From Enterobacteriaceae bacterium 89 (lineage in GTDB: Bacteria > Pseudomonadota > Gammaproteobacteria > Enterobacterales > Enterobacteriaceae): a DNA stretch of 64,000 nucleotides. The translations under genes were made by a program, and so were the position numbers. The notes under the pieces are model-generated. The model had not been told where the DNA came from. It ran no database searches and worked only from the letters and a program-made list of their open reading frames with translations. The stretch spans positions 248,001 through 312,000 of the forward strand of contig RQJH01000003.1 of assembly GCA_014156375.1 (NCBI GenBank), given 5' to 3'. How positions within the stretch are numbered: the stretch's first letter is position 1; each line of letters opens with the position of its first letter. Below are positions 1 through 64,000 of the stretch, one piece after another.

Positions 1-17
1 ATTCAGCTGATTGGGTA

Positions 18-470
18 ATGTATGGGGCCATAGCGGCGTGGGTTGCTGTAGCTTGCTCAGTCATTACTTTTATCTTTGCTGCTTACACTTTGACTATATG
101 GAAGAAGCAGGAAAAGTTGAAATTGAAAAGTGAGTTTAAGAGATCCCTTCTGTCACTCGATTACTCAATCCATATGATGCCAGATGATTGGGGGGTTGCA
201 GTATCAAATAGAATTCGTAGCCTTGATAAATCGGCGTATTTGCCAGGTGATAAAGAAGCTGCAGCATCTTTTGATGACCTTAAGAAAAATTGGCATAACG
301 CGATCTCTGCATGGGTTATGTGCGAAGGCCAACGGAAAGAGATGAACTTAACAAAGAAGTGGGAAGAACTTTCGAAGATTTACGTTCAGTACATCAGGGG
401 ACTTGCTGGAAAGGAAACCATATTGAAGAAGTTGGCAGAGATGCATAATGTAGAATTTATCTTTAATTGA
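18..470 (+). CDS. Unknown protein with one N-terminal membrane segment
   Basis: I do not recognise the family. The protein (150 aa from this ATG) begins with a hydrophobic stretch of about 20 residues (roughly residues 5-26) followed by a Lys/Glu-rich, probably helical cytoplasmic part, so it looks like a small membrane-anchored protein. The frame stays open upstream to the window edge (codons for Ser-Ala-Asp-Trp-Val precede the ATG), and no ribosome site precedes base 18, so the true start may lie outside the window. It is more AT-rich than its neighbours and ends in a compact terminator of the kind common in prophages, which suggests a phage or island remnant. Function unknown. Confidence 0.6.
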   Translation: MYGAIAAWVAVACSVITFIFAAYTLTIWKKQEKLKLKSEFKRSLLSLDYSIHMMPDDWGVAVSNRIRSLDKSAYLPGDKEAAASFDDLKKNWHNAISAWVMCEGQRKEMNLTKKWEELSKIYVQYIRGLAGKETILKKLAEMHNVEFIFN

Positions 471-491
471 TTTGATACTATTGAGTTCATG

Positions 492-511
492 CCGCCTACG
501 GGCGGTTTTTT
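492..511 (+). terminator. Rho-independent terminator
   Basis: CCGCC, loop TACG, GGCGG, then six T. It lies 22 nt after the stop of the unknown membrane protein and closes that unit. Confidence 0.8.
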
Positions 512-520
512 ATTGCCATC

Positions 521-894
521 ACCATGGGCTGACCCATCGTAATGGCTATGATGAAAGTATATGACTCAGGTATTTAGCAGCTTCATCAAACGCTAGCGCC
601 CCAGTCACTACCGAAGGTATTGCCAGGGCCTACCCAGATTACTCTTCGCATCATGGGGTATGGTTACTTTTCAAAATTGTCTTCATAAAACAAATCCCAA
701 GGATTTAACGAGCCCTGGAAAGCAGAGTTGCTGAGCAGCTCAGGATCTATCTGCCTACGCACTTGGTGATAGATCGAGTTAACCATGATTGGTTTAAAAA
801 TGGACTATCCCCAGCATTTAGCATCAATGCCTTAAAGCGCAGACCGACTCATCGGCACAATGACGCATCTGTGGATGCTATCTGTGTGGATACA
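521..894. other. Gene-free stretch
   Basis: No convincing gene on either strand. The frame of the next gene is open upstream to base 763, but that extension lacks a ribosome site and reads as non-coding. I see no clear repeat or attachment core here; it may be the scar between a phage-like segment and the core chromosome. Confidence 0.5.
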
Positions 895-1326
895 ATGAAA
901 AAATTAGCCCTTATCGCTTTAAGCCTGTTCGCACTCACCAGCCAGGCAAGTTTTGCTGGCAGCAAAACGCTGGTCGACTACGGCACTGTTCAGCAGAGCC
1001 AGATCATTACTCATACTCAGGAAGGCTATCATCCGCTTCGCACTCTCGCGGCTGGCGCGGTGGGTGGCGTAGTAGGGCATCAGTTTGGTAGCGGTCATGG
1101 CAAAACAGCAATGACTGTCGCCGGGGCTGCCGCCGGAGCGGGCGCTTCTCGCTATCATCAGTCTACGCAACAGGCCGCTGAAGAAGTCCAGTTGCTGATT
1201 AAAACGCAGTCCGGGCAGACTATCCAGGTCGTGCAACCCGTGTCGGCTCAGCTGAGTTTCAAAGCGGGCGACAAGGTCCGTATTCTGACAAATGGCTCTG
1301 ACACAACTGTCGACAAATCTGTTTAA
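895..1326 (+). CDS. Glycine-zipper envelope protein (SlyB/Pcp-like)
   Basis: The 143-residue product starts with a typical signal peptide (about residues 1-21, ending ASFAG with no lipobox cysteine) followed by a glycine zipper at about residues 49-82, where Gly and Ala recur every fourth position (AAGAVGGVVG and later AGAAAGAGAS). This is the pattern of the SlyB/Pcp and YcfJ-type Gly-zipper families, which sit in the cell envelope. The C-terminal half has a small beta-rich segment like other members. The start at 895 is chosen because it opens directly onto the signal peptide; an upstream in-frame start at 763 would add 44 unlike residues. Exact role unknown, possibly an envelope stress or adhesion-linked protein. 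Confidence 0.75.
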   Translation: MKKLALIALSLFALTSQASFAGSKTLVDYGTVQQSQIITHTQEGYHPLRTLAAGAVGGVVGHQFGSGHGKTAMTVAGAAAGAGASRYHQSTQQAAEEVQLLIKTQSGQTIQVVQPVSAQLSFKAGDKVRILTNGSDTTVDKSV

Positions 1327-1414
1327 GGTGTGAGCAAACGGGGAATCATTTTCTGAGTATATTAGGCCTGATATTTGTAATGTTATTCAAACAGGCGTAG
1401 TATCCAGCCCCCAT

Positions 1415-1492
1415 CCGCCACTAGCTCAGCTGGAAGAGCAAATGACATTTTATGTTGTAGTGTACGAGGTTCGAGGCCTCGGTGGCGGTCCA
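1415..1492 (+). tRNA. tRNA-like gene, degenerate anticodon arm
   Basis: A full cloverleaf can be drawn. The acceptor stem CCGCCAC/GTGGCGG has 7 perfect pairs. Then come T8-A9, a D arm GCTC/GAGC with GG in its loop, a T arm CGAGG/CCTCG with loop TTCGAGG, and an encoded CCA end (1490-1492). The middle is abnormal. With two linker bases instead of one, a 5-bp anticodon stem with two G-T pairs forms around the loop ATTTTAT, which would give anticodon UUU after U33 and with A37. The standard register gives almost no anticodon stem. A tRNA pseudogene or an unusual tRNA-like RNA are both possible. A strong terminator follows 12 nt downstream. Confidence 0.6.
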
Positions 1493-1504
1493 AACAAGTA
1501 AGAA

Positions 1505-1527
1505 CCCTGGCATCTGCCGGGGTTTTT
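1505..1527 (+). terminator. Rho-independent terminator after the tRNA-like gene
   Basis: CCCTGGC, loop ATCT, GCCGGGG (7 pairs, one T-G) followed by TTTTT. Its position implies the tRNA-like gene is, or was, transcribed as its own unit. Confidence 0.85.
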
Positions 1528-1569
1528 AGTATCCTGCACCCGATCATTTACATTTTTAAGGAGAGCGCG

Positions 1570-1794
1570 ATGTTAGAAGGGTATTTCGATCTTGATAACG
1601 CGACGGGTAGCGATGCCATCGAGAACAAAAAACGTCTGTTAGCGGTACAGGCTGCGCTGGAAATTTCAAAAGCGTCGGTTTCTGCTTCTACGGCAAACAG
1701 CGGTATTCGCAGCCAGATGGATCTGCGCAACGTGGCGCAGGAAGTGGCGACGCTCGCGGATGCTATTCAGGATGCTTTAGAAGGGGCAGTCTGA
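1570..1794 (+). CDS. Small conserved-looking protein of unknown function
   Basis: A 74-residue soluble protein with a strong ribosome site (AAGGAG) at good spacing from the ATG, so it is very likely a real gene although I do not recognise the family. It has no signal or membrane segment. The sequence reads as two amphipathic helices (about residues 16-45 and 50-72) rich in Ala, Ser and Glu, the look of a small all-helical protein. It lies between a terminator and a GNAT gene, so it is probably transcribed alone. Several in-frame Ala-Leu-Glu runs suggest a coiled or bundled fold. Function unknown. Confidence 0.65.
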   Translation: MLEGYFDLDNATGSDAIENKKRLLAVQAALEISKASVSASTANSGIRSQMDLRNVAQEVATLADAIQDALEGAV

Positions 1795-1813
1795 TTTTTT
1801 ACCGGGGTGGCGG

Positions 1814-2521
1814 TTGTCACCCCATGCAAAACAGCCAAAAAAGGCCATACTTCAGAAACCCCGCGTTGGCAGCCTCCGCAAACAAACACTGTTTCGTCCG
1901 TTGCTGCTGACCGTATCGAACTGGAGCAAAGGCATCATCGACACGCAAACTCTCTACTCCCATCGTCTGATCATTCGCCCCGTAAACGAGAATGACGCAG
2001 CCGATCTGTTCCGCATCTACGGCGATCCTGCTACCAATACCTTCAATCCTGCTGGTCCTTATCCCAGCCTGGTCTACACCCAACAGCGGCTTGGTCAATG
2101 GCTTGACGGCTGGCACTTACATGGGATCGGACAGATGGCCATCGTTGAAAAACACACACCTCAGGAAGTGATTGGCTTCGGCGGCATTAGCGTTCGCCCG
2201 CTTGGCGACGGGCTTACCCACAATCTGGGCTATCGTTTTGCCACCAGCGCCTGGGGAAAAGGGCTGGCGACCGAATTTTGCGAGCGGATGCTGGATTACG
2301 CCTTCGACGATCATCAACTGGAAAAAGTGACGGCGGTGGTGAGGGCAAACCATCTGTCATCGCAAAAGGTGTTGCTCAAAGCCGGGCTGGCGCTGCGCGG
2401 CGAAATAGCCGATATAGCCAATGAGCCTCCGAGCCTGTTTTACGCGCTTAAGCGGGAAGAGTGGCATCGGTACCGTCAGCAGATGCTGCGACCGGCCAAA
2501 TCCGGAATAATCGGGTTTTGA
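1814..2521 (+). CDS. GNAT family N-acetyltransferase (RimJ/RimL type)
   Basis: The body matches Acetyltransf_3 proteins. It opens with LYSHRLIIRPVNENDAADL, has the family's FGGIS strand, and an acetyl-CoA loop region around YRFATSAWGKGLATE, where the R/Q-x-x-G-x-G/A signature is slightly altered to W-G-K-G-L-A. Such enzymes move the acetyl group of acetyl-CoA onto an N-terminal or small-molecule amine. The start is uncertain: this frame begins with TTG at 1814, giving 235 aa, about 45 residues longer than the domain needs, and there is no ATG or GTG nearer the domain. The TTG sits inside a GGGGTG/CACCCC hairpin (1804-1823). Substrate unknown. Confidence 0.75.
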   Translation: MSPHAKQPKKAILQKPRVGSLRKQTLFRPLLLTVSNWSKGIIDTQTLYSHRLIIRPVNENDAADLFRIYGDPATNTFNPAGPYPSLVYTQQRLGQWLDGWHLHGIGQMAIVEKHTPQEVIGFGGISVRPLGDGLTHNLGYRFATSAWGKGLATEFCERMLDYAFDDHQLEKVTAVVRANHLSSQKVLLKAGLALRGEIADIANEPPSLFYALKREEWHRYRQQMLRPAKSGIIGF

Positions 2522-2584
2522 CAGCCTCACGGCATCGTGCGAGCATTGCCAGCTTTCTTATCTGAAGACGAAGCTTAAGTTGTC

Positions 2585-2833
2585 ATGAAGAAACCTGTAC
2601 TTTGCGCCGTTGCCGCACTGGCATTTTTAACTGGTTGTACAAATTCTCCGGCTCACCGGATTGCTGAATGCAAAAAGAAGGGAGGGACGGACGCAGACTG
2701 TACGGCGGCCGAATGGGCGTATGAAAAAGCCAACCCGCTGCCGAAATATAACCCGACCAATTATGATAACTCAGCGGCGCTGCAGGCGGCTTACAACGCC
2801 AACGTCGCGAAAGGCAAAGCTACAACGGAATAA
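2585..2833 (+). CDS. Small lipoprotein of unknown function
   Basis: 82 residues with a classical lipoprotein signal: MKKPVLCAVAALAFLTGC, lipobox LTGC with the lipidated Cys at residue 18, and no Asp at +2, which predicts sorting to the outer membrane. The mature part is short, carries two further Cys (about residues 29 and 39) that could form a disulfide, and has a Tyr/Asn/Pro-rich centre. I do not recognise the family. It is followed at once by a strong terminator, so it is probably a single-gene unit. Confidence 0.75.
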   Translation: MKKPVLCAVAALAFLTGCTNSPAHRIAECKKKGGTDADCTAAEWAYEKANPLPKYNPTNYDNSAALQAAYNANVAKGKATTE

Positions 2834-2844
2834 GCCAAGCCAAC

Positions 2845-2872
2845 AAAAAAGCAGCCCGATGGCTGCTTTTTT
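2845..2872 (+). terminator. Rho-independent terminator
   Basis: AAAAAAGCAGCC, loop CGAT, GGCTGCTTTTTT: 12 pairs with A/T tracts on both sides, so it can work in both directions. It ends the lipoprotein gene and, read on the other strand, also lies downstream of the yncL-like gene. Confidence 0.9.
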
Positions 2873-2898
2873 GTGCTCAGAACAAGCCACAAGCGGTC

Positions 2899-2991
2899 TC
2901 AAATCCAGCCATAGCGAAATGAAAGCAGGCCCACCAAAGCAACGGCTACACAGACATTGATCACAAATACTGTTCTGCTCGAAACATCCAT
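2899..2991 (-). CDS. yncL: YncL-like small membrane protein
   Basis: A 30-residue protein on the minus strand, too short for usual gene calls. It starts MDVSSRTVFVIN and ends SFRYGWI, which agrees closely with my memory of E. coli YncL (31 aa, same SSRTV..IN start and R-x-GW end), a stress-induced single-span inner-membrane protein. Residues about 7-24 are hydrophobic. A GAGG ribosome site lies 8 nt before the ATG. In E. coli yncL also lies near ortT (ydcX). The molecular role of YncL is unknown. Confidence 0.75.
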   Translation of the reverse strand: MDVSSRTVFVINVCVAVALVGLLSFRYGWI

Positions 2992-3171
2992 CTGGTCATC
3001 CTCGTTTTATGCGCCACTAATGATATAGACGTAAGCCATAGAGTTCGCAATCAGACAAAGTTGGATTTTACAAAAGCTGACCTGACGAGAAAACTGAGGG
3101 TAAAACTTGATGCAGGTCATAAAAACAGGCATAGTTCGCGCGAATTTTTTTGACTCAGACTGGTTTTTCCC

Positions 3172-3345
3172 ATGACGCTGTACCAGAAGATGCTGGTTTT
3201 TTATGCCATTATGGCCACCCTCTCAGCATTGGTTACGTGGTTCCTCACTAAAGAGAGCAAACGCATTCGCTTTATTGCGACGCTGCTGATTGGCGCCACC
3301 TGGCCGTTCAGCTTTCCGGTTGCGCTACTGCTTTCGTTGTTCTGA
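3172..3345 (+). CDS. ortT: OrtT/GhoT-family small membrane toxin
   Basis: 57 residues starting MTLYQKMLVFYAIMATLSAL and ending SFPVALLLSLF, matching in length and pattern the GhoT/OrtT family (E. coli OrtT, formerly YdcX, also 57 aa with the same LVFY, WFL and GATWPxSFPVALLxSLF blocks). These proteins have two hydrophobic segments around a basic loop (here KESKRIR, about residues 27-33), insert in the inner membrane and lower the proton-motive force. No ghoS-like antitoxin gene precedes it, which fits an orphan OrtT. In E. coli ortT sits next to ydcY, which here lies 11 kb away beyond srfABC. Confidence 0.85.
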   Translation: MTLYQKMLVFYAIMATLSALVTWFLTKESKRIRFIATLLIGATWPFSFPVALLLSLF

Positions 3346-3354
3346 TCCGGACTA

Positions 3355-3392
3355 TTGCAGCCTCTCACGCGATACTGTATAAAAATACAGTA
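3355..3392 (+). promoter_or_regulatory. Sigma-70 promoter overlapped by a near-consensus LexA (SOS) box
   Basis: Bases 3373-3392 read TACTGTATAAAAATACAGTA, a match to the LexA consensus CTGT-N8-ACAG with both flanking TA/TA bases. The box covers a -10 element TATAAA (3378-3383) that lies 17 bp after a possible -35 TTGCAG (3355-3360). It ends 23 bp before the hydrolase ATG, the geometry of a LexA-repressed promoter. Confidence 0.85.
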
Positions 3393-3415
3393 ATCAGTTA
3401 ACAGGGAGAAGCAAA

Positions 3416-4180
3416 ATGCAGAGTCTGTTTTCAACTATCGCCGGCGGGTCCGTTCGCTGGCACGATATTCCCGGCGTGGGTCATCCGGTGCTGTTTATTC
3501 ACGGCCTGGGCTGCGCTTCATCCTATGATTATCCTCGTATCGTCACCGATCCTGCATTCGGCGGACGCCGGGCGATCCTTATCGATCTCCCCGGTTTTGG
3601 CTACAGTGATAAACCCCAGGATTATGACTATTCAACAACGCAGCAGGCCAGAGTGGTCGCAGAGCTGATTGACGCGCTTGGGCTGAAAAAGGTGGATGTC
3701 TTCGGTCACAGCATGGGCGGCAGCATTGCCACAGAGCTGGCGGAACTGTTGGGCGATCGCATTGATATCCTCGCTGTGTCGGAGCCTAATTTTCAGCCCG
3801 GCGGCGGTTTCTACAGCCGAATGGTGGTTGCCATGCCAGAACAAGCGTTTATAGAGCAGGGCTACAAACAGATTCTGGCAACAGAAACGTCTCCGTGGAA
3901 GGGCTGCCTGCAAAACGCTGTGCCATGGGCGGTGTGGCGGGCATCAAGAAGTATGGTTGATGGCGTAACGCCTTCCTGGATGGACCGATTCACGGCACTC
4001 TCCTGCACCAAAGCCGCCGTTTATGGCGCGCAATCGCTGCCAGATGAAGATGCCGAAGCCCTGACGGCGCGAGGGATCCCGGTACATATCGTGCCGGAAG
4101 CCGGACATTCCATGGCGTGGGAAAACCCTCCCGCTTTTGCAGCCATCCTTGGCCAGATATTTGCTCAGAAGGGCAGCTGA
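3416..4180 (+). CDS. Alpha/beta-fold hydrolase, probably SOS-controlled
   Basis: A 254-residue cytoplasmic protein with the alpha/beta-hydrolase layout: oxyanion-hole strand VLFIHGLG (residues 25-32), nucleophile elbow GHSMGG with Ser99, and catalytic His in EAGHSMAWENP (His231). The acid is probably in the strand before YGAQSLPDEDAE. No signal peptide, and a good GGGAG ribosome site. The substrate cannot be read from sequence; relatives include esterases, dehalogenases and C-C hydrolases. The promoter carries a LexA box, so expression should rise after DNA damage, an unusual control for this family. Its 3' end overlaps the convergent aldehyde dehydrogenase gene by 16 bp. Confidence 0.85.
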   Translation: MQSLFSTIAGGSVRWHDIPGVGHPVLFIHGLGCASSYDYPRIVTDPAFGGRRAILIDLPGFGYSDKPQDYDYSTTQQARVVAELIDALGLKKVDVFGHSMGGSIATELAELLGDRIDILAVSEPNFQPGGGFYSRMVVAMPEQAFIEQGYKQILATETSPWKGCLQNAVPWAVWRASRSMVDGVTPSWMDRFTALSCTKAAVYGAQSLPDEDAEALTARGIPVHIVPEAGHSMAWENPPAFAAILGQIFAQKGS

Positions 4181-5598
4181 CGTGGAGTGATTTGCAGGGT
4201 TATCCAGCGTAATTCGGTAAATTCGTGGATCCCGGCCCGGCCACCAAAGCGTCCGTAGCCAGAAGATTTACAGCCGCCAAAGGGCATTTGCGCTTCATCA
4301 TGCACAGTGGGGCCGTTGATGTGGCAAATACCCGTTTGTAGCTGCTGCGCAACGTTCCACGCTCTGGCGGTATCGCGACTGTAAACGGCGGAGGACAGAC
4401 CATACTCACTTTCGTTGGCTATGGCGATCAGCTCATCGTCACCGCTGGCGCGGAGGATCGCTTTCACGGGGCCAAACGACTCTTCTGACCACAGCCGCAT
4501 GTCACGCGTCACGCCGTCTATCAGAGTTGCGCGCATTTGGGTCGTCTCTCCCGGTCCGCCGGTCAGGATCCTGGCGCCTTTCGCCACGGCGTCTGCAATG
4601 AGTGCGTTGCAGCGAGTGACGGTGCGCTGATCCACCACCGGGCCAAGCAGGCCATCTGGCAGGTTTTTCACCCGACTGACCAGTTGATCAATAAAGCCAT
4701 TCGCTATGGCGCTATCCACGATGATGCGTTCGGTGGACATGCAGATCTGTCCGGAGTTAGCAAAAGCACCGAATGTCGCTCCGGCAGCGGCCTGAGTCAG
4801 ATCGGCATCATCGAGCACCAGCAAAGGGGCTTTGCCTCCCAGCTCCAGTACGACGGGTTTGAGGTGGCGGCCGCAGGTTTCTGCAATTTTGCGTCCAACG
4901 CCCGTTGAGCCCGTAAAGTTGACCCGGCGAATGGCCGGGTGAGCAATCAGACTTTCCACGACGGCTGGCGTCTGTTCCGGGTCGCAGGTCAGATAGTTGA
5001 CGACCCCGGATGGAAAACCGGCAGCGTGCAGAGCCTGGATGATTAAACCCTGAGTGGCGGGGGAAAGCTCGGAGCCTTTGAGGATCACCGTATTGCCGCA
5101 GGCCAGCGGCGTGGCGATAGCACGAACGGCAAGAATAACCGGTGCGTTCCAGGGCGCCATGCCCAGCACCACACCAGCCCCCTGGCGAACGCCCATCGCA
5201 AGGTTACCCGGAACGTTAGAGGGAATAAGCTGTCCGTCAATCTGGGTGGTCAGCGCCGCCGCTTCGCGCAGAATTTCGGCGCCAAGATGGACGTTAAAAC
5301 CCGCCCAGTGCGGCGTTGCGCCTGTTTCCGCTGCCATGACGGCAACAAACTTGTCACTGCGTTTCTCAAGCTCATCGGCCGCATTCAGCAACAGGCTGCG
5401 GCGTTCGGCTGGCGTTGTGCGACACCAAAGCGCGAATGCCCGAGAGGCGGCTTCGGCAGCCAGCAGAGCGTCATCAGGAGTCGCGGAATCGGAGAGGCTG
5501 GCAACGGTGCCGTCAACCGGGTTGTGGCGTTCGAAGGTGCGCTCATCCTTCGCCTTCACGCTGTTTCCATCAATAAACAAAGTGCAACGGGTCGTCAT
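4165..5598 (-). CDS. NAD(P)-dependent aldehyde dehydrogenase (aromatic aldehyde type)
   Basis: A 477-residue ALDH-superfamily enzyme that oxidises an aldehyde to the acid. Key parts are present: cofactor and oxyanion Asn in APWNAPV (Asn151), the Lys in VILKGSE (Lys174), the G-x-G-x-x-G-like loop FTGSTGVG (about 228-235), the general base in LELGGK (Glu252) and the nucleophile in NSGQICMST (Cys286). The C-terminal QMPFGGCKSSGYGRFGG block fits the salicylaldehyde/vanillin dehydrogenase branch, but the true substrate is not shown. It stands alone, convergent with the SOS-linked hydrolase and followed downstream by no obvious pathway partner. Start chosen at the ATG giving the usual family length. 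Confidence 0.88.
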   Translation of the reverse strand: MTTRCTLFIDGNSVKAKDERTFERHNPVDGTVASLSDSATPDDALLAAEAASRAFALWCRTTPAERRSLLLNAADELEKRSDKFVAVMAAETGATPHWAGFNVHLGAEILREAAALTTQIDGQLIPSNVPGNLAMGVRQGAGVVLGMAPWNAPVILAVRAIATPLACGNTVILKGSELSPATQGLIIQALHAAGFPSGVVNYLTCDPEQTPAVVESLIAHPAIRRVNFTGSTGVGRKIAETCGRHLKPVVLELGGKAPLLVLDDADLTQAAAGATFGAFANSGQICMSTERIIVDSAIANGFIDQLVSRVKNLPDGLLGPVVDQRTVTRCNALIADAVAKGARILTGGPGETTQMRATLIDGVTRDMRLWSEESFGPVKAILRASGDDELIAIANESEYGLSSAVYSRDTARAWNVAQQLQTGICHINGPTVHDEAQMPFGGCKSSGYGRFGGRAGIHEFTELRWITLQITPRQLPF

Positions 5599-5728
5599 AC
5601 ATACCTCATTGTTCTGGTTGATGAAATGAGTGTACAGAGCCGCTGAAGGAAGGCCAGAGAAGGGCCGTTAATCGCACATTTTATTTCAGGTGTTCAATCC
5701 GGCTCACATCCTTGTGGCCGGAAGAGGA

Positions 5729-7870
5729 TCACAGCAGGTTAGCCAGTCTGGCGCGGGCTGCGGCAGTAATATCCTGCGGATGCCGGTAATCCGGAGCTTC
5801 TGTGGCGCGGGTAAATAGCGCCACCAGCCAGTCGTAAACGTAGCGCGTGGCGGCGTGGGTTGGTTGTTCCCCGAGCTGCGTCAGGCGTTCCGTTTGGCTG
5901 GCTGCTGGCTGGAACAGGGCGCTGCCTTTCGCGCCCCGGCTTGCCGGGCGGGCCTCAACCGGCAGTTCAGCGTAGCCAAACCAGGCCAGATGGTTGCTGA
6001 TCGCCGCACGCAAACGCGCGGCGCTGGCGCGTTCGTCCGGGCTGACGTTTTGCAGCTGTGCCGGCAGCTCCAGCCGGTAGCTGATGACAATCAGAAAATC
6101 GGCCAGCCGCTGCAGGGTTGTAGGATCAAGACCAAAACGCTGCGCATTGGCCTCACTACGGCTCCACTGGCGCAAATACTTCACCCATAGCGCATGGGCG
6201 CGCATACCGCTGTCCTCCCGGTTTGTGCCGCTGTGTTGTCGGTCATCAACAGGAGCGAACAGATCGAGATTGTCATGGAACAGCCCGCTGACTTTCTCTT
6301 CGCGCTGAAGCTGAACCTGGCTGAGCTCAGCAAAAAGCGAAAGAGGAGGCAATAATCCTTCCAGCAGTTCGCCGAGGATAGCCGCATGTCCCTGAAGATC
6401 GCGCACCACCTGTTCTGCCTGACGGCGCACTTCTGCCGGATCGGTTTTTGTCTCGCTGCTCCATCCAGACATCATCAGGCGCAGCTGCCGGTCCTGCCGT
6501 TCAGCCAGACGTTGTAAACGTGCTGTCCGCAGCGCCGGAACCGTCGCCTGGGAAAGCCACTCAATTAAGCGCTGGAGGCTGCTGGCATCCAGCGCCTGCA
6601 ACGTTCCCCAGCGCTGGCCTGGTTTCTCAATCAGCTGCTGTACCGCTTCATCCAGATTCACTTTATGCACAAAACGATCGTCCTGCGGCGTGATCACCCA
6701 GACCAGCCCAGGCAGAGCGCCGTCGTGCTGTGGCTGAGTGTCATTGACCCACTTAATCAGCGTTCTGGCGCTGGCCGGAATTTGCGAGCGGTGAGTCGCG
6801 GCGTTACAGATCAACAGCAAATCAGGCTGATGCTGCTGACGATAATCGTCCAGCAGCCAGTGACATTTAGTCGCCCAAAGTTCATCCGTGGTGTTCGGCG
6901 GAGGAAGCGGGATATCAATGATATCGACGGTATCCAGCACTCCATTTTCTGTCGGCAATACAAGTTCCACGGTAAGCAGGGCAAGCGCCTGCAGCGGCAG
7001 ACTGACGGCGTTTTGCAGCCTGTTATCAACCAGAGGATGTACAACCGTTTCGCCTTCTGGCTCGGTTTCCGGCGTCAGGAATCCTTCGGCGGGGAGGGCA
7101 AAGGTGTCGATCAGCAGGCTCAGCGGCGCAGCCAGTTCGCGGGCGCTGCCACACTGTTGCAGGGCGTGGGCAAGCTGCAGCCACTGACGCGTCAGTTCCT
7201 GTTGTTCTCCCCACAGCAGCGCCCAGGCGCTGGCACGGGCGTTAAGATCCAGGCAAGGGATCAGTTCAATAAACTGCAGCCACAGGCTTTCATCAATTTG
7301 CTGCAAATGGGCAGGTGTTCTTTCCTGCCAGAAACGGGCGATAGCCGCAACTTCTTCAGCGCAGATCCCCGGAACAGGCTGCGTCTGGCGCAGAGACTGC
7401 CACGCCGCCAGTCGGGCCGTCACCACGGCCCGCGAAACCTGACGGAATGCGCTTTGCTGCATAGCATGATTAAGAAATACCTGAACCAGCTGTGCTTCGC
7501 GCATAATGCGCAGACGCAGAGGAAAAGCCTCATCTACAACCTCAGCGGTGCGGCTGAAGCGCAGCGCCATTCTGGTCAGGCTGTGGCCGGGATTGATATG
7601 AGTGAAATAATCCAGCGTTTTGCTGCCGGTATTGATCAGCAAACGGTCGTTGCCACTTCCGCAAAGCGTGCGGAGTAAATGGGCTTTTGCCGCCTGTGAG
7701 TGGCCGTAAAGCGCCACGCAGGCCGGAGCTTTCTGCGCCTGATTAAGTGCGGTTTCTCCGGCTTTTAGCATCTGCAGGCGGGTCAGCAGGGCATCGGCAT
7801 CGGTTGCGAATAAAGGTGAAGCCTGGCGGGTGGCCTCGGTCCAGTCGATGATGGCTTGTAATCGGCTCAT
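5729..7870 (-). CDS. srfC: SrfC, virulence-factor family protein
   Basis: 713 residues, last gene of srfABC. It matches the SrfC/Virul_Fac family: the N-terminal CVALYGHSQAAKAHLLRTL (about residues 51-69) sits where a P-loop would be, but the Gly and Ser/Thr of GxxxxGK[ST] are replaced (AAKA). Later blocks read like a dynamin- or GTPase-like core (for example DTVDIIDIPLPPPN, a switch-like strand) followed by a long helical C-terminal region. No signal peptide. It overlaps srfB by 4 nt (ATGA), so the two are translationally coupled. Salmonella srfABC is reported as an SsrB-linked locus and a Xenorhabdus SrfABC as cytotoxic; the biochemical function is not settled. Confidence 0.85.
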   Translation of the reverse strand: MSRLQAIIDWTEATRQASPLFATDADALLTRLQMLKAGETALNQAQKAPACVALYGHSQAAKAHLLRTLCGSGNDRLLINTGSKTLDYFTHINPGHSLTRMALRFSRTAEVVDEAFPLRLRIMREAQLVQVFLNHAMQQSAFRQVSRAVVTARLAAWQSLRQTQPVPGICAEEVAAIARFWQERTPAHLQQIDESLWLQFIELIPCLDLNARASAWALLWGEQQELTRQWLQLAHALQQCGSARELAAPLSLLIDTFALPAEGFLTPETEPEGETVVHPLVDNRLQNAVSLPLQALALLTVELVLPTENGVLDTVDIIDIPLPPPNTTDELWATKCHWLLDDYRQQHQPDLLLICNAATHRSQIPASARTLIKWVNDTQPQHDGALPGLVWVITPQDDRFVHKVNLDEAVQQLIEKPGQRWGTLQALDASSLQRLIEWLSQATVPALRTARLQRLAERQDRQLRLMMSGWSSETKTDPAEVRRQAEQVVRDLQGHAAILGELLEGLLPPLSLFAELSQVQLQREEKVSGLFHDNLDLFAPVDDRQHSGTNREDSGMRAHALWVKYLRQWSRSEANAQRFGLDPTTLQRLADFLIVISYRLELPAQLQNVSPDERASAARLRAAISNHLAWFGYAELPVEARPASRGAKGSALFQPAASQTERLTQLGEQPTHAATRYVYDWLVALFTRATEAPDYRHPQDITAAARARLANLL

Positions 7871-10848
7871 TTGAGGTACACGCTCCCGCTGTCAATCCAG
7901 TAGTGGCTGCCGCTGTGGCGACGGTCGGCCAGGGTATTCAGTTTTAATGTCAAAGCATCCGGCGGGACCGGCGTGCCGTCCTGCAGCCATGCGTCGGCCA
8001 GTTCAAAGGCCTCTGGTCCTTCGCTACGACTGCCGCCGGTCAGGTGCAGTTTCACCTGCAGCACGCCATCTCCGGCAATCGCCTTGGCAACTTCCGGTGA
8101 GTTGATGCTCAGCGTGTAAAGCGGCGTGGCGGGCCAGCGGGCGTTTGCCAGCTGACGGAAACCGAGGGTGACGTTACCGCGCAGCGGGAAATGCAGACGG
8201 GCATCCACTTTTGCGCCGGGTTTGTCGAGATCGACCTCGTGATACCAGATGTTTTCATCACGCAGGGTGTTGACCTGGTTATCGAGCACACCAAGATAGC
8301 GGACGGTGGAATAGGCTCCGATGTCTGCGGCCTTAAAGTTAAAGCGCGGCAGGCGTAAATCCAGCGCCAGGCTGCACAGCATCGCTCCCACGGCAGCGGT
8401 GGATTTCGGGTTGCCGATGCGGCCCTGTTGGCTGAACGGATACCATTCATGCACGTGATAACTGTCCATCCATACCATGCGGTTGACCGGCACGGGCTGT
8501 AAATAGCGGATCAGCGCCTGAACGCCCGGCAGGCAGCCTGGACGCCCGGTGACCAGCAGCACATCGCAGCTGTAATGTGAAATCGCCTCGCATACGGCGT
8601 GCAGCGGGGAGGCAATAGTGAATTCCCCGGCGAGCATTGCCGCATGTAAATCCCGGTAGCTGACCTGAATCGGGGTTGCCAGCAGATCGAACGGCTCAGC
8701 GCCCGCAGGTAACGCATGTCCGATAGCCTGGCCCACATAGTTCATCACATTGCGGGTCGGCAGTTGCGGCAGCAGCTCGCCAAACGTGGCGTGCAGTCCC
8801 GCCAGCGGATCGTTGATGTCGCTCTCTTCCCAGCCGCCAAGAATGGCATGGCCAATGGGCATAAACAGTTGCAACGTGGTTTGCTGACGCAGCACGGCCT
8901 GGGTATCGATACGCCCTGAATCTCCGAACAGCGTTGCCATCAGCGCAGGCGCATCGGCAATACCTGCTTTTTGCAGGTGCGTCTGTAACGCAGGCAGCAC
9001 GCAGCGCTGGATAATATCGAGCAGAATGTCATCGCCCGCGATTTTAAATCCTTCGCGGAACAGCAGCTGCGGGGTGATTTTGACGTTGCTGCCGGTTCCG
9101 TCATCCAGACGGTAATGGGTTATCGCCATATCCGTAGTTCCGCCGCCCAGATCCACCGCCGCTACTCGCAGTGAACGACCTGGCTTTGAGCCTGGTTCAG
9201 GCTGCCTGTCCGGACGGGAAAGAGCGGCAAAGAATGCTTCCGTCTGGCCACCAAAATGCGACATCGCTTCGTTGTACAGCCACACCAGCTGACCACAGCT
9301 GGCTTCATCCCACTCCATGTGGATCTTCGGCACCGGAACAACGCTCTTATCCTGCTGCTTGATTGTCGCAAAATCATCATCCTGGGGATGCCAGCCCAGC
9401 GCTTTCCACACCAGAGCGATGGCTTCGAACATCCTGCGACGAAAGATTTCTTTTTCCTGTTTCGGCATCGCAGAAGGCAGCGTCAGGATTAGCGTGCGCA
9501 GCTGGCGAGGAGAAGACGGGAAGCCCAGACGCTGGCGGGTGGCGACGCTGTTAATCTGTCCCAGCGCCTGCGCCAGAATCTCGCACAGCATCTGGGTCAT
9601 CAGCGTGCTGCGGCTGTACTGCGGCGAGAACACTGGCATCCGCTCATCGGGCGGCAGGGTAAACAGCGGCTGACCGTCATCATTCATCAGGTAGGCCAGC
9701 GGGAAGGCGGCCGCCAGCGGCTCGCGCTGGGTGCGGCTGTTCATCTGGCTGAAGCGCCAGTCCTGAACGGTCGGCGTTTCATCCCACAGATAGCGGCGCG
9801 GGCTTGAAATGCCGCTGTTTCCTTCAGTCCCTACGCGCTGCATTGCCAGCTTGCGGGCTTCATCGCCGACACGAACCATTGAAGGCCAGACAAAGGCATC
9901 TTCACGACCGCTCTCGACTGAAAAGTGCTGTTTGCCAAAACGGGCTTCGGAAAACTCTACGCGGCTGGTAAACAGCGGGGCATTGAGGAACTGCGGCTCG
10001 CTCAGCGAACGCACCTGCAGCTCTGCCGTCTGGCGGAGACCGTCGTTGGCATCGCCGTGATCTTCAATGATCACTCCGCATGTATGGCTGTTGCCGACGT
10101 CGAGGATCAGGTCGACCGGAATAGCAGGCGTGCTCACGGTGGCGGTGACCATTTTGACTTCCGGCACGTTCAGCTGTTCACCCAGAAGCGCCAGCAGGTT
10201 AAGCCAGTGCCCCTGATATTCAAAGCTGCGCATGGCCTGAGCCAGTTCGCGCTCGCTGCGGTTTTCTTCGCTGATGGCATGCTGGCTGAAGACTTCGCGC
10301 AGCCAGCCGTCAATCCAGGTCTGGTCGAGGAAATCGGCCACTTCGCTGTCGCGCCAGGCGAGAGCAAAGCGGGTGCCGTTCAGCAGATCGTTGGCGACGG
10401 GTGCAAGCCCGATGGGCGCGTCTTCACGGATCTGGCTGTCGAGAGCGATAGTGACGCGGTGGCTGTTGCCGCTGCTGTCAGGCTCCGGAAGTTTGCGGAT
10501 CTGCACCCGCGCCCAGTTGTCGGGGCCTTCAACAAAAGTACGTGGTGGGTTAAAGCGCAGGAACGGCAGCGGCAGCCATACGCCGTCCAGCACGGTCAGC
10601 GACTGCTCAAGCGTCAGCGTGCTTTCTGGTTTCACCACTTCAGGATGCTGCCCGTTCACCGCAGGCAAGGTATAGCGACTGTTAACGATATCGTAATTGA
10701 GGCGCAACAGGGGGCCATTGGCAGTTTTGCGGACAAAGCGCCCGAGGCTGAGAGAATCCTGTGGCGTCAGGCCGAAATCGAGGAACTGCACGCCGCTGTT
10801 GGCAATCAGCGTAACGCTTTGTTGATAATCACAAAGAGTAACCAGCAT
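7867..10848 (-). CDS. srfB: SrfB, actin/HSP70-like ATPase-fold protein
   Basis: 993 residues of the SrfB family. After an N-terminal domain of about 240 residues there is an actin/HSP70 core: phosphate-1 motif LILDVGNSHTCGVII (about 247-261), phosphate-2 motif VAAVDLGGGTTDMAI (about 562-576) and an adenosine-type motif LLVTGRPGCLPGVQALI near residue 760. All three keep their key Asp/Gly residues, so ATP binding is likely. No signal peptide or membrane span, hence cytoplasmic. Two nt after srfA and overlapping srfC by 4 nt, it forms a tight operon. It may act as a chaperone-like motor for the other two proteins; that is inference. Confidence 0.88.
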   Translation of the reverse strand: MLVTLCDYQQSVTLIANSGVQFLDFGLTPQDSLSLGRFVRKTANGPLLRLNYDIVNSRYTLPAVNGQHPEVVKPESTLTLEQSLTVLDGVWLPLPFLRFNPPRTFVEGPDNWARVQIRKLPEPDSSGNSHRVTIALDSQIREDAPIGLAPVANDLLNGTRFALAWRDSEVADFLDQTWIDGWLREVFSQHAISEENRSERELAQAMRSFEYQGHWLNLLALLGEQLNVPEVKMVTATVSTPAIPVDLILDVGNSHTCGVIIEDHGDANDGLRQTAELQVRSLSEPQFLNAPLFTSRVEFSEARFGKQHFSVESGREDAFVWPSMVRVGDEARKLAMQRVGTEGNSGISSPRRYLWDETPTVQDWRFSQMNSRTQREPLAAAFPLAYLMNDDGQPLFTLPPDERMPVFSPQYSRSTLMTQMLCEILAQALGQINSVATRQRLGFPSSPRQLRTLILTLPSAMPKQEKEIFRRRMFEAIALVWKALGWHPQDDDFATIKQQDKSVVPVPKIHMEWDEASCGQLVWLYNEAMSHFGGQTEAFFAALSRPDRQPEPGSKPGRSLRVAAVDLGGGTTDMAITHYRLDDGTGSNVKITPQLLFREGFKIAGDDILLDIIQRCVLPALQTHLQKAGIADAPALMATLFGDSGRIDTQAVLRQQTTLQLFMPIGHAILGGWEESDINDPLAGLHATFGELLPQLPTRNVMNYVGQAIGHALPAGAEPFDLLATPIQVSYRDLHAAMLAGEFTIASPLHAVCEAISHYSCDVLLVTGRPGCLPGVQALIRYLQPVPVNRMVWMDSYHVHEWYPFSQQGRIGNPKSTAAVGAMLCSLALDLRLPRFNFKAADIGAYSTVRYLGVLDNQVNTLRDENIWYHEVDLDKPGAKVDARLHFPLRGNVTLGFRQLANARWPATPLYTLSINSPEVAKAIAGDGVLQVKLHLTGGSRSEGPEAFELADAWLQDGTPVPPDALTLKLNTLADRRHSGSHYWIDSGSVYLK

Positions 10849-10850
10849 GT

Positions 10851-12182
10851 TTACGCTCCCACTTTACGGAAGGTGAGTGGGACAACCGTGTTGGCGTCGT
10901 AGCGGCCGGTACATTCAGCGACATCGCTGGTGCCTGCCTTACAGGAAATTTCCGGCATCGGGTAGCGGGAGCCGTCGCTGCAGCGTGCGTGGCCGCGATT
11001 TTTGATCATCAGCTCACCGTTCTGGTGTAATCCGGAGAAAATTTCAGCCTTACACACCACATTCGCGCCCTGAACCAGACGAACGTTGCCTTTGTTATTG
11101 AGGATCTGATAGCGCAGCGTCAGCGCTTTGCCGCTGACCGGATCCTTCGCGTTGACCAGAACCCGCCAGCTGCCGTTGAGGAATTTGGTGGTGCCAGCCC
11201 GCATCTGATCGGCATCCATCACCAGTGCGTCTTTGGGGATCGCGGCAATCATTACCGGTGCCGGTTCAGGCTTTTCTTCTTTAGCCGCAGGCGTGACGCT
11301 GGCAAGGTGCAGAGGCAACGTTGGATTCAGTTCCGGTAACGATGGGGCTGAAGGCTTTTCCACCGCCGGTTGGACAGCGACCTGTGGTGCAACGGGTTCA
11401 GCAGACGTTGTCTGCCGTGGCCAGAGCAATGGTGTGGCAACGGCCGCGACGATCACGGCGGCTACTGGCAGGCTCCAGAGTGGGAAACGGCGCGCTTTTT
11501 TCACCGGGAGTTCAACAGGGGCGATGACTTCAGCCACTGGCTCTTCGGCTTGCTCAGGCTCGATTTGCTCTTCTGCTTGCTGGTAGAGAGTCAAATCCAG
11601 CGGAGCGGCCAGCAGCGGTTCATCGGCATGACTGAGGGTAATTGTCGCGGCTTCAGATTCAGGCGGCTCTTCAACCAGCGTTTGCAGAGTGGCGGGGACG
11701 CTGGTGGTTTGCAGGCAGCCGAAGATCTCTTCGCGGGCGCTTTCGTTAAGATTAACGAAGCCCCAGAAGGTGATGACAGGTTTGCCATCAACCAGAAAAA
11801 CGTGGTTTTCGCCTGGAAACTGGAGCGCTTTTTCGAGCAGCGCGCCAAACAGCTGCTGCGCGGTTTTCTCCGACTGCTGGCATTTTCTGGCCAGGCTCAG
11901 TGCGCCATCGGCCATGGTTTCCAGCTGGTGCAGGGCCTGATAACGCTGGTCGTCATCGGCGGCTTTCCAGCTGATAACTTCCCCTTCGACCGGGGAATAC
12001 CAGTCCACGCGGTCGCCGTCATCGTTGACCTGTGGGATAGCGAGGCAGGCCACCAGTGCCTGTTGTTTACGCAGACGCAGCGTTTCCCTGATTTGTAATG
12101 CAGAAGCAAAAACGGCCTGGCCGCCGCCGCCCACGGCCTGGAAATCGTCCAGTTGTCCGCTGCGAAGAAGAGTTTTAGCCAC
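10851..12182 (-). CDS. srfA: SrfA, single-pass membrane protein of the srfABC operon
   Basis: 443 residues, first gene of srfABC. It has an N-terminal cytoplasmic region of about 230 residues, an acidic linker with repeated Glu-Gln-Ala-Glu-Glu (about 202-216), one membrane helix at about 234-254 after a basic KKARR stop, a Pro/Ala-rich linker, and a C-terminal domain of about 110 residues with six Cys that would lie in the periplasm and could form disulfides. This suggests that SrfA anchors SrfB and SrfC to the inner membrane. Family function is unproven. Its promoter must lie in the 273-bp gap shared with the divergent dppA-like gene. Confidence 0.82.
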   Translation of the reverse strand: MAKTLLRSGQLDDFQAVGGGGQAVFASALQIRETLRLRKQQALVACLAIPQVNDDGDRVDWYSPVEGEVISWKAADDDQRYQALHQLETMADGALSLARKCQQSEKTAQQLFGALLEKALQFPGENHVFLVDGKPVITFWGFVNLNESAREEIFGCLQTTSVPATLQTLVEEPPESEAATITLSHADEPLLAAPLDLTLYQQAEEQIEPEQAEEPVAEVIAPVELPVKKARRFPLWSLPVAAVIVAAVATPLLWPRQTTSAEPVAPQVAVQPAVEKPSAPSLPELNPTLPLHLASVTPAAKEEKPEPAPVMIAAIPKDALVMDADQMRAGTTKFLNGSWRVLVNAKDPVSGKALTLRYQILNNKGNVRLVQGANVVCKAEIFSGLHQNGELMIKNRGHARCSDGSRYPMPEISCKAGTSDVAECTGRYDANTVVPLTFRKVGA

Positions 12183-12455
12183 GTTGTTGTCCCATCGACT
12201 TTTTCACTGCTCTACTCTAAAGGATGGCGGGCTATCCTTAACGCCGGAAGACAGGGCAAAAAAGGCAAATCCTCGGTCTATTGAAAGGGCCAATTTCTCT
12301 TGATTTATGACTCGACTTAAGCCAAATCTTTTTGTGATTATAAAACCAGCAAAAAAGGGCCTTTAAGCATAACCTGATGCCGTTTGGTTATTTGCCAGAA
12401 TAACCACCTTGTGCTGTGATTAATCCTCACAGAAATAATAATCAGGCTACTCAAC

Positions 12456-14069
12456 ATGTCTTTATCTTCACGGTTTACAGGGAAAACGCTGCTGGCAATG
12501 GCGTTAAGCACGCTTTTACCGGCAGGGGCAGCGATGGCTGCGTCTAACGACACGCTTATTTACTGCTCTGAAGCTTCACCCGAGTCGTTCAACCCACAAA
12601 TTGCCAGCTCCGGCCCCTCATTCGTTGCCAGTTCGCAGGTGCTGTACAACCGGCTGATCAACTTCGATCCGCAGAAAAACACCCCAATTCCGTCACTGGC
12701 AGCGTCGTGGACTATTTCGCCGGACGGCAAGACTTACACCTTCACCCTGCGTCAGGGCGTGAAGTTCAACAGCAACAAGTTCTTCAAGCCGACCCGTGAT
12801 TTTAATGCGGATGACGTTATTTTCTCCGTTCTGCGCCAGAAGGATGAAAATAACCCCTACCATAAAGTTTCCGGCGGCAACTACGAATACTTTACCGACG
12901 TCGGGCTCGATAAACTGATCAAGAGCGTGAAGAAAATCGACGATTATCACGTTCAGTTCGAACTGAGCGAGCCGAACGCCGCATTCCTAGCCGACTGGGG
13001 GATGGATTTTGCCTCCATTCTTTCTGCGGAATATGCCGATGCAATGCTGAAAAGCGGTACCCCGGAGAATGTGGATAACTGGCCAATCGGCACCGGCCCG
13101 TATGTATTGCAGCAATACAAAACGGATTCTCTGATCCGCTATCTTGCTAACCCCAACTACTGGGATGGCGAAGTACCGACCAAACATCTGATTTTCTCGA
13201 TTACGCCAAACGTCGAAACGCGACTGGCTAAGCTGCAAACTAACGAATGCCAGATTATCCCTGCGCCGTCACCGGTCCAGTTCGACGTGATTAATAAGAA
13301 CAAAGATCTGACGCTGCATTCGGTAGAAGCGCTGAACGTCGGCTATCTGGCGTTTAACACCGAGAAAAAACCGTTCGATAACGTACTCGTGCGTCAGGCG
13401 CTGAACTACGCGACGGACAAAAAAGCTATCGTTAATGCCGTGTTTGCCGGGTCCGGCACTGTAGCAAAATCGCCGCTGCCGCCGAAGATGCTTGGTTATG
13501 ACAAAGATCTGCCGGATTACGGATACGATCTGGATAAGGCGAAAGCACTGTTGAAACAGGCAGGTCTGGAGAAGGGGGCTGAGGTCACGCTGTGGTCGAT
13601 GCCGGTACAACGTCCTTATAATCCAAACTCTCGCCGCATTGCGGAAATGATCCAGAGCGACTGGGCGAAAGTTGGTATTAAGGCCAAAATCACCACCTAC
13701 GAGTGGGGCGAATATCTTTCCGGCATGCGTAAAGGTGAACACGATTCGGCGCTATTTGGCTGGATGTCTGACAACGGCGATCCGGATAACTTTGCCGGTG
13801 TGCTGCTGAGCTGCGACAGTATCAAAAGTGGCTCTAATGCCGCACGCTGGTGCGATAAAGGGTATGATGAGCTGGTCCGGAAAGCGAAACTGACCAGCGA
13901 CCCGGCAGAGCGCGCGAAGCTTTATGTTCAGGCGCAGAAGATTTTTTACCAGCAGGCACCATGGATCGCGCTGGCTAACGGCAAGACGTTTTTCGCCACC
14001 CGCAGCAACGTGACGGGTTACAGCGTCAGCCTGATGGGCAGTGATTTTTCCAAAGCTAAGCTGAATTAA
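12456..14069 (+). CDS. DppA-like periplasmic peptide-binding protein (orphan)
   Basis: 537 residues with a Sec signal peptide (cleavage near AMAA, residue 29) followed by a complete SBP family-5 protein. It follows E. coli DppA closely along its length (for example LIYCSEASPESFNPQ, NPYHKVSGGNYEYF, MPVQRPYNPNSRR, GDNGDPDNF-type block written here as SDNGDPDNF), so it most likely binds di- or small peptides or haem-like ligands in the periplasm. No permease or ATPase genes lie beside it, so it probably feeds an existing Dpp- or Opp-type transporter. Divergent from srfABC and 11 nt before ydcY, with which it may be co-transcribed. Confidence 0.85.
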   Translation: MSLSSRFTGKTLLAMALSTLLPAGAAMAASNDTLIYCSEASPESFNPQIASSGPSFVASSQVLYNRLINFDPQKNTPIPSLAASWTISPDGKTYTFTLRQGVKFNSNKFFKPTRDFNADDVIFSVLRQKDENNPYHKVSGGNYEYFTDVGLDKLIKSVKKIDDYHVQFELSEPNAAFLADWGMDFASILSAEYADAMLKSGTPENVDNWPIGTGPYVLQQYKTDSLIRYLANPNYWDGEVPTKHLIFSITPNVETRLAKLQTNECQIIPAPSPVQFDVINKNKDLTLHSVEALNVGYLAFNTEKKPFDNVLVRQALNYATDKKAIVNAVFAGSGTVAKSPLPPKMLGYDKDLPDYGYDLDKAKALLKQAGLEKGAEVTLWSMPVQRPYNPNSRRIAEMIQSDWAKVGIKAKITTYEWGEYLSGMRKGEHDSALFGWMSDNGDPDNFAGVLLSCDSIKSGSNAARWCDKGYDELVRKAKLTSDPAERAKLYVQAQKIFYQQAPWIALANGKTFFATRSNVTGYSVSLMGSDFSKAKLN

Positions 14070-14080
14070 CAGGAGAAGGT

Positions 14081-14314
14081 ATGTCACATCTGGATGAGGT
14101 TGTGGAACAGGTGGATGCTGCGATTGCGGCCGGGAGTATCACCGGGATGAATGAACTGCTGGTGGCGCTGAGCGATGATGCTGAATTGAGTCGCGAAGAT
14201 CGTTACACCCAGCAGCAGCGCTTGCGCAATGCTATCGCTCATCACGGTCGCCAGCACAGAGAAGAGCAGGAAGCGCGCCACGAGCATCTCACCCAGGGTG
14301 GCACCATTCTTTAA
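14081..14314 (+). CDS. ydcY: YdcY, DUF2526 family protein
   Basis: 77 residues, the same length as E. coli YdcY, with the conserved centre ELLVALSDDAELSREDRYTQ and the C-terminal GGTIL. It is a small, charged, helical cytoplasmic protein whose function is unknown. An AGGAG ribosome site precedes the ATG. The gene lies 11 nt after the dppA-like gene and 67 nt before a strong terminator. Its place next to ydcZ and mnaT is the same as in E. coli. Confidence 0.93.
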   Translation: MSHLDEVVEQVDAAIAAGSITGMNELLVALSDDAELSREDRYTQQQRLRNAIAHHGRQHREEQEARHEHLTQGGTIL

Positions 14315-14381
14315 GTCGGTTTAAGACTTTCCTGAAAAATGCGCACTCCAGTGCGATCAAGCACTTAATGTTCATCATCAG

Positions 14382-14414
14382 CCCTGCAATGTCCGTAGCA
14401 TTGCAGGGTTTTTT
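14382..14414 (+). terminator. Rho-independent terminator after ydcY
   Basis: CCCTGCAATG, 7-base loop, CATTGCAGGG (10 perfect pairs) and TTTTTT. Confidence 0.92.
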
Positions 14415-14429
14415 GTTCTGGAGCGGTGT

Positions 14430-14588
14430 ATGTGGATTTTAGTGGTAATGTTGTTGCTGTCAGGGCTGGCAATCCAGTATCAATATCATAAAAAAGATAA
14501 GGCATTGGTCAGGGTTTATAAGACAAAACTCGACGAAGCTAATCAACAGCTCGAGAGTCTCAAGCGTCAGCGCCGCCCGGCAGAGTGA
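14430..14588 (+). CDS. Putative 52-aa single-span membrane protein
   Basis: Begins MWILVVMLLLSGLAIQYQYH and ends ESLKRQRRPAE: one hydrophobic helix (residues 2-15) followed by a charged helix with a coiled-coil-like heptad pattern and a basic end. A GGAG ribosome site (14420-14423) lies 6 nt before the ATG. It begins directly after the ydcY terminator and ends 55 nt before the convergent ydcZ. I do not recognise it. The clear membrane/basic layout and ribosome site make it more likely real than chance, but no family supports it. It could be a phage-lysis-like or stress membrane peptide. Confidence 0.5.
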   Translation: MWILVVMLLLSGLAIQYQYHKKDKALVRVYKTKLDEANQQLESLKRQRRPAE

Positions 14589-14643
14589 TCTTCAGGGATA
14601 GCGACAATAAACGGCTATCCCACTCATTTCGCAGATTTATTTA

Positions 14644-15093
14644 TCAAAACTGACGTCTGGCAACCAGCCAGGCGCCCACCACCAGCATCACTGCGCCAAA
14701 TACCGGGCCAACCAATGCTCGCCACGGGATCCCCTGATGCCGCACGATATCCATCGCCAGGCCGCCAATGAGCTGACTGGCGACCAGCACCGCGATAGTC
14801 GTTGCTGCGCCCACGTACTGATAGCCGCTGATGCTGGCAAAAACAAAAAATGAGCCCAACAGACCGGGGATTAAGGTCCACCATTTGATGTTCGACGCCA
14901 GTTCCTGAAAGCCGCTGATGCCGTGCTTAATCAGCAGGATCGAGACAAACAGCACGATCCCTACCAGCGAGTTGAGCAGCATCGCAATCAGAATGGTGGA
15001 GGCCGACTGAGTAATCCGCACCATCAGGGTGTTCTGTACCACCAGGCCGATTCCGGCAGCAATCAAAAACGTCAGGGTCAGCGACTGATTCAT
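14644..15093 (-). CDS. ydcZ: YdcZ, DMT-superfamily inner-membrane protein
   Basis: 149 residues with five hydrophobic helices and the DUF606/EamE pattern (ends with the paired blocks LIGGLAMDIVRHQGIPWRAL and AVMLVVGAWLVAR). Members are small putative transporters of the drug/metabolite superfamily; the substrate is unknown. It overlaps mnaT by 4 nt, so the two are one operon, mnaT first. In E. coli the same pair is adjacent. If the palindromes upstream of mnaT are an operator, ydcZ shares that control. Confidence 0.9.
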   Translation of the reverse strand: MNQSLTLTFLIAAGIGLVVQNTLMVRITQSASTILIAMLLNSLVGIVLFVSILLIKHGISGFQELASNIKWWTLIPGLLGSFFVFASISGYQYVGAATTIAVLVASQLIGGLAMDIVRHQGIPWRALVGPVFGAVMLVVGAWLVARRQF

Positions 15094-15608
15094 GAACGCA
15101 GGTCCGGTTCCTGACGCTGGTCCAGCTGGAGCTGCATAAAGGTCAGATCCAGCCAGCGCCCGAATTTCGTGCCAACCTGCGGCATCTGCGCGGTAGTGAC
15201 AAACCCCAGTGAAGCGTGCAGCTTCAGCGACGCCGCATTTTGCGATTCAATACCGGCGACCATCACGTGTTTACCGATGCCTTTGGCTTCCGCAATCAGC
15301 CGGGTCAGCAGGGCACGACCCAGACCTTTCCCCTGATGCTGCGGGTGGACGTACACCGAATGCTCCACCGTGTGGCGAAATCCGTCAAAAGCGCGCCAGT
15401 CGCCGAACGAAGCGTAACCCGTGACCACGTCGTTTTCCTCGCTGACCAGCACCGGGTAACCAGCAAACTTGCGGGCTTCAAACCAGGCAATACGGTTGTC
15501 GGTATCGACGGTCTGATCGTTCCAGATAGCGGCGGTGTGCAGCACCGCGTGATTGTAGATTTCGGCGATAGCTTCACAGTCTTCTTTGCTGGCGTAACGG
15601 ATATTCAT
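15090..15608 (-). CDS. mnaT: MnaT, L-methionine sulfone/sulfoximine N-acetyltransferase
   Basis: 172 residues, nearly the same as E. coli MnaT (YncA) along its length: IAEIYNHAVLHTAAIWNDQTVD, GYASFGDWR, acetyl-CoA loop HQGKGLGRALL (R/Q-x-x-G-x-G/A signature) and the C-terminal VGTKFGRWLDLTFMQL. The enzyme acetylates methionine sulfoximine, methionine sulfone and related toxic amino-acid analogues with acetyl-CoA in the cytoplasm. It is first in the mnaT-ydcZ operon. Just before it (15626-15655) are two ACTATAGT palindromes like those at the start of the nearby XRE-cupin regulator, so local control is likely. Confidence 0.94.
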   Translation of the reverse strand: MNIRYASKEDCEAIAEIYNHAVLHTAAIWNDQTVDTDNRIAWFEARKFAGYPVLVSEENDVVTGYASFGDWRAFDGFRHTVEHSVYVHPQHQGKGLGRALLTRLIAEAKGIGKHVMVAGIESQNAASLKLHASLGFVTTAQMPQVGTKFGRWLDLTFMQLQLDQRQEPDLRS

Positions 15609-15625
15609 GGCTTGCCTCGGTGTTC

Positions 15626-15655
15626 ACTATAGTAGTACGGTATAGATACTATAGT
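15626..15655. promoter_or_regulatory. Paired palindrome, putative operator of the mnaT-ydcZ operon
   Basis: Two perfect copies of the 8-bp palindrome ACTATAGT start at 15626 and 15648, 22 bp apart (two helical turns), 18-47 bp upstream of the mnaT ATG. The same arrangement with the same period overlaps the start of the XRE-cupin gene at 16961-16990, and 9 of the 14 spacer bases also agree. Confidence 0.75.
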
Positions 15656-15676
15656 TTTATCCCTTCTGACAAGAGG

Positions 15677-16882
15677 TCAGCGCGGTTTGGCGATGACACT
15701 TTTTGCCGGAAGCTGCCAGTCCGGCGCGGTGAAAGTTTTCAGCGACTGCGGGCGATAAAGCTGGTTTTTCCACAGTCCGCTGCTTTGCTGTACGGGCGAG
15801 GGCTGCTGGCTTTGCAGGCGCGTGACCGCTGCCTGATGAATCATCATATCGGCGGATACCGGCTCCCGCAGCTGGCGCGCCGCTGTTTTGTAGGGCTTTC
15901 CGTCACCCCATTCGCAGTGAATACGCCCGAGCGGATCGCCGGGATAGCTGCGAATTTGCAGATCCACCTTCATCGCGGCAAGCTCATCCCGCAGCCAGCC
16001 ATAGCTGATATTCGACAGACCATTGCCGTTATCGGCCGCACTGTATCCGCCGCCGACGTCGGCGTGGATCCCGGCAAACAGCACCTGCACAATGCCATCG
16101 CGCGGGTCCCACCAGGTAGGCACAAAATCAATGCGCTGTTCGTCGATGGCAATCGCCTGACGGGCAAAACGAACGTTGCTGCCGAGCCGGGTATCGGCAA
16201 AGCGGTACAGATCGACCCGCTTGTCATTCATATAAGCAGGAATCCCCAGCGCGCCAACGGTTTCCCAGACGGCGATCGCTTCAATCGGCACGTTATAAAT
16301 CATCGACTTCGGGTCGATCTTCTGCTGGAAAAAGAGCGGGGCATCAAGCAGCAAATCAAGCAGTGCGGAATCTGCCACGCCGGAGGCTTTACGATAGCTG
16401 GCCCACACGGCAGAGCCCAGACGATAAGCGTTAACTTTGTTCTGCAAATCAAATTTGCTGGCATCGAGGAGGCCGCATTTGCCGATCATCCCGGCCAGCG
16501 CTCTGACGGTGTAAGCCCCACGGCTAAAACCGTTGAGATAGATCCGGTCGCCTTTCTGATAGTTACGGCAGATAAAGGTGTAACCGCGAACGATGCGTTC
16601 AATAATCCCCGCGCCAAAAACTCCACCCATGATTTTTACGTACCAGTTGCGGGAATCTCCCACGCCGTGCAGGTATTTTGCAATCTGAGTGACGTTTCCC
16701 GCAGCGTTTGTCGCCGTTTTTTCCTGCTCGTTGCCGAGCTTCAGCATACTCGGGTCATCAACACCCGTCAGATCGGTATATAAGCGGTAAACGTTGGTGA
16801 AGTCAGGCAGGCCGTCGTCATCGTCCTGCTGATTTGGGCCGTTCCAGGTGCCATCGGCGCAGAAAATGATGTTTTTGCTCAT
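15677..16882 (-). CDS. DUF2235 alpha/beta-hydrolase-like protein
   Basis: 401 residues of the DUF2235 family: N-terminal IIFCADGTWNG (residues 5-15), lipase-type elbow LNGFSRGAYTVRALAG with Ser120 in G-x-S-x-G, and later DIHADVGGGYS-type block (here GIHADVGGGYS) carrying the probable catalytic Asp. The family includes the Tle1 phospholipase effectors of type VI secretion, but this protein has no signal, no Rhs/VgrG partner and no immunity gene beside it, so a housekeeping or stress role is as likely. It lies between the mnaT operon and the divergent XRE-cupin regulator, whose operator sits 79 bp before this start codon. Confidence 0.85.
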   Translation of the reverse strand: MSKNIIFCADGTWNGPNQQDDDDGLPDFTNVYRLYTDLTGVDDPSMLKLGNEQEKTATNAAGNVTQIAKYLHGVGDSRNWYVKIMGGVFGAGIIERIVRGYTFICRNYQKGDRIYLNGFSRGAYTVRALAGMIGKCGLLDASKFDLQNKVNAYRLGSAVWASYRKASGVADSALLDLLLDAPLFFQQKIDPKSMIYNVPIEAIAVWETVGALGIPAYMNDKRVDLYRFADTRLGSNVRFARQAIAIDEQRIDFVPTWWDPRDGIVQVLFAGIHADVGGGYSAADNGNGLSNISYGWLRDELAAMKVDLQIRSYPGDPLGRIHCEWGDGKPYKTAARQLREPVSADMMIHQAAVTRLQSQQPSPVQQSSGLWKNQLYRPQSLKTFTAPDWQLPAKSVIAKPR

Positions 16883-16960
16883 GCGAGGAGTCTCTCAGGG
16901 AAGATGCTGTTAAGTCTGGTGAAATTCCGCGAGTTTGCCACCCGGAAACCGTCTTTATGC

Positions 16961-16990
16961 ACTATAGTATTACGCCATGAATACTATTGA
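16961..16990. promoter_or_regulatory. Paired palindrome overlapping the XRE-cupin start, putative auto-operator
   Basis: ACTATAGT at 16961-16968 and the diverged copy ACTATTGA at 16983-16990 are again 22 bp apart. The gene's ATG (16977) lies inside the spacer, so binding would block both transcription and the start region. Compare 15626-15655. Confidence 0.75.
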
Positions 16991-17552
16991 AGACAATCTC
17001 AATCAGCGCATCAGCGCTCGGATCAGGATCGAACGCGAATCCCGCGGCTGGTCGCTCAGCGAACTGGCGGAAAGGGCGGGCGTGTCGCGCGCGATGATCC
17101 ACAAAATCGAACGGGCAGACAGCAGCCCGACGGCGACGATGCTTGGGCGCCTTTCCGGCGCGTTTGGTATCAGCATGTCGACGCTGATCGCCCGTGCCGA
17201 AATGCAGGAAGGCAAGCTGCTGCGCCTCGAAAACCAGCCGGTCTGGCGCGATCCGCAAAGTCATTATCTTCGCCGCCATGTTTCTCCGCGCAGCGATCTG
17301 CCCATCGATTTGGTGCAGGTTGAACTGCCGCCGGGCAGCGATATTCCGATGCCTGCCTCTTCCTATGCGCTGGCGCGTCAGCTGATCTGGCTCCAGCAGG
17401 GCGAGCTGTTGTTCGTCGAAGGTGACACTCAACACCGGATGCGGGCGGGCGATTGTCTGGAGCTGGGCCCACCGAACGACTGCCGGTTTATCAATGAATC
17501 GCAGGAAAACTGCGTTTATCTGGTCGTGCGGCTCAACCATTCCGGCTCTTAA
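16977..17552 (+). CDS. XRE-family transcriptional regulator with C-terminal cupin domain
   Basis: 191 residues. Residues about 10-70 form a helix-turn-helix (ERESRGWSLSELAERAGVSR, then MIHKIERADSSPTATMLGRL). The C-terminal half (about 105-187) is a small beta-barrel cupin with WLQQGELLFVEGDTQHRMRAGDCLELGPP. Such regulators sense a small ligand through the cupin and often repress a neighbouring acetyltransferase or exporter gene. The shared palindromes point to autorepression and control of mnaT-ydcZ, perhaps also of the divergent DUF2235 gene; the inducer is unknown. The gene has almost no leader before the ATG apart from the operator. Confidence 0.88.
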   Translation: MNTIEDNLNQRISARIRIERESRGWSLSELAERAGVSRAMIHKIERADSSPTATMLGRLSGAFGISMSTLIARAEMQEGKLLRLENQPVWRDPQSHYLRRHVSPRSDLPIDLVQVELPPGSDIPMPASSYALARQLIWLQQGELLFVEGDTQHRMRAGDCLELGPPNDCRFINESQENCVYLVVRLNHSGS

Positions 17553-17616
17553 TGTCAATGCAATGCCGCCGGTGAGCGACTAGTCTCAGGAGACGCTTTC
17601 ACAAAAGGAGCAGATC

Positions 17617-18654
17617 ATGAATCAACCCACTTTACGCCATCGTCGTTGGGTGCTGGCCTCTCGCCCTCACGGCGAACCTGTTGCCGATAATTTCCGCCTG
17701 GAAGAGGGCGAAATCCCCACGCCCGGCAACGGACAAATCCTGCTAAGAACGGTTTACCTGTCGCTCGATCCTTATATGCGCGGTCGGATGAGCGATGCGC
17801 CGTCCTATTCGCCGCCGGTTGAAATTGGTGCGGTGATGGTTGGCGGTACGGTCAGTCGGGTCGAAGAATCTCATCATCCAGACTTCAAAAAAGGAGACTG
17901 GGTGCTGGGCTATGACGGCTGGCAAAACTATGCGATTTCCGATGGCTCGGGGCTGGTGAAACTGGGCAATCATCCTGAAAACCCGTCATGGGCGCTGGGG
18001 ATTGCCGGAATGCCGGGCTTTACTGCTTATATGGGCCTGCTGGATATCGGTCAGCCCAAAGCGGGTGAAACGCTGGTTGTAGCGGCGGCTACAGGACCGG
18101 TCGGGGCGACAGTTGGGCAGATAGGGAAAATCAGAGGCTGTCGCGTGGTCGGGGGTGCCGGTGGGGGAGCAAAATGCCGCTACGCCGTCGATACGCTCGG
18201 CTTTGACGTTTGTCTCGATCATACCGCGCCGGATTTCGCGCAGCAGCTGGCAGCTGCCTGTCCGAAAGGCATTGATGTCTATTATGAAAACGTAGGCGGC
18301 AAAGTGTTTGATGCGGTGCTGCCGCTGCTCAACACCTCGGCGCGCGTGCCGGTGTGCGGACTGGTCAGCGGCTACAGCGCGACTGAACTTCCGGCCGGGC
18401 CGGATCGCTTGCCATTACTGATGGCCACATTGCTCAAAAAACGCATTCGCATGCAGGGCTTTATCATCGGTCAGGACTATTGTCACCGGATCGATGAGTT
18501 CCAGCAGGCAATGGGGCAGTGGATCCGTGAAGGCACCATCAAGTATCGCGAGCAGGTGACAGACGGTCTGGAAAACGCGCCAGAGGCCTTTTTCGGGCTG
18601 CTGAAAGGGAAAAACTTCGGCAAAGTTGTCATACGCGTCGGGGCGGATGAGTGA
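17617..18654 (+). CDS. curA: CurA, NADPH-dependent curcumin/dihydrocurcumin reductase
   Basis: 345 residues, the same length as E. coli CurA (YncB). This zinc-free medium-chain reductase reduces curcumin and other enones with NADPH. Conserved blocks: LSLDPYMRGRMSD (49-60), the nucleotide loop VAAATGPVGATVGQIGK (155-171), IDVYYENVGGKVFDAVL and the C-terminal KGKNFGKVVIRV. Odd point: the cofactor loop after the Rossmann strand reads VVGGAGGGAKC (178-187) where relatives have VGxAGGxEKC, so the usual hydrophobic and acidic residues are replaced. The gene has an AAAGGAG ribosome site and its own terminator. Adjacent mcbR follows as in E. coli. Confidence 0.93.
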   Translation: MNQPTLRHRRWVLASRPHGEPVADNFRLEEGEIPTPGNGQILLRTVYLSLDPYMRGRMSDAPSYSPPVEIGAVMVGGTVSRVEESHHPDFKKGDWVLGYDGWQNYAISDGSGLVKLGNHPENPSWALGIAGMPGFTAYMGLLDIGQPKAGETLVVAAATGPVGATVGQIGKIRGCRVVGGAGGGAKCRYAVDTLGFDVCLDHTAPDFAQQLAAACPKGIDVYYENVGGKVFDAVLPLLNTSARVPVCGLVSGYSATELPAGPDRLPLLMATLLKKRIRMQGFIIGQDYCHRIDEFQQAMGQWIREGTIKYREQVTDGLENAPEAFFGLLKGKNFGKVVIRVGADE

Positions 18655-18666
18655 AAAATAACCATC

Positions 18667-18690
18667 GGCGCTTCGGCGCCGTAATTTTAT
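18667..18690 (+). terminator. Terminator after curA
   Basis: GGCGC, TTCG tetraloop, GCGCC, then GTAATTTTAT. A stable UUCG hairpin with a weak T tract. Confidence 0.65.
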
Positions 18691-18907
18691 CGTGCAAAAA
18701 TTCTGATAGCGTCTTTAATTAACTATGCAACAACCCTTTTGTATGATTTGTACGGCCGAATTAACAACCTAATAATGAATATAGTTAGCTAATTGTTCCA
18801 TGTTATTTCCAACACCGCACGCGATACAGGATATATCCTGGGGTCGCGCAGAGTTGTTTGCTCTCAGGCCGTCACGAGAACAATGGTTATGGATACAGGA
18901 AATTAAC

Positions 18908-19567
18908 ATGCTTGATTTTGAGAAAGCACAGCGAATGAGCCTGACCACTCAGGTGGAAGTCAATTTAAAAAGCGCGCTAATTATTGGCGCACTGAAACCA
19001 GGCGCTCGTCTGGTGACGCGCGATCTGGCGGAACAGCTGGGCACCAGTATTACTCCCGTGCGGGAAGCATTGCTGCGGCTGGTGTCCTCCGGTGCGTTGC
19101 ACGCCACGCCAGCGCAGGCTTTTCTGGTGCCGGAAGTCTCGCTCCAGCGCTATAACGAGGTCAACCAGATCCGCAAAAGCCTGGAAGGCATGGCGGCAGC
19201 GGCAGCGGCAGCTCAGATGACGGCGGAAAAGCTCAACGATTTGCATCGCTTCGTGGATGCGTTTCACGAGGCGAAATCTCGGGGTGAGATGGAGCAGGCG
19301 CTGCAGGCCAACTGTCGCTTCCGCTTCCGGCTGTATGAGTATGCCAACATGCCGACTTTATTGGCGCTTATTGAACAGTTATGGGTGCGAATTGGACCGT
19401 GCTTTAATTACCTGCATCCGCTTTCCTGCGAGGTTTTTAAACAGCATCGCTATTACGAAGATTTACTTCACGCGCTGGAGAAAAAAGACGAAGCGGAAAG
19501 TTGTGCCGCCCTGTGTAGGGCTATCGATCAGGGCGCCGCTATTTTGCAGCGCCAGTATATTAATTAA
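18908..19567 (+). CDS. mcbR: McbR-like GntR-family regulator
   Basis: 219 residues of the GntR/FadR subfamily: winged helix at about 8-72 (ARLVTRDLAEQLGTSITPVREALLRL) and an FCD ligand domain with the MPTLLALIEQLWVRIGP block. Size, sequence pattern and position between curA and yncD agree with E. coli McbR (YncC), which represses mcbA and affects colanic acid and biofilm. The start at 18908 follows an AGGA ribosome site and matches the E. coli N-terminus; a longer in-frame start at 18800 has none. Its FCD half is less like E. coli than its DNA-binding half, so the targets may be shared but the ligand may differ. Confidence 0.85.
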   Translation: MLDFEKAQRMSLTTQVEVNLKSALIIGALKPGARLVTRDLAEQLGTSITPVREALLRLVSSGALHATPAQAFLVPEVSLQRYNEVNQIRKSLEGMAAAAAAAQMTAEKLNDLHRFVDAFHEAKSRGEMEQALQANCRFRFRLYEYANMPTLLALIEQLWVRIGPCFNYLHPLSCEVFKQHRYYEDLLHALEKKDEAESCAALCRAIDQGAAILQRQYIN

Positions 19568-19590
19568 TTGCAGTAATTAATAAGCAGAAG

Positions 19591-19612
19591 GCGTGCCTTA
19601 TTTCAGGCACGC
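19591..19612. terminator. Hairpin between convergent mcbR and yncD
   Basis: GCGTGCCT, loop TATTTC, AGGCACGC. The T tracts are poor on both sides, but its place in the 52-bp gap between convergent genes suggests a shared terminator. Confidence 0.55.
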
Positions 19613-19619
19613 TTAAATA

Positions 19620-21734
19620 TTACTGAAACTGATAAGCAACTGAGATCCCCATCCCATAATTACGCCCCGGAGCGGGTTCGTAATAGCGTCCATTAGACTC
19701 ATTCACAATCACCGAGCCCACGTACTCACGATCGAACAGGTTATCGATGCGGCCAAATACGTCCACTTTCCAGCGCTCGCTAAACTCGAACTTGTAGCCG
19801 GTATTCAGCCCGACAACGGTCCAGGAAGGGGCTTTGGCGGTGTTTTCATCGTTGGCCATAATGTCGCTCAGATAGCGAATATCGCTGCCCGCATACCAGC
19901 CCAGCTCTGGCTGATAGCCAAAAGAGGCGTAGCCCATATTGCGGGCGATGCCGGGAATGCGGTTGCCGTTGCAACTGGCATCGTCGCAGACGTTGGTCCG
20001 GTAGGTCGCATCGAGCCACGTCCAGGCCGCTTTCAGTTTCCAGTTCTCGCCAAATTGCTGATCGAGCGACAGCTCTGCGCCCTGACGGCGGGTTTTACCG
20101 GCGTTCTTATAGCTGGTGCGGCCACCGCTGCTGCTGTCCACCACAATTTCGTTATCCGTATCCGTCTGGAACAGCGCCGCTGTCAGCAGGCCGTTGCCAA
20201 TACGCGCTTTGCTGCCCACTTCCACGGTTTCGTTGGTTGACGGCTGCAGGCCGAAGTTAAGACCGCTTTGGTTATCCGGACGATAGGAGAGCTCGTTGAT
20301 GGTCGGGGTTTCAAAGCCGCGTCCGGCAGAAGCGTACAGATTCCAGGCCTCCGTCAGCGCGTACTTCAGCGACGCGGCGGGCAGCCATTTGTGATAGCTG
20401 GCGTCGCCGCTGTCGTCCGGATTCTTCGGCGCTATGTAGTAATCGTTGGAATCAAACCATACTGAGCTGTAGCGCACGCCGGCATCCAGCGAGAGCTTCT
20501 GCGTCAGCTGCCACTGCGTTTGCAGATACGGATCCACGTTCCACATCAGGTTGCGTTCGTTGCGGCGCAGCGCACCCTGTTCGCCGTAATCGGGCACGCC
20601 GTTGTCCAGCACAAAGTTCTGATAGCCTTTGCGTTTCTCACTCATGTTTTCATAATCCAGCCCGGTTGTGAAGGTCACCGGCACCAGCAGTTCGCCGCGA
20701 TGCGTCCAGCGGGTATCAATGCCCTGATAGTGACGGTCAAGATCGATAACGCCGCCGGAGTGAGCAGGATTAAGCTGCGGGCCCATCGGGATGGACTGAT
20801 ATTGTGTGGTTTGCCGTTCTCCGGCGTACATCATCACGCTGAGATCGTCGTTCGCACTGAGCTGGCGCTCATAGCGCAGCCCGGCCTGGCTCTGCTTCAG
20901 ATCTTTGCGCGTATTGTACTGGTCGCCGCGCGGAGACTGCTGCGGGTCTGCGCGCCATTCGCTGTAGCTTAAGCCGCCGGGGTCATTGGCTTTGATGTCG
21001 ACGCTGTTGAGCAGCAGCGTCAGTTTGCTGACGTCATCAATCCGCACGCCAAGTTTGGCATTTGCCAGATTTTTGCGCGCACCGCTGTGATCGCGGTAAC
21101 CGTTGGTGGTGAAGCGCGTGGTCGAAACCGTGTAATCCACGTCGCCCGCGTGAGTACCGTCGCCGACTGCGCCCGTGGCTTTCAGACCGTAACGCCAGCT
21201 GCCATAGCTGCCGTAATAGCTGCTGGCCTCAATCGTTGTCGGCTGCTGACCGGTCTCCGTGGTGACGTTCATCACTCCGCCAGAGGCGTTGCCATAGAGG
21301 GCGGAGAAGGGGCCACGCAGCACCTCAATGCTGTCCACGCTGCTGATATCAATATTAGAAGTTTGCCCCTGGCCGTCGGGCATGGTGGCTGGAATACCAT
21401 CGACGTAAATACGGATCCCGCGCACGCCGAAAGTGGAGCGGGAGCCAAAGCCACGAATCGACAGCTGCAGATCCTGCGCGTAGTTCTGACGGTTTTGTAC
21501 CTGCAATCCAGGAACGGTTCCTAATGATTCCGAAAGATTCACGCGCGGCGTGGCCTGGCGCATATCCTCACCGTTGACCACGCTAACCGCCGAAGGCGTA
21601 TCCAGCTCAGAAACGGTTTGCGGGGTGGCGGAAACCACCATGGTTTGTTCGTCAGCGGCTGCGGCGTCAGGGACAGGGAGAAGGGGGAACAGCACTGCCG
21701 GAAGCAGAGCTCTGCGAACAATCTTGATTTTCAT
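19620..21734 (-). CDS. pqqU: TonB-dependent outer-membrane receptor YncD (PqqU), PQQ uptake
   Basis: About 704 residues: signal peptide (to about residue 27), TonB box region DEQTMVVSA, a plug domain with the family block NLSESLGTVPGLQVQNRQNY and GNASGGVMNV, then a 22-strand barrel ending in Phe-Gln (AYQFQ). It agrees closely with E. coli YncD, shown to import pyrroloquinoline quinone across the outer membrane with TonB energy and also to serve as a phage receptor. The ATG at 21734 is chosen because it fits the E. coli start; six more codons upstream are open. Divergent from yncE, with a Fur-like site in the shared 255-bp gap. Confidence 0.92.
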   Translation of the reverse strand: MKIKIVRRALLPAVLFPLLPVPDAAAADEQTMVVSATPQTVSELDTPSAVSVVNGEDMRQATPRVNLSESLGTVPGLQVQNRQNYAQDLQLSIRGFGSRSTFGVRGIRIYVDGIPATMPDGQGQTSNIDISSVDSIEVLRGPFSALYGNASGGVMNVTTETGQQPTTIEASSYYGSYGSWRYGLKATGAVGDGTHAGDVDYTVSTTRFTTNGYRDHSGARKNLANAKLGVRIDDVSKLTLLLNSVDIKANDPGGLSYSEWRADPQQSPRGDQYNTRKDLKQSQAGLRYERQLSANDDLSVMMYAGERQTTQYQSIPMGPQLNPAHSGGVIDLDRHYQGIDTRWTHRGELLVPVTFTTGLDYENMSEKRKGYQNFVLDNGVPDYGEQGALRRNERNLMWNVDPYLQTQWQLTQKLSLDAGVRYSSVWFDSNDYYIAPKNPDDSGDASYHKWLPAASLKYALTEAWNLYASAGRGFETPTINELSYRPDNQSGLNFGLQPSTNETVEVGSKARIGNGLLTAALFQTDTDNEIVVDSSSGGRTSYKNAGKTRRQGAELSLDQQFGENWKLKAAWTWLDATYRTNVCDDASCNGNRIPGIARNMGYASFGYQPELGWYAGSDIRYLSDIMANDENTAKAPSWTVVGLNTGYKFEFSERWKVDVFGRIDNLFDREYVGSVIVNESNGRYYEPAPGRNYGMGISVAYQFQ

Positions 21735-21889
21735 GCCACTCTCGATACACATATTTAATGAAATTAATGTGAATATGTTAACGTTTATGTAAATAACATG
21801 AAAAATTTAACCGCACGTTACGTTAAACGCAGAGTTAACAATGGCACAAATCTGACGAAGCGGTGGATTTAGTGCTCCACATTGATGAT

Positions 21890-21908
21890 ATTAATGATTA
21901 CTATTCTC
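21890..21908. promoter_or_regulatory. Putative Fur box between yncD and yncE
   Basis: ATTAATGATTACTATTCTC matches 13 of 19 positions of the Fur consensus GATAATGATAATCATTATC. It lies 82 bp before yncE, whose E. coli counterpart is iron-controlled. Confidence 0.5.
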
Positions 21909-21989
21909 AATTAATAACGCAGCGCCATGACGCTGCGAGCAGGAAGCATGTCGGGCAGTAATCCATTTTGACTATCCAAGGGAGTTGTC

Positions 21990-23051
21990 ATGTCTTTACG
22001 TCAGTTATCCATGCCGCGTTTTCGTCATTCTCTGCTGTTAACCTCACTGCTGCTGGCCGGGACGTTCCAGGCCCAGGCCGCGGATGAAATGACCCGCAAA
22101 GCGGTAGGCAAAGGGGTTTATGAACTGGCGGTCAGCCAGCCAGAAAGCGCGGTGTGGGTTGCCACTTCCCAGAGCCGTCAGACGGACAAAGGCGGGGGGG
22201 TTTACCGTCTGGATCCGCAAACGCTGGAAGTGACGCAGACTATTCACAGCGACCTGAAGCCGTTCGGCGCGACCATCAATAATCAGACGCAGACCCTGTG
22301 GTTCGGAAACACCACCAACGGAATGATCACCGCCATCGATGCAAAAACCGGTGATGTGAAAGGGCGTGTGCTGCTGGAGCCGCGCAAGCGCAGTGAAACC
22401 GTGAAGCCATTGCAGCCACGCGAGCTGGCGGTGAATGAAAAAACTAACACCGTTTATGTTACTGGCGTGGGTAAAGAGAGCGTGATCTGGGTTGTCGATG
22501 GTGCCACTCTGGCGCTGAAAACTACCATCGAAAACACCGGTAACCGCAGCACCGCGCTGGCGCTGGATAACGATGCGCAACGTCTTTACACCATCAGCGC
22601 CGAAGGCGAGCTGGTGACCGTTGATACCGCGAAGAACAGCATCATCAGCCGTCAGAAACTGGCGGACGATGGCAAAGAGCACGCCTTCCTGAACATCGCG
22701 CTGGATAAAGCTAACCATCGCGCGTACATCACCGATTTCAAACAGCCGGAAGTGCTGGTTGTGGATTACCGTGATGGCAAAGTCGTGGACAAGATTGCCG
22801 CGCCTGAAGGGCTGGCAATTGCCTTCAACCCGACGCGTAATGAAGTCTACGTAACGCACCGGATGGCGGGCAAAGTCAGCGTGATCGACACCAAAACCAA
22901 TAAAGTGGTGAAGACGTTCGATACCCCACCGCGCCCGAACAGCCTGGCGCTTTCCGCCGATGGTAAAACGCTGTTTGTTAGCGTGAAGCAGGAATCCACT
23001 CGTGAGAAAGAGGCCGACCAGCCTGATTACGTGATTCGTATTGCGCTGTAA
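21990..23051 (+). CDS. yncE: YncE, periplasmic seven-bladed beta-propeller protein
   Basis: 353 residues, the same length as E. coli YncE, with a signal peptide ending AQAA (about residue 30). The rest is a chain of YVTN-type repeats (for example NTVYVTGVG, RLYTISAEGELVTVD, NEVYVTHRMAGKVSVIDTKTNKVVKTFDT) that fold into a seven-bladed propeller. E. coli YncE is periplasmic, induced on iron starvation and can bind DNA in vitro; its true ligand is unknown. Pairing with the PQQ receptor gene has suggested a role linked to PQQ or metal handling. It has its own strong terminator. Confidence 0.93.
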   Translation: MSLRQLSMPRFRHSLLLTSLLLAGTFQAQAADEMTRKAVGKGVYELAVSQPESAVWVATSQSRQTDKGGGVYRLDPQTLEVTQTIHSDLKPFGATINNQTQTLWFGNTTNGMITAIDAKTGDVKGRVLLEPRKRSETVKPLQPRELAVNEKTNTVYVTGVGKESVIWVVDGATLALKTTIENTGNRSTALALDNDAQRLYTISAEGELVTVDTAKNSIISRQKLADDGKEHAFLNIALDKANHRAYITDFKQPEVLVVDYRDGKVVDKIAAPEGLAIAFNPTRNEVYVTHRMAGKVSVIDTKTNKVVKTFDTPPRPNSLALSADGKTLFVSVKQESTREKEADQPDYVIRIAL

Positions 23052-23065
23052 TCAGCAAAAAGAAA

Positions 23066-23090
23066 GCCGCTCAGTTGAGCGGCTTTTTTA
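23066..23090 (+). terminator. Rho-independent terminator after yncE
   Basis: GCCGCTC, loop AGTT, GAGCGGC and TTTTTTA. Confidence 0.93.
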
Positions 23091-23091
23091 A

Positions 23092-23162
23092 TTGCCCGGA
23101 GGCACTTTGCCTGCACGGACCTACGCGGTTTTGTAGGCCCGGTAAGCCTGCGCCACCGGGCA
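23092..23162. repeat. REP/BIME-type element
   Basis: Two inverted REP-like units: TGCCCGGAGGCACTTTGCC and the unit CCCGGTAAGCCTGCGCCACC that ends in GGGCA. It lies between the convergent yncE and ansP. Confidence 0.75.
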
Positions 23163-23175
23163 AGTATTTAGAAAA

Positions 23176-24669
23176 TTACTGAGATGTTTTTTCCACCAGA
23201 GAAGTTTCTTCTGGTGCATTGTGGCCGCCCGGCGCGGTGCTGTGGATCTCATGCACGCGCTTACGCACACCAAACCAGCCAGCAATCAGCAGTACGGCAA
23301 TCAGCGGAATAGAGCCGATGGTGTAGGTGCCGTTCGGATAATCGAACGCCATCAGCACCAGTACGGCCAGCAGGAACAGCAGCGTCAGCCAGGAAGTGAA
23401 CGGCGCGCCTGGCAGCTTGAAGCTGACGTCCGCACATTTGCCTTCCTTGATAAATTTACGCAGACGCAGCTGGCACACCACGATGAATGCCCAGGAAGCG
23501 ATAATACCGAGTGAAGCGACGTTCAGCACAATCTCAAACACCTGAGAAGGCACCAGATAGTTCAGGAACACGCCGACCACGTACACCGCAAGAGTCGCGA
23601 GGATCCCCGCGTAAGGCACGTGCTGACGGCTCATTTTAGACATGAATTTCGGTGCAGACCCGCCCATCGACATGGAGCGCAGAATACGCCCGGTGCTGTA
23701 CAGGCCGGAGTTCAGGCTGGAGAGCGCCGCAGTCAACACTACGATGTTCATGATGCTGCCAACGTAAGGCACGCCAAGCTTCGAGAAGAAGGTGACGAAA
23801 GGACTCTGTCCCGCCTGATAGGCATTCCACGGCAGCAGCAGCACCAGCAGAACAACGGAACCGACGTAGAACAGACCAATACGCCAGATCACGCTGTTGA
23901 TGGCTTTTGGCACCATCGTCTGCGGATCCTTACATTCACCCGCTGCGGTACCCACCAGTTCAATCGAAGCAAAAGCAAACACCACGCCCTGAACCAGCAC
24001 CAGCGCAGGCAGCAGGCCATGCGGGAAGAAGCCGCCGTTATCCGTGATCAGATGGAAGCCGGTGGTGCCACCGTCCAGCGGTTTGCCCGTCCCGAGGAAG
24101 ACAGTACCGACCACCAGGAAGATAACGATCGCCAGCACTTTCAGCAGGGCGAACCAGAACTCCATCTCGGCAAACCACTTCACGCCGATCATGTTCATGG
24201 TGCCGACAATTGCCAGCGCGCCAAGGGCGAAGACCCACTGCGGCACATCGCCAAACGCGCCCCAGTAGTGCATATACAGCGCCACGGCGGTGATGTCGAC
24301 GATGCCGGTCATCGCCCAGTTGACGAAGTACATCCAGCCCGCCACATACGCCGCTTTTTCCCCTAAAAACTCACGGGCGTAGGAAACAAAGCTGCCGCTG
24401 GAAGGGCGATGAAGCACCAGCTCACCCAGTGCGCGAAGAATGAAGAAAGAGAAGATGCCACAGACGAGATAAACGATAGCGAGCGATGGACCAGCCATCT
24501 GCAAACGTGCACCCGCGCCAAGGAACAGACCCGTTCCGATAGCGCCCCCGATGGCAATCATCTGAACGTGACGGTTGCCCATTGCTTTGTTGTAACCCGC
24601 TTCATGCGAGTTCAGCCAGCGGCGTTTCGCTGCGTGATGCTCAGCCGCGCTGTTGTGTTTTGAGTTCAT
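23176..24669 (-). CDS. ansP: AnsP, L-asparagine permease
   Basis: About 497 residues with 12 membrane helices of the amino acid-polyamine-organocation family. It follows E. coli AnsP nearly throughout: start block AAKRRWLN, IAIGGAIGTGLFLGAGARL (consensus amphipathic region after helix 1), GTAAGECKDP and the last helix before GVRKRVHEIHS. It imports L-asparagine by proton symport at the inner membrane. The start at 24669 gives the same distance to AAKRRWLN as in E. coli; a longer ATG at 24693 lies inside a CCCC/GGGG hairpin. Convergent with yncE. Confidence 0.93.
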   Translation of the reverse strand: MNSKHNSAAEHHAAKRRWLNSHEAGYNKAMGNRHVQMIAIGGAIGTGLFLGAGARLQMAGPSLAIVYLVCGIFSFFILRALGELVLHRPSSGSFVSYAREFLGEKAAYVAGWMYFVNWAMTGIVDITAVALYMHYWGAFGDVPQWVFALGALAIVGTMNMIGVKWFAEMEFWFALLKVLAIVIFLVVGTVFLGTGKPLDGGTTGFHLITDNGGFFPHGLLPALVLVQGVVFAFASIELVGTAAGECKDPQTMVPKAINSVIWRIGLFYVGSVVLLVLLLPWNAYQAGQSPFVTFFSKLGVPYVGSIMNIVVLTAALSSLNSGLYSTGRILRSMSMGGSAPKFMSKMSRQHVPYAGILATLAVYVVGVFLNYLVPSQVFEIVLNVASLGIIASWAFIVVCQLRLRKFIKEGKCADVSFKLPGAPFTSWLTLLFLLAVLVLMAFDYPNGTYTIGSIPLIAVLLIAGWFGVRKRVHEIHSTAPGGHNAPEETSLVEKTSQ

Positions 24670-25089
24670 CGTAATACCCAGGTTACCTGTCATTACCCCA
24701 ATCAGGGGCCCAAAAAATGCCGCGAAAGCTAAACGATTGCGCGGCAGTACGGTGTTCCGCCTTTCTCAGTATTCTGACGTAGAGATAAGGAAAAACATGG
24801 CGCAGCATCCTACCTGTAAATGATAAGCGACGCAAAATATACGCCTTCATAGAGTGAGCTGCGTCGAGTCAATTCGTGTGGTCCGATCTGCTTTTTAGCG
24901 AAGGATATGCTGCCGGGCAATAGTCCTAATTTTTAGTCAGAAATCCAGTCGGTTAGCCGAAATGTCGCCGTCTCAGCGGTATCGGGGCTAAGTTGATTAA
25001 TGAATCCTGCTCATAGCCACCTTCTGATAATGCCCGCTAATCATTCAGGTAAAACCGCGCTACGCTGAATTCATTAACCAGGAGGAAAC
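24670..25089. other. Long intergenic region with ansP leader
   Basis: No gene that I can support. Next to ansP the transcript would form CCCC-x5-GGGG (about 24697-24715), which could cover the ribosome site of the upstream start. The remainder should hold the ansP promoter and the cupin promoter, but I see no clear known operator. E. coli yncG and yncH, which lie beyond ansP, are not here. Confidence 0.4.
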
Positions 25090-25488
25090 ATGAAAATCAT
25101 CCGCAGTGGATCTATCCCGTCAGTGAAAGGGCCAGAGGCCTGGTTTACGGGCAATGTCAGACTTGATGCGCCGTTTCAGGCGACTGAACCCGCCAAAGTA
25201 GGCGGAGCGACCGTGACCTTTGAACCGGGCGCCAGAACCGCCTGGCATACCCATCCGCTAGGACAAACGCTTATTGTCATCCATGGGCGCGGCTGGCTGC
25301 AGGAGGAGGGGAAAGAAGCCGAAGCGCTGAATCCGGGAGATATCGCGTGGATCCCGCCCGGAGTGAAACACTGGCATGGCGCAAGCTCGCAAACGGCGAT
25401 GACCCACATTGCCATTGCCGAAGCCGAGAACGGATCGCCGGTGACCTGGCTTGAAAAAGTGACGGATGAGCAATACGCCGGGCGCTGA
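25090..25488 (+). CDS. Single-domain cupin protein
   Basis: 132 residues forming one cupin barrel. Metal ligands are visible: His53, His55 and Gln59 in [14 protein letters not shown], and His94 in GVKHWHG. Motif 2 is [15 protein letters not shown]. This His-His-Gln-His set is typical of the small Mn/Fe cupins related to the bacterial hydroxynitrile lyase GtHNL and to carboxymuconolactone-decarboxylase-linked cupins. The true reaction is unknown. An AGGAGG ribosome site precedes the ATG. It is followed 50 nt later by a P-loop kinase gene, perhaps in one transcript. Confidence 0.85.
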
Positions 25489-25538
25489 CAACGCCACGGG
25501 CTTCGGCTACCCTTTTGATTCATCGCAAAGGGGGCATT

Positions 25539-26084
25539 ATGCGCATCAATGTGACCGGAACCAGCGGCTCCGGGAAATCGACGCTGGCCAGGCGTCTGGC
25601 CGTTATGTTGGCGGTTCCTTATATTGAGCTGGACACGCTCTACTGGCGGAAAAACTGGCAGGGCGCGTCCGATGAAGAGCTGTTCTCTTTGCTGAAGCAA
25701 AAGTTGAGCTCCGCCGAAGGTTGGATACTCGACGGTAATTACAATCGCACCAGGCCGGTGAAATGGCAGGATGTGCAGCTGATTGTCTGGCTGGATTACG
25801 GCTTCTGGCGCACGCTGCGTCAGGCGGTGGGGCGAGCCTATTCCAGAGCCCGGTCGCGTCGGGAGCTGTGGGCGGGGACCGGAAACTGTGAGAGCTTTCG
25901 GCGCTCTTTTTTCAGCCGTGATTCCATTATTTTATGGACCATCAAAACCTGGCGTCAAAATCGCCTGCGCTATCTGGCCGATATGCAGGATCCGCAGTAC
26001 GCCCATCTGCAATTCGTTCGCTTATGCAATCCGCGCGAAACCGAAGCTTTCCTGGCAAAATTACATCAACAGCAAAGAACTTAA
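25539..26084 (+). CDS. P-loop kinase of the adenylate-kinase-like/FlaR type
   Basis: 181 residues. Walker A is GTSGSGKST (Gly7-Thr15), followed by PYIELDTLYWRKNW, the signature of the 'DNA topology modulation' FlaR-like nucleotide kinases, then WILDGNYNRT and a Walker-B-like strand DVQLIVWLDY. The C-terminal RSFFSRDSIILWTIKTW forms an Arg-rich lid. The protein should bind ATP and may phosphorylate a nucleotide or another small substrate that is not known. The ATG at 25539 is chosen for its AAGGGGG ribosome site; a TTG at 25515 is in frame. Confidence 0.82.
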   Translation: MRINVTGTSGSGKSTLARRLAVMLAVPYIELDTLYWRKNWQGASDEELFSLLKQKLSSAEGWILDGNYNRTRPVKWQDVQLIVWLDYGFWRTLRQAVGRAYSRARSRRELWAGTGNCESFRRSFFSRDSIILWTIKTWRQNRLRYLADMQDPQYAHLQFVRLCNPRETEAFLAKLHQQQRT

Positions 26085-26178
26085 CGATAACCTGGTGTGC
26101 CTTCGCCATCAGTGCACAAAACGCTAATTAAGCATCTGCGAACATGCTAGTTTTAGGGCACACAATAAGGAGACCACA

Positions 26179-26409
26179 ATGCCGCACGTAGATATTAAAT
26201 GTTTTCCCCGCGAACTGAACGAAGAAGAAAAACAAGCCCTCGCCGCTGATATCGCCGCTGCCATCACCCGTCATCTGGGGAGTAAAGACGGTGCCATCAG
26301 CGTGGCTTTAAATCAGGTGCAGCAGGATGACTGGAAAGCCAGCGTCTGGGATACCGAAATCGCGCCTAATCTCGACACCCTGATCAAAAAGCCGGGTTAC
26401 AGCATGTAA
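26179..26409 (+). CDS. pptA: PptA, 4-oxalocrotonate-tautomerase-family enzyme
   Basis: 76 residues, one fewer than E. coli PptA (YdcE). It starts [13 protein letters not shown], so removal of Met exposes the catalytic Pro1. The C-terminal LIKKPGYSM block also matches. PptA works on enol-keto substrates such as phenylenolpyruvate in vitro; its in vivo substrate is unknown. A GGAG ribosome site precedes it. Its position before yddH, nhoA and the nar genes is the E. coli order, although a LysR/SDR pair is inserted here. Confidence 0.92.
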
Positions 26410-26420
26410 TCCGCTGAAAC

Positions 26421-26456
26421 TGCCGGATGCGGCTTTGCCTTATCCGGCCTACAAAA
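26421..26456. repeat. REP element
   Basis: GCCGGATGCGGCTTTGCC followed by TTATCCGGCCTAC: a single REP hairpin between convergent pptA and the LysR gene. Confidence 0.75.
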
Positions 26457-27374
26457 CTATTTCTGATGTTCCTGCTTAACTTCCTCTACCAGCCAGTCAT
26501 GAAACACCTTCACCTCCGGACGCTCGCGGGCGTGCTCTGACGCCACGATAAAGTAGGACCAGCTCAGCGGCCAGCGCTGTTCAGCGAAGAGCTGACGCAG
26601 CTGCCCGGTGGCGATCAGCTGTTCAACCAGCGCGAGTCGGACAACGGCGATACCGCGCCCGGTCAGCGCGGCGAGGATCACCGCCGACGTTGAGTTGATA
26701 TGCAGCCCGCTCATTTTATCGGTGCAGGCTCCGAGAGCCGTGAGGATCTGCTTCCACGCCGGGAAATTTGCGCCGGGGTGCGGGGTGTCGTCGGTGATCA
26801 GCTTTTGCTGGCACAGCCAGTCCGCTGTCGGCGCTATGTTTTCAGCCAGCAGCCTCGGGCTACAGACCAGCACGGCTTCTTCATCCATCAGCCAGGTTTT
26901 GCTGACGCCGGGCCAGTCTCCCGGACCGCAGCGAATGCCCAAATCGGCCGCTTCATGTTCCACGTCCATCAATTTTTCGGTGACGTCGAGACGAATGTCG
27001 ATGGCTTCATGCTGCTCGGCAAAGCGATTCAGACGCTCCATCAGCCAGTTCATCACCAGCACCTGGGAAGCTGTCAGCACAATTGCCGCGCGAGCCTGGC
27101 GTCCGCGTAGCTTATTCAGCCCGCTTTCAAGGTTATCCAGACCTTGCGTGATATCGCGGAGCGCCTCCTGGGCACCTGCGTTCAGCATCATGCGGGATTT
27201 ACCGGAACGCGAGCGCTCAAACAGCGGATGCCCGACCCAGTCCTCCAGCGCGCGCACAAGTTGGCCTACGGCGGCCGGGGTGACGCCTAGCTCCTCTGCC
27301 GCGCCGGTAAAACTACCGTGGCGGGCCGTGGCCTCAAAGGCGTGCAGCCATTTCAGGCGGTTTAACGATCGCAT
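26457..27374 (-). CDS. LysR-family transcriptional regulator
   Basis: 305 residues. The N-terminal winged helix (WLHAFEATARHGSFTGAAEELGVTPAAVGQLVRALEDW in outline, residues about 9-46) is followed by a two-lobed ligand domain; DLGIRCGPGDWPGVS marks the GcvA-like branch. It is divergently transcribed from the SDR gene across a 152-bp gap, the standard arrangement for a LysR protein that controls its neighbour. The inducer and target are not known. Not present at this place in E. coli, so it is an accessory pair. Confidence 0.88.
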   Translation of the reverse strand: MRSLNRLKWLHAFEATARHGSFTGAAEELGVTPAAVGQLVRALEDWVGHPLFERSRSGKSRMMLNAGAQEALRDITQGLDNLESGLNKLRGRQARAAIVLTASQVLVMNWLMERLNRFAEQHEAIDIRLDVTEKLMDVEHEAADLGIRCGPGDWPGVSKTWLMDEEAVLVCSPRLLAENIAPTADWLCQQKLITDDTPHPGANFPAWKQILTALGACTDKMSGLHINSTSAVILAALTGRGIAVVRLALVEQLIATGQLRQLFAEQRWPLSWSYFIVASEHARERPEVKVFHDWLVEEVKQEHQK

Positions 27375-27526
27375 CAGTCGCTCCTCTCAGTTGAGCAAAG
27401 TGTATCACCAGCAAGATAGTTTTTCTTTCTCGATGAGTGATTTCTTATGCGTCGTGCACTGACTCTGACATTGGCAGAATGCTCCCCATCGAACGGCACA
27501 GTGCCCGTTTCACTCACGAGGTTATG

Positions 27527-28303
27527 ATGAACACACAATTTGCAGGTAAGAAACTTTTAGTTGTTGGTGGGACCAGCGGTATGGGTCTGGAAACGGCGCG
27601 ATTGGTGCTGAAAAACGGCGGCAGCGTCGTGCTGGTAGGAAATCGCGCAGAGAAAGCCGAACAGGCTCGTCAGGCACTCGCGGCTGAAGGCCAGGTGGAT
27701 ATCATCGTGGCTGACCTGATGAGCGAAGACGGGATGCGTAAAGTGATGGAAACCGTCAACCGCGATCATCAGGATATCAGCCTGCTGGTTAACGCCGCCG
27801 GGGTGTTCTTCCCGAAACCGTTCACGGAACACGAGATGGCTGATTACGACATGTACATGAGCATCAACCGCGCCAGCTTCTTCATCACCCGCGACGTGGT
27901 GCGCAATATGCTGGCTCACAACATTCAGGGTTCGATTGTGAATATCGGTTCGATGTGGGCACAGCAGGCGATTGGCGCAACGCCGTCATCGGCTTACTCG
28001 ATGGCTAAAGCCGGGCTGCACGCGCTGACCAAAAATCTGGCGATTGAGCTGGGTGAAAAGGGCATTCGCGTTAACGCGGTGTCTCCGGCGGTGGTTCATA
28101 CCCCGATTTATGAAGGCTTCATTCCGAAAGATGAAGTGAAAGGCGTAATGAACAGCTTTGATGCTTTCCATCCGATTGGCCGCGTTGGCACGCCGGTGGA
28201 TGTGGCTGAAACCGTGGCGTTCCTGCTCTCTGATAAAGCAGGTTGGGTTACCGGCGCGGTCTGGGATGTTGATGGTGGCGTGATGGCTGGAAGAAACGCT
28301 TAA
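27527..28303 (+). CDS. Short-chain dehydrogenase/reductase (SDR)
   Basis: 258 residues of classical SDR type: cofactor loop GGTSGMG (14-20), NAAG (89-92), and the catalytic Ser142-Tyr157-Lys161 set (YSMAK). [20 protein letters not shown] near the end is the usual family close. The Gly-rich loop begins GG rather than TG. Arg40 after the second strand favours NADPH. The start at 27527 has a GAGG ribosome site; upstream in-frame ATGs do not. It is divergent from the LysR gene and likely its target. The substrate, an alcohol or ketone, is unknown. Confidence 0.88.
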
Positions 28304-28316
28304 TCTGTCTTTGGTT

Positions 28317-28425
28317 TCTCTCCCTCTCCCTAACCCTCTCCCAAGGGGAGAGGGAACCGACCGTGCCCGGGTTGCCATTCTGTTTTCTCCCTCTCCCTTT
28401 GGGAGAGGGTCGGGGAGAGGGCATC
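28317..28425. repeat. Head-to-head pair of CCCTCTCCC repeats (REPIN-like)
   Basis: Copy 1 (28319-28356) has CCCTCTCCC twice and then GGGGAGAGGG. Copy 2 (28385-28422) is nearly its reverse complement. Each copy can fold alone, and the two can pair together into a long cruciform. It fills the gap between convergent SDR and yddH genes. Confidence 0.75.
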
Positions 28426-28439
28426 AGGCCGCACCGATC

Positions 28440-29012
28440 TTATTCCGCTGCCTTAACCATCTTTCCACTGGTGACAAAAGTGCCAGCGCCAAGATGGTGC
28501 AAAGTATTGCGGCGGTCGCCGTTAAACTGCCAGCGTCCGGCGACAAAGGCCTGTTCATCGGCGGCAGCGGACACCACTTCGCCAAACAGAGTGTCGTATT
28601 TTTCCTGGGCGGCGGTGGCTGGCAGAAGTTTGCACTCCATCCACGCCAGGCATTTCTCTTCAATCACCGGTAAACCCAGCACCGGACCGCGAATGGCCGG
28701 AATACCGTAGCAGTTGAACTTATCCTCATCGCGGCCTGTTACGCTGCCTACCGCATAGGTCCAGTTGGCGGCATCCACGCCGGGGATCACAATGCCGAAG
28801 CGTCCGCTTCTTTCGATAAGCTCCCGCGACCAGGCGCTTTTATCCACCACAATCGCAATGCGCGGCGGCTCAAATTCCACCGGCATGGACCAGGCGGCGG
28901 CCATCACGTTTCGTCGGTCAATACTCTCGTCGTAGCTGGTGATCAGGATGGTCGGGCCGTGATTGAGCAAACGGCTGGCATGTTTTAATTCCACGGGACG
29001 AAAACGGCTCAT
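28440..29012 (-). CDS. yddH: YddH, flavin-reductase-like protein
   Basis: 190 residues of the flavin reductase/FMN-binding split-barrel family: SRLLNHGPTILITSYDE, AAAWSMPVEFEPPRIAIVVDKS and GSVTGRDEDKFNCYGI follow E. coli YddH closely. Such proteins bind FMN and either reduce free flavin with NAD(P)H or act as flavin oxidoreductases. The actual reaction of YddH is not established. The ATG at 29012 has an AGGAG ribosome site and matches the E. coli start; the longer frame to 29060 does not. Divergent from nhoA as expected. Confidence 0.9.
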   Translation of the reverse strand: MSRFRPVELKHASRLLNHGPTILITSYDESIDRRNVMAAAWSMPVEFEPPRIAIVVDKSAWSRELIERSGRFGIVIPGVDAANWTYAVGSVTGRDEDKFNCYGIPAIRGPVLGLPVIEEKCLAWMECKLLPATAAQEKYDTLFGEVVSAAADEQAFVAGRWQFNGDRRNTLHHLGAGTFVTSGKMVKAAE

Positions 29013-29129
29013 AGCAAGTCTCCTGACGGTTTGCGGCAGCGCACAAACGGAAAAAATCACCGCACAAAAACGCCTGTGTTGAGAAAAAAATACGTTATAA
29101 GAACACTATATCTTAAGCACGGAGGCCGT

Positions 29130-29975
29130 ATGAGCCCTTTTTTAACTGCGTATTTTGCCCGACTGAACTGGACTGAAGCTGCTGAGGTCTCTGAAGACAC
29201 ACTGCGCGCGCTGCACCTGCGCCATAACTGCACCATTCCGTTTGAAAACCTCGATGTTCTGCTGCCGCGTGAAATCCAGCTCGACGATCAGTCGCTGGAA
29301 GATAAGCTGGTGACGGCCCGTCGCGGCGGCTATTGCTTCGAGCAAAACGGCCTTTTTGAACGTGCGCTGCGGGAAATTGGTTTTAACGTTCGCAGCGTGC
29401 TGGGGCGGGTGATCCTGTCGAATCCTCACCAGCTGCCGGCGCGTTCTCACCGATTGCTGGTTGTTGAACTGAACGGTGAACGCTGGATTGCCGACGTGGG
29501 TTTTGGCGGCCAGACGCTGACCGCGCCCATCCGCTTACAGGCGGATAAAGAGCAAACCACGCCGCATGGCATTTATCGCCTGCTGAACGAAGGCAACGAC
29601 TGGACGCTGCAGTTCCGCCATCATGACCGCTGGCAGTCGATGTACATTTTCGACCTGGTGCCGCAGTATTTTTCCGACTTCGTCTGCGGCAACTTCTGGT
29701 CTGCGCACTGGCCGCAGTCGCATTTCCGCCATCATCTGCTGATGTGCCGTCATCTGCCGGACGGTGGCAAGCTGACGCTGACCAACTTCCACTTTACCCA
29801 TCAGGAAGACGGGCGCACGGTGGAGCAAATTAACTTGCCGGACGTCGAGAGTCTGTATCTGCTGTTGCAGGACAAGTTTGGTCAGGGCGTGGACGACCCG
29901 AAAAACGGCTTCTCGCTGGCGGATTTAGCGGCGGTGATGGCGGCTTTTGATACGCATCCTGAGGCGGGGAAATAA
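29130..29975 (+). CDS. nhoA: NhoA, arylamine N-acetyltransferase
   Basis: 281 residues, the same as E. coli NhoA. The Cys-His-Asp triad is visible: Cys69 in RRGGYCFEQN, His near residue 107 in SHRLLVVEL, Asp near 122 in WIADVGFGGQ. The enzyme moves acetyl from acetyl-CoA to arylamines and N-hydroxyarylamines in the cytoplasm and so activates or detoxifies aromatic amines. The start at 29130 follows a perfect GGAGG. Convergent with narV, a REP element lying between. Confidence 0.95.
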   Translation: MSPFLTAYFARLNWTEAAEVSEDTLRALHLRHNCTIPFENLDVLLPREIQLDDQSLEDKLVTARRGGYCFEQNGLFERALREIGFNVRSVLGRVILSNPHQLPARSHRLLVVELNGERWIADVGFGGQTLTAPIRLQADKEQTTPHGIYRLLNEGNDWTLQFRHHDRWQSMYIFDLVPQYFSDFVCGNFWSAHWPQSHFRHHLLMCRHLPDGGKLTLTNFHFTHQEDGRTVEQINLPDVESLYLLLQDKFGQGVDDPKNGFSLADLAAVMAAFDTHPEAGK

Positions 29976-29979
29976 CAAA

Positions 29980-30055
29980 TGCCCGGTGGCGCAAGCTTAC
30001 CGGACCTACAAAGGCAAGGGTTTTGTAGGTCTGATAAGCGAAGCGCCATCAGGCA
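29980..30055. repeat. REP/BIME element
   Basis: GCCCGGTGGCGCAAGCTTACC at one end and its inverted partner TCTGATAAGCGAAGCGCC at the other, around TACAAAGGCAAGGGTTTTGTA. Located between convergent nhoA and narV. Confidence 0.8.
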
Positions 30056-30060
30056 AAAAG

Positions 30061-30741
30061 TTAACGCCGCGAACGAACCACCTGATAACGACGGGTGAAA
30101 TACTCCACCGGTGCACTCCAGACGTGAACCAGACGGGTGAACGGGAACAACAGGAAGATGGTCATCCCCAGCACCAGATGCACGCGGAAGATATACGCCA
30201 CGCCGTCCAGATGTGCCGATGCACCGCCGTGGAACGTTACCACCGCCTGCGCCCAGTCCACCAGTTTCAGCATTTCACTGCCGTCCGGGTGTTGGGCGGA
30301 GAATGGAATGGTGCACAGGCCGAGAATGCACTGGATCAGCAGGATACACAGAATGAGAATATCCGCCGTGCTGGACGTGGCGCGTATGCGCGGGTTGAAA
30401 AGGCGACGCACCAGCAGGCCAATGCCGCCGACCAGCGTCAGCACGCCGCAGACGCCGCCGAGGATCATCGCCATCAGCTGTTTCTGCGACATCGGCAGGA
30501 ACCACGAGTAAACCCAGTGCGGGGTCAGCATCCCGAAGGCGTGGCCGAAGAAAATCCCCAGAATGCCGATGTGGAACAGATTCGACCACAGCACCATACC
30601 GCGCTTGTCGAGCATCTGACTGGACGACGCCCGCCAGGTGTACTGCCCGTAGTCATAGCGCAGCCAGCTGCCGAGAATAAACACCGTCCCGCACAGATAC
30701 GGGTAGATATCATAAAAGAAGACGTTCAGATACTGGCTCAT
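30061..30741 (-). CDS. narV: NarV, cytochrome b (gamma) subunit of nitrate reductase Z
   Basis: 226 residues with five membrane helices. It holds the two haem b groups that take electrons from quinol on the periplasmic side and pass them to NarY. Conserved His ligands lie in [15 protein letters not shown] and FRVHLVLGM blocks. Length matches E. coli NarV. It overlaps narW by 4 nt as last gene of narUZYWV. Because it lies beside nhoA/yddH rather than narXL, I assign it to the Z enzyme, not NarI; sequence alone would leave both possible. Confidence 0.93.
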
Positions 30742-31436
30742 TTCGGGCCTCCGGCGCGGACGTCGACGTACTGCGGCGCAACGTCCTGGCTAAAGCGTTT
30801 CTGATAACTTTGCAGCGGAGAACTGTCGCAGGCGGAGGTGGCGTTATCTTCGATAAACTTCACCTGCTCCTCTTCCCAGACTGCATCCAGCGCCTGGCGC
30901 GTGTCGTCGCGAGGCTCGTCTTTGACCTGTTTGGTGACACTGTCACTTCTTAGCGGGCTTTTTGCCAGCTCAAGCAGGGCATCAAACAGCTGATAATACG
31001 CTGACTGACGCTGTTTCAGCCTGCCGCCGAGCAGCGCAAGGATCGGCGCGACGTTCTGCAAACCTTCCCGCGCTTCCTGCGCTGACTGCGTGCTGAGAAA
31101 CTCCAGATACAGAGGCAGGTGATCCGGCAGCTCGCGGCAGTCCAGCTGCAGCCCGGCTTTCTCATACTGCGCCATCAAATCGACCATAGCCTGGCCGCGA
31201 TCGCGGGATTCGCCGTGTACGTGTTCAAACAGCAGCAGCGAAGTGGCGCTCCCGCGTTCGAACAAATCACACCAGATCTCCTGCTGGTCGAGCAGCGGCG
31301 TGCCGAGGTAATCATTCACCCACGGTGCCAGCACTGGCGCGTCCTGCGCCACCAGAGACTGTGCTTCCTCACGGTTTTCCCACAGCAGTGCGTCCGGATA
31401 TTCCAGCAGCATAGCGATGAGCTTAAGGATCGGCAT
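30738..31436 (-). CDS. narW: NarW, nitrate reductase Z assembly chaperone
   Basis: 232 residues, all-helical TorD/NarJ-type chaperone. It starts [19 protein letters not shown] and keeps [30 protein letters not shown] in the centre (two adjoining conserved blocks). The protein binds the apo-NarZ N-terminus so that molybdenum cofactor and Fe-S clusters enter before the enzyme docks to NarV; it is not part of the final enzyme. It shares one base with narY and overlaps narV by 4 nt. Function is known from NarJ; substrate preference for NarZ is inferred from location. Confidence 0.92.
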
Positions 31437-32980
31437 TATTCTCCCTCCCCGTGATGACGCACGCCTGAAACATCAATAGCATCAATACGTTTGCTGTTGA
31501 ACAGGTTGAATTTGGTGTCGGAGCCGTGACAGCCGTCGCCAAAGGTGAAGCCGCAGCCGTTTTTCTCCGGGAAGGCGTCTGCCGCCATTTCGCGGTGGCT
31601 GGTTGGGATCACGAAGCGGTCTTCGTAGTTGGCGATGGCGAGATAGCGATACATATCTTCCACCTGCTCAACGGTCAGGCCCACTTCTTCAATGGCACGG
31701 GTGTCGGTCACGCCTTCAACGGTTTGCGAGCGTTTGTAGTGCCGCATCGCCATCATGCGCTTCAGCGCGCGCAGCACCGGTCCGGTATCGCCCGCCGCCA
31801 GCATGTTCGCCAGATACTGCACGGGAATACGCAGGCTTTCGACAGAAGGCAACACGCCATCGGACATCGGCAGACCGCCCGCATCCGCATAGGACTGAAT
31901 TGGTGACAAAGGCGGTACGTACCAGACCATCGGCAGAGTGCGGTACTCCGGATGCAGCGGCAGGGCCAGCTTCCAGTCCATCGCCATTTTATACACCGGC
32001 GACTGCTGCGCAGCTTCAATCACGTTCTGCGGAATGCCTTGCTTCAGCGCTTCCTCAATTACGTGCGGATCGTGCGGGTTGAGGAACACATCGCACTGGC
32101 GTTCGTAAAGGTCGGTCACGTGTTCGGTGCTGGCGGCTTCCTCAATGCGGTCCGCGTCGTACAGCAGCACGCCGAGGTAGCGGATACGGCCCACGCAGGT
32201 TTCGGAACAGACGGTTGGCTGACCGGATTCGATGCGCGGATAGCAGAAGATGCACTTCTCTGACTTGCCGCTTTTCCAGTTGAAGTAGATTTTTTTGTAT
32301 GGGCAGCCGCTGATGCACATGCGCCAACCGCGACATTTATCCTGGTCGATTAGCACGATGCCGTCTTCTTCACGCTTGTAGATGGCGCCGCTCGGGCAGG
32401 TGGCGACGCAGCTCGGGTTGAGGCAGTGTTCGCACAGGCGCGGCAGGTACATCATGAAGGTGTTTTCGAACTGGCCGTACATTTCCTTCTGGATTTTCTC
32501 GAAGTTTTTGTCGCGGGCGCGTTTTTCGAATTCGCCACCAAGCAGCTCTTCCCAGTTCGGGCCCCATTCGATTTTGTTGATACGCTCGCCGCTGATGAGC
32601 GAACGCGGACGGGCGGTCGGCAGATGTTTGCCTTCCGGCGCGCCTTGTAAATCCTGATAGTCGTAGGTGAACGGTTCGTAATAGTCATCAATGCCCGGCA
32701 GCACCGGGTTGGCGAAGATTTTTGCCATCAGACCGATGCGCCCGCCGAGGCGCGGGGTGAGCTTGCCGCTGATGCCGCGGATCCAACCGCCTTCCCATTT
32801 ACCCTGATCTTCCCAGTCCTTCGGGTAGCCGATACCGGGTTTGGTTTCGACGTTGTTGAACCAGGCGTATTCCATGCCTTCACGCCCGGTCCAGACGTTT
32901 TTACAGGTGACGGAGCACGTATGGCAGCCGATACATTTATCGAGATTCAGAACCATGCCTACCTGAGAGCGGATTTTCAT
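31436..32980 (-). CDS. narY: NarY, iron-sulfur (beta) subunit of nitrate reductase Z
   Basis: 514 residues, the same as E. coli NarY. Four cysteine groups bind three [4Fe-4S] clusters and one [3Fe-4S]: CIGCHTCSVTC (residues about 16-26), CEHCLNPSCVATCPSG, CRGWRMCISGCPYKK (Trp replaces one Cys, which makes the [3Fe-4S] site) and CIFCYPRIESGQPTVCSETC. It conducts electrons from NarV haem to NarZ on the cytoplasmic face. It overlaps narZ by 4 nt and narW by 1 nt, so the operon is translated in series. Confidence 0.95.
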   Translation of the reverse strand: MKIRSQVGMVLNLDKCIGCHTCSVTCKNVWTGREGMEYAWFNNVETKPGIGYPKDWEDQGKWEGGWIRGISGKLTPRLGGRIGLMAKIFANPVLPGIDDYYEPFTYDYQDLQGAPEGKHLPTARPRSLISGERINKIEWGPNWEELLGGEFEKRARDKNFEKIQKEMYGQFENTFMMYLPRLCEHCLNPSCVATCPSGAIYKREEDGIVLIDQDKCRGWRMCISGCPYKKIYFNWKSGKSEKCIFCYPRIESGQPTVCSETCVGRIRYLGVLLYDADRIEEAASTEHVTDLYERQCDVFLNPHDPHVIEEALKQGIPQNVIEAAQQSPVYKMAMDWKLALPLHPEYRTLPMVWYVPPLSPIQSYADAGGLPMSDGVLPSVESLRIPVQYLANMLAAGDTGPVLRALKRMMAMRHYKRSQTVEGVTDTRAIEEVGLTVEQVEDMYRYLAIANYEDRFVIPTSHREMAADAFPEKNGCGFTFGDGCHGSDTKFNLFNSKRIDAIDVSGVRHHGEGE

Positions 32981-35900
32981 TTTTTATTCTCCTGAACCTG
33001 ATCGTTGCCTTCGTCATCCAGCCAGTTAACATTTTTCATTTTGCGGATCATGATGAACTCATCGCGGTTGGAACCGACGGTGCCGTAGTAGTTGAAGCTC
33101 CACGCCAGCTGGGCATAGCCGCCGATCATGTGCGTCGGTTTCGGGCAGATGCGGGTGACGGAGTTGTGAATACCGCCACGTCGTCCGGTGACCTCTGAGC
33201 CTGGGATATTCATGATGCGTTCCTGGGCGTGGTACATCATGGTCATACCCGGCGGGATACGCTGGCTGACCACCGCGCGGGCGGTGAGGGCACCATTGGC
33301 GTTGAAGGCCTCGATCCAGTCGTTGTCGGCAATGCCCAACTCTTTGGCATCGGTTTCGCTCAACCAGACAATCGGCCCGCCGCGCGAAAGGGTCAGCATC
33401 AGCAGGTTTTCGCTGTAGGTGGAGTGAATGCCCCATTTCTGGTGCGGCGTCAGGAAGTTCAGCGCTTTTTCCGGGAAACCGTTTGGCGGAATTTCCCTCA
33501 TCTCGCTGACGCTGCGGGTGTCGATTGGCGGACGATAGGCCACCAGGCTTTCGCCAAACGCGCGCATCCACAGATGATCCTGATACAGCTGCTGGCGGCC
33601 GGACAGTGTGCGCCACGGGATCAGCTCATGCACGTTGGTGTAGCCGGCGTTATAGGAGACGTGCTCGCTTTCAAGCCCGGACCAGGTTGGGCTGGAGATG
33701 ATTTTGCGCGGCTGGGCGACGATATCGCGGAAGCGGATTTTTTCGTCTTCCTTGTTCAGCGCCAGATGGGTATGCTCGCGTCCGGTCACTTTCCCCAGCG
33801 CTTCCCAGGCTTTCACCGCCACCTGGCCGTTGGTTTCCGGGGCGAGGGCGAGGATCACTTCGGAAGCGTCAATCGCGGTTTCAATGCGCGGTCGCCCTTT
33901 GGCCGGGCCATCCAGCTTGACGTAGTTGAGCTTGCCGAGGAAATCGACTTCGTTCTGAGTATTCCAGGAAATGCCTTTGCCGCCGTTCCCAAGCTTATCG
34001 AGCAGTGGCCCAAGCGAGGTGAAGCGCTCGTAGGTGGCAGGGTAATCACGCTCAACGACGGCGATGGACGGCCCGGTCTTGCCCGGCACGTACTCGCATT
34101 CGCCTTTGCGCCAGTCGGCTACTTCAAACGGCTGCGACAGCTCCGCCGGGGAGTCGTGCATCAGCGGTTGCAGCACCACGTCGGTTTCGGTTCCCAGATG
34201 GCCGACGCACACTTTAGAGAACTCTTTGGCGATGCCTTTGTAGATTTCCCAGTCGCTTTTTGCTTCCCACGCCGGATCCACGGCGGCAGACAGCGGATGA
34301 ATAAACGGATGCATATCCGAGGTATTCATGTCGTCTTTTTCATACCAGGTGGCGGTCGGCAGCACGATGTCGGAGAACAGACAGGTGCTGGACATCCTGA
34401 AATCAAGCGTCACCAGCAGGTCGAGTTTGCCCTCGATGGCAGCGGTCTGCCATTCCACTTCTTCCGGCTTCACGTCATCGCTTTCACCCAGCGCCTCGCC
34501 CTGAATGCCGCTTTCGGTGCCGAGCAGGTACTTAAGCAGATACTCGTGGCCTTTCCCGGACGATCCCAGCAGGTTAGAGCGCCAGACGAACAGGTTACGC
34601 GGATGGTTTTTACCGCTGTCCGGCTGTTCGCAGGCCATGCGGATATCGCCTGATTTCAGCGCCTGAGCCGTATATTCAGCAGGCGTCACGCCTGCCGCAT
34701 CGGCCATCTCTTTAATCGCCAGCGGATTGAGGTTGAGCTGAGGCGCTGACGGCAGCCAGCCCATGCGCTCCGCGCGCACGTTGAAATCGATCAGGTGACC
34801 GCTGAACTTACTGCTATCTGCCAGCGGAGAAAGCAGCTCTTTGGCGGTCAGCTTTTCATAGCGCCACTGGCTGGAGTGGTTGTAGAAATACGAGGTGCTG
34901 TTCATCTGGCGCGGCGGACGGTTCCAGTCCAGCGCGAACGCCAACGGCAGCCAGCCAGTCTGCGGACGCAGCTTTTCCTGGCCGACATAGTGCGCCCAGC
35001 CGCCGCCGCTCTGGCCCACGCAGCCGCAGAAGATCAGCATGTTGATCATCCCGCGGTAGTTCATGTCCATGTGATACCAGTGGTTGACGCCCGCGCCGAG
35101 GATAATCATCGAACGACCGTGGGTTTTGTGTGCCGTGTATGCGAATTCACGAGCAATGGTCGAGATACGCTGCTGCGGCACGCCGGTGATGTGCTCGGCC
35201 CACGCCGGAGTATAGGCTTTCACCTCGTCGTAAGATTTAGCGCTGAGCGCATCTTCCAGCCCACGATCCAGTCCGTAGTTGGCAAGGATGAGGTCGTAAA
35301 CGCAGACCACCAGGCCCGATGAACCATCGGCCATCGTCAGCTGTTTGGCAGGAAGCTGGCGAACCAGAATCGGCTCCTGCTTCACGCTGCGGAAATGCGG
35401 GTTTTCGTTGCCGCCGAAGTAGGGGAAAGCGACGCCGACTACGCTGTCGTGATTGCCCAGCAGAGAGAGCTGCAGTTCGTTTTCTGCGCCCGCCGCGAGA
35501 GATTCGAGATTCCATTTTCCCTGTTCGCCCCAGCGGAAACCAATTGCGCCGTTCGGCACAACTAAGTCACCTGCGGTGTTGATGGCAACGGTTTTCCACT
35601 GCGGGTTATTGCTTTCACCAAGGTTGTCCACCAGGTCAGAGGCGCGCAGCATACGGCCCGGCTCGTAGCTGCCGTCTTCGCGCGCTTCGAGCTGCACCAG
35701 CATTGGCATATCCGTGTAGCGACGGCAGTAGTTGATGAAGTAATCGCTTGGGTTATCGAGATGGAACTCTTTCAGGATCACGTGGCCCATCGCCATGGCC
35801 AGCGCGCTGTCGGTGCCTTGTTTTGGCGCCAGCCATTCATCGCTCAATTTGGCGACTTCTGAGAAGTCCGGGGTGATGGCAATGGTTTTGGTGCCTTTGT

Positions 35901-36717
35901 AGCGAACTTCGGTGAAGAAGTGCGCATCTGGCGTACGCGTCTGCGGCACGTTTGAGCCCCAGGCGATGATGTACGACGAGTTATACCAGTCGGCAGATTC
36001 CGGCACGTCGGTCTGTTCGCCCCAGGTCATCGGCGAGGCGGGCGGCAGATCGCAGTACCAGTCGTAGAAACTCAGACAGGTGCCACCGAGCAGCGACAGA
36101 TAGCGGGTACCTGCGGCATAAGAGACCATCGACATCGCCGGAATAGGCGAGAAGCCCGCCACGCGGTCCGGGCCGTAGTGTTTGATGGTCCAGACGTTGG
36201 CGGCGGCAATGAGCTGATTTAACTCCTTCCAGTTGGAGCGGACAAATCCGCCGTGGCCGCGCGCCTGTTTGTATTTCTGTGTTTTCTCCGGGCTCTGCAT
36301 GATCGCGTTCCACGCGTTAACCGGATCCTGGTGCTGCTCCAGCGCTTCGCGCCAGATTGAGATCAGGCTTTTGCGGATCAGCGGATACTTCAGGCGGTTG
36401 GCGCTGTAGAGATACCAGGAGTAGCTTGCGCCACGCGGGCAGCCGCGCGGTTCGTGATTGGGCAGGTCAGGGCGAGTGCGGGGATAGTCGGTCTGCTGGG
36501 TTTCCCAGGTGACGAGGCCGTTTTTGACGTAAATTTCCCAGCTGCACGAGCCGGTACAGTTCACGCCGTGGGTCGAGCGGACGATTTTGTCAAACTGCCA
36601 GCGCTGGCGATAGCTGTCTTCCCAGTCGCGGTTGGTGTTGTAAACCTGCCCGTGGCCGTTGGCAAAGCTGTCGCCTTTCTGCTTAAAGTAGCGAAAGCGA
36701 TCGAGTAATTTGCTCAT
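32977..36717 (-). CDS. narZ: NarZ, catalytic molybdenum (alpha) subunit of nitrate reductase Z
   Basis: 1246 residues, the same as E. coli NarZ. It reduces nitrate to nitrite in the cytoplasm at a Mo-bisMGD centre. The FS0 cluster ligands are seen in HGVNCTGSCSW (His50, Cys54, Cys58) and the Asp that binds Mo lies near ESADWYNSSYIIAWG. The N-terminus keeps the family's non-cleaved, Tat-like start without a twin Arg (LDRFRYFKQKG). In E. coli the Z enzyme is made at low level and depends on RpoS rather than Fnr/NarL. narU is 81 nt upstream with a REP between them. Confidence 0.96.
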   Translation of the reverse strand: MSKLLDRFRYFKQKGDSFANGHGQVYNTNRDWEDSYRQRWQFDKIVRSTHGVNCTGSCSWEIYVKNGLVTWETQQTDYPRTRPDLPNHEPRGCPRGASYSWYLYSANRLKYPLIRKSLISIWREALEQHQDPVNAWNAIMQSPEKTQKYKQARGHGGFVRSNWKELNQLIAAANVWTIKHYGPDRVAGFSPIPAMSMVSYAAGTRYLSLLGGTCLSFYDWYCDLPPASPMTWGEQTDVPESADWYNSSYIIAWGSNVPQTRTPDAHFFTEVRYKGTKTIAITPDFSEVAKLSDEWLAPKQGTDSALAMAMGHVILKEFHLDNPSDYFINYCRRYTDMPMLVQLEAREDGSYEPGRMLRASDLVDNLGESNNPQWKTVAINTAGDLVVPNGAIGFRWGEQGKWNLESLAAGAENELQLSLLGNHDSVVGVAFPYFGGNENPHFRSVKQEPILVRQLPAKQLTMADGSSGLVVCVYDLILANYGLDRGLEDALSAKSYDEVKAYTPAWAEHITGVPQQRISTIAREFAYTAHKTHGRSMIILGAGVNHWYHMDMNYRGMINMLIFCGCVGQSGGGWAHYVGQEKLRPQTGWLPLAFALDWNRPPRQMNSTSYFYNHSSQWRYEKLTAKELLSPLADSSKFSGHLIDFNVRAERMGWLPSAPQLNLNPLAIKEMADAAGVTPAEYTAQALKSGDIRMACEQPDSGKNHPRNLFVWRSNLLGSSGKGHEYLLKYLLGTESGIQGEALGESDDVKPEEVEWQTAAIEGKLDLLVTLDFRMSSTCLFSDIVLPTATWYEKDDMNTSDMHPFIHPLSAAVDPAWEAKSDWEIYKGIAKEFSKVCVGHLGTETDVVLQPLMHDSPAELSQPFEVADWRKGECEYVPGKTGPSIAVVERDYPATYERFTSLGPLLDKLGNGGKGISWNTQNEVDFLGKLNYVKLDGPAKGRPRIETAIDASEVILALAPETNGQVAVKAWEALGKVTGREHTHLALNKEDEKIRFRDIVAQPRKIISSPTWSGLESEHVSYNAGYTNVHELIPWRTLSGRQQLYQDHLWMRAFGESLVAYRPPIDTRSVSEMREIPPNGFPEKALNFLTPHQKWGIHSTYSENLLMLTLSRGGPIVWLSETDAKELGIADNDWIEAFNANGALTARAVVSQRIPPGMTMMYHAQERIMNIPGSEVTGRRGGIHNSVTRICPKPTHMIGGYAQLAWSFNYYGTVGSNRDEFIMIRKMKNVNWLDDEGNDQVQENKK

Positions 36718-36763
36718 AACATTGCTCCATTTGCTCTTTCAAATCTTCAGGCTGCAAAAAAAC

Positions 36764-36793
36764 GTAGGCCCGGTAAGCTTGCGCCACCGGGCA
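36764..36793. repeat. REP element between narU and narZ
   Basis: GTAGGCCCGGTAAGCTTGCG followed by CCACCGGGC: a single hairpin inside the operon, probably affecting the relative amounts or stability of narU and narZ mRNA. Confidence 0.75.
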
Positions 36794-36798
36794 AAAAA

Positions 36799-38190
36799 TC
36801 AGGCTTTCGGAGCTTTGCGGCGACCATAAACGAACCAGGTCACCAGCACGCAGACGATGTAGAAGACCAGGAACACTTTCATCGCCCCAACCGGAGAGCC
36901 GGTCATCGCCAGCGAGGTGCCGAACGCTTTCGGAATGAAGAAGCCGCCGACCGCCCCAATCGCCGAGATAAACCCGAGCGCTGCGGCGGTATCTGTCACC
37001 GCTTCCTGCTGCGCCTGCTCATCACTACCACCGCGTTGTTTCACACGAGTGATGGTGATTTGACGGAAGATGATGGCGATCATCTGGAAGGTGGAGCCGC
37101 TGCCGAGGCCAGCAGTGAGGAACAGCCCCATAAACACGAGGTAGAAGAAGGTGAAGTTGCCCGGTGAATTACCGCCAGGCAGGGTCATAAACAGCAGAGC
37201 GCTGAACAGCGCCATAAACACAAAGTTCACCAGAGTGACTTTGACGCCGCCGAGCTTATCGGAGATAAAGCCGCCGAATGAACGAGCAATCGCGCCGATA
37301 AACGGACCGAAAAACGCCAGCTTGAGGATGTTCACATCCGGAAACTGGGTTTTCGACAGCATCGCAAAACCTGCGGAAAAGCCGATGAACGAGCCGAAAG
37401 TGGCGAGATACAGCAGGGCGAGGATCCACATATGCAGACGCCCCAGCACCGGCAGCTGTTCTGCAACGGAGGCTTTCGAACTGGCAATATCGTTCATGCC
37501 AAACCACGCGGCGATGGTCGCCAGCAGCAGCAGAGGTGCCCAAATCCATGCGGCATTGGTCAGAGACAGCGTGGAACCATCATCCTGCGGCACGCCGTGC
37601 ACGCCAAGAAAAGCAAACATTGGCAGGAAGATGACGACCGGAGCGACCATCTGCATCACGCTGACGCCAAGGTTGCCCAGACCGCCGTTGATCCCCAGCG
37701 CGCTGCCCTGACGGGCTTTCGGGTAGAAGAAGCTGATGTTGCCCATGCTCGACGCGAAGTTGGCTCCGGCGAAGCCACACAGCAGGGCGATGATAATAAA
37801 TACTTCGTAAGGAGTAGCCGTGTTCTGGATGGCAATGCCTAACCAGACGCAGGGAATAATCAGAATAACGGTGCTGATCACCGTCCAGTAGCGCCCGCCA
37901 AATATAGGCACCATAAAGGAGTAAGGCACACGTAATATCGCACCAGAAAGCGAAGGCAGAGCGGTTAATAAAAACAGCTGGTCGGTCGTGAAATTAAACC
38001 CAACTTTATTAAGGTTAACCGCCACGGCGCTAAATAACATCCACACGCAGAACGCTAACAGCAGGCAGGCGACTGAAATCCATAGATTTCTGCGCGCAAT
38101 GTGCTTCCCTTTATTCTCCCAAAACCCCGGATTCTCCGGCTTCCAGTCAGTCAGCAGATGGGGGTTTTTGCTCGGATCTTGTTGTGACAT
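36799..38190 (-). CDS. narU: NarU, nitrate/nitrite transporter
   Basis: 463 residues, 12 membrane helices, major facilitator of the NarK/NarU family. The nitrate signatures are present in FAGANFASSMGNISFFYP and GFISAIGAVGGFFIP, with the Arg residues that contact nitrate in LRVPYSFMVPIFGGR and ARSFGGFISDKLGG. It moves nitrate in and nitrite out across the inner membrane. Leader of narUZYWV as in E. coli. The 232 bp upstream carry a strong palindrome at 38351-38367 but no clear Fnr box. Confidence 0.94.
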   Translation of the reverse strand: MSQQDPSKNPHLLTDWKPENPGFWENKGKHIARRNLWISVACLLLAFCVWMLFSAVAVNLNKVGFNFTTDQLFLLTALPSLSGAILRVPYSFMVPIFGGRYWTVISTVILIIPCVWLGIAIQNTATPYEVFIIIALLCGFAGANFASSMGNISFFYPKARQGSALGINGGLGNLGVSVMQMVAPVVIFLPMFAFLGVHGVPQDDGSTLSLTNAAWIWAPLLLLATIAAWFGMNDIASSKASVAEQLPVLGRLHMWILALLYLATFGSFIGFSAGFAMLSKTQFPDVNILKLAFFGPFIGAIARSFGGFISDKLGGVKVTLVNFVFMALFSALLFMTLPGGNSPGNFTFFYLVFMGLFLTAGLGSGSTFQMIAIIFRQITITRVKQRGGSDEQAQQEAVTDTAAALGFISAIGAVGGFFIPKAFGTSLAMTGSPVGAMKVFLVFYIVCVLVTWFVYGRRKAPKA

Positions 38191-38350
38191 AGTGCCCTCG
38201 ATTGCGCCAGTACATGTTGAAAAATAAGCAAAAGGAGTCCGCCGGAAGCATATGTTCCGTAAAAATTGTGGCTTTTTATTGTGTTGTGAATGAAGGATAG
38301 ATAAAAAAGCGCAACTGCGCGAATGGCGGGGTGAGATAGCGGGGCTTAAA

Positions 38351-38367
38351 TGTTACCGTTTGTAACA
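38351..38367. promoter_or_regulatory. 17-bp palindrome upstream of narU
   Basis: TGTTAC-CGTTT-GTAACA, 6-bp perfect arms, 161 bp before narU. There is no T tract, so it looks like a protein-binding site rather than a terminator. I do not recognise the binding protein. Confidence 0.5.
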
Positions 38368-38422
38368 AAGAGGGCGAGGGCAGACGCTACCGGGCCGTTA
38401 ACGGGATCCCGGTATGCATTTA

Positions 38423-38680
38423 TCAGAGCAGTGTATTCAGGCTGTCCGCGAGAGGGAGGCTGATATAAATCACCACAGAGGTATTCTCTATCGTCAGTGG
38501 AATACAGGGATAGCTTTCCGGTTGCTCATCCTCCAGCAGAAATTGAATATTGTCTGAAGAAAAAATACTGAAATCAAATCTGGACAGGTACCACAGACTG
38601 TATTCTTCAAAGGAGTGGACCACCGTCAGCGGAGCAGTACTGGCATTAAGTGTAAATGCCGTTTTATGGATGAAGGGCAT
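38423..38680 (-). CDS. Small unknown protein
   Basis: 85 residues, no signal peptide and no membrane helix. It is rich in Ser, Phe and Leu with alternating hydrophobic strands (TVVHSFEEYSLWYLSRFDF, NTSVVIYISLPLA), so probably beta-rich. I do not recognise the family. Codon pattern and lower GC differ from the nar genes, which hints at transfer. It is divergent from the secreted unknown protein that follows; the 250-bp gap between them may hold promoters for both. Confidence 0.5.
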   Translation of the reverse strand: MPFIHKTAFTLNASTAPLTVVHSFEEYSLWYLSRFDFSIFSSDNIQFLLEDEQPESYPCIPLTIENTSVVIYISLPLADSLNTLL

Positions 38681-38929
38681 AACATCTTCTCAGTGGATGA
38701 AGGACGCAATCAGGATAAGACCATGTGCATTATATATACAGCACTCCTGAGTCTTGATTTGGATTTTCTGCAATAAGACTGGCGACTTTGATTATTTGTG
38801 TTCCACATCTGGACAATCCTTTACGTGCTCTGGCGTGGAGCAATGAATATATTTAGCGATCAGTATTATGGCTTGCCTGTGATACGACTTTTCAAACGCT
38901 GAGTTATCTTATTTTCAACAGAGGTCATG

Positions 38930-39415
38930 ATGTCTGTCATAAAATCAGCAGCCGCCTGCTTTGCGCTGCTAACTATTCCGTTTTTCTCATTGGCTCAGTC
39001 CCCGCCGAACATCGGCAGCACTCCGGCAGACAGTCATATTCTGTGCGGCAAAAACATTACGGTAGAAATTCAGCACGCCGGGGGGAATTATCTGGCGATT
39101 GGGTTAACCAACCATCAGACCGGCGATCTGGATCTGTTTCTTTCAGAAAATCCGGTGAATGAGGATGTTTCTCTGAATCGCTTTATGCCGGTGAAGTTTG
39201 ATGCGCTGTCCGGAAAACTTGTCCGCCAGGAAGAGAGCCATATGGAGGTGCTGTGGGGGAAAGAGCAGGTTAACGGTGCAAAAGCTGGCTACCGGCTTAT
39301 TTTGGGATCGCACGTCTATGAATGCGGTACGTTGACAGTCTGGCCTGATGAAAGCGCCAATACGGCTTACGGAGAGGATCAGGAAAATACGGCTGATAAG
39401 CAGGACGCGCAATAG
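38930..39415 (+). CDS. Secreted (periplasmic) protein of unknown function
   Basis: 161 residues with a signal peptide (ending SLAQ, about residue 23). The mature part has two Cys (in HILCGKNITVEI and HVYECGTLTVW) that probably form a disulfide, and an acidic C-terminus. The Cys spacing and beta-rich pattern resemble small periplasmic or fimbria-linked proteins, but I do not recognise a family. The start at 38930 has a GAGG ribosome site; an ATG one codon earlier is too close to it. It lies just before the fimbrial regulator and could belong to the fimbrial island. Confidence 0.65.
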   Translation: MSVIKSAAACFALLTIPFFSLAQSPPNIGSTPADSHILCGKNITVEIQHAGGNYLAIGLTNHQTGDLDLFLSENPVNEDVSLNRFMPVKFDALSGKLVRQEESHMEVLWGKEQVNGAKAGYRLILGSHVYECGTLTVWPDESANTAYGEDQENTADKQDAQ

Positions 39416-39477
39416 TAAGGTGGGTTATGGGCGGAAATCCGCCCTTAACTCTGAATCTGGCAATGCTCACCGGGCCG

Positions 39478-40086
39478 TCAGTACTCCTTGGGAAGATTAA
39501 TAATCTCAATCAAGATGCCCCGCCGCGTGTCGATATAACCACCTTTTTTCAGATCGGCCAGGATCTTCATTACGCTGCTGCGTGACAGATGGGTTTTTTC
39601 ACGGATGTAGTCGCAGGCATTGATGCGCAGACGCATTTCAGCATCGCACTCCATGAGCTCGAGAAGGTTATTGCGCACCAGTTCATAGGAGCTGAGGCCA
39701 GCGGAAGAAAAGTAGTTGCCTGTCAGACTCATGGTGGCATGCATAAACATAAAAGCGACATGCTGCCACAGCTGTTGTTTCTCAATCACTTCGAAGCAGT
39801 GCGCCCGAGGGCTCAGTTCGTAGCGTATCGGCCCTCTGGACTGCAGATAGATGTCATAGTTCTGGTCCAGCAGCGCATTCAGTCCGATGACAAAAGGGGC
39901 GCGAATGTTGCTGACCAGAAGATGGGTATCTGACTTATAGGCAGCCACAGTGCCTTCATGCAGGATGAAGCACATCAGTTCCTGATAATGTCCCATCGGG
40001 AAAACCTGCCTGTCGCGTCCTTTCTGGATTTTTTCAGGATTTGAGAAGGCTTCAATCAGCTGAGTAATATGGCTTTCAGGTTTCAT
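39478..40086 (-). CDS. IprA/YaiV-like winged-helix regulator, probable fimbrial regulator
   Basis: 202 residues. The N-terminal part has a cyclic-nucleotide-binding-like beta barrel without clear ligand residues, and the C-terminus has a helix-turn-helix (YIREKTHLSRSSVMKILADLKKGGYIDTRRG in outline). This layout is that of IprA (YaiV), a Crp-like protein, and of relatives found beside fimbrial operons. It is divergent from the fimbrial operon across 399 bp, so it probably controls that operon and itself. The signal is unknown. Confidence 0.78.
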   Translation of the reverse strand: MKPESHITQLIEAFSNPEKIQKGRDRQVFPMGHYQELMCFILHEGTVAAYKSDTHLLVSNIRAPFVIGLNALLDQNYDIYLQSRGPIRYELSPRAHCFEVIEKQQLWQHVAFMFMHATMSLTGNYFSSAGLSSYELVRNNLLELMECDAEMRLRINACDYIREKTHLSRSSVMKILADLKKGGYIDTRRGILIEIINLPKEY

Positions 40087-40485
40087 TACAGACTCGTTGG
40101 TAGTAGATGGCGGAACCCGGTGAGCTGACCCGGCAATGCTTCCGTTAAGTAAAGCACAAGAGGAGTTTTGTCATCCACTAAATCATCAATGGATTGAGAT
40201 AGGGAAACGACAGTTATCATCCCTTTCTCTCAGGCTTCAGGCACTGCTGTCATCAATTAAGATTAATGCATTAAGCTTGTCTGAAAGCCATGCTGACAAA
40301 ATCTTTCCTTTAAATAAAGAAGCTGAAAAACCGATTTCGGATGTTAAATCCATTCCTGGATCTTTAGTCCAGCTCAGGAACTGAATTAGATATTCTTAAC
40401 ACTGGGTCATCATTAATATTGCCGCAGCTGATGAATACCTTATCAGATGAACAGTTAATATTAATTAAACTCAGGATATTTAATC
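40087..40485. other. Fimbrial operon control region
   Basis: AT-rich gap between the divergent regulator and the major pilin gene, the likely site of both promoters. An open frame at 40136-40384 (82 codons) has no ribosome site and no recognisable product. No invertible element or inverted repeat pair of the fimS kind is visible. Confidence 0.5.
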
Positions 40486-41022
40486 ATGAAATCCAACGCT
40501 ATTATCGGTGCCACTCTCGTTAGCCTTTCTATGCTGTCCGGTCTGGCTCATGCCGATGCCACCAAAGATGAAGGCCACGGTAAAGTTCACTTCGCTGGCT
40601 CAATTATTGATGCGCCTTGCTCAATTGATACCAAATCTGCCGATCAGGTTGTGCTGTTAGGCCAGGTTGCTGACAAAGTGCTGGCAAGCCAGGGCAAGTC
40701 TCAGCCAACAGATTTCCACATCACCCTGACCGGCTGTGAACTGGGCACCATGAAGTCTGTTCAGGTGACCTTCAACGGTACCGCTGACACCGAAAACAAC
40801 GCTCTGCTGGCGATTGCCGGTACCGCGTCTGGCGCAGGGATTGGTCTGAACGACGAAGCGGGTAACGCCATTACTCTGGGTACCGCGACCGATGCTAAAG
40901 ACCTGGTGGACGGTGATAACACCCTGAACTTCTCCGCTTATCTGCAGGGCGATTCCGATACAGCTGCGGTGGTTCCGGGTGAATTCACCAGCGTCGCTGA
41001 CTTTACACTGCAATACAACTAA
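40486..41022 (+). CDS. Major fimbrial subunit (pilin)
   Basis: 178 residues: signal peptide (to about residue 23, LAHA), then a type-1-like pilin domain. The disulfide Cys pair lies in DAPCSIDTKSADQ and TLTGCELG, and the C-terminal beta-zipper motif ends FTLQYN with the penultimate Tyr. It is exported by Sec, folded by the chaperone and polymerised by donor-strand exchange. First gene of the operon with an AGGA ribosome site and the longest spacing to its neighbour, consistent with it being the most abundant subunit. Related to pi-clade pilins such as MrpA/StfA by general pattern. Confidence 0.88.
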   Translation: MKSNAIIGATLVSLSMLSGLAHADATKDEGHGKVHFAGSIIDAPCSIDTKSADQVVLLGQVADKVLASQGKSQPTDFHITLTGCELGTMKSVQVTFNGTADTENNALLAIAGTASGAGIGLNDEAGNAITLGTATDAKDLVDGDNTLNFSAYLQGDSDTAAVVPGEFTSVADFTLQYN

Positions 41023-41076
41023 TCGCAGTTCCGCTTCGCGGTAAACAGCAGTTGATGTGACAAAGTGGACAGGCTG

Positions 41077-41670
41077 ATGAACCTAAACAGATTTAAACTG
41101 GCCGCTACGGCTTTATTCGTGGCTGTCAATTTCACTCCAACAGTTTTTGCTTCATCAGTATTACCCGACAGAGTTCCATCAACTGCTGCTTCTGATAACT
41201 CTATTTTTGGCCACGGCAAGGTACAGGTCCAGGGCAGTATTCTGGATGCAGCCTGTGCTATTTCTACGGACAGTCTGGAGCAGGTGATTGATCTCGGACT
41301 GACCAGCACCCAGGAGTTGTATTCCCTGGGATATGGCCCTACAGAAAAGCTAACCATCAATCTTGAGCACTGTACCAACCGCAGAAGGGATAACTCTCTG
41401 ATGTGGAAAAATATCAGCGCCAGGTTTATTGGCCAGGTTGATCAATATAACCCTAAGCTCTTCGCTCTTTCAGGTGATATTAAAGGTGCGGGTATTCAGG
41501 TTCAGGATGGTCAGGGCAATATTCTTATTCCTGGTGATTTGGTACGTGTCGGCAATGTGGTTGGCGAGAACACAAAATTAGTCTTTTATATCCGTCTTGC
41601 GGCAAATAATTCGGCAACGAATGACGGCGCAGGTTTTACCACGCTTAAACTGAATATCAGCTATGACTAA
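41077..41670 (+). CDS. Fimbrial subunit (possible anchor/terminator pilin)
   Basis: About 197 residues: signal peptide (cleavage near FA|SSVLP), one Cys pair (DAACAISTD and LEHCTNRR) and a final LKLNISYD with the pilin beta-zipper pattern. Its place directly before the usher and its longer N-terminal extension are like the PapH/MrpB-type subunits that end the rod at the cell surface. That role is inferred from order. ATG at 41077 follows GGACAGG; a GTG four codons upstream is in frame. It overlaps the usher gene by 8 nt. Confidence 0.8.
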   Translation: MNLNRFKLAATALFVAVNFTPTVFASSVLPDRVPSTAASDNSIFGHGKVQVQGSILDAACAISTDSLEQVIDLGLTSTQELYSLGYGPTEKLTINLEHCTNRRRDNSLMWKNISARFIGQVDQYNPKLFALSGDIKGAGIQVQDGQGNILIPGDLVRVGNVVGENTKLVFYIRLAANNSATNDGAGFTTLKLNISYD

Positions 41671-44194
41671 ATCACTGACAGCAATGAAAGCCAAAAGAAT
41701 ATCATCCAGAAAAGTCTCCCGGCTGGCCTGTCTGATCTCTTTTTTCATTGCCTGTTCGGCCATGACAGCCAGAGCTGATGATATTCAGTTCAACACCGAT
41801 GTAATGGACGTGAAAGATCGCGCCAATATCGACATTTCTCATTTTTCCCGCGCGGGCTATATCATGCCCGGGGATTATCAGCTGGTAGTTCACGTCAATA
41901 AATCTGAACTCTCCGAAATGCCGGTGACTTTTCTTGCGCCTGTGAATGACGATAAAGGCAGCGTGGCCTGTCTGACGCCGGATATCGTGAAATTATTAGG
42001 TCTGAAAGAAAAGTATTTAAACAATCTGAGCTGGTGGCATGACGGTAAATGTCTGGATCCGTCGTCACTGCCGGGTATGGAAAGCCGGGGCGATCTGGGC
42101 GCTTCTGTTTTATATATCAATCTGCCTCAGGCCTATCTGGAGTACAGCTCCGAGACCTGGGATCCGCCTTCCCGTTGGGATAACGGCGTGGCCGGGTTGA
42201 TTTTTGATTACAACTTCAACGCCGATACCACCCATCAGCAGACGGGTGAGGGCGGGAGTTCACGGGATATCAGCGGTTCGGGCACGGTAGGGGCGAACCT
42301 CGGCGCATGGCGTCTGCGCGGTGACTGGCAGTATCAGAACGATTCAGGCATGAAAGATTCCTCGTCGTCGCTGCAGTGGACTCGCTATTACCTGTACCGG
42401 GCGCTGCCGTCCCTGCAATCAAAACTGACGCTGGGTCAGGACACCATGACCTCATCGGTGTTCGACAGCTTCCAGTTTATGGGGGCCAATCTGGCGTCTG
42501 ATGACAGCATGATCCCGCCAAACGTGCGCGGCTATGCGCCAGAAGTCAACGGCGTGGCGCGCACCAACGCCAAGGTCACCATCAGCCAGCAGGGCCGCGT
42601 GCTGTATGAAACGCAGGTTCCGGCCGGTCCGTTCAGCATTCAGGATCTGAGCGACACCGTGTCCGGGAAGCTGGACGTCAAGGTTGAGGAACAAAACGGT
42701 GATGTACAGAACTATCAGGTCAACACCGCAAATATTCCCTACCTGACCCGTCCGGGTTCGGTGCGTTATTCCCTGTCTGCTGGTCGTCCGACGGACTGGG
42801 AACAGCATACTTTTGGGCCAGGATTTGCTTCCGGTGAGTTCTCCTGGGGCGTCAGCAACGGCTGGTCGCTGTACAGCGGGATGCTTATCTCCGGTGATTA
42901 CCGCGAAACGGGCATAGGTATCGGCCGTGACCTGCTGGCGCTGGGGGCAATCTCTTTCGACGTCACCCATTCCTGGGCGGACTTGCATCAAGACGGCGAG
43001 AGAAAAGGAGACTCCTTCCGTCTGAGCTACTCCAAACGCTTTGATGACTACGACAGCCAGATCACCTTTGCGGGCTATCGCTTTGCGGAAAAAGACTTTA
43101 TGTCGATGGCCGAATACCTCAATGCGACCGGTGATAACGCCGACTACGACGGCTCCGACAAGCAGCTGTATACCGTAACGTTTAACAAGCAGTTCCGCGA
43201 CGTGGGGCTGAGTTTCAACCTGTCGTACAGCCACCAGACCTATTGGGATCGTCCGGTCAGCGACAACTGGAACGTTTCCCTGGCGAAGTATTTCGATCTG
43301 GGATCGTGGAAAAACCTCAGCGTAAACCTGACGGCGTTTAAAAACAGCAATGAAGATTCTGATGACAAGGGTGCTTACCTTAGCCTGACGGTGCCGATTG
43401 GCGACAACAATACCCTCAGCTACAACGGTGCGATGGGCGACAGCAAATCCCAGAATCTGGGCTGGTACGGCAGAGTGGGTGACCGTGACTCTTATCAGCT
43501 GAACGCCGGTACCTCACAGGGTACCGACGGCAGCGTGTCGGGCTATTACACCCACGACGGGGATATGGCTGAAACCTCGCTGAGCGGCAGTTACCAACAG
43601 GATCAGTACTCTTCCGTCGGGCTGAACGTGCAGGGCGGCCTCACCGTCACAGCGCACGGCGCGGCGCTGCACCGGGTGAATACCATGGGTGGTACGCGTC
43701 TGATGGTCGATACCGACGGCGTCAGCGGCGTGCCGGTGGCAGGAAACGGCACGCCAACCCGCTCCAACGCGTTTGGTAAAGCAGTGATCAGCGACGTGAA
43801 CAGCTACTACCGCAATACCGCCAGCATTGATGTCACCAAACTCGGTGATGACGTGGAAGCGTTACATCCGGTGGTGCAGGACACGCTGACGGAAGGCGCG
43901 ATTGGCTACAAGAAATTTGAAGTGATGGCCGGACGCAAACTGATGGCGGTGATCCGCCTGGCCGACGGCAGCGTACCGCCGTTCGGTGCCACGGTATTAA
44001 AGGACAAACGTCAGGCGGGGATCGTCGGTGACGACGGCGAAGTCTGGCTGGCCGGTGTTGAGCCGGGCAAGAACATGGATGTGAGTTGGGATGATGGGGT
44101 GCAGTGCGTCATTAACATACCGGCGCAACTCCCCGGAGACAGTCAGGATAGTCCCAATCTGTTGTTACCCTGCAAAAAGGTTAACGTTGATTAA
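41663..44194 (+). CDS. Outer-membrane fimbrial usher
   Basis: 843 residues, FimD/PapC superfamily. After a signal peptide (to about residue 38) comes the N-terminal chaperone-binding domain with FNTDVMDVKDRANIDISHFSR in outline, a sequence type seen in the pi-clade ushers YfcU, StfC and MrpC. Then follow the 24-strand barrel with plug (GYAPEVNGVARTNAKV and GPFSIQDLSDT) and two C-terminal domains ending in a Cys pair (VQCVINIP and LLLPCKK). It recruits chaperone-subunit complexes and threads the fibre through the outer membrane. Confidence 0.93.
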   Translation: MTKSLTAMKAKRISSRKVSRLACLISFFIACSAMTARADDIQFNTDVMDVKDRANIDISHFSRAGYIMPGDYQLVVHVNKSELSEMPVTFLAPVNDDKGSVACLTPDIVKLLGLKEKYLNNLSWWHDGKCLDPSSLPGMESRGDLGASVLYINLPQAYLEYSSETWDPPSRWDNGVAGLIFDYNFNADTTHQQTGEGGSSRDISGSGTVGANLGAWRLRGDWQYQNDSGMKDSSSSLQWTRYYLYRALPSLQSKLTLGQDTMTSSVFDSFQFMGANLASDDSMIPPNVRGYAPEVNGVARTNAKVTISQQGRVLYETQVPAGPFSIQDLSDTVSGKLDVKVEEQNGDVQNYQVNTANIPYLTRPGSVRYSLSAGRPTDWEQHTFGPGFASGEFSWGVSNGWSLYSGMLISGDYRETGIGIGRDLLALGAISFDVTHSWADLHQDGERKGDSFRLSYSKRFDDYDSQITFAGYRFAEKDFMSMAEYLNATGDNADYDGSDKQLYTVTFNKQFRDVGLSFNLSYSHQTYWDRPVSDNWNVSLAKYFDLGSWKNLSVNLTAFKNSNEDSDDKGAYLSLTVPIGDNNTLSYNGAMGDSKSQNLGWYGRVGDRDSYQLNAGTSQGTDGSVSGYYTHDGDMAETSLSGSYQQDQYSSVGLNVQGGLTVTAHGAALHRVNTMGGTRLMVDTDGVSGVPVAGNGTPTRSNAFGKAVISDVNSYYRNTASIDVTKLGDDVEALHPVVQDTLTEGAIGYKKFEVMAGRKLMAVIRLADGSVPPFGATVLKDKRQAGIVGDDGEVWLAGVEPGKNMDVSWDDGVQCVINIPAQLPGDSQDSPNLLLPCKKVNVD

Positions 44195-44243
44195 TTATCC
44201 GGCGTTTACGGGCGCCTTATTCTTCTGAATCAGAGATGTAAAT

Positions 44244-44990
44244 ATGAAACTGAAAACAACCCTGGTGATCCTTGCTGTCTCGGTAAGCACACTGACGGCG
44301 GTCTCTTCGGCCCGCGCGGCGATTGCTCTTGACCGCACCCGCGTGATCTTCCCGGGGAACGAGAACTCCGTGAGCCTGTCGGTGAGCAATGAAAACCCGC
44401 AGCTGCCGTACCTGGCTCAGTCCTGGATCGAAAACGCGCAGGGTGAGAAGGTCAGCGGGCCGATGGTCATTCTGCCACCTGTACAGCGCGTGGAGGCCGG
44501 GGCAAAAACTGCGGTCAAGATCCAGAGCACCGGGGCGATGAACGCCTTACCGCAGGATCGCGAAACGCTGTTCTACTTCAACCTGCGTGAAATCCCGCCG
44601 CGCTCGTCGAAGTCGAACGCGCTGCAGATTGCGCTGCAAACCAAAATCAAGCTGTTCTATCGCCCGGCAGGATTGCTGAAACCGGCATCCGCCACACCGT
44701 GGCAGAATGATCTGACGCTGGTTCGTCAGGGTGACAAGTACAGCGTGCATAACCCAACGCCGTACTATGTGACGATCAGCGAGGCGATGGCGAAGGGCAG
44801 TCATCCGGTTGATAAATTTGCCGCAGTGATGGTGGCGCCGAAGAGCGATGCCAGTCTTGGCGTCAATGCCGCTACGCTAGGTGGTTCACCGGAGCTCACT
44901 TATATCAACGATTACGGCGGACGCCAGACGCTGACCTTCTCCTGCCAGGGCGCTGGCTGCAAGGTAATCAATAACAGGACGGGCAGCTGA
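44244..44990 (+). CDS. Periplasmic fimbrial chaperone 1
   Basis: 248 residues, PapD-like. Signal peptide to about residue 26, then two Ig domains. The subunit-anchoring residues are visible: the Arg in ALDRTRVIF and the Lys in QALQTKIKLFYRP-type block (here IALQTKIKLFYRP), with the alternating hydrophobic G1 strand between. It donates its G1 strand to pilins and delivers them to the usher. A Cys pair near the C-terminus (FSCQGAGC) is the usual extra of the longer chaperones. ATGA overlap with the next pilin gene. Confidence 0.92.
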   Translation: MKLKTTLVILAVSVSTLTAVSSARAAIALDRTRVIFPGNENSVSLSVSNENPQLPYLAQSWIENAQGEKVSGPMVILPPVQRVEAGAKTAVKIQSTGAMNALPQDRETLFYFNLREIPPRSSKSNALQIALQTKIKLFYRPAGLLKPASATPWQNDLTLVRQGDKYSVHNPTPYYVTISEAMAKGSHPVDKFAAVMVAPKSDASLGVNAATLGGSPELTYINDYGGRQTLTFSCQGAGCKVINNRTGS

Positions 44991-45565
44991 TGAGCCGTCG
45001 CCCCTCGTCGCTGTGTCTTTTACTGACTGGCTTGTGTTTGCTTCACCCGGTCTGTGCGCATGAATTTATCGGCGAGTTTGCCACCATTCATGTGAAGGCC
45101 AGTGCAGGGGAGGCTCCCTGCTGGCTGAAGCTGACCTCGCAGGATCAGAGCGTGGCGCTGCCGCCGGTGTCGTCCTGGCAGTTGCGTAAACCGGGTATGC
45201 ACTCGGCAGAGGTGTTCTTCCACATGGAAATGCACGGCTGTCTGCCGGAGCCCGGCAAGCGGACCGATCTGCTGACTGGATTAATCACCGGCTCTCCGGA
45301 TTCTCCGGTAGTTTCGACGCTGTTCAACGGCGCTCAGGATGCGGATAACCCGGCGCTGTTTGCCGTGCGGGGCGCTGGCGGCGTGGGGCTGGAGATTTCC
45401 GACATCCACGGCAAAGCGGTGATCCCGGGCCTGGCTTCCACACCGCAGATTATCCCGACGATCAATAACGTGCTGGACTGGCAGGTAGCGCTGGTGCGTA
45501 CTGCTGCGCCGCTGGTTGCCGGTCCGGTTCAGGCCACAATCGAGTTTCGGGTGATTTATGACTGA
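44990..45565 (+). CDS. Minor fimbrial subunit
   Basis: 191 residues with a signal peptide (to about residue 23) and a pilin domain. Cys residues lie in GEAPCWLKLTSQ and EMHGCLPEPGK, and the end reads ATIEFRVIYD, the usual beta-zipper. It overlaps the chaperone stop by one base pair (ATGA), so it is translated with it. In pi-type operons a subunit in this place often works as an adaptor or tip pilin; here that is inference. Sequence similarity to the other pilins is limited to the Cys loop and the C-terminus. Confidence 0.8.
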   Translation: MSRRPSSLCLLLTGLCLLHPVCAHEFIGEFATIHVKASAGEAPCWLKLTSQDQSVALPPVSSWQLRKPGMHSAEVFFHMEMHGCLPEPGKRTDLLTGLITGSPDSPVVSTLFNGAQDADNPALFAVRGAGGVGLEISDIHGKAVIPGLASTPQIIPTINNVLDWQVALVRTAAPLVAGPVQATIEFRVIYD

Positions 45566-45604
45566 CGCCCAGCGAGTGAGCAAAGGCGTCTCAGGATTAC
45601 GGCT

Positions 45605-46129
45605 ATGAAAAAGAGACTAACGTATCTGTGGCTGGCCGCGCTGTTCTGCGCCGCGCCGGTGCTGGCAAAATCGGATATTAATTTTTCCGGGACTCTGGTG
45701 GCAGAACCCTGCACCCTGGCTCCCACAGACAGTGATATCCATGTGGACTTTGGTTCGGTTATCAGTAAAAACCTGTACGCCAATAAGCGCTCTGCGCCGC
45801 AGCCATTTACGATCCATCTTTTGGGGTGTGATACCTCGGTAAGTAATCAGGCCATCCTGACTTTCAGCGGGACGGAGGATGCCGATCAGCAGGGGCTGCT
45901 GGCGCTGGGCAGCGACAGCACGGCCGCCGGTGTGGCCATCGGAATTGAAACCGCGCGTGGCGTTGCTTTACCACTGAATCAGCCCTCATCGGCAGTCACC
46001 CTGACCGAAGGTGATAACGCGATAAATCTGGCGGCCTTCGTGCAGGCCTCCGATAAAGCCATTGCGGACAAAACCATCACGGCGGGCAGCCTGTCTGCCA
46101 TCGCTACGTTTGAGTTTACGTATAACTAA
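45605..46129 (+). CDS. Minor fimbrial subunit
   Basis: 174 residues: signal peptide (to VLAK, about residue 21), Cys pair in AEPCTLAPTD and LLGCDTSVS, and C-terminal ATFEFTYN. The sequence is close in pattern to the first pilin of the operon (SGTLVAEPCT at the start and TEGDNAINLAAFVQAS in the middle), so it is probably a rod- or adaptor-type subunit. It is the last gene of the first half of the operon; a 330-bp gap with a hairpin and a promoter separates it from the second chaperone. Confidence 0.82.
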   Translation: MKKRLTYLWLAALFCAAPVLAKSDINFSGTLVAEPCTLAPTDSDIHVDFGSVISKNLYANKRSAPQPFTIHLLGCDTSVSNQAILTFSGTEDADQQGLLALGSDSTAAGVAIGIETARGVALPLNQPSSAVTLTEGDNAINLAAFVQASDKAIADKTITAGSLSAIATFEFTYN

Positions 46130-46212
46130 TTTCTGGCCTGCCTGGCGTCAGCGCCGCGGGTCACTTTCGGTTTCCTGATGCCTGCCTTATTTATCATTAA
46201 TATTTTTATATT

Positions 46213-46241
46213 ATTTAACGGGGGTGTTTCTCCCGTTAAAT
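46213..46241. terminator. 10-bp hairpin inside the fimbrial operon
   Basis: ATTTAACGGG, 9-base loop, CCCGTTAAAT, perfect 10-bp stem. No T tract follows, so it may be a weak terminator, an mRNA-processing or stability element, or an operator. Confidence 0.5.
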
Positions 46242-46305
46242 ATTCGCCATGAATTGACAGCGATCCATAAAAAGACTTTTGGGCCAACTCTGCACCCGAG
46301 TCAGA

Positions 46306-46333
46306 TTGAGCCAATGTTTTTCATCCTTATAAT
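46306..46333 (+). promoter_or_regulatory. Internal sigma-70-type promoter in the fimbrial operon
   Basis: -35 TTGAGC, 16-bp spacer, perfect -10 TATAAT, about 120 bp before the second chaperone. It could drive the distal chaperone-pilin-adhesin genes on its own. Confidence 0.6.
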
Positions 46334-46459
46334 TCTCTTCCGCAACGTCGAATAACTTTTTTATTTCCCCGTCATTAATGATACGCAGATGACTACCCGG
46401 TCTCAGGCTAACGGACGCGCCCGGTATCAGATTAATGGCCCCGTGCTGAGACTACTGTC

Positions 46460-47209
46460 ATGCTGAAAAAAAATGCGTTCCTCCATGCGGCTCTGCCGTT
46501 GACCCTGTTTATGCTGCTGGCGGGTCCGGCCCATGCCGCCATCAGCCTTGATCGCACCAGAGTGGTATTTGACGGGGCACAGAAGTCCGTCAGTGTGTTC
46601 ATCGAAAATCAAAACCACACCCAGCCGTATCTCGCCCAGTCGTGGGTGGCGGATGCGCAGGGGAATAAAATTGAATCCCTGTTTGTGGCGCTGCCGCCGC
46701 TGCAGCGCGTTGAGCCAGGAGCCAAAAGTCAGGTCAAAATCCAGGCCACCGGCAATCTGGCCTCGCTACCGCAGAACCGCGAGTCGCTTTACTACTTCAA
46801 CGTGCGGGAAATCCCGCCGAAAAGCAGCAAACCTAACACTCTGCAGCTTTCACTCCAGACCCGGCTGAAGATGTTCTATCGCCCGCCAGCGCTGGCGCTG
46901 AAAAAAGGCTCGGAGGATGACATTTTCAAAGGTCTGACCTTAACCCGCGAGGGGGATCATTACAGCCTGAACAACCCGACGGCGTATTACGTGACGGCCG
47001 TGTCGCTGTCGTCGGCGGTCAACGGCAAACCGGTAAACGGCTTCACGCCGGGGATGGCGGCTCCGACAGAGAATGTCGCGCTGGCAGGCGCAGCGCAGGC
47101 CGGAGAGCATCCCGTCGTGACGGTGGTGAATGATTTTGGCGGACGACCACAGCTGACGTTTGACTGCCACGGCGAGCACTGCACTGTTGCGAACATCAAG
47201 GCCGGCTGA
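46460..47209 (+). CDS. Periplasmic fimbrial chaperone 2
   Basis: 249 residues, PapD-like and clearly a paralogue of the first chaperone in this operon (SLDRTRVVF for ALDRTRVIF; LSLQTRLKMFYRPPAL for IALQTKIKLFYRPAGL). The anchoring Arg is kept, and the Lys at the G1 strand is Arg-Leu-Lys here. A C-terminal Cys pair (FDCHGEHC) is shared. A second chaperone beside the tip subunits may serve them specifically, as proposed for other two-chaperone operons. Signal peptide to about residue 26. TGATG overlap with the next gene. Confidence 0.9.
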   Translation: MLKKNAFLHAALPLTLFMLLAGPAHAAISLDRTRVVFDGAQKSVSVFIENQNHTQPYLAQSWVADAQGNKIESLFVALPPLQRVEPGAKSQVKIQATGNLASLPQNRESLYYFNVREIPPKSSKPNTLQLSLQTRLKMFYRPPALALKKGSEDDIFKGLTLTREGDHYSLNNPTAYYVTAVSLSSAVNGKPVNGFTPGMAAPTENVALAGAAQAGEHPVVTVVNDFGGRPQLTFDCHGEHCTVANIKAG

Positions 47210-47760
47210 TGAAAGGAAAACCTCTGATGAAGTCTTTACCGGGAGTTATGCTGCTGGCCGGTCTCTGCATCCCCTTGCTGTCGCAGGCGGCAGCGGATCC
47301 GTACAGTCTCAACGTCAATATCAGTGGCACTATCGTGTCCAACGGCAGCTGCAAGTTTAATCAGGGCGGCACGCTCAACGTAGATTTCGGTCAGGTCAAA
47401 CTGCAGGGAAGCGGGCAAAACACCGTTGAACTTCAGGGGACTTACCAGCAGCCGCTAACCAGTTCTTTCACCTGCACCGGTGACACCGCCGGGCTGCTGC
47501 AAATGAAGCTCTCTTCGGTGTCGAACAGCTACGACAGCTATCAGGGGAAACAGGTGCTGACCACTGATAAAGGGATTGTCGGCATCGAGCTGCTGGTTGA
47601 CGGCAATGCTCAGAACGCCGGGGAGTGGTTCAACATCACCCCGGACAAGCCGCCGGTGCTGAAGGCGCAGCTGGTGCAGCTCAGCACCGACAACAGCAAA
47701 GGGGTGGTGAGCGGTAACACGTTCAGCGCCTCGGGCACGCTGACGATGGCCTTTAACTGA
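47209..47760 (+). CDS. Minor fimbrial subunit
   Basis: 183 residues: signal peptide to SQAAA (about residue 28), then NISGTIVSNGSCKFNQGGTL, in which the first pilin Cys is Cys-Lys-Phe instead of Cys-Ser/Thr, second Cys in TSSFTCTGDTAG, and C-terminal SGTLTMAFN. It resembles MrpF/PapF-type tip adaptors. The first ATG (47209) overlaps the chaperone stop; a second ATG at 47227 has a better ribosome site (AAAGGA), so the true N-terminus may be 6 residues shorter. Confidence 0.8.
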   Translation: MKGKPLMKSLPGVMLLAGLCIPLLSQAAADPYSLNVNISGTIVSNGSCKFNQGGTLNVDFGQVKLQGSGQNTVELQGTYQQPLTSSFTCTGDTAGLLQMKLSSVSNSYDSYQGKQVLTTDKGIVGIELLVDGNAQNAGEWFNITPDKPPVLKAQLVQLSTDNSKGVVSGNTFSASGTLTMAFN

Positions 47761-47765
47761 CGGGT

Positions 47766-48266
47766 ATGCGGATGAAAGCGAAATTAACGTGTCTGCTGCT
47801 GATGCTGGCAGCCGCAACGGCCGGGGCAGCCCAGACCGGTGACAGTTTAACCTACAACTTCACGGGCACTTTTCTGATCACGACGCCATGTACAGTCAAC
47901 AACGACCAGCCGCTGGACGTGTCGTTTGGCAACGTCGGGGTGAACCGGGTGGACGGGGTGGCGTACAGCAAAACGGTCCCCTACAAAGTGGACTGCCACG
48001 GTGCGGCGGATAACACGGCAGCGGTGCTGACTATCACCGGCACGCAAACGGGCTGGGATAATGCGGCGGTCATAACGACCGCGGCAGGGCTGGGGATTGA
48101 GCTACAGCTGAACGGCAAACCATTGCCGCTGAACCAGCAATACAACACCACGCTGGGGGCGCTGCCGTCGTTAACTCTGACAGCCGTTCCGGTAAAAGAT
48201 CCGGCAGCCACATTAACGGCAGAAACGTTTACGGCGACGGCCACCCTGCTGACTGATATGCAATGA
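47766..48266 (+). CDS. Minor fimbrial subunit
   Basis: 166 residues with signal peptide (to GAAQ, about residue 23), Cys pair in ITTPCTVNNDQ and YKVDCHGAADN, and a C-terminus ending TATATLLTDMQ, which is weaker than a usual pilin end. Its place just before the adhesin suggests a tip adaptor (PapK/PapF- or MrpG-like); this is inference. Five nt separate it from the previous stop, so translation is coupled. An alternative ATG is two codons in. Confidence 0.78.
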   Translation: MRMKAKLTCLLLMLAAATAGAAQTGDSLTYNFTGTFLITTPCTVNNDQPLDVSFGNVGVNRVDGVAYSKTVPYKVDCHGAADNTAAVLTITGTQTGWDNAAVITTAAGLGIELQLNGKPLPLNQQYNTTLGALPSLTLTAVPVKDPAATLTAETFTATATLLTDMQ

Positions 48267-48288
48267 GTCGAAACAGACTATTCAGGCA

Positions 48289-49314
48289 ATGAGAATGATG
48301 ATGAACCTAATCGGGCAGTATTTGAATGGGAAGGGCTTCGCGAAAGTCTTTTCCGGGATCGCAAAAAGCAAATATATGTTAATTACAGTGCTGTTGTGTC
48401 TGTGCAGTCACTCTGCGCTAGCCGGTCAGATAACGACAAATGCATTAACTTCTGCTGATGATCCTTACTGCGGTTACGGGAGCGCGTGGTCATCATATAA
48501 TGAAACGCTTAAAATACTTGATGGTAAAAATGGCACGAGCACGGGTGGGAGTAAGTCTTGTTCTCCACATCTTATATCAAATCCGGGAGTATTAACATTT
48601 GATGATGCGTATGTTCCTGCTAACGGCAGGTATGCCGTCACCGTCCGTTATTGCTTCGGAAATGAGTCATGTTCATCACATTCGCTCTATTCATTCAGCT
48701 CAGCGACTTTGGTCTATGACGACATGGTCACATCCAGGCCATGGACTCAACAAATAGTGAGTTCAGGTTTTACTGTTAATTCAACGCTTACTATGAGTCA
48801 GTATGCGTATTGCTATGTATTACAGAATGATAAAGGAGAACTCTTTAAACTCAGTGGAAACACAGCATGTGATACAGGAACCCCGCTGAAACCAGTTCCG
48901 ACGCCCACGCTAACCTGCAAATTCGCCGACGGTGCGAGCCTGAATGTCGACATGGGCCAAATAGACCGCAGTTCACTACCCGTAACGCCAAATACCGGCA
49001 CCAAAGTCAGCAAATCGATTAACGTGTCCTGCGATGGCACCGACTACCTTTCAACGGTGATGTCGGTCAGTTATACCCCATTGACGGTTAGCGGGGTTCA
49101 GGTCGATAAAACCAGCAGTAACGGCGTGGGGGGGACGGTGCTGCTCGACGGGCAACCTGTGGGGAATAATGCGAAATACAACAAAAACTTTACTCCCGGA
49201 AATAACTCGCTGAATTTTGCCTTTGAAGCGGTGCGCGACCCGGCAGTAGCGGTGGCCAATATTGCCACCGGAACGTTTACCGCCAATGCGATTGTGACCA
49301 TCACTCCACAATAA
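48289..49314 (+). CDS. Two-domain fimbrial tip adhesin
   Basis: 341 residues. After a long leader (cleavage near ALA|GQI, residue 45) comes a unique N-terminal domain (about 46-200) with six or more Cys (YCGYGS, KSCSPH, RYCFGNESCSS, YAYCYV, NTACDTG), then a Pro-rich linker (TPLKPVPTPT), then a pilin domain (about 208-341) ending TANAIVTITPQ. This lectin-plus-pilin plan is that of FimH/PapG/MrpH-type adhesins, which sit at the fibre tip. The receptor-domain DNA is much richer in A/T than the pilin-domain DNA. The ligand cannot be told from sequence. Confidence 0.85.
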   Translation: MRMMMNLIGQYLNGKGFAKVFSGIAKSKYMLITVLLCLCSHSALAGQITTNALTSADDPYCGYGSAWSSYNETLKILDGKNGTSTGGSKSCSPHLISNPGVLTFDDAYVPANGRYAVTVRYCFGNESCSSHSLYSFSSATLVYDDMVTSRPWTQQIVSSGFTVNSTLTMSQYAYCYVLQNDKGELFKLSGNTACDTGTPLKPVPTPTLTCKFADGASLNVDMGQIDRSSLPVTPNTGTKVSKSINVSCDGTDYLSTVMSVSYTPLTVSGVQVDKTSSNGVGGTVLLDGQPVGNNAKYNKNFTPGNNSLNFAFEAVRDPAVAVANIATGTFTANAIVTITPQ

Positions 49315-49326
49315 GCATTGCTGCGC

Positions 49327-49351
49327 CACTGGCGGAGGATCGCCGCCAGTG
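49327..49351. terminator. Hairpin after the fimbrial operon
   Basis: CACTGGCGG, loop AGGATCG, CCGCCAGTG (9 perfect pairs). No T run; lies between the convergent adhesin and symE-like genes. Confidence 0.5.
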
Positions 49352-49360
49352 AGGACAGCC

Positions 49361-49831
49361 TTAGTTGGCCTCAACGGGCAATTTGCGCTTAATCAGCGGA
49401 ATATTCCCCGTATCATTCAGCGCACCGGGAAAGGTTTTCAACCAGCCCGACACTTTCTGCTTATTAATATCCACCACGCTTAACCCTTCCACGCAGCCCC
49501 ACAGCTCGCGGGTGTTCTGCGGGGTAATGACGATACAATCTGGCATCACGCGAATTTTTATCGGCATGCCGTCGATAAACCCGGCTTTATACAGCCATTC
49601 TCCCTGAAGCGGCAGATAACGATGGCGAATTCTGGAATACAGCTCGCAGCAGGCTATGCTGGCGTCCGGCGAGTCTGCTCTGGCATGCAGTGCGGCGGAA
49701 GCGGGGCACTTCCCGTGCAGGCTGCGGATGTTGTTTTTGCGCAGCACTTCGCGGAACCGATCATATTCTTCGTTTTGCTGCAGATCCTTTTGGCCCAGCG
49801 CCGGATCTGGCATATCATTCTTTTCAGCCAT
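49361..49831 (-). CDS. SymE-like type I toxin
   Basis: 156 residues. The C-terminal two thirds match the SymE family: SRIRHRYLPLQGEWLYKAGF followed by a KIRVMPDCIVITPQ block, the AbrB-like swapped-hairpin fold that in E. coli SymE acts as a slow-growth toxin able to condense nucleoids or degrade RNA. The N-terminal 60 residues are an extra charged region with Cys-Cys near residue 62. The E. coli gene is held down by LexA, by the antisense RNA SymR and by Lon. All three DNA-level parts appear here: a LexA-like box, a leader and a terminator on the opposite strand. Confidence 0.8.
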   Translation of the reverse strand: MAEKNDMPDPALGQKDLQQNEEYDRFREVLRKNNIRSLHGKCPASAALHARADSPDASIACCELYSRIRHRYLPLQGEWLYKAGFIDGMPIKIRVMPDCIVITPQNTRELWGCVEGLSVVDINKQKVSGWLKTFPGALNDTGNIPLIKRKLPVEAN

Positions 49832-49835
49832 AATT

Positions 49836-49904
49836 AACTCTCACTTAGTTAGTTTTGGTCAGCGGCATATTGGTGTTCCACCACCTTTATGCCGCGTTCT
49901 TTTT
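49836..49904 (+). ncRNA. Probable SymR-like antisense RNA to the symE leader
   Basis: On the strand opposite symE there is a strong intrinsic terminator: GCGGCATA (49862-49869), an inner hairpin GGTG-TTC-CACC, TATGCCGC (49888-49895), then TTCTTTTT to 49904. A -10-like CATAAT (49829-49834) upstream would start an RNA near 49840 of about 65 nt, fully inside the 5' leader of symE. This is the layout of E. coli symR. The promoter is weak in its -35, so the 5' end is approximate. Confidence 0.55.
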
Positions 49905-49906
49905 CA

Positions 49907-49922
49907 CTGGGCTATTATACAG
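49907..49922 (-). promoter_or_regulatory. LexA-like box over the symE promoter
   Basis: Read on the symE strand it is CTGTATAATAGCCCAG: CTGT-N8-CCAG, one base from CTGT-N8-ACAG. It contains a perfect -10 TATAAT (49914-49919), so LexA binding would close the promoter. The leader would be about 75 nt. Confidence 0.65.
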
Positions 49923-50018
49923 CGCTGGATGAATCGCCAATAGCTTTGGACGGGTGAAGATTCGGGAAATGAGTGGGCGCTTCCGGGAAATGTTTTTTCG
50001 TTGCAGCTTGTTGCAGCT

Positions 50019-50987
<969 letters not shown>

Positions 50988-51049
50988 TTACTCAGAATAA
51001 TTGGGGCGGGTATCCTTTTCTCATCGCAGAAATTCACCAGGTCAACACG

Positions 51050-52243
51050 ATGTCTGAACAAACCGCTATGCTTTCCCGCCCGCAGATTGGCGCGGGCGTG
51101 ATTATCCTGCTCAGCGCCCTGATGGCGCTGACTTCGCTGTCCACCGATATCTATCTTCCCGCCATGCCGGTGATGGCCCGTGAACTTCACGGCGATGCGG
51201 AGCTGACGATCACCGGTTTTTTAATCGGCTTCACCCTTGCTCAGCTTCTCTGGGGGCCGCTCAGCGATCACTTCGGGCGTAAAATGCCGCTGTTTATTGG
51301 GATGGCGCTGTTTGTTGCAGGCTCTGTCGGCTGTGCGATGTCCACCACGATGACGCAGATTGTCTGCTGGCGTGTCTTTCAGGCGCTGGGAGCCTGCACC
51401 GGGCCGATGCTGGCGCGGGCGATGATTCGGGATTTATTCAGCCGTTCGCAGGCGGCGCAGATGCTTTCCACGCTGATGCTGGTGATGGCGATAGCGCCGA
51501 TTGGCGGGCCGCTGCTCGGTGGTTTGATCATCAAATTCAGCAGCTGGTCGCTGATTTTCTGGCTGCTGGCCGTCACGGGTCTGGTGATGTTGCTGGCGCT
51601 GCTGACTTTGCCGGAAACACTGCCTGAAGAACGCCGCGTCCGCGCCACGCTGAAGGGAGCTTTTGCTAACTACATTGCCTTGTTGTCCAACTGGCGCTTT
51701 ATGCGTTATACGCTGGGCCTGACGTTGTACTACATGGCGGTTTACGCGTTTATCGCTGGTTCTCCGCTGGTGTATATCCGCTATTACGGGGTTTCACCGC
51801 AGCATTACGGCTGGCTGTTTGCCGTCAATATTGTTGGGGTGATGTCTTTGAGTCTGGTGAACCGCAAACTGGTGCAAAGATTTTCACTGGATGTATTGCT
51901 GAAAACCGCGCTGAGCATTGCCGCAGCTGCGGCTATTTTGCTGACCATCGCTGCCGGTTTCAGGGTGGGAGGGATAGTGTTCCTGGCGATGATGATATTC
52001 ATCGTGTTCTCAATGAACGGGGTGATTGCCGCCACCTCGACGGCCGCCGCGCTGGACGAAGTCCCTGAGATTGCCGGAGCCGCCTCGGCGCTGATTGGCG
52101 CACTCCAGTACGGCAGCGGCATTGTATCCAGCGGGATGCTGGCGCTGTTCAGCGATAGCACGCCGTGGACAATGAGCTGGATCATTGGCCTGTTTACCAG
52201 CGTCGCGGCGCTGGTGGTATTGACGTCACGGCGTGGTCACTGA
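51050..52243 (+). CDS. MFS drug exporter, Bcr/CflA family
   Basis: 397 residues with 12 membrane helices. The Bcr/CflA signatures are clear: LTSLSTDIYLPAMP in helix 1, the loop 2-3 motif GPLSDHFGRKMP (motif A) and IVGVMSLSLVNRK in the second half. Family members expel chloramphenicol, bicyclomycin, sulfonamides or amino acids by proton antiport. The substrate is unknown. The start at 51050 matches the family N-terminus; the frame is open upstream but those codons overlap the intergenic promoter region. Probable target of the divergent LysR regulator. Confidence 0.88.
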   Translation: MSEQTAMLSRPQIGAGVIILLSALMALTSLSTDIYLPAMPVMARELHGDAELTITGFLIGFTLAQLLWGPLSDHFGRKMPLFIGMALFVAGSVGCAMSTTMTQIVCWRVFQALGACTGPMLARAMIRDLFSRSQAAQMLSTLMLVMAIAPIGGPLLGGLIIKFSSWSLIFWLLAVTGLVMLLALLTLPETLPEERRVRATLKGAFANYIALLSNWRFMRYTLGLTLYYMAVYAFIAGSPLVYIRYYGVSPQHYGWLFAVNIVGVMSLSLVNRKLVQRFSLDVLLKTALSIAAAAAILLTIAAGFRVGGIVFLAMMIFIVFSMNGVIAATSTAAALDEVPEIAGAASALIGALQYGSGIVSSGMLALFSDSTPWTMSWIIGLFTSVAALVVLTSRRGH

Positions 52244-52253
52244 ACCGGGAAAG

Positions 52254-52829
52254 CTAGAGCAATTCCAGGTCGATCAGACGATGCAAATGGCGACTGAATG
52301 CCGCATCGTCAAGCTCCGGCATCCCCAGTACATAAATGCCGTCCATGCCGCAGACCAGGGCGATGAGCCGCCAGGCGATATTTTCTGCGCTGTCCCGCAG
52401 CGTAAATTCTCCGGCCTGCTGACCTGCGTTTATTAGCTTCACCGTTTCGCCATGCCACAGCGACATGGCGAGCAGGTAAGCGCTTTTAATTTCCGGATCG
52501 CTGTCGGCCAGCAGCTGCGCCTGACGCCAGAGACGGATGTAAGGCTCCAGACTGCGATCCTCGCTGCCCAGCATCGAAAACACCTTTTCGCGCCAGCTTG
52601 CGTTTTCCGGCACCAGCGGTAGCGCCATCATTTCACGGATCACCCGTACAAAGACCTGCGATTTTAGCTCGCCGGAGGAGGTGAAGTGATGGTGAAGCTG
52701 GCCTGCGGCAACGCCTGCGCGGCTGGCGATGTTGCGCACGGTCATCGCCGAAAATCCTTCTTCCAGCGCCACTTTGATGGCGGCCTGCATGATCGATTCG
52801 CGGCGTTCTTCCCGGTTCAGATAGCTCAT
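52254..52829 (-). CDS. smvR: SmvR-like TetR-family repressor
   Basis: 191 residues. N-terminal TetR helix-turn-helix (IMQAAIKVALEEGFSAMTVRNIASRAGVAAGQLHHHF in outline), all-helical C-terminus. It is divergent from smvA, as in Klebsiella and Enterobacter, where loss of SmvR raises SmvA and tolerance to chlorhexidine, octenidine and other cationic biocides. The start at 52829 is preferred: AAGGA lies 8 nt upstream, while the ATG at 52838 overlaps that site. Two palindromic sites in the shared gap are its likely operators. Confidence 0.88.
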   Translation of the reverse strand: MSYLNREERRESIMQAAIKVALEEGFSAMTVRNIASRAGVAAGQLHHHFTSSGELKSQVFVRVIREMMALPLVPENASWREKVFSMLGSEDRSLEPYIRLWRQAQLLADSDPEIKSAYLLAMSLWHGETVKLINAGQQAGEFTLRDSAENIAWRLIALVCGMDGIYVLGMPELDDAAFSRHLHRLIDLELL

Positions 52830-52871
52830 GGTTTCCATCCTTAACAGTCATCAAACGATCATAACAAAAAG

Positions 52872-52923
52872 CTGGACGCATGTTCAACTCTCAGGCAGGA
52901 TCGCATCCTGGACAAGTGTCCAG
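52872..52923. promoter_or_regulatory. Two palindromic sites, putative SmvR operators
   Basis: CTGGACA-AG-TGTCCAG (52908-52923) is a perfect palindrome 25 bp before smvA. A second, weaker copy at 52872-52887 (CTGGACGCATGTTCAA) matches it at 11 of 16 bases, 36 bp away. Placed between divergent smvR and smvA. Confidence 0.7.
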
Positions 52924-52947
52924 ATTGTATTGAAAGAGGGAAAAGTT

Positions 52948-54441
52948 ATGTTTCGTCAATGGTTAACGTTAATGGCCATCGTACTGGTATATATCCCGGT
53001 CGCCATTGATGCCACGGTTCTGCACGTCGCCGCGCCGACGCTCAGCGTTCAGCTGGGTGCGAGCGGCAACGAGCTGCTGTGGATCATTGATATCTACTCG
53101 CTGGTGATGGCGGGGATGGGCTTACCGATGGGCGCACTCGGCGACCGCATCGGCTTTAAACGTTTATTACTACTGGGCAGCGGATTGTTCGGCCTGGCGT
53201 CGCTGGCGGCGGCTTTTGCGCCGAACGCGGAATGGCTGATTGCCGCACGTGCGATGCTGGCGATTGGTGCCGCGATGATCGTTCCGGCTACGCTCGCCGG
53301 GATCCGTAATACGTTCAGCGAAGCGAAACACCGCAACATGGCGCTCGGGATGTGGGCTGCGGTCGGCTCCGGCGGCGCGGCGTTTGGTCCGCTGATTGGC
53401 GGCGTGGTGCTTGAGCACTTCTGGTGGGGCGCGGTGTTCCTGATCAACGTGCCGATTGTGCTGGTCGTGATGGCGCTGAGTGCCAAAGTGGTGCCATGGC
53501 AGCCTGGCCGTCGCGAACAGCCGCTGAACTTCAGCCATGCGCTGATGCTGATTGTGGCGATCCTGCTGCTGGTGTGGAGCGCGAAAACCGCCATGAAAGG
53601 CGTGCTGGCGCTGTGGATCGTCGGGCTGGTCTTGGTTGTGGGCGCAACGCTGCTGACCGCGTTTGTGCGTATTCAGCTCAACGCGCGCACGCCAATGATC
53701 GACATGCGTCTGTTCACCCATCGCATCATCCTGAGCGGGGTAATGATGGCCATTACGGCGATGATCACCCTCGTCGGCTTCGAACTGCTGATGGCGCAGG
53801 AGCTGCAGTTTGTCCACGGCAAAACGCCGTTTGAAGCAGGGCTGTTTATGCTGCCGCTGATGCTGGCGAGCGGGTTCAGCGGGCCGATTGCCGGGATCAT
53901 GGTGTCGCGTCTGGGACTGCGCCAGGTGGCGACGGGCGGGATGTTGCTAAGCGCGCTGAGCTTCCTCGGCCTGTCGATGACCGATTTCACCACCCAGCAG
54001 TGGCAGGCGTGGGGTCTGATGACGCTGCTTGGCTTCAGTGCGGCAAGCGCACTGTTAGCTTCCACGGCGGCGATTATGGCAGCCGCGCCGAAGGAAAAAG
54101 CCGCAGCGGCCGGGGCGATTGAGACCATGGCCTACGAGCTGGGCGCGGGACTGGGAATTGCGCTGTTCGGCTTAATCCTGACCCGCAGCTACACGTCGTC
54201 GATAATTCTGCCGAACGGGCTCAGCGTCGAGGCCGCAAGTCGTGCCGGCTCGTCCATCGGTGAAGCCATGCAGCTGGCGCAGACCCTGACGCCGACGCTG
54301 GCGGATTCGGTGATCCACGCCGCCCGCAGCGCGTTTATCACCTCGCACAGCGTGGCGCTGTTCAGCGCCGGGGCGATGATGCTGATTCTGGCGGTCGGGA
54401 TTTGGTTTGGTCTGGCTAAGGTGCGCCAGACCCAGGCCTGA
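52948..54441 (+). CDS. smvA: SmvA, 14-helix MFS efflux pump
   Basis: 497 residues, DHA2 family, 14 membrane helices. It starts MFRQWLTLMAIVLVYIPVAI and keeps DATVLHVAAPTLS (helix 1) and LWIIDIYSLVMAGMGLPMGA. Length and the divergent TetR neighbour agree with SmvA of Salmonella and Klebsiella, which exports methyl viologen, acriflavine and cationic biocides by proton antiport. ATG at 52948 follows GAGGG; upstream codons in frame cover the operator region and are not coding. It is convergent with yddG, 2 bp apart. Confidence 0.92.
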   Translation: MFRQWLTLMAIVLVYIPVAIDATVLHVAAPTLSVQLGASGNELLWIIDIYSLVMAGMGLPMGALGDRIGFKRLLLLGSGLFGLASLAAAFAPNAEWLIAARAMLAIGAAMIVPATLAGIRNTFSEAKHRNMALGMWAAVGSGGAAFGPLIGGVVLEHFWWGAVFLINVPIVLVVMALSAKVVPWQPGRREQPLNFSHALMLIVAILLLVWSAKTAMKGVLALWIVGLVLVVGATLLTAFVRIQLNARTPMIDMRLFTHRIILSGVMMAITAMITLVGFELLMAQELQFVHGKTPFEAGLFMLPLMLASGFSGPIAGIMVSRLGLRQVATGGMLLSALSFLGLSMTDFTTQQWQAWGLMTLLGFSAASALLASTAAIMAAAPKEKAAAAGAIETMAYELGAGLGIALFGLILTRSYTSSIILPNGLSVEAASRAGSSIGEAMQLAQTLTPTLADSVIHAARSAFITSHSVALFSAGAMMLILAVGIWFGLAKVRQTQA

Positions 54442-54443
54442 GA

Positions 54444-55325
54444 TTATTGATTTCGGGTCGCCATAAAGCAAATCAGGGAGCCTGCGCATACCATGCAGGC
54501 TCCTTGCCAGAAGGACCAGGAGAGCGGGGCGCTCAGCAGGAAAGAGGCCAGCGCGGAAGAAAGCACCGGCGTAAAGTATGATCCCACCGCCAGCAGGCTG
54601 ACGCTGCCGTGCAAAATCCCAATATTCCATGCCGCGTAAGCAATCCCCAGCGACAGCGCGCAGGCAACCAGTTTGATGGCTACCGGCCAGCTCCAGACCA
54701 TTGGCGGCTGCGGGCTTGAGAAATAATGCACCCACAGGCTTAATCCGGTCAGCAACACAAACAGCGTAATCCCGTTTTTGCCTTTGGCATATTTCGCCGT
54801 CACGGTGCAATACGCCGCCCAAATAAAGGCACCAACAAACGCCAGAATATAGCTCAGCGGGCTGCTGGTGATATTCGCGCGGATCTCCTGCACATCCAGG
54901 CCATTTTCACCGCCTAAGACCCAACTGACACCCAGCAGCGAAAGCAGCAGACCGGGAATAATCCACCACCGGGTTTTCTGGCCGTTAAACAGAATAGCAA
55001 ATAAGACTGTTAATCCCGGCCAGAGATAATTCACCATCCCGACTTCGATCGCCTGCTGGCGCGTGGCGGCAAACCCAAGCGACAACGCAAGGCAGATTTC
55101 ATAGCTGACGAACAGCACACAGCCTGCCAGCAGATAGCGGCGGGTGAAGGTGCGCAGGTCAGGGAAGCCGACGGTGAACAGCAGGAGTAAGCCGCTCAGC
55201 GAGTAAATCATCGCCGCGCCGCCGACGGGGCCGAGCCCTTCGCTGACGCCGCGGATCAGGCCTACCATGGTGCTCCATAGCAAAATAGCCAGCAGGCCAA
55301 TGGATGTCGCTTTATTTTTAGTCAT
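54444..55325 (-). CDS. yddG: YddG, aromatic amino acid exporter
   Basis: 293 residues with 10 membrane helices and two EamA domains, close to E. coli YddG: LLWSTMVGLIRGVSEGLGPVGG (first helix), SYEICLALSLGFAATRQQAIEVG and GSYFTPVLSSALA. YddG exports aromatic amino acids, their analogues and methyl viologen at the inner membrane. Divergent from fdnG as in E. coli, with a REP element in its leader region. The convergent smvA stops 2 bp away with no room for a separate terminator. Confidence 0.94.
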   Translation of the reverse strand: MTKNKATSIGLLAILLWSTMVGLIRGVSEGLGPVGGAAMIYSLSGLLLLFTVGFPDLRTFTRRYLLAGCVLFVSYEICLALSLGFAATRQQAIEVGMVNYLWPGLTVLFAILFNGQKTRWWIIPGLLLSLLGVSWVLGGENGLDVQEIRANITSSPLSYILAFVGAFIWAAYCTVTAKYAKGKNGITLFVLLTGLSLWVHYFSSPQPPMVWSWPVAIKLVACALSLGIAYAAWNIGILHGSVSLLAVGSYFTPVLSSALASFLLSAPLSWSFWQGACMVCAGSLICFMATRNQ

Positions 55326-55351
55326 TGTTTTATTCAGTTAATCAAGACCCT

Positions 55352-55395
55352 TTGCCCGATGGCGCTTCGCTTATCGGACCCACGATACCCGGCGT
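55352..55395. repeat. REP element upstream of yddG
   Basis: TTGCCCGATGGCGCTTCGC then TTATCGGACC and a second partial unit CCCGGCG. It lies between the divergent yddG and fdnG, nearer to yddG. Confidence 0.65.
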
Positions 55396-55429
55396 ATCGA
55401 CCTCACAAAATATCATTTTTCCGAACTAA

Positions 55430-55503
55430 CCCCTAAGGATTACAAAAAATCGCTGCGTCTGACTATTAGGGGGGCACTGGCCGAAGAGATTGATTTGACG
55501 CAA
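55430..55503 (+). promoter_or_regulatory. fdnG control region: NarL-type heptamers and an Fnr-like site
   Basis: CCCCTAA (55430-55436) and its inverse TTAGGGG (55466-55472) flank a region like the NarL sites of E. coli fdnG. TTGATTTGACGCAA (55490-55503) resembles the Fnr consensus TTGAT-N4-ATCAA, with a perfect left half. E. coli fdnG is switched on by Fnr without oxygen and by NarL with nitrate. Confidence 0.65.
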
Positions 55504-55563
55504 AAACCCTTCTGAGCCCGGTGCTATTTTCCCGCCAGTTTTATCGTGAAAAACGAGGGAAAG

Positions 55564-58500
55564 ATGAACGTCAGTCGCAGGAAGTTTTTTAAAATCTGCG
55601 CGGGCGGTATGGCGGGAACCACTGCAGCGGCGCTGGGCTTTGCCCCGAAGATGGTGCTGGCTCAGGCACGCAACTTTAAGCTGCTGCGCGCAAAAGAGGT
55701 TCGAAATACCTGCACATATTGCTCCGTAGGTTGTGGTCTGTTGATGTACAGCATGGGTGACGGGGCGAAAAATACCCGTGAAGCGCTGTATCACATCGAA
55801 GGGGATTCCGATCATCCGGTGAACCGTGGCGCACTGTGTCCGAAAGGCGCAGGCCTGCTGGACTATGTGCACAGCGAAAACCGCCTGCGCTACCCTGAAT
55901 ATCGCGCTCCGGGCTCTGATAAATGGCAGCGTCTGTCCTGGGAAGAAGCCTTCACCCGCATCGCGAAGCTGATGAAAGCCGACCGCGATGCCAACTTCGT
56001 TGAGAAAAACGAGCAGGGCGCCACCGTCAACCGCTGGCTGTCCACCGGGATGCTGTGCGCCTCGGCCTCCAGCAACGAAACGGGCACCCTGACGCAAAAA
56101 TTTGTTCGCTCCCTCGGGATGCTGGCGGTAGATAACCAGGCGCGCGTCTGACACGGACCAACGGTAGCAAGTCTTGCTCCAACATTTGGTCGCGGTGCGA
56201 TGACCAACCACTGGGTTGATATCAAAAACGCCAACGTGGTGATGGTGATGGGCGGCAACGCCGCAGAAGCCCACCCGGTCGGTTTCCGCTGGGCGCTGGA
56301 AGCCAAAAATAATAACGATGCCACGCTTATCGTCGTCGATCCGCGCTTTACGCGCACCGCGTCGGTGGCCGACATCTATGCGCCAATTCGTTCCGGTACT
56401 GACATTACCTTCCTGTCGGGCGTGCTGCTGTATCTGATTGAAAACAACAAGATCAACGCGGAATACGTCAAACATTACACCAACGCCAGCCTGCTGGTGC
56501 GCGAAGACTACAGCTTCGACGACGGCCTGTTCAGCGGCTACGATGCTGAAAAGCGTCAGTACGATAAAGAATCCTGGAACTATCAGTTCGACGAAAACGG
56601 CTTTGCGAAGCGCGATGAAACGCTCAGCGACCCGCGCTGTGTGTGGAATCTGCTGAAAGAGCACGTTTCCCGCTATACCCCTGATGTCGTCGAAAACATC
56701 TGCGGGACACCGAAAGCCGATTTCCTGAAAGTGTGTGAAGTGTTGGCCTCAACCAGCGCGGCGGATCGGACAACGACGTTCCTGTATGCGCTCGGCTGGA
56801 CTCAGCACACCGTCGGCAGCCAGAACATCCGTACCATGGCGATGATCCAGCTGCTGCTCGGTAACATGGGCATGGCCGGTGGCGGGGTGAACGCGCTTCG
56901 CGGTCACTCCAACATTCAGGGTCTGACGGATCTGGGGCTGCTGTCCACCAGTCTTCCGGGCTACCTGACGTTGCCTTCGGAAAAACAGACCGATCTGCAA
57001 AGCTATCTGGCGGCCAATACGCCAAAAGCGATGCTGCCGGATCAGGTCAACTACTGGAGCAACTACCCGAAATTCTTCGTCAGCCTGATGAAAGCCTATT
57101 ACGGCGACTACGCGCAGGCGGAGAACAGCTGGGGCTATGACCTGCTGCCGAAGTGGGACCAGATGTATGACGTCATCAAGTACTTCGAGATGATGAACAA
57201 AGGCCAGGTCAACGGCTACATCTGTCAGGGCTTCAACCCGGTAGCGTCCTTCCCGGACAAAAACCGCGTGGTCGAGAGCCTGAGCAAGCTGAAGTACATG
57301 GTGGTTATCGATCCGCTGGTGACCGAAACTTCCACCTTCTGGAAAAACCACGGTGAGATGAACGATGTCGATACCGCATCGATTCAGACCGAAGTATTCC
57401 GTCTGCCGTCCACCTGCTTTGCGGAAGAAGATGGTTCGATTGTGAACTCCGGCCGCTGGCTACAGTGGCACTGGAAAGCGGCAGAAGCCCCGGGCGAAGC
57501 GCTGAACGACGGTGAGATTCTGGCAGGTCTGTTCCATAAACTGCGTGAAATGTACCGCAGCGAAGGCGGCAAGGGTTCCGATCAGCTGCTGAAGATGAAC
57601 TGGCCGTACAAGCTCGCGGACCGTCCTGAATCAGCGGAAGTGGCGAAAGAGAACAACGGCGTGGCGCTGGCGGATCTTGTGGATGCCAACGGTCAGCTAA
57701 TTGCCAAAAAAGGTGACCAGCTCAGCAGCTTTGCGCAACTTCGCGATGACGGGACGACGGCTTCGGCCTGTTGGATCTACGCCGGGAGCTGGACGCCGCA
57801 GGGCAACCAGATGGCCAACCGTGACAATGCCGATCCTTCTGGCCTCGGCAATACGCTCGGCTGGGCATGGGCGTGGCCGCTGAACCGTCGCGTGCTCTAC
57901 AACCGCGCTTCCGCTGATCTGAACGGCAAACCGTGGGATCCGAAACGGATGCTCATTGAGTGGAACGGTAGCAAATGGGCCGGGAACGATATTCCGGACT
58001 TTAATACCGCGCCTCCGGGCAGCAAAACCAATCCGTTCATCATGCAACCGGAAGGGCTGGGGCGTCTGTTTGCGCTCAACAAGCTCGCCGAAGGGCCGTT
58101 CCCGGAACACTATGAGCCGATGGAAACGCCGCTTGGCACTAACCCGCTGCACCCGAACGTGATCTCCAGCCCGGTGGTTCGTCTGTATGAAGACGATGCG
58201 AAACGCCTTGGCCGGAAGGATGAGTTCCCGTATGTCGGCACCACCTATCGCCTGACCGAGCATTTCCACACCTGGACCAAGCATGCGCGTCTGAACTCCA
58301 TCGCGCAGCCGGAACAGTTTGTCGAAATCAGCGAAGGGCTGGCGAAAGCCAAAGGGATCGCCAACGGCGACTGGGTGAAAGTCAGCAGCAAGCGTGGCTT
58401 TATCCGCGCGGTGGCGGTGGTGACCCGTCGACTGCATACCCTGGACGTGAACGGCCAGCAGGTGGAAACCGTGGGTATTCCGCTGCACTGGGGCTTTGAG

Positions 58501-58611
58501 GGCGTGGCGAAGAAAGGTTATCTCGCCAACACCCTGACGCCACGCGTGGCAGATTCCAACTCCCAGACGCCGGAATACAAGGCGTTCCTGGTTAACATCG
58601 AGAAGGCGTAA
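55564..58611 (+). CDS. fdnG: FdnG, selenocysteine-containing alpha subunit of formate dehydrogenase N
   Basis: One 1015-residue protein read through an in-frame UGA at 56149-56151 (codon 196), the same length and position as in E. coli. Tat signal [12 protein letters not shown], the [4Fe-4S] group CTYCSVGCG, and selenocysteine followed by His-Gly-Pro at the Mo-bisMGD site. It oxidises formate to CO2 in the periplasm. The two halves will be split by gene callers that treat UGA as stop. Reading needs selA, selB, selC and selD elsewhere in the genome. Start at 55564 by an upstream GAGGG and by the Tat signal. fdnH follows by 11 nt. Confidence 0.96.
56149..56191 (+). promoter_or_regulatory. UGA codon and SECIS hairpin
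   Basis: After the UGA, GACCAA (56156-56161) pairs with TTGGTC (56186-56191), and inside it AGCAA pairs with TTGCT around a short GTC-type loop. This is the SelB-binding element of the fdnG/fdhF kind. Confidence 0.85.
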
Positions 58612-58622
58612 GGAGCGAAGCT

Positions 58623-59510
58623 ATGTCAATGGAAACACAGGACATCCTTAAACGCTCGGCGACCAACTCCCTGACGCCTGCGCCGCGCGCGCGGGATTAC
58701 AAGGAAGAGGTCGCGAAGCTTATCGATGTCACCTCCTGCGTGGGCTGCAAAGCCTGCCAGGTGGCCTGTTCAGAGTGGAACGATATCCGCGACGAAATCG
58801 GCAACTGCGTGGGCGTTTACGATAACCCGGCGGATCTGAGCGCCAAATCCTGGACGGTGATGCGCTTTAGCGAGACCGAACAGAACGGCAAGCTTGAGTG
58901 GTTGATCCGCAAAGATGGCTGCATGCACTGCGCAGATCCGGGATGTCTGAAGGCCTGTCCTTCTGCAGGGGCGATTATTCAGTACGCCAACGGCATCGTC
59001 GATTTCCAGCAGGATCACTGCATCGGCTGCGGTTACTGTATTGCAGGATGTCCGTTCAACGTGCCGCGTCTCAACAAAGAGGACAACCGGGTCTACAAAT
59101 GCACGCTTTGCGTCGATCGCGTCAGCGTCGGCCAGGAGCCTGCGTGCGTGAAAACCTGTCCTACCGGTGCCATTCATTTTGGTACTAAAGAAGAGATGCT
59201 GAGCGTCGGCGAGCAGCGCGTTGAGAAACTGAAAGCGCGTGGCTATCCGAATGCGGGTGTTTATAACCCGCAGGGCGTGGGCGGTACGCACGTGATGTAC
59301 GTGCTGCATCATGCGGATCAGCCGGAGCTGTACCACAAGTTGCCTGCGGAACCGAAGATCGACACGCCGATCAATCTGTGGAAAGGGATCCTCAAGCCGC
59401 TGTCCGCCGCCGGATTTATCGCCACCTTTGCCGGGCTGATGTACCACTACATCGGCGTTGGTCCGAACAAGGAAGTGGACGACGAAGACGAGGAGACGAA
59501 AGATGAGTAA
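58623..59510 (+). CDS. fdnH: FdnH, iron-sulfur (beta) subunit of formate dehydrogenase N
   Basis: 295 residues with four [4Fe-4S] cysteine groups: [43 protein letters not shown] and [21 protein letters not shown] (in outline). Near the C-terminus one hydrophobic helix ([20 protein letters not shown]) anchors it in the membrane, followed by an acidic end. It carries electrons from FdnG to the haems of FdnI. It overlaps fdnI by 8 nt. Close to E. coli FdnH throughout. Confidence 0.96.
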
Positions 59511-60147
59511 ATCGAAGATGATTGTGCGCACCAAATTTATCGACCGGGCCTGTCACTGGACGGTGGTGGTGTGCTTCTTCCTGGTGTCGCTCTCAGGGAT
59601 TTCGTTCTTCTTCCCGTCGCTGCAATGGCTGACTGAAACGTTCGGTACGCCGCAGATGGGGCGCATACTGCACCCGTTCTTCGGCGTACTGATTTTCGTG
59701 GCGCTGATGTTTATGTTTGTGCGCTTTGTGCATCACAACATCCCTGACAAACAGGATATTCCCTGGCTGAAAGGGATTGTTGAAGTGCTGAAGGGCAACG
59801 AGCATAAAGTGGCGAAGGTCGGTAAATACAACGCCGGACAGAAGATGATGTTCTGGACCATCATGAGCATGATTTTCGTGCTGCTGGTGACCGGGGTGAT
59901 CATCTGGCGGCCGTATTTTGCGGGCTATTTCCCGATCCCGGTGATTCGCTACAGCCTGCTGATCCACGCCGCGTCGGCCATCATTCTTATCCACGCCATT
60001 CTGATCCACATGTACATGGCGTTTTGGGTGAAAGGCTCCATCAAAGGGATGATTGAGGGCAAGGTCAGCCGCCGCTGGGCTAAGAAGCACCATCCTCGCT
60101 GGTATGCTGAAGTTGAGCAGAAGGAAGCTCAGGAACAGAAGCGCTAG
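59503..60147 (+). CDS. fdnI: FdnI, cytochrome b556 (gamma) subunit of formate dehydrogenase N
   Basis: 214 residues (E. coli FdnI 217) with four membrane helices. Haem b ligands are in [11 protein letters not shown] (first His) and [15 protein letters not shown] near the end. It hands the electrons to menaquinone on the cytoplasmic side and completes the formate half of the formate-nitrate loop. The start at 59503 (ATGAGTAAATC) overlaps the fdnH stop. The Arg-rich residues that would come from a longer frame to 59458 belong to fdnH in another frame. Confidence 0.95.
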
Positions 60148-60152
60148 CTATC

Positions 60153-60220
60153 TTGCCTGATGGCGCTTCTCTTATCAGACCTACGTTTTTGTAGGTCTGA
60201 TAAGCCTGCGCCACCGGGCA
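60153..60220. repeat. REP/BIME element
   Basis: TTGCCTGATGGCGCTTCTC, then TTATCAGACCTACG, a short link, and the inverted unit GTAGGTCTGATAAGCCTGCG ending in CCACCGGGCA. Between convergent fdnI and yddM. Confidence 0.8.
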
Positions 60221-60223
60221 TTT

Positions 60224-60514
60224 TCATGACTGGTTAGAAGTTAGTGGTTTTAGCTTTGTCATATCCACTTTCTTTTCGGCTTGCGCAAGGCTCCAGATCA
60301 TCTGCATGTTCAGCCAGGTCTGCGGCGTACTACCGATAACGACGGACAGCTTAATCGCCATTTCTGGCGTTAAAACGGCCTTACCTGTGAGCAGACGGCT
60401 GGCAGTTGAAGGCGCAATATCCATTGCTTTAGCGAATTCTCGCAGGCTGAGTTTTAATTCATCCAACGATTCCTGAATGATTTCACCCGGGCAGGGTGGG
60501 TTTGCCATTCTCAT
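60224..60514 (-). CDS. yddM: YddM/HigA-type antitoxin and DNA-binding protein
   Basis: 96 residues. It starts with [25 protein letters not shown], the HigA-family opening, followed by a helix-turn-helix ([30 protein letters not shown] in outline). E. coli keeps a protein of this kind (YddM) in the same place after fdnI but, to my knowledge, no toxin. Here it shares one base with an upstream higB-like gene, so it is the antitoxin of a HigBA pair. It likely represses the operon by binding the palindrome at 60835-60853. Confidence 0.9.
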
Positions 60515-60792
60515 TAGTGATAATCCTCGTAGTTCAGAACGTGGGCGTTGCCGTTGAAAAATTCAAACGTCAAGCGCCAGTTCCCGGAAATTGATACTGC
60601 CCACACGTCTTTCCGCTTCCCGCTTAGCTGATGTAAGCGATATCCTGGAAGATTCATACCCTGCGGACAAGTTGCCGCATCCAGAGTCAGCAAGCAATGG
60701 CGTAGTCGTTTGACATGCCAGGGATGCACCCCAGCGGTTTCATCGTAAAAGAACAGGTTGCGTAATCCTTTGTGCCTGAAGCTCATGATCAT
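60514..60792 (-). CDS. higB: HigB/RelE-type mRNA-cleaving toxin
   Basis: 92 residues starting [21 protein letters not shown] (in outline), the HigB form (SFxHKGLxxLF), with the RelE-fold blocks [29 protein letters not shown]. The basic surface residues (Arg in KRKD and NWRL) fit ribosome-dependent endonucleases. The order toxin then antitoxin is the reverse of RelBE and typical of HigBA. ATG at 60792 has AAGGAAGG six nt upstream; codons further upstream are in frame but lack a ribosome site. Confidence 0.88.
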
Positions 60793-60834
60793 CCATCGCC
60801 TTCCTTGTTCCCTCATAAGGAACAGTGTAATGAG

Positions 60835-60853
60835 TGTTGCGTGGTACGCAACA
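60835..60853. promoter_or_regulatory. Palindrome over the higBA promoter, putative HigA operator
   Basis: TGTTGCGT-GGT-ACGCAACA: 8-bp perfect arms, 43 bp before the higB ATG. On the higB strand TTGCGT within it can act as -35, with TACACT as -10 sixteen bp later, so the antitoxin would cover the promoter. Confidence 0.75.
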
Positions 60854-60955
60854 GAATTTTATGGTTTGTCCGGACCCGGAGAAATTGTGCGATGGAAAGG
60901 GAGGCTGAGGAGTGGGGCAAACAAAAATGCCTGGAAGCGTGGCCGCAAAAAACGA

Positions 60956-60981
60956 AAAATCCGACTCAAAAGCCGGATTTT
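60956..60981 (-). terminator. Terminator after ppk2
   Basis: AAAATCCG (60956-60963) pairs with CGGATTTT (60974-60981). Read on the minus strand it is followed by further T and lies 50 bp beyond the ppk2 stop. Confidence 0.75.
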
Positions 60982-61030
60982 CGAAGACAGATTTAACTCA
61001 GAAAAGCTTCATAATGGGTGAGGGAGATAT

Positions 61031-61848
61031 TCAGAACTTCTCTGCCACATAGCGGAACGGATAGTTGGTCGGCTTCACCTTGCCAATTTTACGTTTTGGA
61101 AGCTCTACCGGATCAACCTGGATTTCTTTGTACGGGATCTGCGAAAGAAGGTGCGATATAACATTTAACCGCACCCTCTTTTTGTCTTCCGAGCGGGCGA
61201 CAAACCACGGTGCCCAGGCGGTGTCCGTTGCAGCAAACATCTCGTCACGCGCCACGGTATACTCATCCCATAGCTTGAAGGATTTCACGTCCATTGGCGA
61301 AAGCTTCCAGATTTTACGCCCGTCATTAATACGATCGCGCAGACGGCGTTCCTGCTCTTTTGGCGTGACCTCAAGCCAGTACTTCAGCAAAATAATCCCG
61401 GCGTCGACCATCGACTTTTCCATCACCGGCGCACCATCAAGAAACTTCGTTACCTGTTCCGGAGTACAGAACCCCATCACACGCTCAACGCCCGCGCGGT
61501 TGTACCAGCTTCGGTCAAAGATGACGATTTCCCCTGCGGAAGGCAGATGCGGAATATAGCGCTGGAAGTAGAGCTGGGATTTTTCTTTATCCGTCGGGGC
61601 GGGTAGCGCCACCACGCGAAACACGCGAGGGCTGACGCGCTCGGTGATGGCTTTGATCGTGCCACCTTTACCTGCTCCGTCACGGCCTTCAAACACAATG
61701 CAGACTTTCAGGCCTTTACTGACGACCCACTGCTGTAGCTTTACCAGCTCGACATCGAGACGACGCAGCTCCTTTTCGTACTCTTTATTCTTAAGCGGCG
61801 GTTTTTTTCACTATCTCCAACGACGCTGGCTTTCTTCTTACTGACCAT
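61031..61848 (-). CDS. ppk2: Polyphosphate kinase 2 (PPK2), reading frame shifted at an A7 tract
   Basis: The main frame gives FEGRDGAGKGGTIKAI (Walker A), FDRSWYNRAGVERVMGF (Walker B and lid) and the family C-terminus. PPK2 enzymes use polyphosphate to phosphorylate ADP or GDP. The N-terminus (MVSKKKASVVGDSEK) is in another frame: after GAA AAA AAC the reading must move back one base to give K-PPLKNKEYEKELRRLD, the family's usual N-terminal helix. The shift lies in seven T at 61802-61808 (A7 on the coding strand). Joined, the protein is 272 aa. It may be a lost base, a phase-variable tract, a sequence error, or -1 slippage on A_AAA_AAC. Confidence 0.82.
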
Positions 61849-61981
61849 AATTGTCATCCTCTTTTTGTCCGGTCGCGGCAGGAGGCCGTGCTTTAAAGTG
61901 TAAACCACCCTGCGCGGGCGGGCGGAATTGTCGGAAAGAGGGAAAAAAAAACCGCTCCGTGGAAGGAGCGGTTGAGGGATG

Positions 61982-63184
61982 CTACACGAATTTAGCAAGC
62001 GGGTCGGCGGCGGCAAAGGCCTCTTCGCGATTGGCCTTCGGCGGATAGATAAGCTCGTTAGTGATAGCGATTTTCAGCTTCTTAGCTTCTTCACGCACCA
62101 GCTTAATTTGCTGATCCCAGCCTTCGGTATACACCGCGCCCCAGGTACCCAGATCCAGACAGGTTACGTAATTCACCTGCTGATACGGCAGGCCTTCTAC
62201 CTCCAGCAGGCTGGCCGCTGCGTTGTGACCGGCGAATTTACCCAACTGGATAGCATGTTGGCAGGTCATCAGCGCGGTATTGCCGAGAGAATCGGTTTTG
62301 GCGTGCGCCATATCTCCGGTGGCAAAGATGTCGCTGTAGCCAGGAATGCGCAGTTCCGGGGTGACGATGAAGCGGCCCAGCGCGTCGCGATCGGCCGTTA
62401 AATTTTCACCCAGAGAGCTGGCTTTGACACCGGCAGTCCAGACTACGGTGGCGGCTTCGATGCGGGAACCGTCCTGCAGAGTGACGCCGTTAGCATCAAC
62501 CATTTCAACGCCTGCATTCAGACGCCATTCAACGCCGAGCGCTTCTGATGCTTTACGGATTTCTTCACGCAGCGCTTCGCTATAGCGTCCGCCGATGGTG
62601 TTTCCGCGCTCAACTACGACTACTTTAGTATTCGTATCGTTGCCGAGAAGCGCTTTCAGACGGGAAGGGAGCTCGGTGGCCAGTTCAATGCCGGTAAAGC
62701 CACCGCCGCAGACGACCACGGTATTACGGGCTTCGGTTTCCGGCTGGTTTGCCAACGCATTCAGATGGTCTTCCAGACGCTGTGCCGTTTCGAGCTGATC
62801 GATGTCGAAACCGTGTTCGGCGATACCTTTTACGCCAAAGTGGTGCAGGTGACTGCCGCTGGCGATGACCAGACGCTCGTAGGTGAGGAAAGTCTCTTCA
62901 CCTTCGGGCGTTTTGTACCAGACGCCGCCTTCGGCCGCTTCAATGCGATCGGCGTGACCGGCGATGAAACGGATATCTAACTCAGCAAACAGAGGCTGAA
63001 GATCGGCGGTCAGGGAAGCTACATTAGCTTCATAAAAACGTGGTCTTACTCGCAGTTCAGGCTGCGGAGCAAGGACAGCTATCTCAAGCGCGTTACTGCC
63101 CTGCAGATGAGCCAGACGCGCTGCGCTCACCGCTGCCCACATGCCGGCAAAGCCGCTTCCGATAATAAGAATACGTTGTTTCAT
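61982..63184 (-). CDS. NDH-2-like FAD-dependent NADH:quinone-type oxidoreductase
   Basis: 400 residues of the pyridine nucleotide-disulfide oxidoreductase family. An FAD loop IIGSGFAGMWAA (about 6-17) and an NAD(P)H loop VVVCGGGFTGIELATEL are present, together with the ATGDMAH block that binds FAD near the C-terminus. It lacks the paired redox Cys of disulfide reductases, so it probably reduces quinone or another acceptor as NDH-2 does. It is somewhat shorter than E. coli Ndh (434 aa) and has no clear C-terminal membrane helix. Start at 63184 follows AAGGA. Divergent from an Rrf2 regulator, which likely controls it. Confidence 0.85.
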   Translation of the reverse strand: MKQRILIIGSGFAGMWAAVSAARLAHLQGSNALEIAVLAPQPELRVRPRFYEANVASLTADLQPLFAELDIRFIAGHADRIEAAEGGVWYKTPEGEETFLTYERLVIASGSHLHHFGVKGIAEHGFDIDQLETAQRLEDHLNALANQPETEARNTVVVCGGGFTGIELATELPSRLKALLGNDTNTKVVVVERGNTIGGRYSEALREEIRKASEALGVEWRLNAGVEMVDANGVTLQDGSRIEAATVVWTAGVKASSLGENLTADRDALGRFIVTPELRIPGYSDIFATGDMAHAKTDSLGNTALMTCQHAIQLGKFAGHNAAASLLEVEGLPYQQVNYVTCLDLGTWGAVYTEGWDQQIKLVREEAKKLKIAITNELIYPPKANREEAFAAADPLAKFV

Positions 63185-63315
63185 GGTAAATCCTTCTGCA
63201 TAGACTGGCCGTGTCGACCGGATAACTGCTACTATACTGGTCGTAGTTAACTCCGACAAGATCTTTCTGAGTATCTGAGTTATCATCAGCGCGACAACAG
63301 CAGAGGATGAACACA

Positions 63316-63825
63316 ATGGCGTTTTACAGTTCTGGCGTGGAATACGGCATTCACAGCCTGATGAGCATGGTCGATGCGAAAGGCAACGAGCAGGATATGA
63401 GCGTGCGTGAAATGGCGGAATTGCAGAACGTCCCGTACGATTATCTCGCTAAAATTTTCCCCCGCCTGTCGCGGGCCGGGCTGGTGGTCAGTTCAGAAGG
63501 CAAGGGCGGTGGTTTTCGCCTGGCTCGTGCCAGTGAATTAATTACGGTACTGGACGTGGTGCATGCCATCGACGGTCAAAAGTCGATGTTTGAATGCAAA
63601 GAGATCCGCCAGCGGCTGGCGCTATTTGATGAAAAACCGCCAGCCTGGGCGTGCGACGGGCCTTGTGGCGTTCGCGCTGTGATGGATAGCGCACAGCAAA
63701 GAATGGAAGAGGAGCTTTCCCGGCATACTATTCTCGATCTGGCGCGAAAAATGCACCGAAAAGCGCCGGATACGTTTGCTATTGAAGTGAAAGAGTGGAT
63801 TTCGAATCGTCGGAGTCAGGCTTAA
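63316..63825 (+). CDS. Rrf2-family transcriptional regulator
   Basis: 169 residues. N-terminal winged helix (SVREMAELQNVPYDYLAKIFPRLSRAGLVVS in outline) and, in the loop before the last helix, three Cys (Cys94 in MFECKE, Cys113 and Cys117 in WACDGPCG), the pattern that binds an Fe-S cluster in IscR and NsrR. It may therefore sense iron, oxygen, NO or redox state. Divergent from the NDH-2-like gene with 131 bp between starts. ATG at 63316 has AGAGGA eight nt upstream; the ATG at 63307 overlaps that site. The target and signal are inferred. Confidence 0.87.
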   Translation: MAFYSSGVEYGIHSLMSMVDAKGNEQDMSVREMAELQNVPYDYLAKIFPRLSRAGLVVSSEGKGGGFRLARASELITVLDVVHAIDGQKSMFECKEIRQRLALFDEKPPAWACDGPCGVRAVMDSAQQRMEEELSRHTILDLARKMHRKAPDTFAIEVKEWISNRRSQA

Positions 63826-63827
63826 AT

Positions 63828-63923
63828 TGCCGGATGCGACTTCGTCTTATCCGGCCTACAAAACCCAGAAACAAATAAATATGTGGTTCCCGTAGGCCCG
63901 GTAAGCGCCAGCGCCACCGGGCA
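63828..63923. repeat. REP/BIME element
   Basis: GCCGGATGCGACTTCGTC and TTATCCGGCCTAC, a 30-bp AT-rich link, then GTAGGCCCGGTAAGCGCCAG ending in CGCCACCGGGC. Between convergent Rrf2 and adhP genes. Confidence 0.8.
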
Positions 63924-63950
63924 ATCTGTCAGCGGGCACTGCAACTCAAA

Positions 63951-64000
63951 TTAATGACGCAGATCGATAACCATACGACCGCGAATCTGCCCCTGTTCCA
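63951..64000 (-). CDS. adhP: AdhP, alcohol dehydrogenase (3' end only)
   Basis: Only the last 15 codons and the stop lie in the window. They read EQGQIRGRMVIDLRH, which agrees with the end of E. coli AdhP (the propanol-preferring, zinc-dependent alcohol dehydrogenase that interconverts alcohols and aldehydes with NAD). In E. coli adhP also follows fdnI and yddM. The rest of the gene lies beyond the window. Confidence 0.8.
   Translation of the reverse strand, partial: EQGQIRGRMVIDLRH

Follow-up and report, generated by a model that had tools for sequence, protein, structure and literature searches.

The 64-kb window (the whole stretch of DNA analysed here) carries two copies of a 30-bp paired element, one just ahead of the acetyltransferase gene mnaT and the other across the start of a gene encoding an XRE-cupin transcription regulator. 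Judging from sequence comparison, these elements are likely operators of the XRE-cupin protein. The explanation that we favour as a whole, with a probability of roughly 0.78, is that this protein binds the sites and represses both its own gene and mnaT-ydcZ, and that a ligand relieves this repression. The features concerned are as follows.

14644..15093, minus strand: ydcZ, DMT-type putative inner-membrane exporter (Pfam DMT_YdcZ)
15090..15608, minus strand: mnaT (yncA/mddA), GNAT amino-acid N-acyltransferase (Pfam), corresponding to E. coli b1448
15626..15655, no strand: putative operator 1, ACTATAGT-N14-ACTATAGT, 17 bp from the mnaT start at 15608, on its 5' side
15677..16882, minus strand: gene with a DUF2235 / Tle1-like catalytic domain (Pfam PF09994), between the two sites
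16961..16990, no strand: putative operator 2, ACTATAGT-N14-ACTATTGA, beginning 16 nt ahead of the XRE-cupin ATG at 16977
16977..17552, plus strand: XRE-cupin transcription regulator, 191 aa, HTH_3 and Cupin_2 (Pfam, AlphaFold model, relative 1Y9Q)
18800-19567, nearby: mcbR-like regulator gene

The ydcZ gene overlaps the end of mnaT by 4 bp, and the two genes likely form one operon.

The paired sites and the XRE-cupin protein

The first-pass annotation had described a pair of ACTATAGT boxes 22 bp apart ahead of mnaT, and a ACTATAGT box followed by ACTATTGA over the start of the XRE-cupin gene. Both pairs are indeed present, with ACTATAGT at 15626, 15648 and 16961, and ACTATTGA at 16983. The full 30-mers of operator 1, ACTATAGTAGTACGGTATAGATACTATAGT (15626-15655), and operator 2, ACTATAGTATTACGCCATGAATACTATTGA (16961-16990), are identical at 23 of 30 positions, and a recount of the spacers returned the agreement of 9 of 14 bases noted earlier. 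Compared with its own reverse complement, each site is identical at 18 of 30 bases. The second box of operator 2 lies inside codons 2-5 of the XRE-cupin gene, and hence its conservation is partly coding.

The three copies of ACTATAGT in the window compare with 0.16 expected, a number reached in 1 of 100 dinucleotide shuffles of the window. Across the 4.72-Mb genome, the exact pattern ACTATAGT-N14-ACTATWGW occurs only at operators 1 and 2 (reversed control 0); these being its only two places, a widespread genomic element is ruled out. With mismatches allowed, rarity does not set the paired pattern apart from its reversed control in the window genome. For ACTATAGT-N14-ACTATAGT with up to two mismatches there were 2 places, again operators 1 and 2 only, versus 2 for the control, and with up to three mismatches 5 places versus 16. 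Therefore, the weight lies on the exactness of the sites, on the presence of both within one 1.4-kb stretch, and on their conservation in relatives. A family-wide search with two mismatches matched 136 of 392 genomes, many of them small genomes; this search was noisy, with a reversed control often equally high, and served as a lead only.

A recurrent two-mismatch relative of the paired site was seen at about 1501-1530 of locus L112 (genome G125) and at G061:C1:772089, G094:C140:4838 and G239:C1:3203876. This candidate for a third target, ACTATAGTAAGTTTCGA...GCACAATAGC, is probably unrelated, and the window genome has no copy of it with up to two mismatches. In L112, the gene just 3' of it looks by eye like fabB (product FabB).

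The XRE-cupin protein matches Pfam HTH_3 (E 2.5e-14) and, just below the cut-off, Cupin_2 (E 5.9e-06; 26.3 bits versus 27.2). Its AlphaFold model (pLDDT 90.8, pTM 0.64) consists of helices followed by strands, and the Foldseek matches of this model include cupin structures. The protein thus has the N-terminal XRE/HTH_3 and C-terminal cupin domains of the XRE-cupin regulators, and like them it is accompanied by a palindromic site in the spacer beside its own gene and by a conserved partner gene for an enzyme or transporter nearby, here mnaT. Its histidines (42, 96, 101, 153 and 188) form no HxH pair, the cupin metal motif, and a metal-bound ligand in the cupin pocket is therefore unlikely.

The best full-length solved relative is 1Y9Q, an HTH_3 family regulator of Vibrio cholerae. 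It is the sole one of 42 profile-matched solved sequences whose match (positions 8-178, E 2.1e-18) spans both domains, and it ranks first in Foldseek. However, identity is 19%, and with a TM-score of only 0.45-0.48 and an rmsd of 17 over the whole chain the domain arrangements of 1Y9Q and of our model are not superposable. 1Y9Q was presumably modelled with a methionine-like ligand. Another relative, SutR (YdcN) of E. coli, is similar in its DNA-binding domain of the HTH type, with 43% identity over 67 aa, whereas its sensor part gives no meaningful BLASTP match and its gene lies at a different locus. Since only the HTH aligns, and E. coli K-12 carries sutR but not the regulator of the window, we do not regard the XRE-cupin protein as a SutR orthologue.

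Conservation of the locus in relatives

Relatives of the locus were collected by a contig scan, from which the best 80 of 177 were kept as named loci. In 79 of these 80, mnaT lies upstream of the regulator gene on the opposite strand; the stretch examined of the remaining one (L031) holds no mnaT, and mnaT counts are given for 79 loci. The spacer between the two genes measures at most 60 bp in 37 loci, 61-300 bp in 37 and more than 300 bp in 5. Short spacers are mostly 37-40 bp long and occur in Citrobacter, Kosakonia, Kluyvera and others. In 36 of the 37 loci with spacers of up to 60 bp, one box is common to both divergent genes. Longer spacers are found in Enterobacter, Klebsiella, Raoultella, Lelliottia and others, where boxes with at most one mismatch stand at both ends in 39 of 42 loci. 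The other three, L051, L060 and L063, lack a good box 16 nt ahead of the regulator start.

The positions of the boxes are fixed with respect to the start codons. All 79 named loci have ACTATAGT no more than 60 nt from the mnaT start, 73 of them exactly and 6 with one mismatch, at a distance of 17-26 nt in most loci. On the regulator side, the box at -16 is an exact copy in 68 of 80 named loci and deviates by one base in 8. The regulator-side second box is often weak in relatives, and because this box is coding, the fair test of the box pair is provided by the 42 separated, non-coding sites close to mnaT. Here the best distance for the second box is 22 bp in 38 sites and 21 bp in the other 4; the sequence at +22 reads AC.ATA.T in 37. 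The exact 22-bp period claimed in the first-pass annotation thus holds in the window and in most separated sites, but gives way to 21 bp in four of them; in some distant relatives the period is, by eye, about 20-21 bp. A spacing of 21-22 bp is close to two helical turns, which would suit a pair of units bound on one face of the DNA, or else a single dimer spanning a long inverted repeat. Among 23 spacers with two sites, the longest stretches without variation lie in the two sites, with some conserved columns between them, and site bases 10-13 (TACG) are conserved too.

The more divergent relatives have short spacers, with the exception of L152, and therefore the single shared site is probably the ancestral form. 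L152 has the regulator without a box near mnaT. Two distant XRE-cupin genes (L171 and L188; 39-43% identity) lie beside MnaT-like genes with ACTATAGT in the spacer. The L188 spacer contains the inverted repeat TAGTGGAA-N4-TTCCACTA, which may represent the basic half-site of the subfamily. Among the other distant relatives, L169 has imperfect boxes only, and no ACTATAGT was found in the stretches inspected of L170, L172 and L173. In L170, a GNAT-like frame (2220-2675, by eye) lies beside the distant XRE-cupin gene. Our larger set of 124 loci holds some species twice (e.g., L033/L120 and L060/L162), one partly masked locus (L159) and the distant pairs of L169 and L171; L172 was left out of the protein alignment owing to stops in its translation.

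The DUF2235 gene, whose DUF number comes from the first-pass annotation, has a sporadic distribution. It lies between mnaT and the regulator in the window, L005 and L060, and beside the regulator in L031. Among the 80 named loci, a DUF2235 match beside the regulator was found only in L005, L031 and L060 and, as a C-terminal scrap (residues 360-399), at 4722-4841 of L003. The close relatives L004 and L008 have both sites and no DUF2235 match. By this comparison of loci, the DUF2235 gene is a patchy insertion between the two sites. Its start is 78 bp from operator 2, and control from there is possible on grounds of position. The earlier proposal of a small regulon comprising the regulator gene, mnaT-ydcZ and possibly the DUF2235 gene is thus supported by comparison for a local unit of the regulator gene and mnaT-ydcZ, while the DUF2235 gene is a candidate member by position only, being inserted patchily between sites that exist without it in L004 and L008.

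A different ORF of 458 aa, outer-membrane porin-like by eye, occupies the space between mnaT and the regulator in Klebsiella oxytoca (L019, 3459-4835), and hence the spacer may accept cargo genes repeatedly. An insert of similar size lies between the two genes in L039.

Loci without the regulator

In 384 genomes of the family, the regulator (E 1e-40 or better) was found in 94 and mnaT in 114; 93 have both and 21 have mnaT alone. The 93 of 94 denotes co-presence in the genome, with adjacency computed for part of these only, and in G195 the two genes are on different contigs. The one genome with the regulator and no mnaT match at threshold is G347, in which a distant regulator (42-43% identity) lies beside a distant GNAT gene with ACTATAGT in the spacer (L188).

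For a comparison of the boxes we chose 65 rows: 43 carry the regulator, and 22 (the 21 mnaT-only genomes and E. coli K-12) have no full one. The box ahead of mnaT is exact in 33 of the 43 rows with the regulator, the other 10 having no exact box, versus 1 of the 22 rows without. The first-pass annotation had named the pattern before mnaT in regulator-less genomes as evidence against its proposal; the outcome speaks for the proposal, as the exact box is absent from 21 of these 22, and the exception (L185) has kept a fragment of the regulator. With up to one mismatch, the box is present in 123 of 124 loci with the regulator, compared with 7 of the 23 rows that lack a complete regulator once E. 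coli EC03 is added to the 22. These seven retain a fragment (L185), a pseudogene (L180) or long relics (L145, L174, L181, L184 and L187) of the regulator gene. The other 16 have at least two mismatches in the box. We read the loss of the box in the rows lacking the regulator, from these sequences, as decay after the regulator was lost.

E. coli provides an example. Its possession of mnaT and ydcZ in the absence of the regulator, as the earlier annotation had it, is borne out by both the genome collection and the K-12 locus. Of 5426 E. coli genomes, 5364 have mnaT, and blastn of the regulator gene against the same collection gave no match. The mnaT-curA spacer of K-12 is 180 bp long, and a stretch at the expected place shares 29 of 36 nt with the beginning of the regulator gene in relatives. 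Scored on the coding part only, this relic reaches 35, a value that none of 2000 letter shuffles attained (maximum 28). Hence, E. coli appears to have lost the regulator, with a scrap of its gene left behind. Relics in L143, L144, L145, L174-L176, L179, L181-L184, L186, L187 and EC03 (L163) likewise score above all shuffles. The relic of L178 is weak, being equalled by 6 of 200 shuffles, and L146, L147, L148, L149 and L177 have no relic above shuffles. These were plain letter shuffles, 60 or 200 per row and 2000 for K-12. The locus of EC03 (L163, 2591-2814) differs from that of K-12 in having no curA, with only fragments of a GntR regulator between pqqU and mnaT.

The 65-row MnaT tree requires the presence of the regulator to have changed 10 times, at least 7 of these changes being forced by supported branches; for a tree of 48 rows the numbers are 5 and at least 2. 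The count on the larger tree, a gene tree of 169 columns, is approximate, and both trees consist of chosen rows. Because relics are present, we read the changes as mostly losses, although gains are also possible. Independent contrasts gave 7 pairs on supported branches (4.5 in the same direction, 2.5 without a difference, 0 opposite; sign test, median p 0.125), and 2 pairs on the 48-row tree. The contrasts are too few for significance, though all differing ones point one way.

Proposed control and its alternatives

The similarity of the boxes to promoter elements has to be considered. ACTATAGT includes TATAGT, one base off the -10 consensus, and the boxes, at distances of 16 nt (regulator) and mostly 17-26 nt (mnaT) from the start codons, might simply be -10 elements of the two promoters, on either strand, with the second boxes due to chance or to coding conservation. 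We think this unlikely. It would not account for the non-coding second box, which reads AC.ATA.T in 37 of 42 sites at +22, nor for the conservation of TACG at bases 10-13; where the regulator is missing, mnaT is still there but the box mostly is not; and a sigma-70 promoter scan of 15560-17060 gave no match, and thus no -35 partner. It is more improbable still that another regulator binds the sites, for instance a SutR-like protein or McbR, and that the XRE-cupin gene is a mere neighbour lost together with them. The mcbR-like gene nearby and the 43% identity of SutR to the HTH of the XRE-cupin protein would suit such a binder. Yet K-12 encodes mcbR and the site is gone there, the exact pattern stands at no further place in the genome, unlike that of a global regulator, and the site tracks the XRE gene, down to two related pairs (39-43% identity) with the same box.

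Accepting the XRE-cupin protein as the binder leaves the sign of its control. Activation of mnaT-ydcZ, or both activation and repression depending on conditions, would agree with the annotation of E. coli SutR as a dual regulator, the sign of control in our locus being deduced. We nevertheless regard it as distinctly unlikely, since the site adjoins both start codons and, in the part of PMC7901475 available, the XRE-cupin proteins of P. aeruginosa with determined regulons inhibit their targets. According to the same excerpts, these regulators repress mostly at core promoters and beside their own gene, and palindromic motifs were derived for three of them (PsdR, PauR and ErfA) and none for PA1884. 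PA1884 represses the adjacent GNAT gene PA1885 as its one local target, which resembles our XRE-cupin regulator and its neighbouring GNAT gene; it differs in being from Pseudomonas and in having a single GNAT target instead of mnaT-ydcZ, and the likeness is one of gene type. Similarly, PA1359 represses PA1360, a gene for an RhtA-like drug/metabolite transporter, and thus parallels control of an adjoining transporter of that type, but these excerpts name no acetyltransferase partner. Local repression of GNAT and transporter genes by XRE-cupin proteins is, on these portions of PMC7901475, already published in Pseudomonas.

For the locus studied here, we thus return to repression relieved by a ligand. 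In the sequences compared, the sites keep fixed positions, accompany the regulator and degenerate once it is lost; they would be bound by the XRE-cupin protein, and repression is suggested by its family and by the position of the sites. In the probable ancestral divergon, a spacer of about 37-40 bp would separate the divergent mnaT-ydcZ and regulator genes, and a single operator, adjoining both start codons and reaching into the first codons of the regulator, would serve the two. The regulator at this operator would repress its own gene and mnaT-ydcZ. A small ligand in the cupin pocket, most likely amino-acid-like and acetylatable by MnaT, would lift the repression, after which MnaT would N-acetylate the compound and YdcZ would perhaps export it. 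The lineage of the window has two copies of the putative operator, one per promoter, with the DUF2235 gene inserted between them.

The class of ligand is deduced from MnaT. MddA (YncA) of Salmonella enterica, of the same MnaT family as the protein of the window, is reported to acetylate methionine sulfoximine and methionine sulfone (Hentchel 2015, as cited in the portion of PMC12402492 available), and this activity, by analogy, suggests a compound of the methionine sulfoximine or sulfone type. Titles and abstract openings among the literature matches listed name no regulator of mnaT/yncA/mddA, in a search that had most subscription journals outside its range.

Tentatively, and at somewhat less than even odds, an acetylate-and-export unit may be controlled across the Enterobacteriaceae by a sensor-repressor dedicated to antimetabolites that resemble methionine or glutamate, and this regulator may have disappeared about ten times, E. 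coli being one of the cases. In that event, MnaT of E. coli has been studied outside its native control, and the operator has been eroding stepwise after each loss of the regulator. The loss of the regulator gene, with a relic left, is a possible reason why E. coli has mnaT without such a neighbour. For Klebsiella, Enterobacter, Citrobacter and their relatives, our results offer a concrete candidate operator and partner for a regulator of which the literature matches listed hold no description. Repeated loss followed by gradual operator decay would constitute a natural series for the escape of a gene from its regulator, and the ligand, once identified, would show what MnaT and YdcZ defend the cell against.
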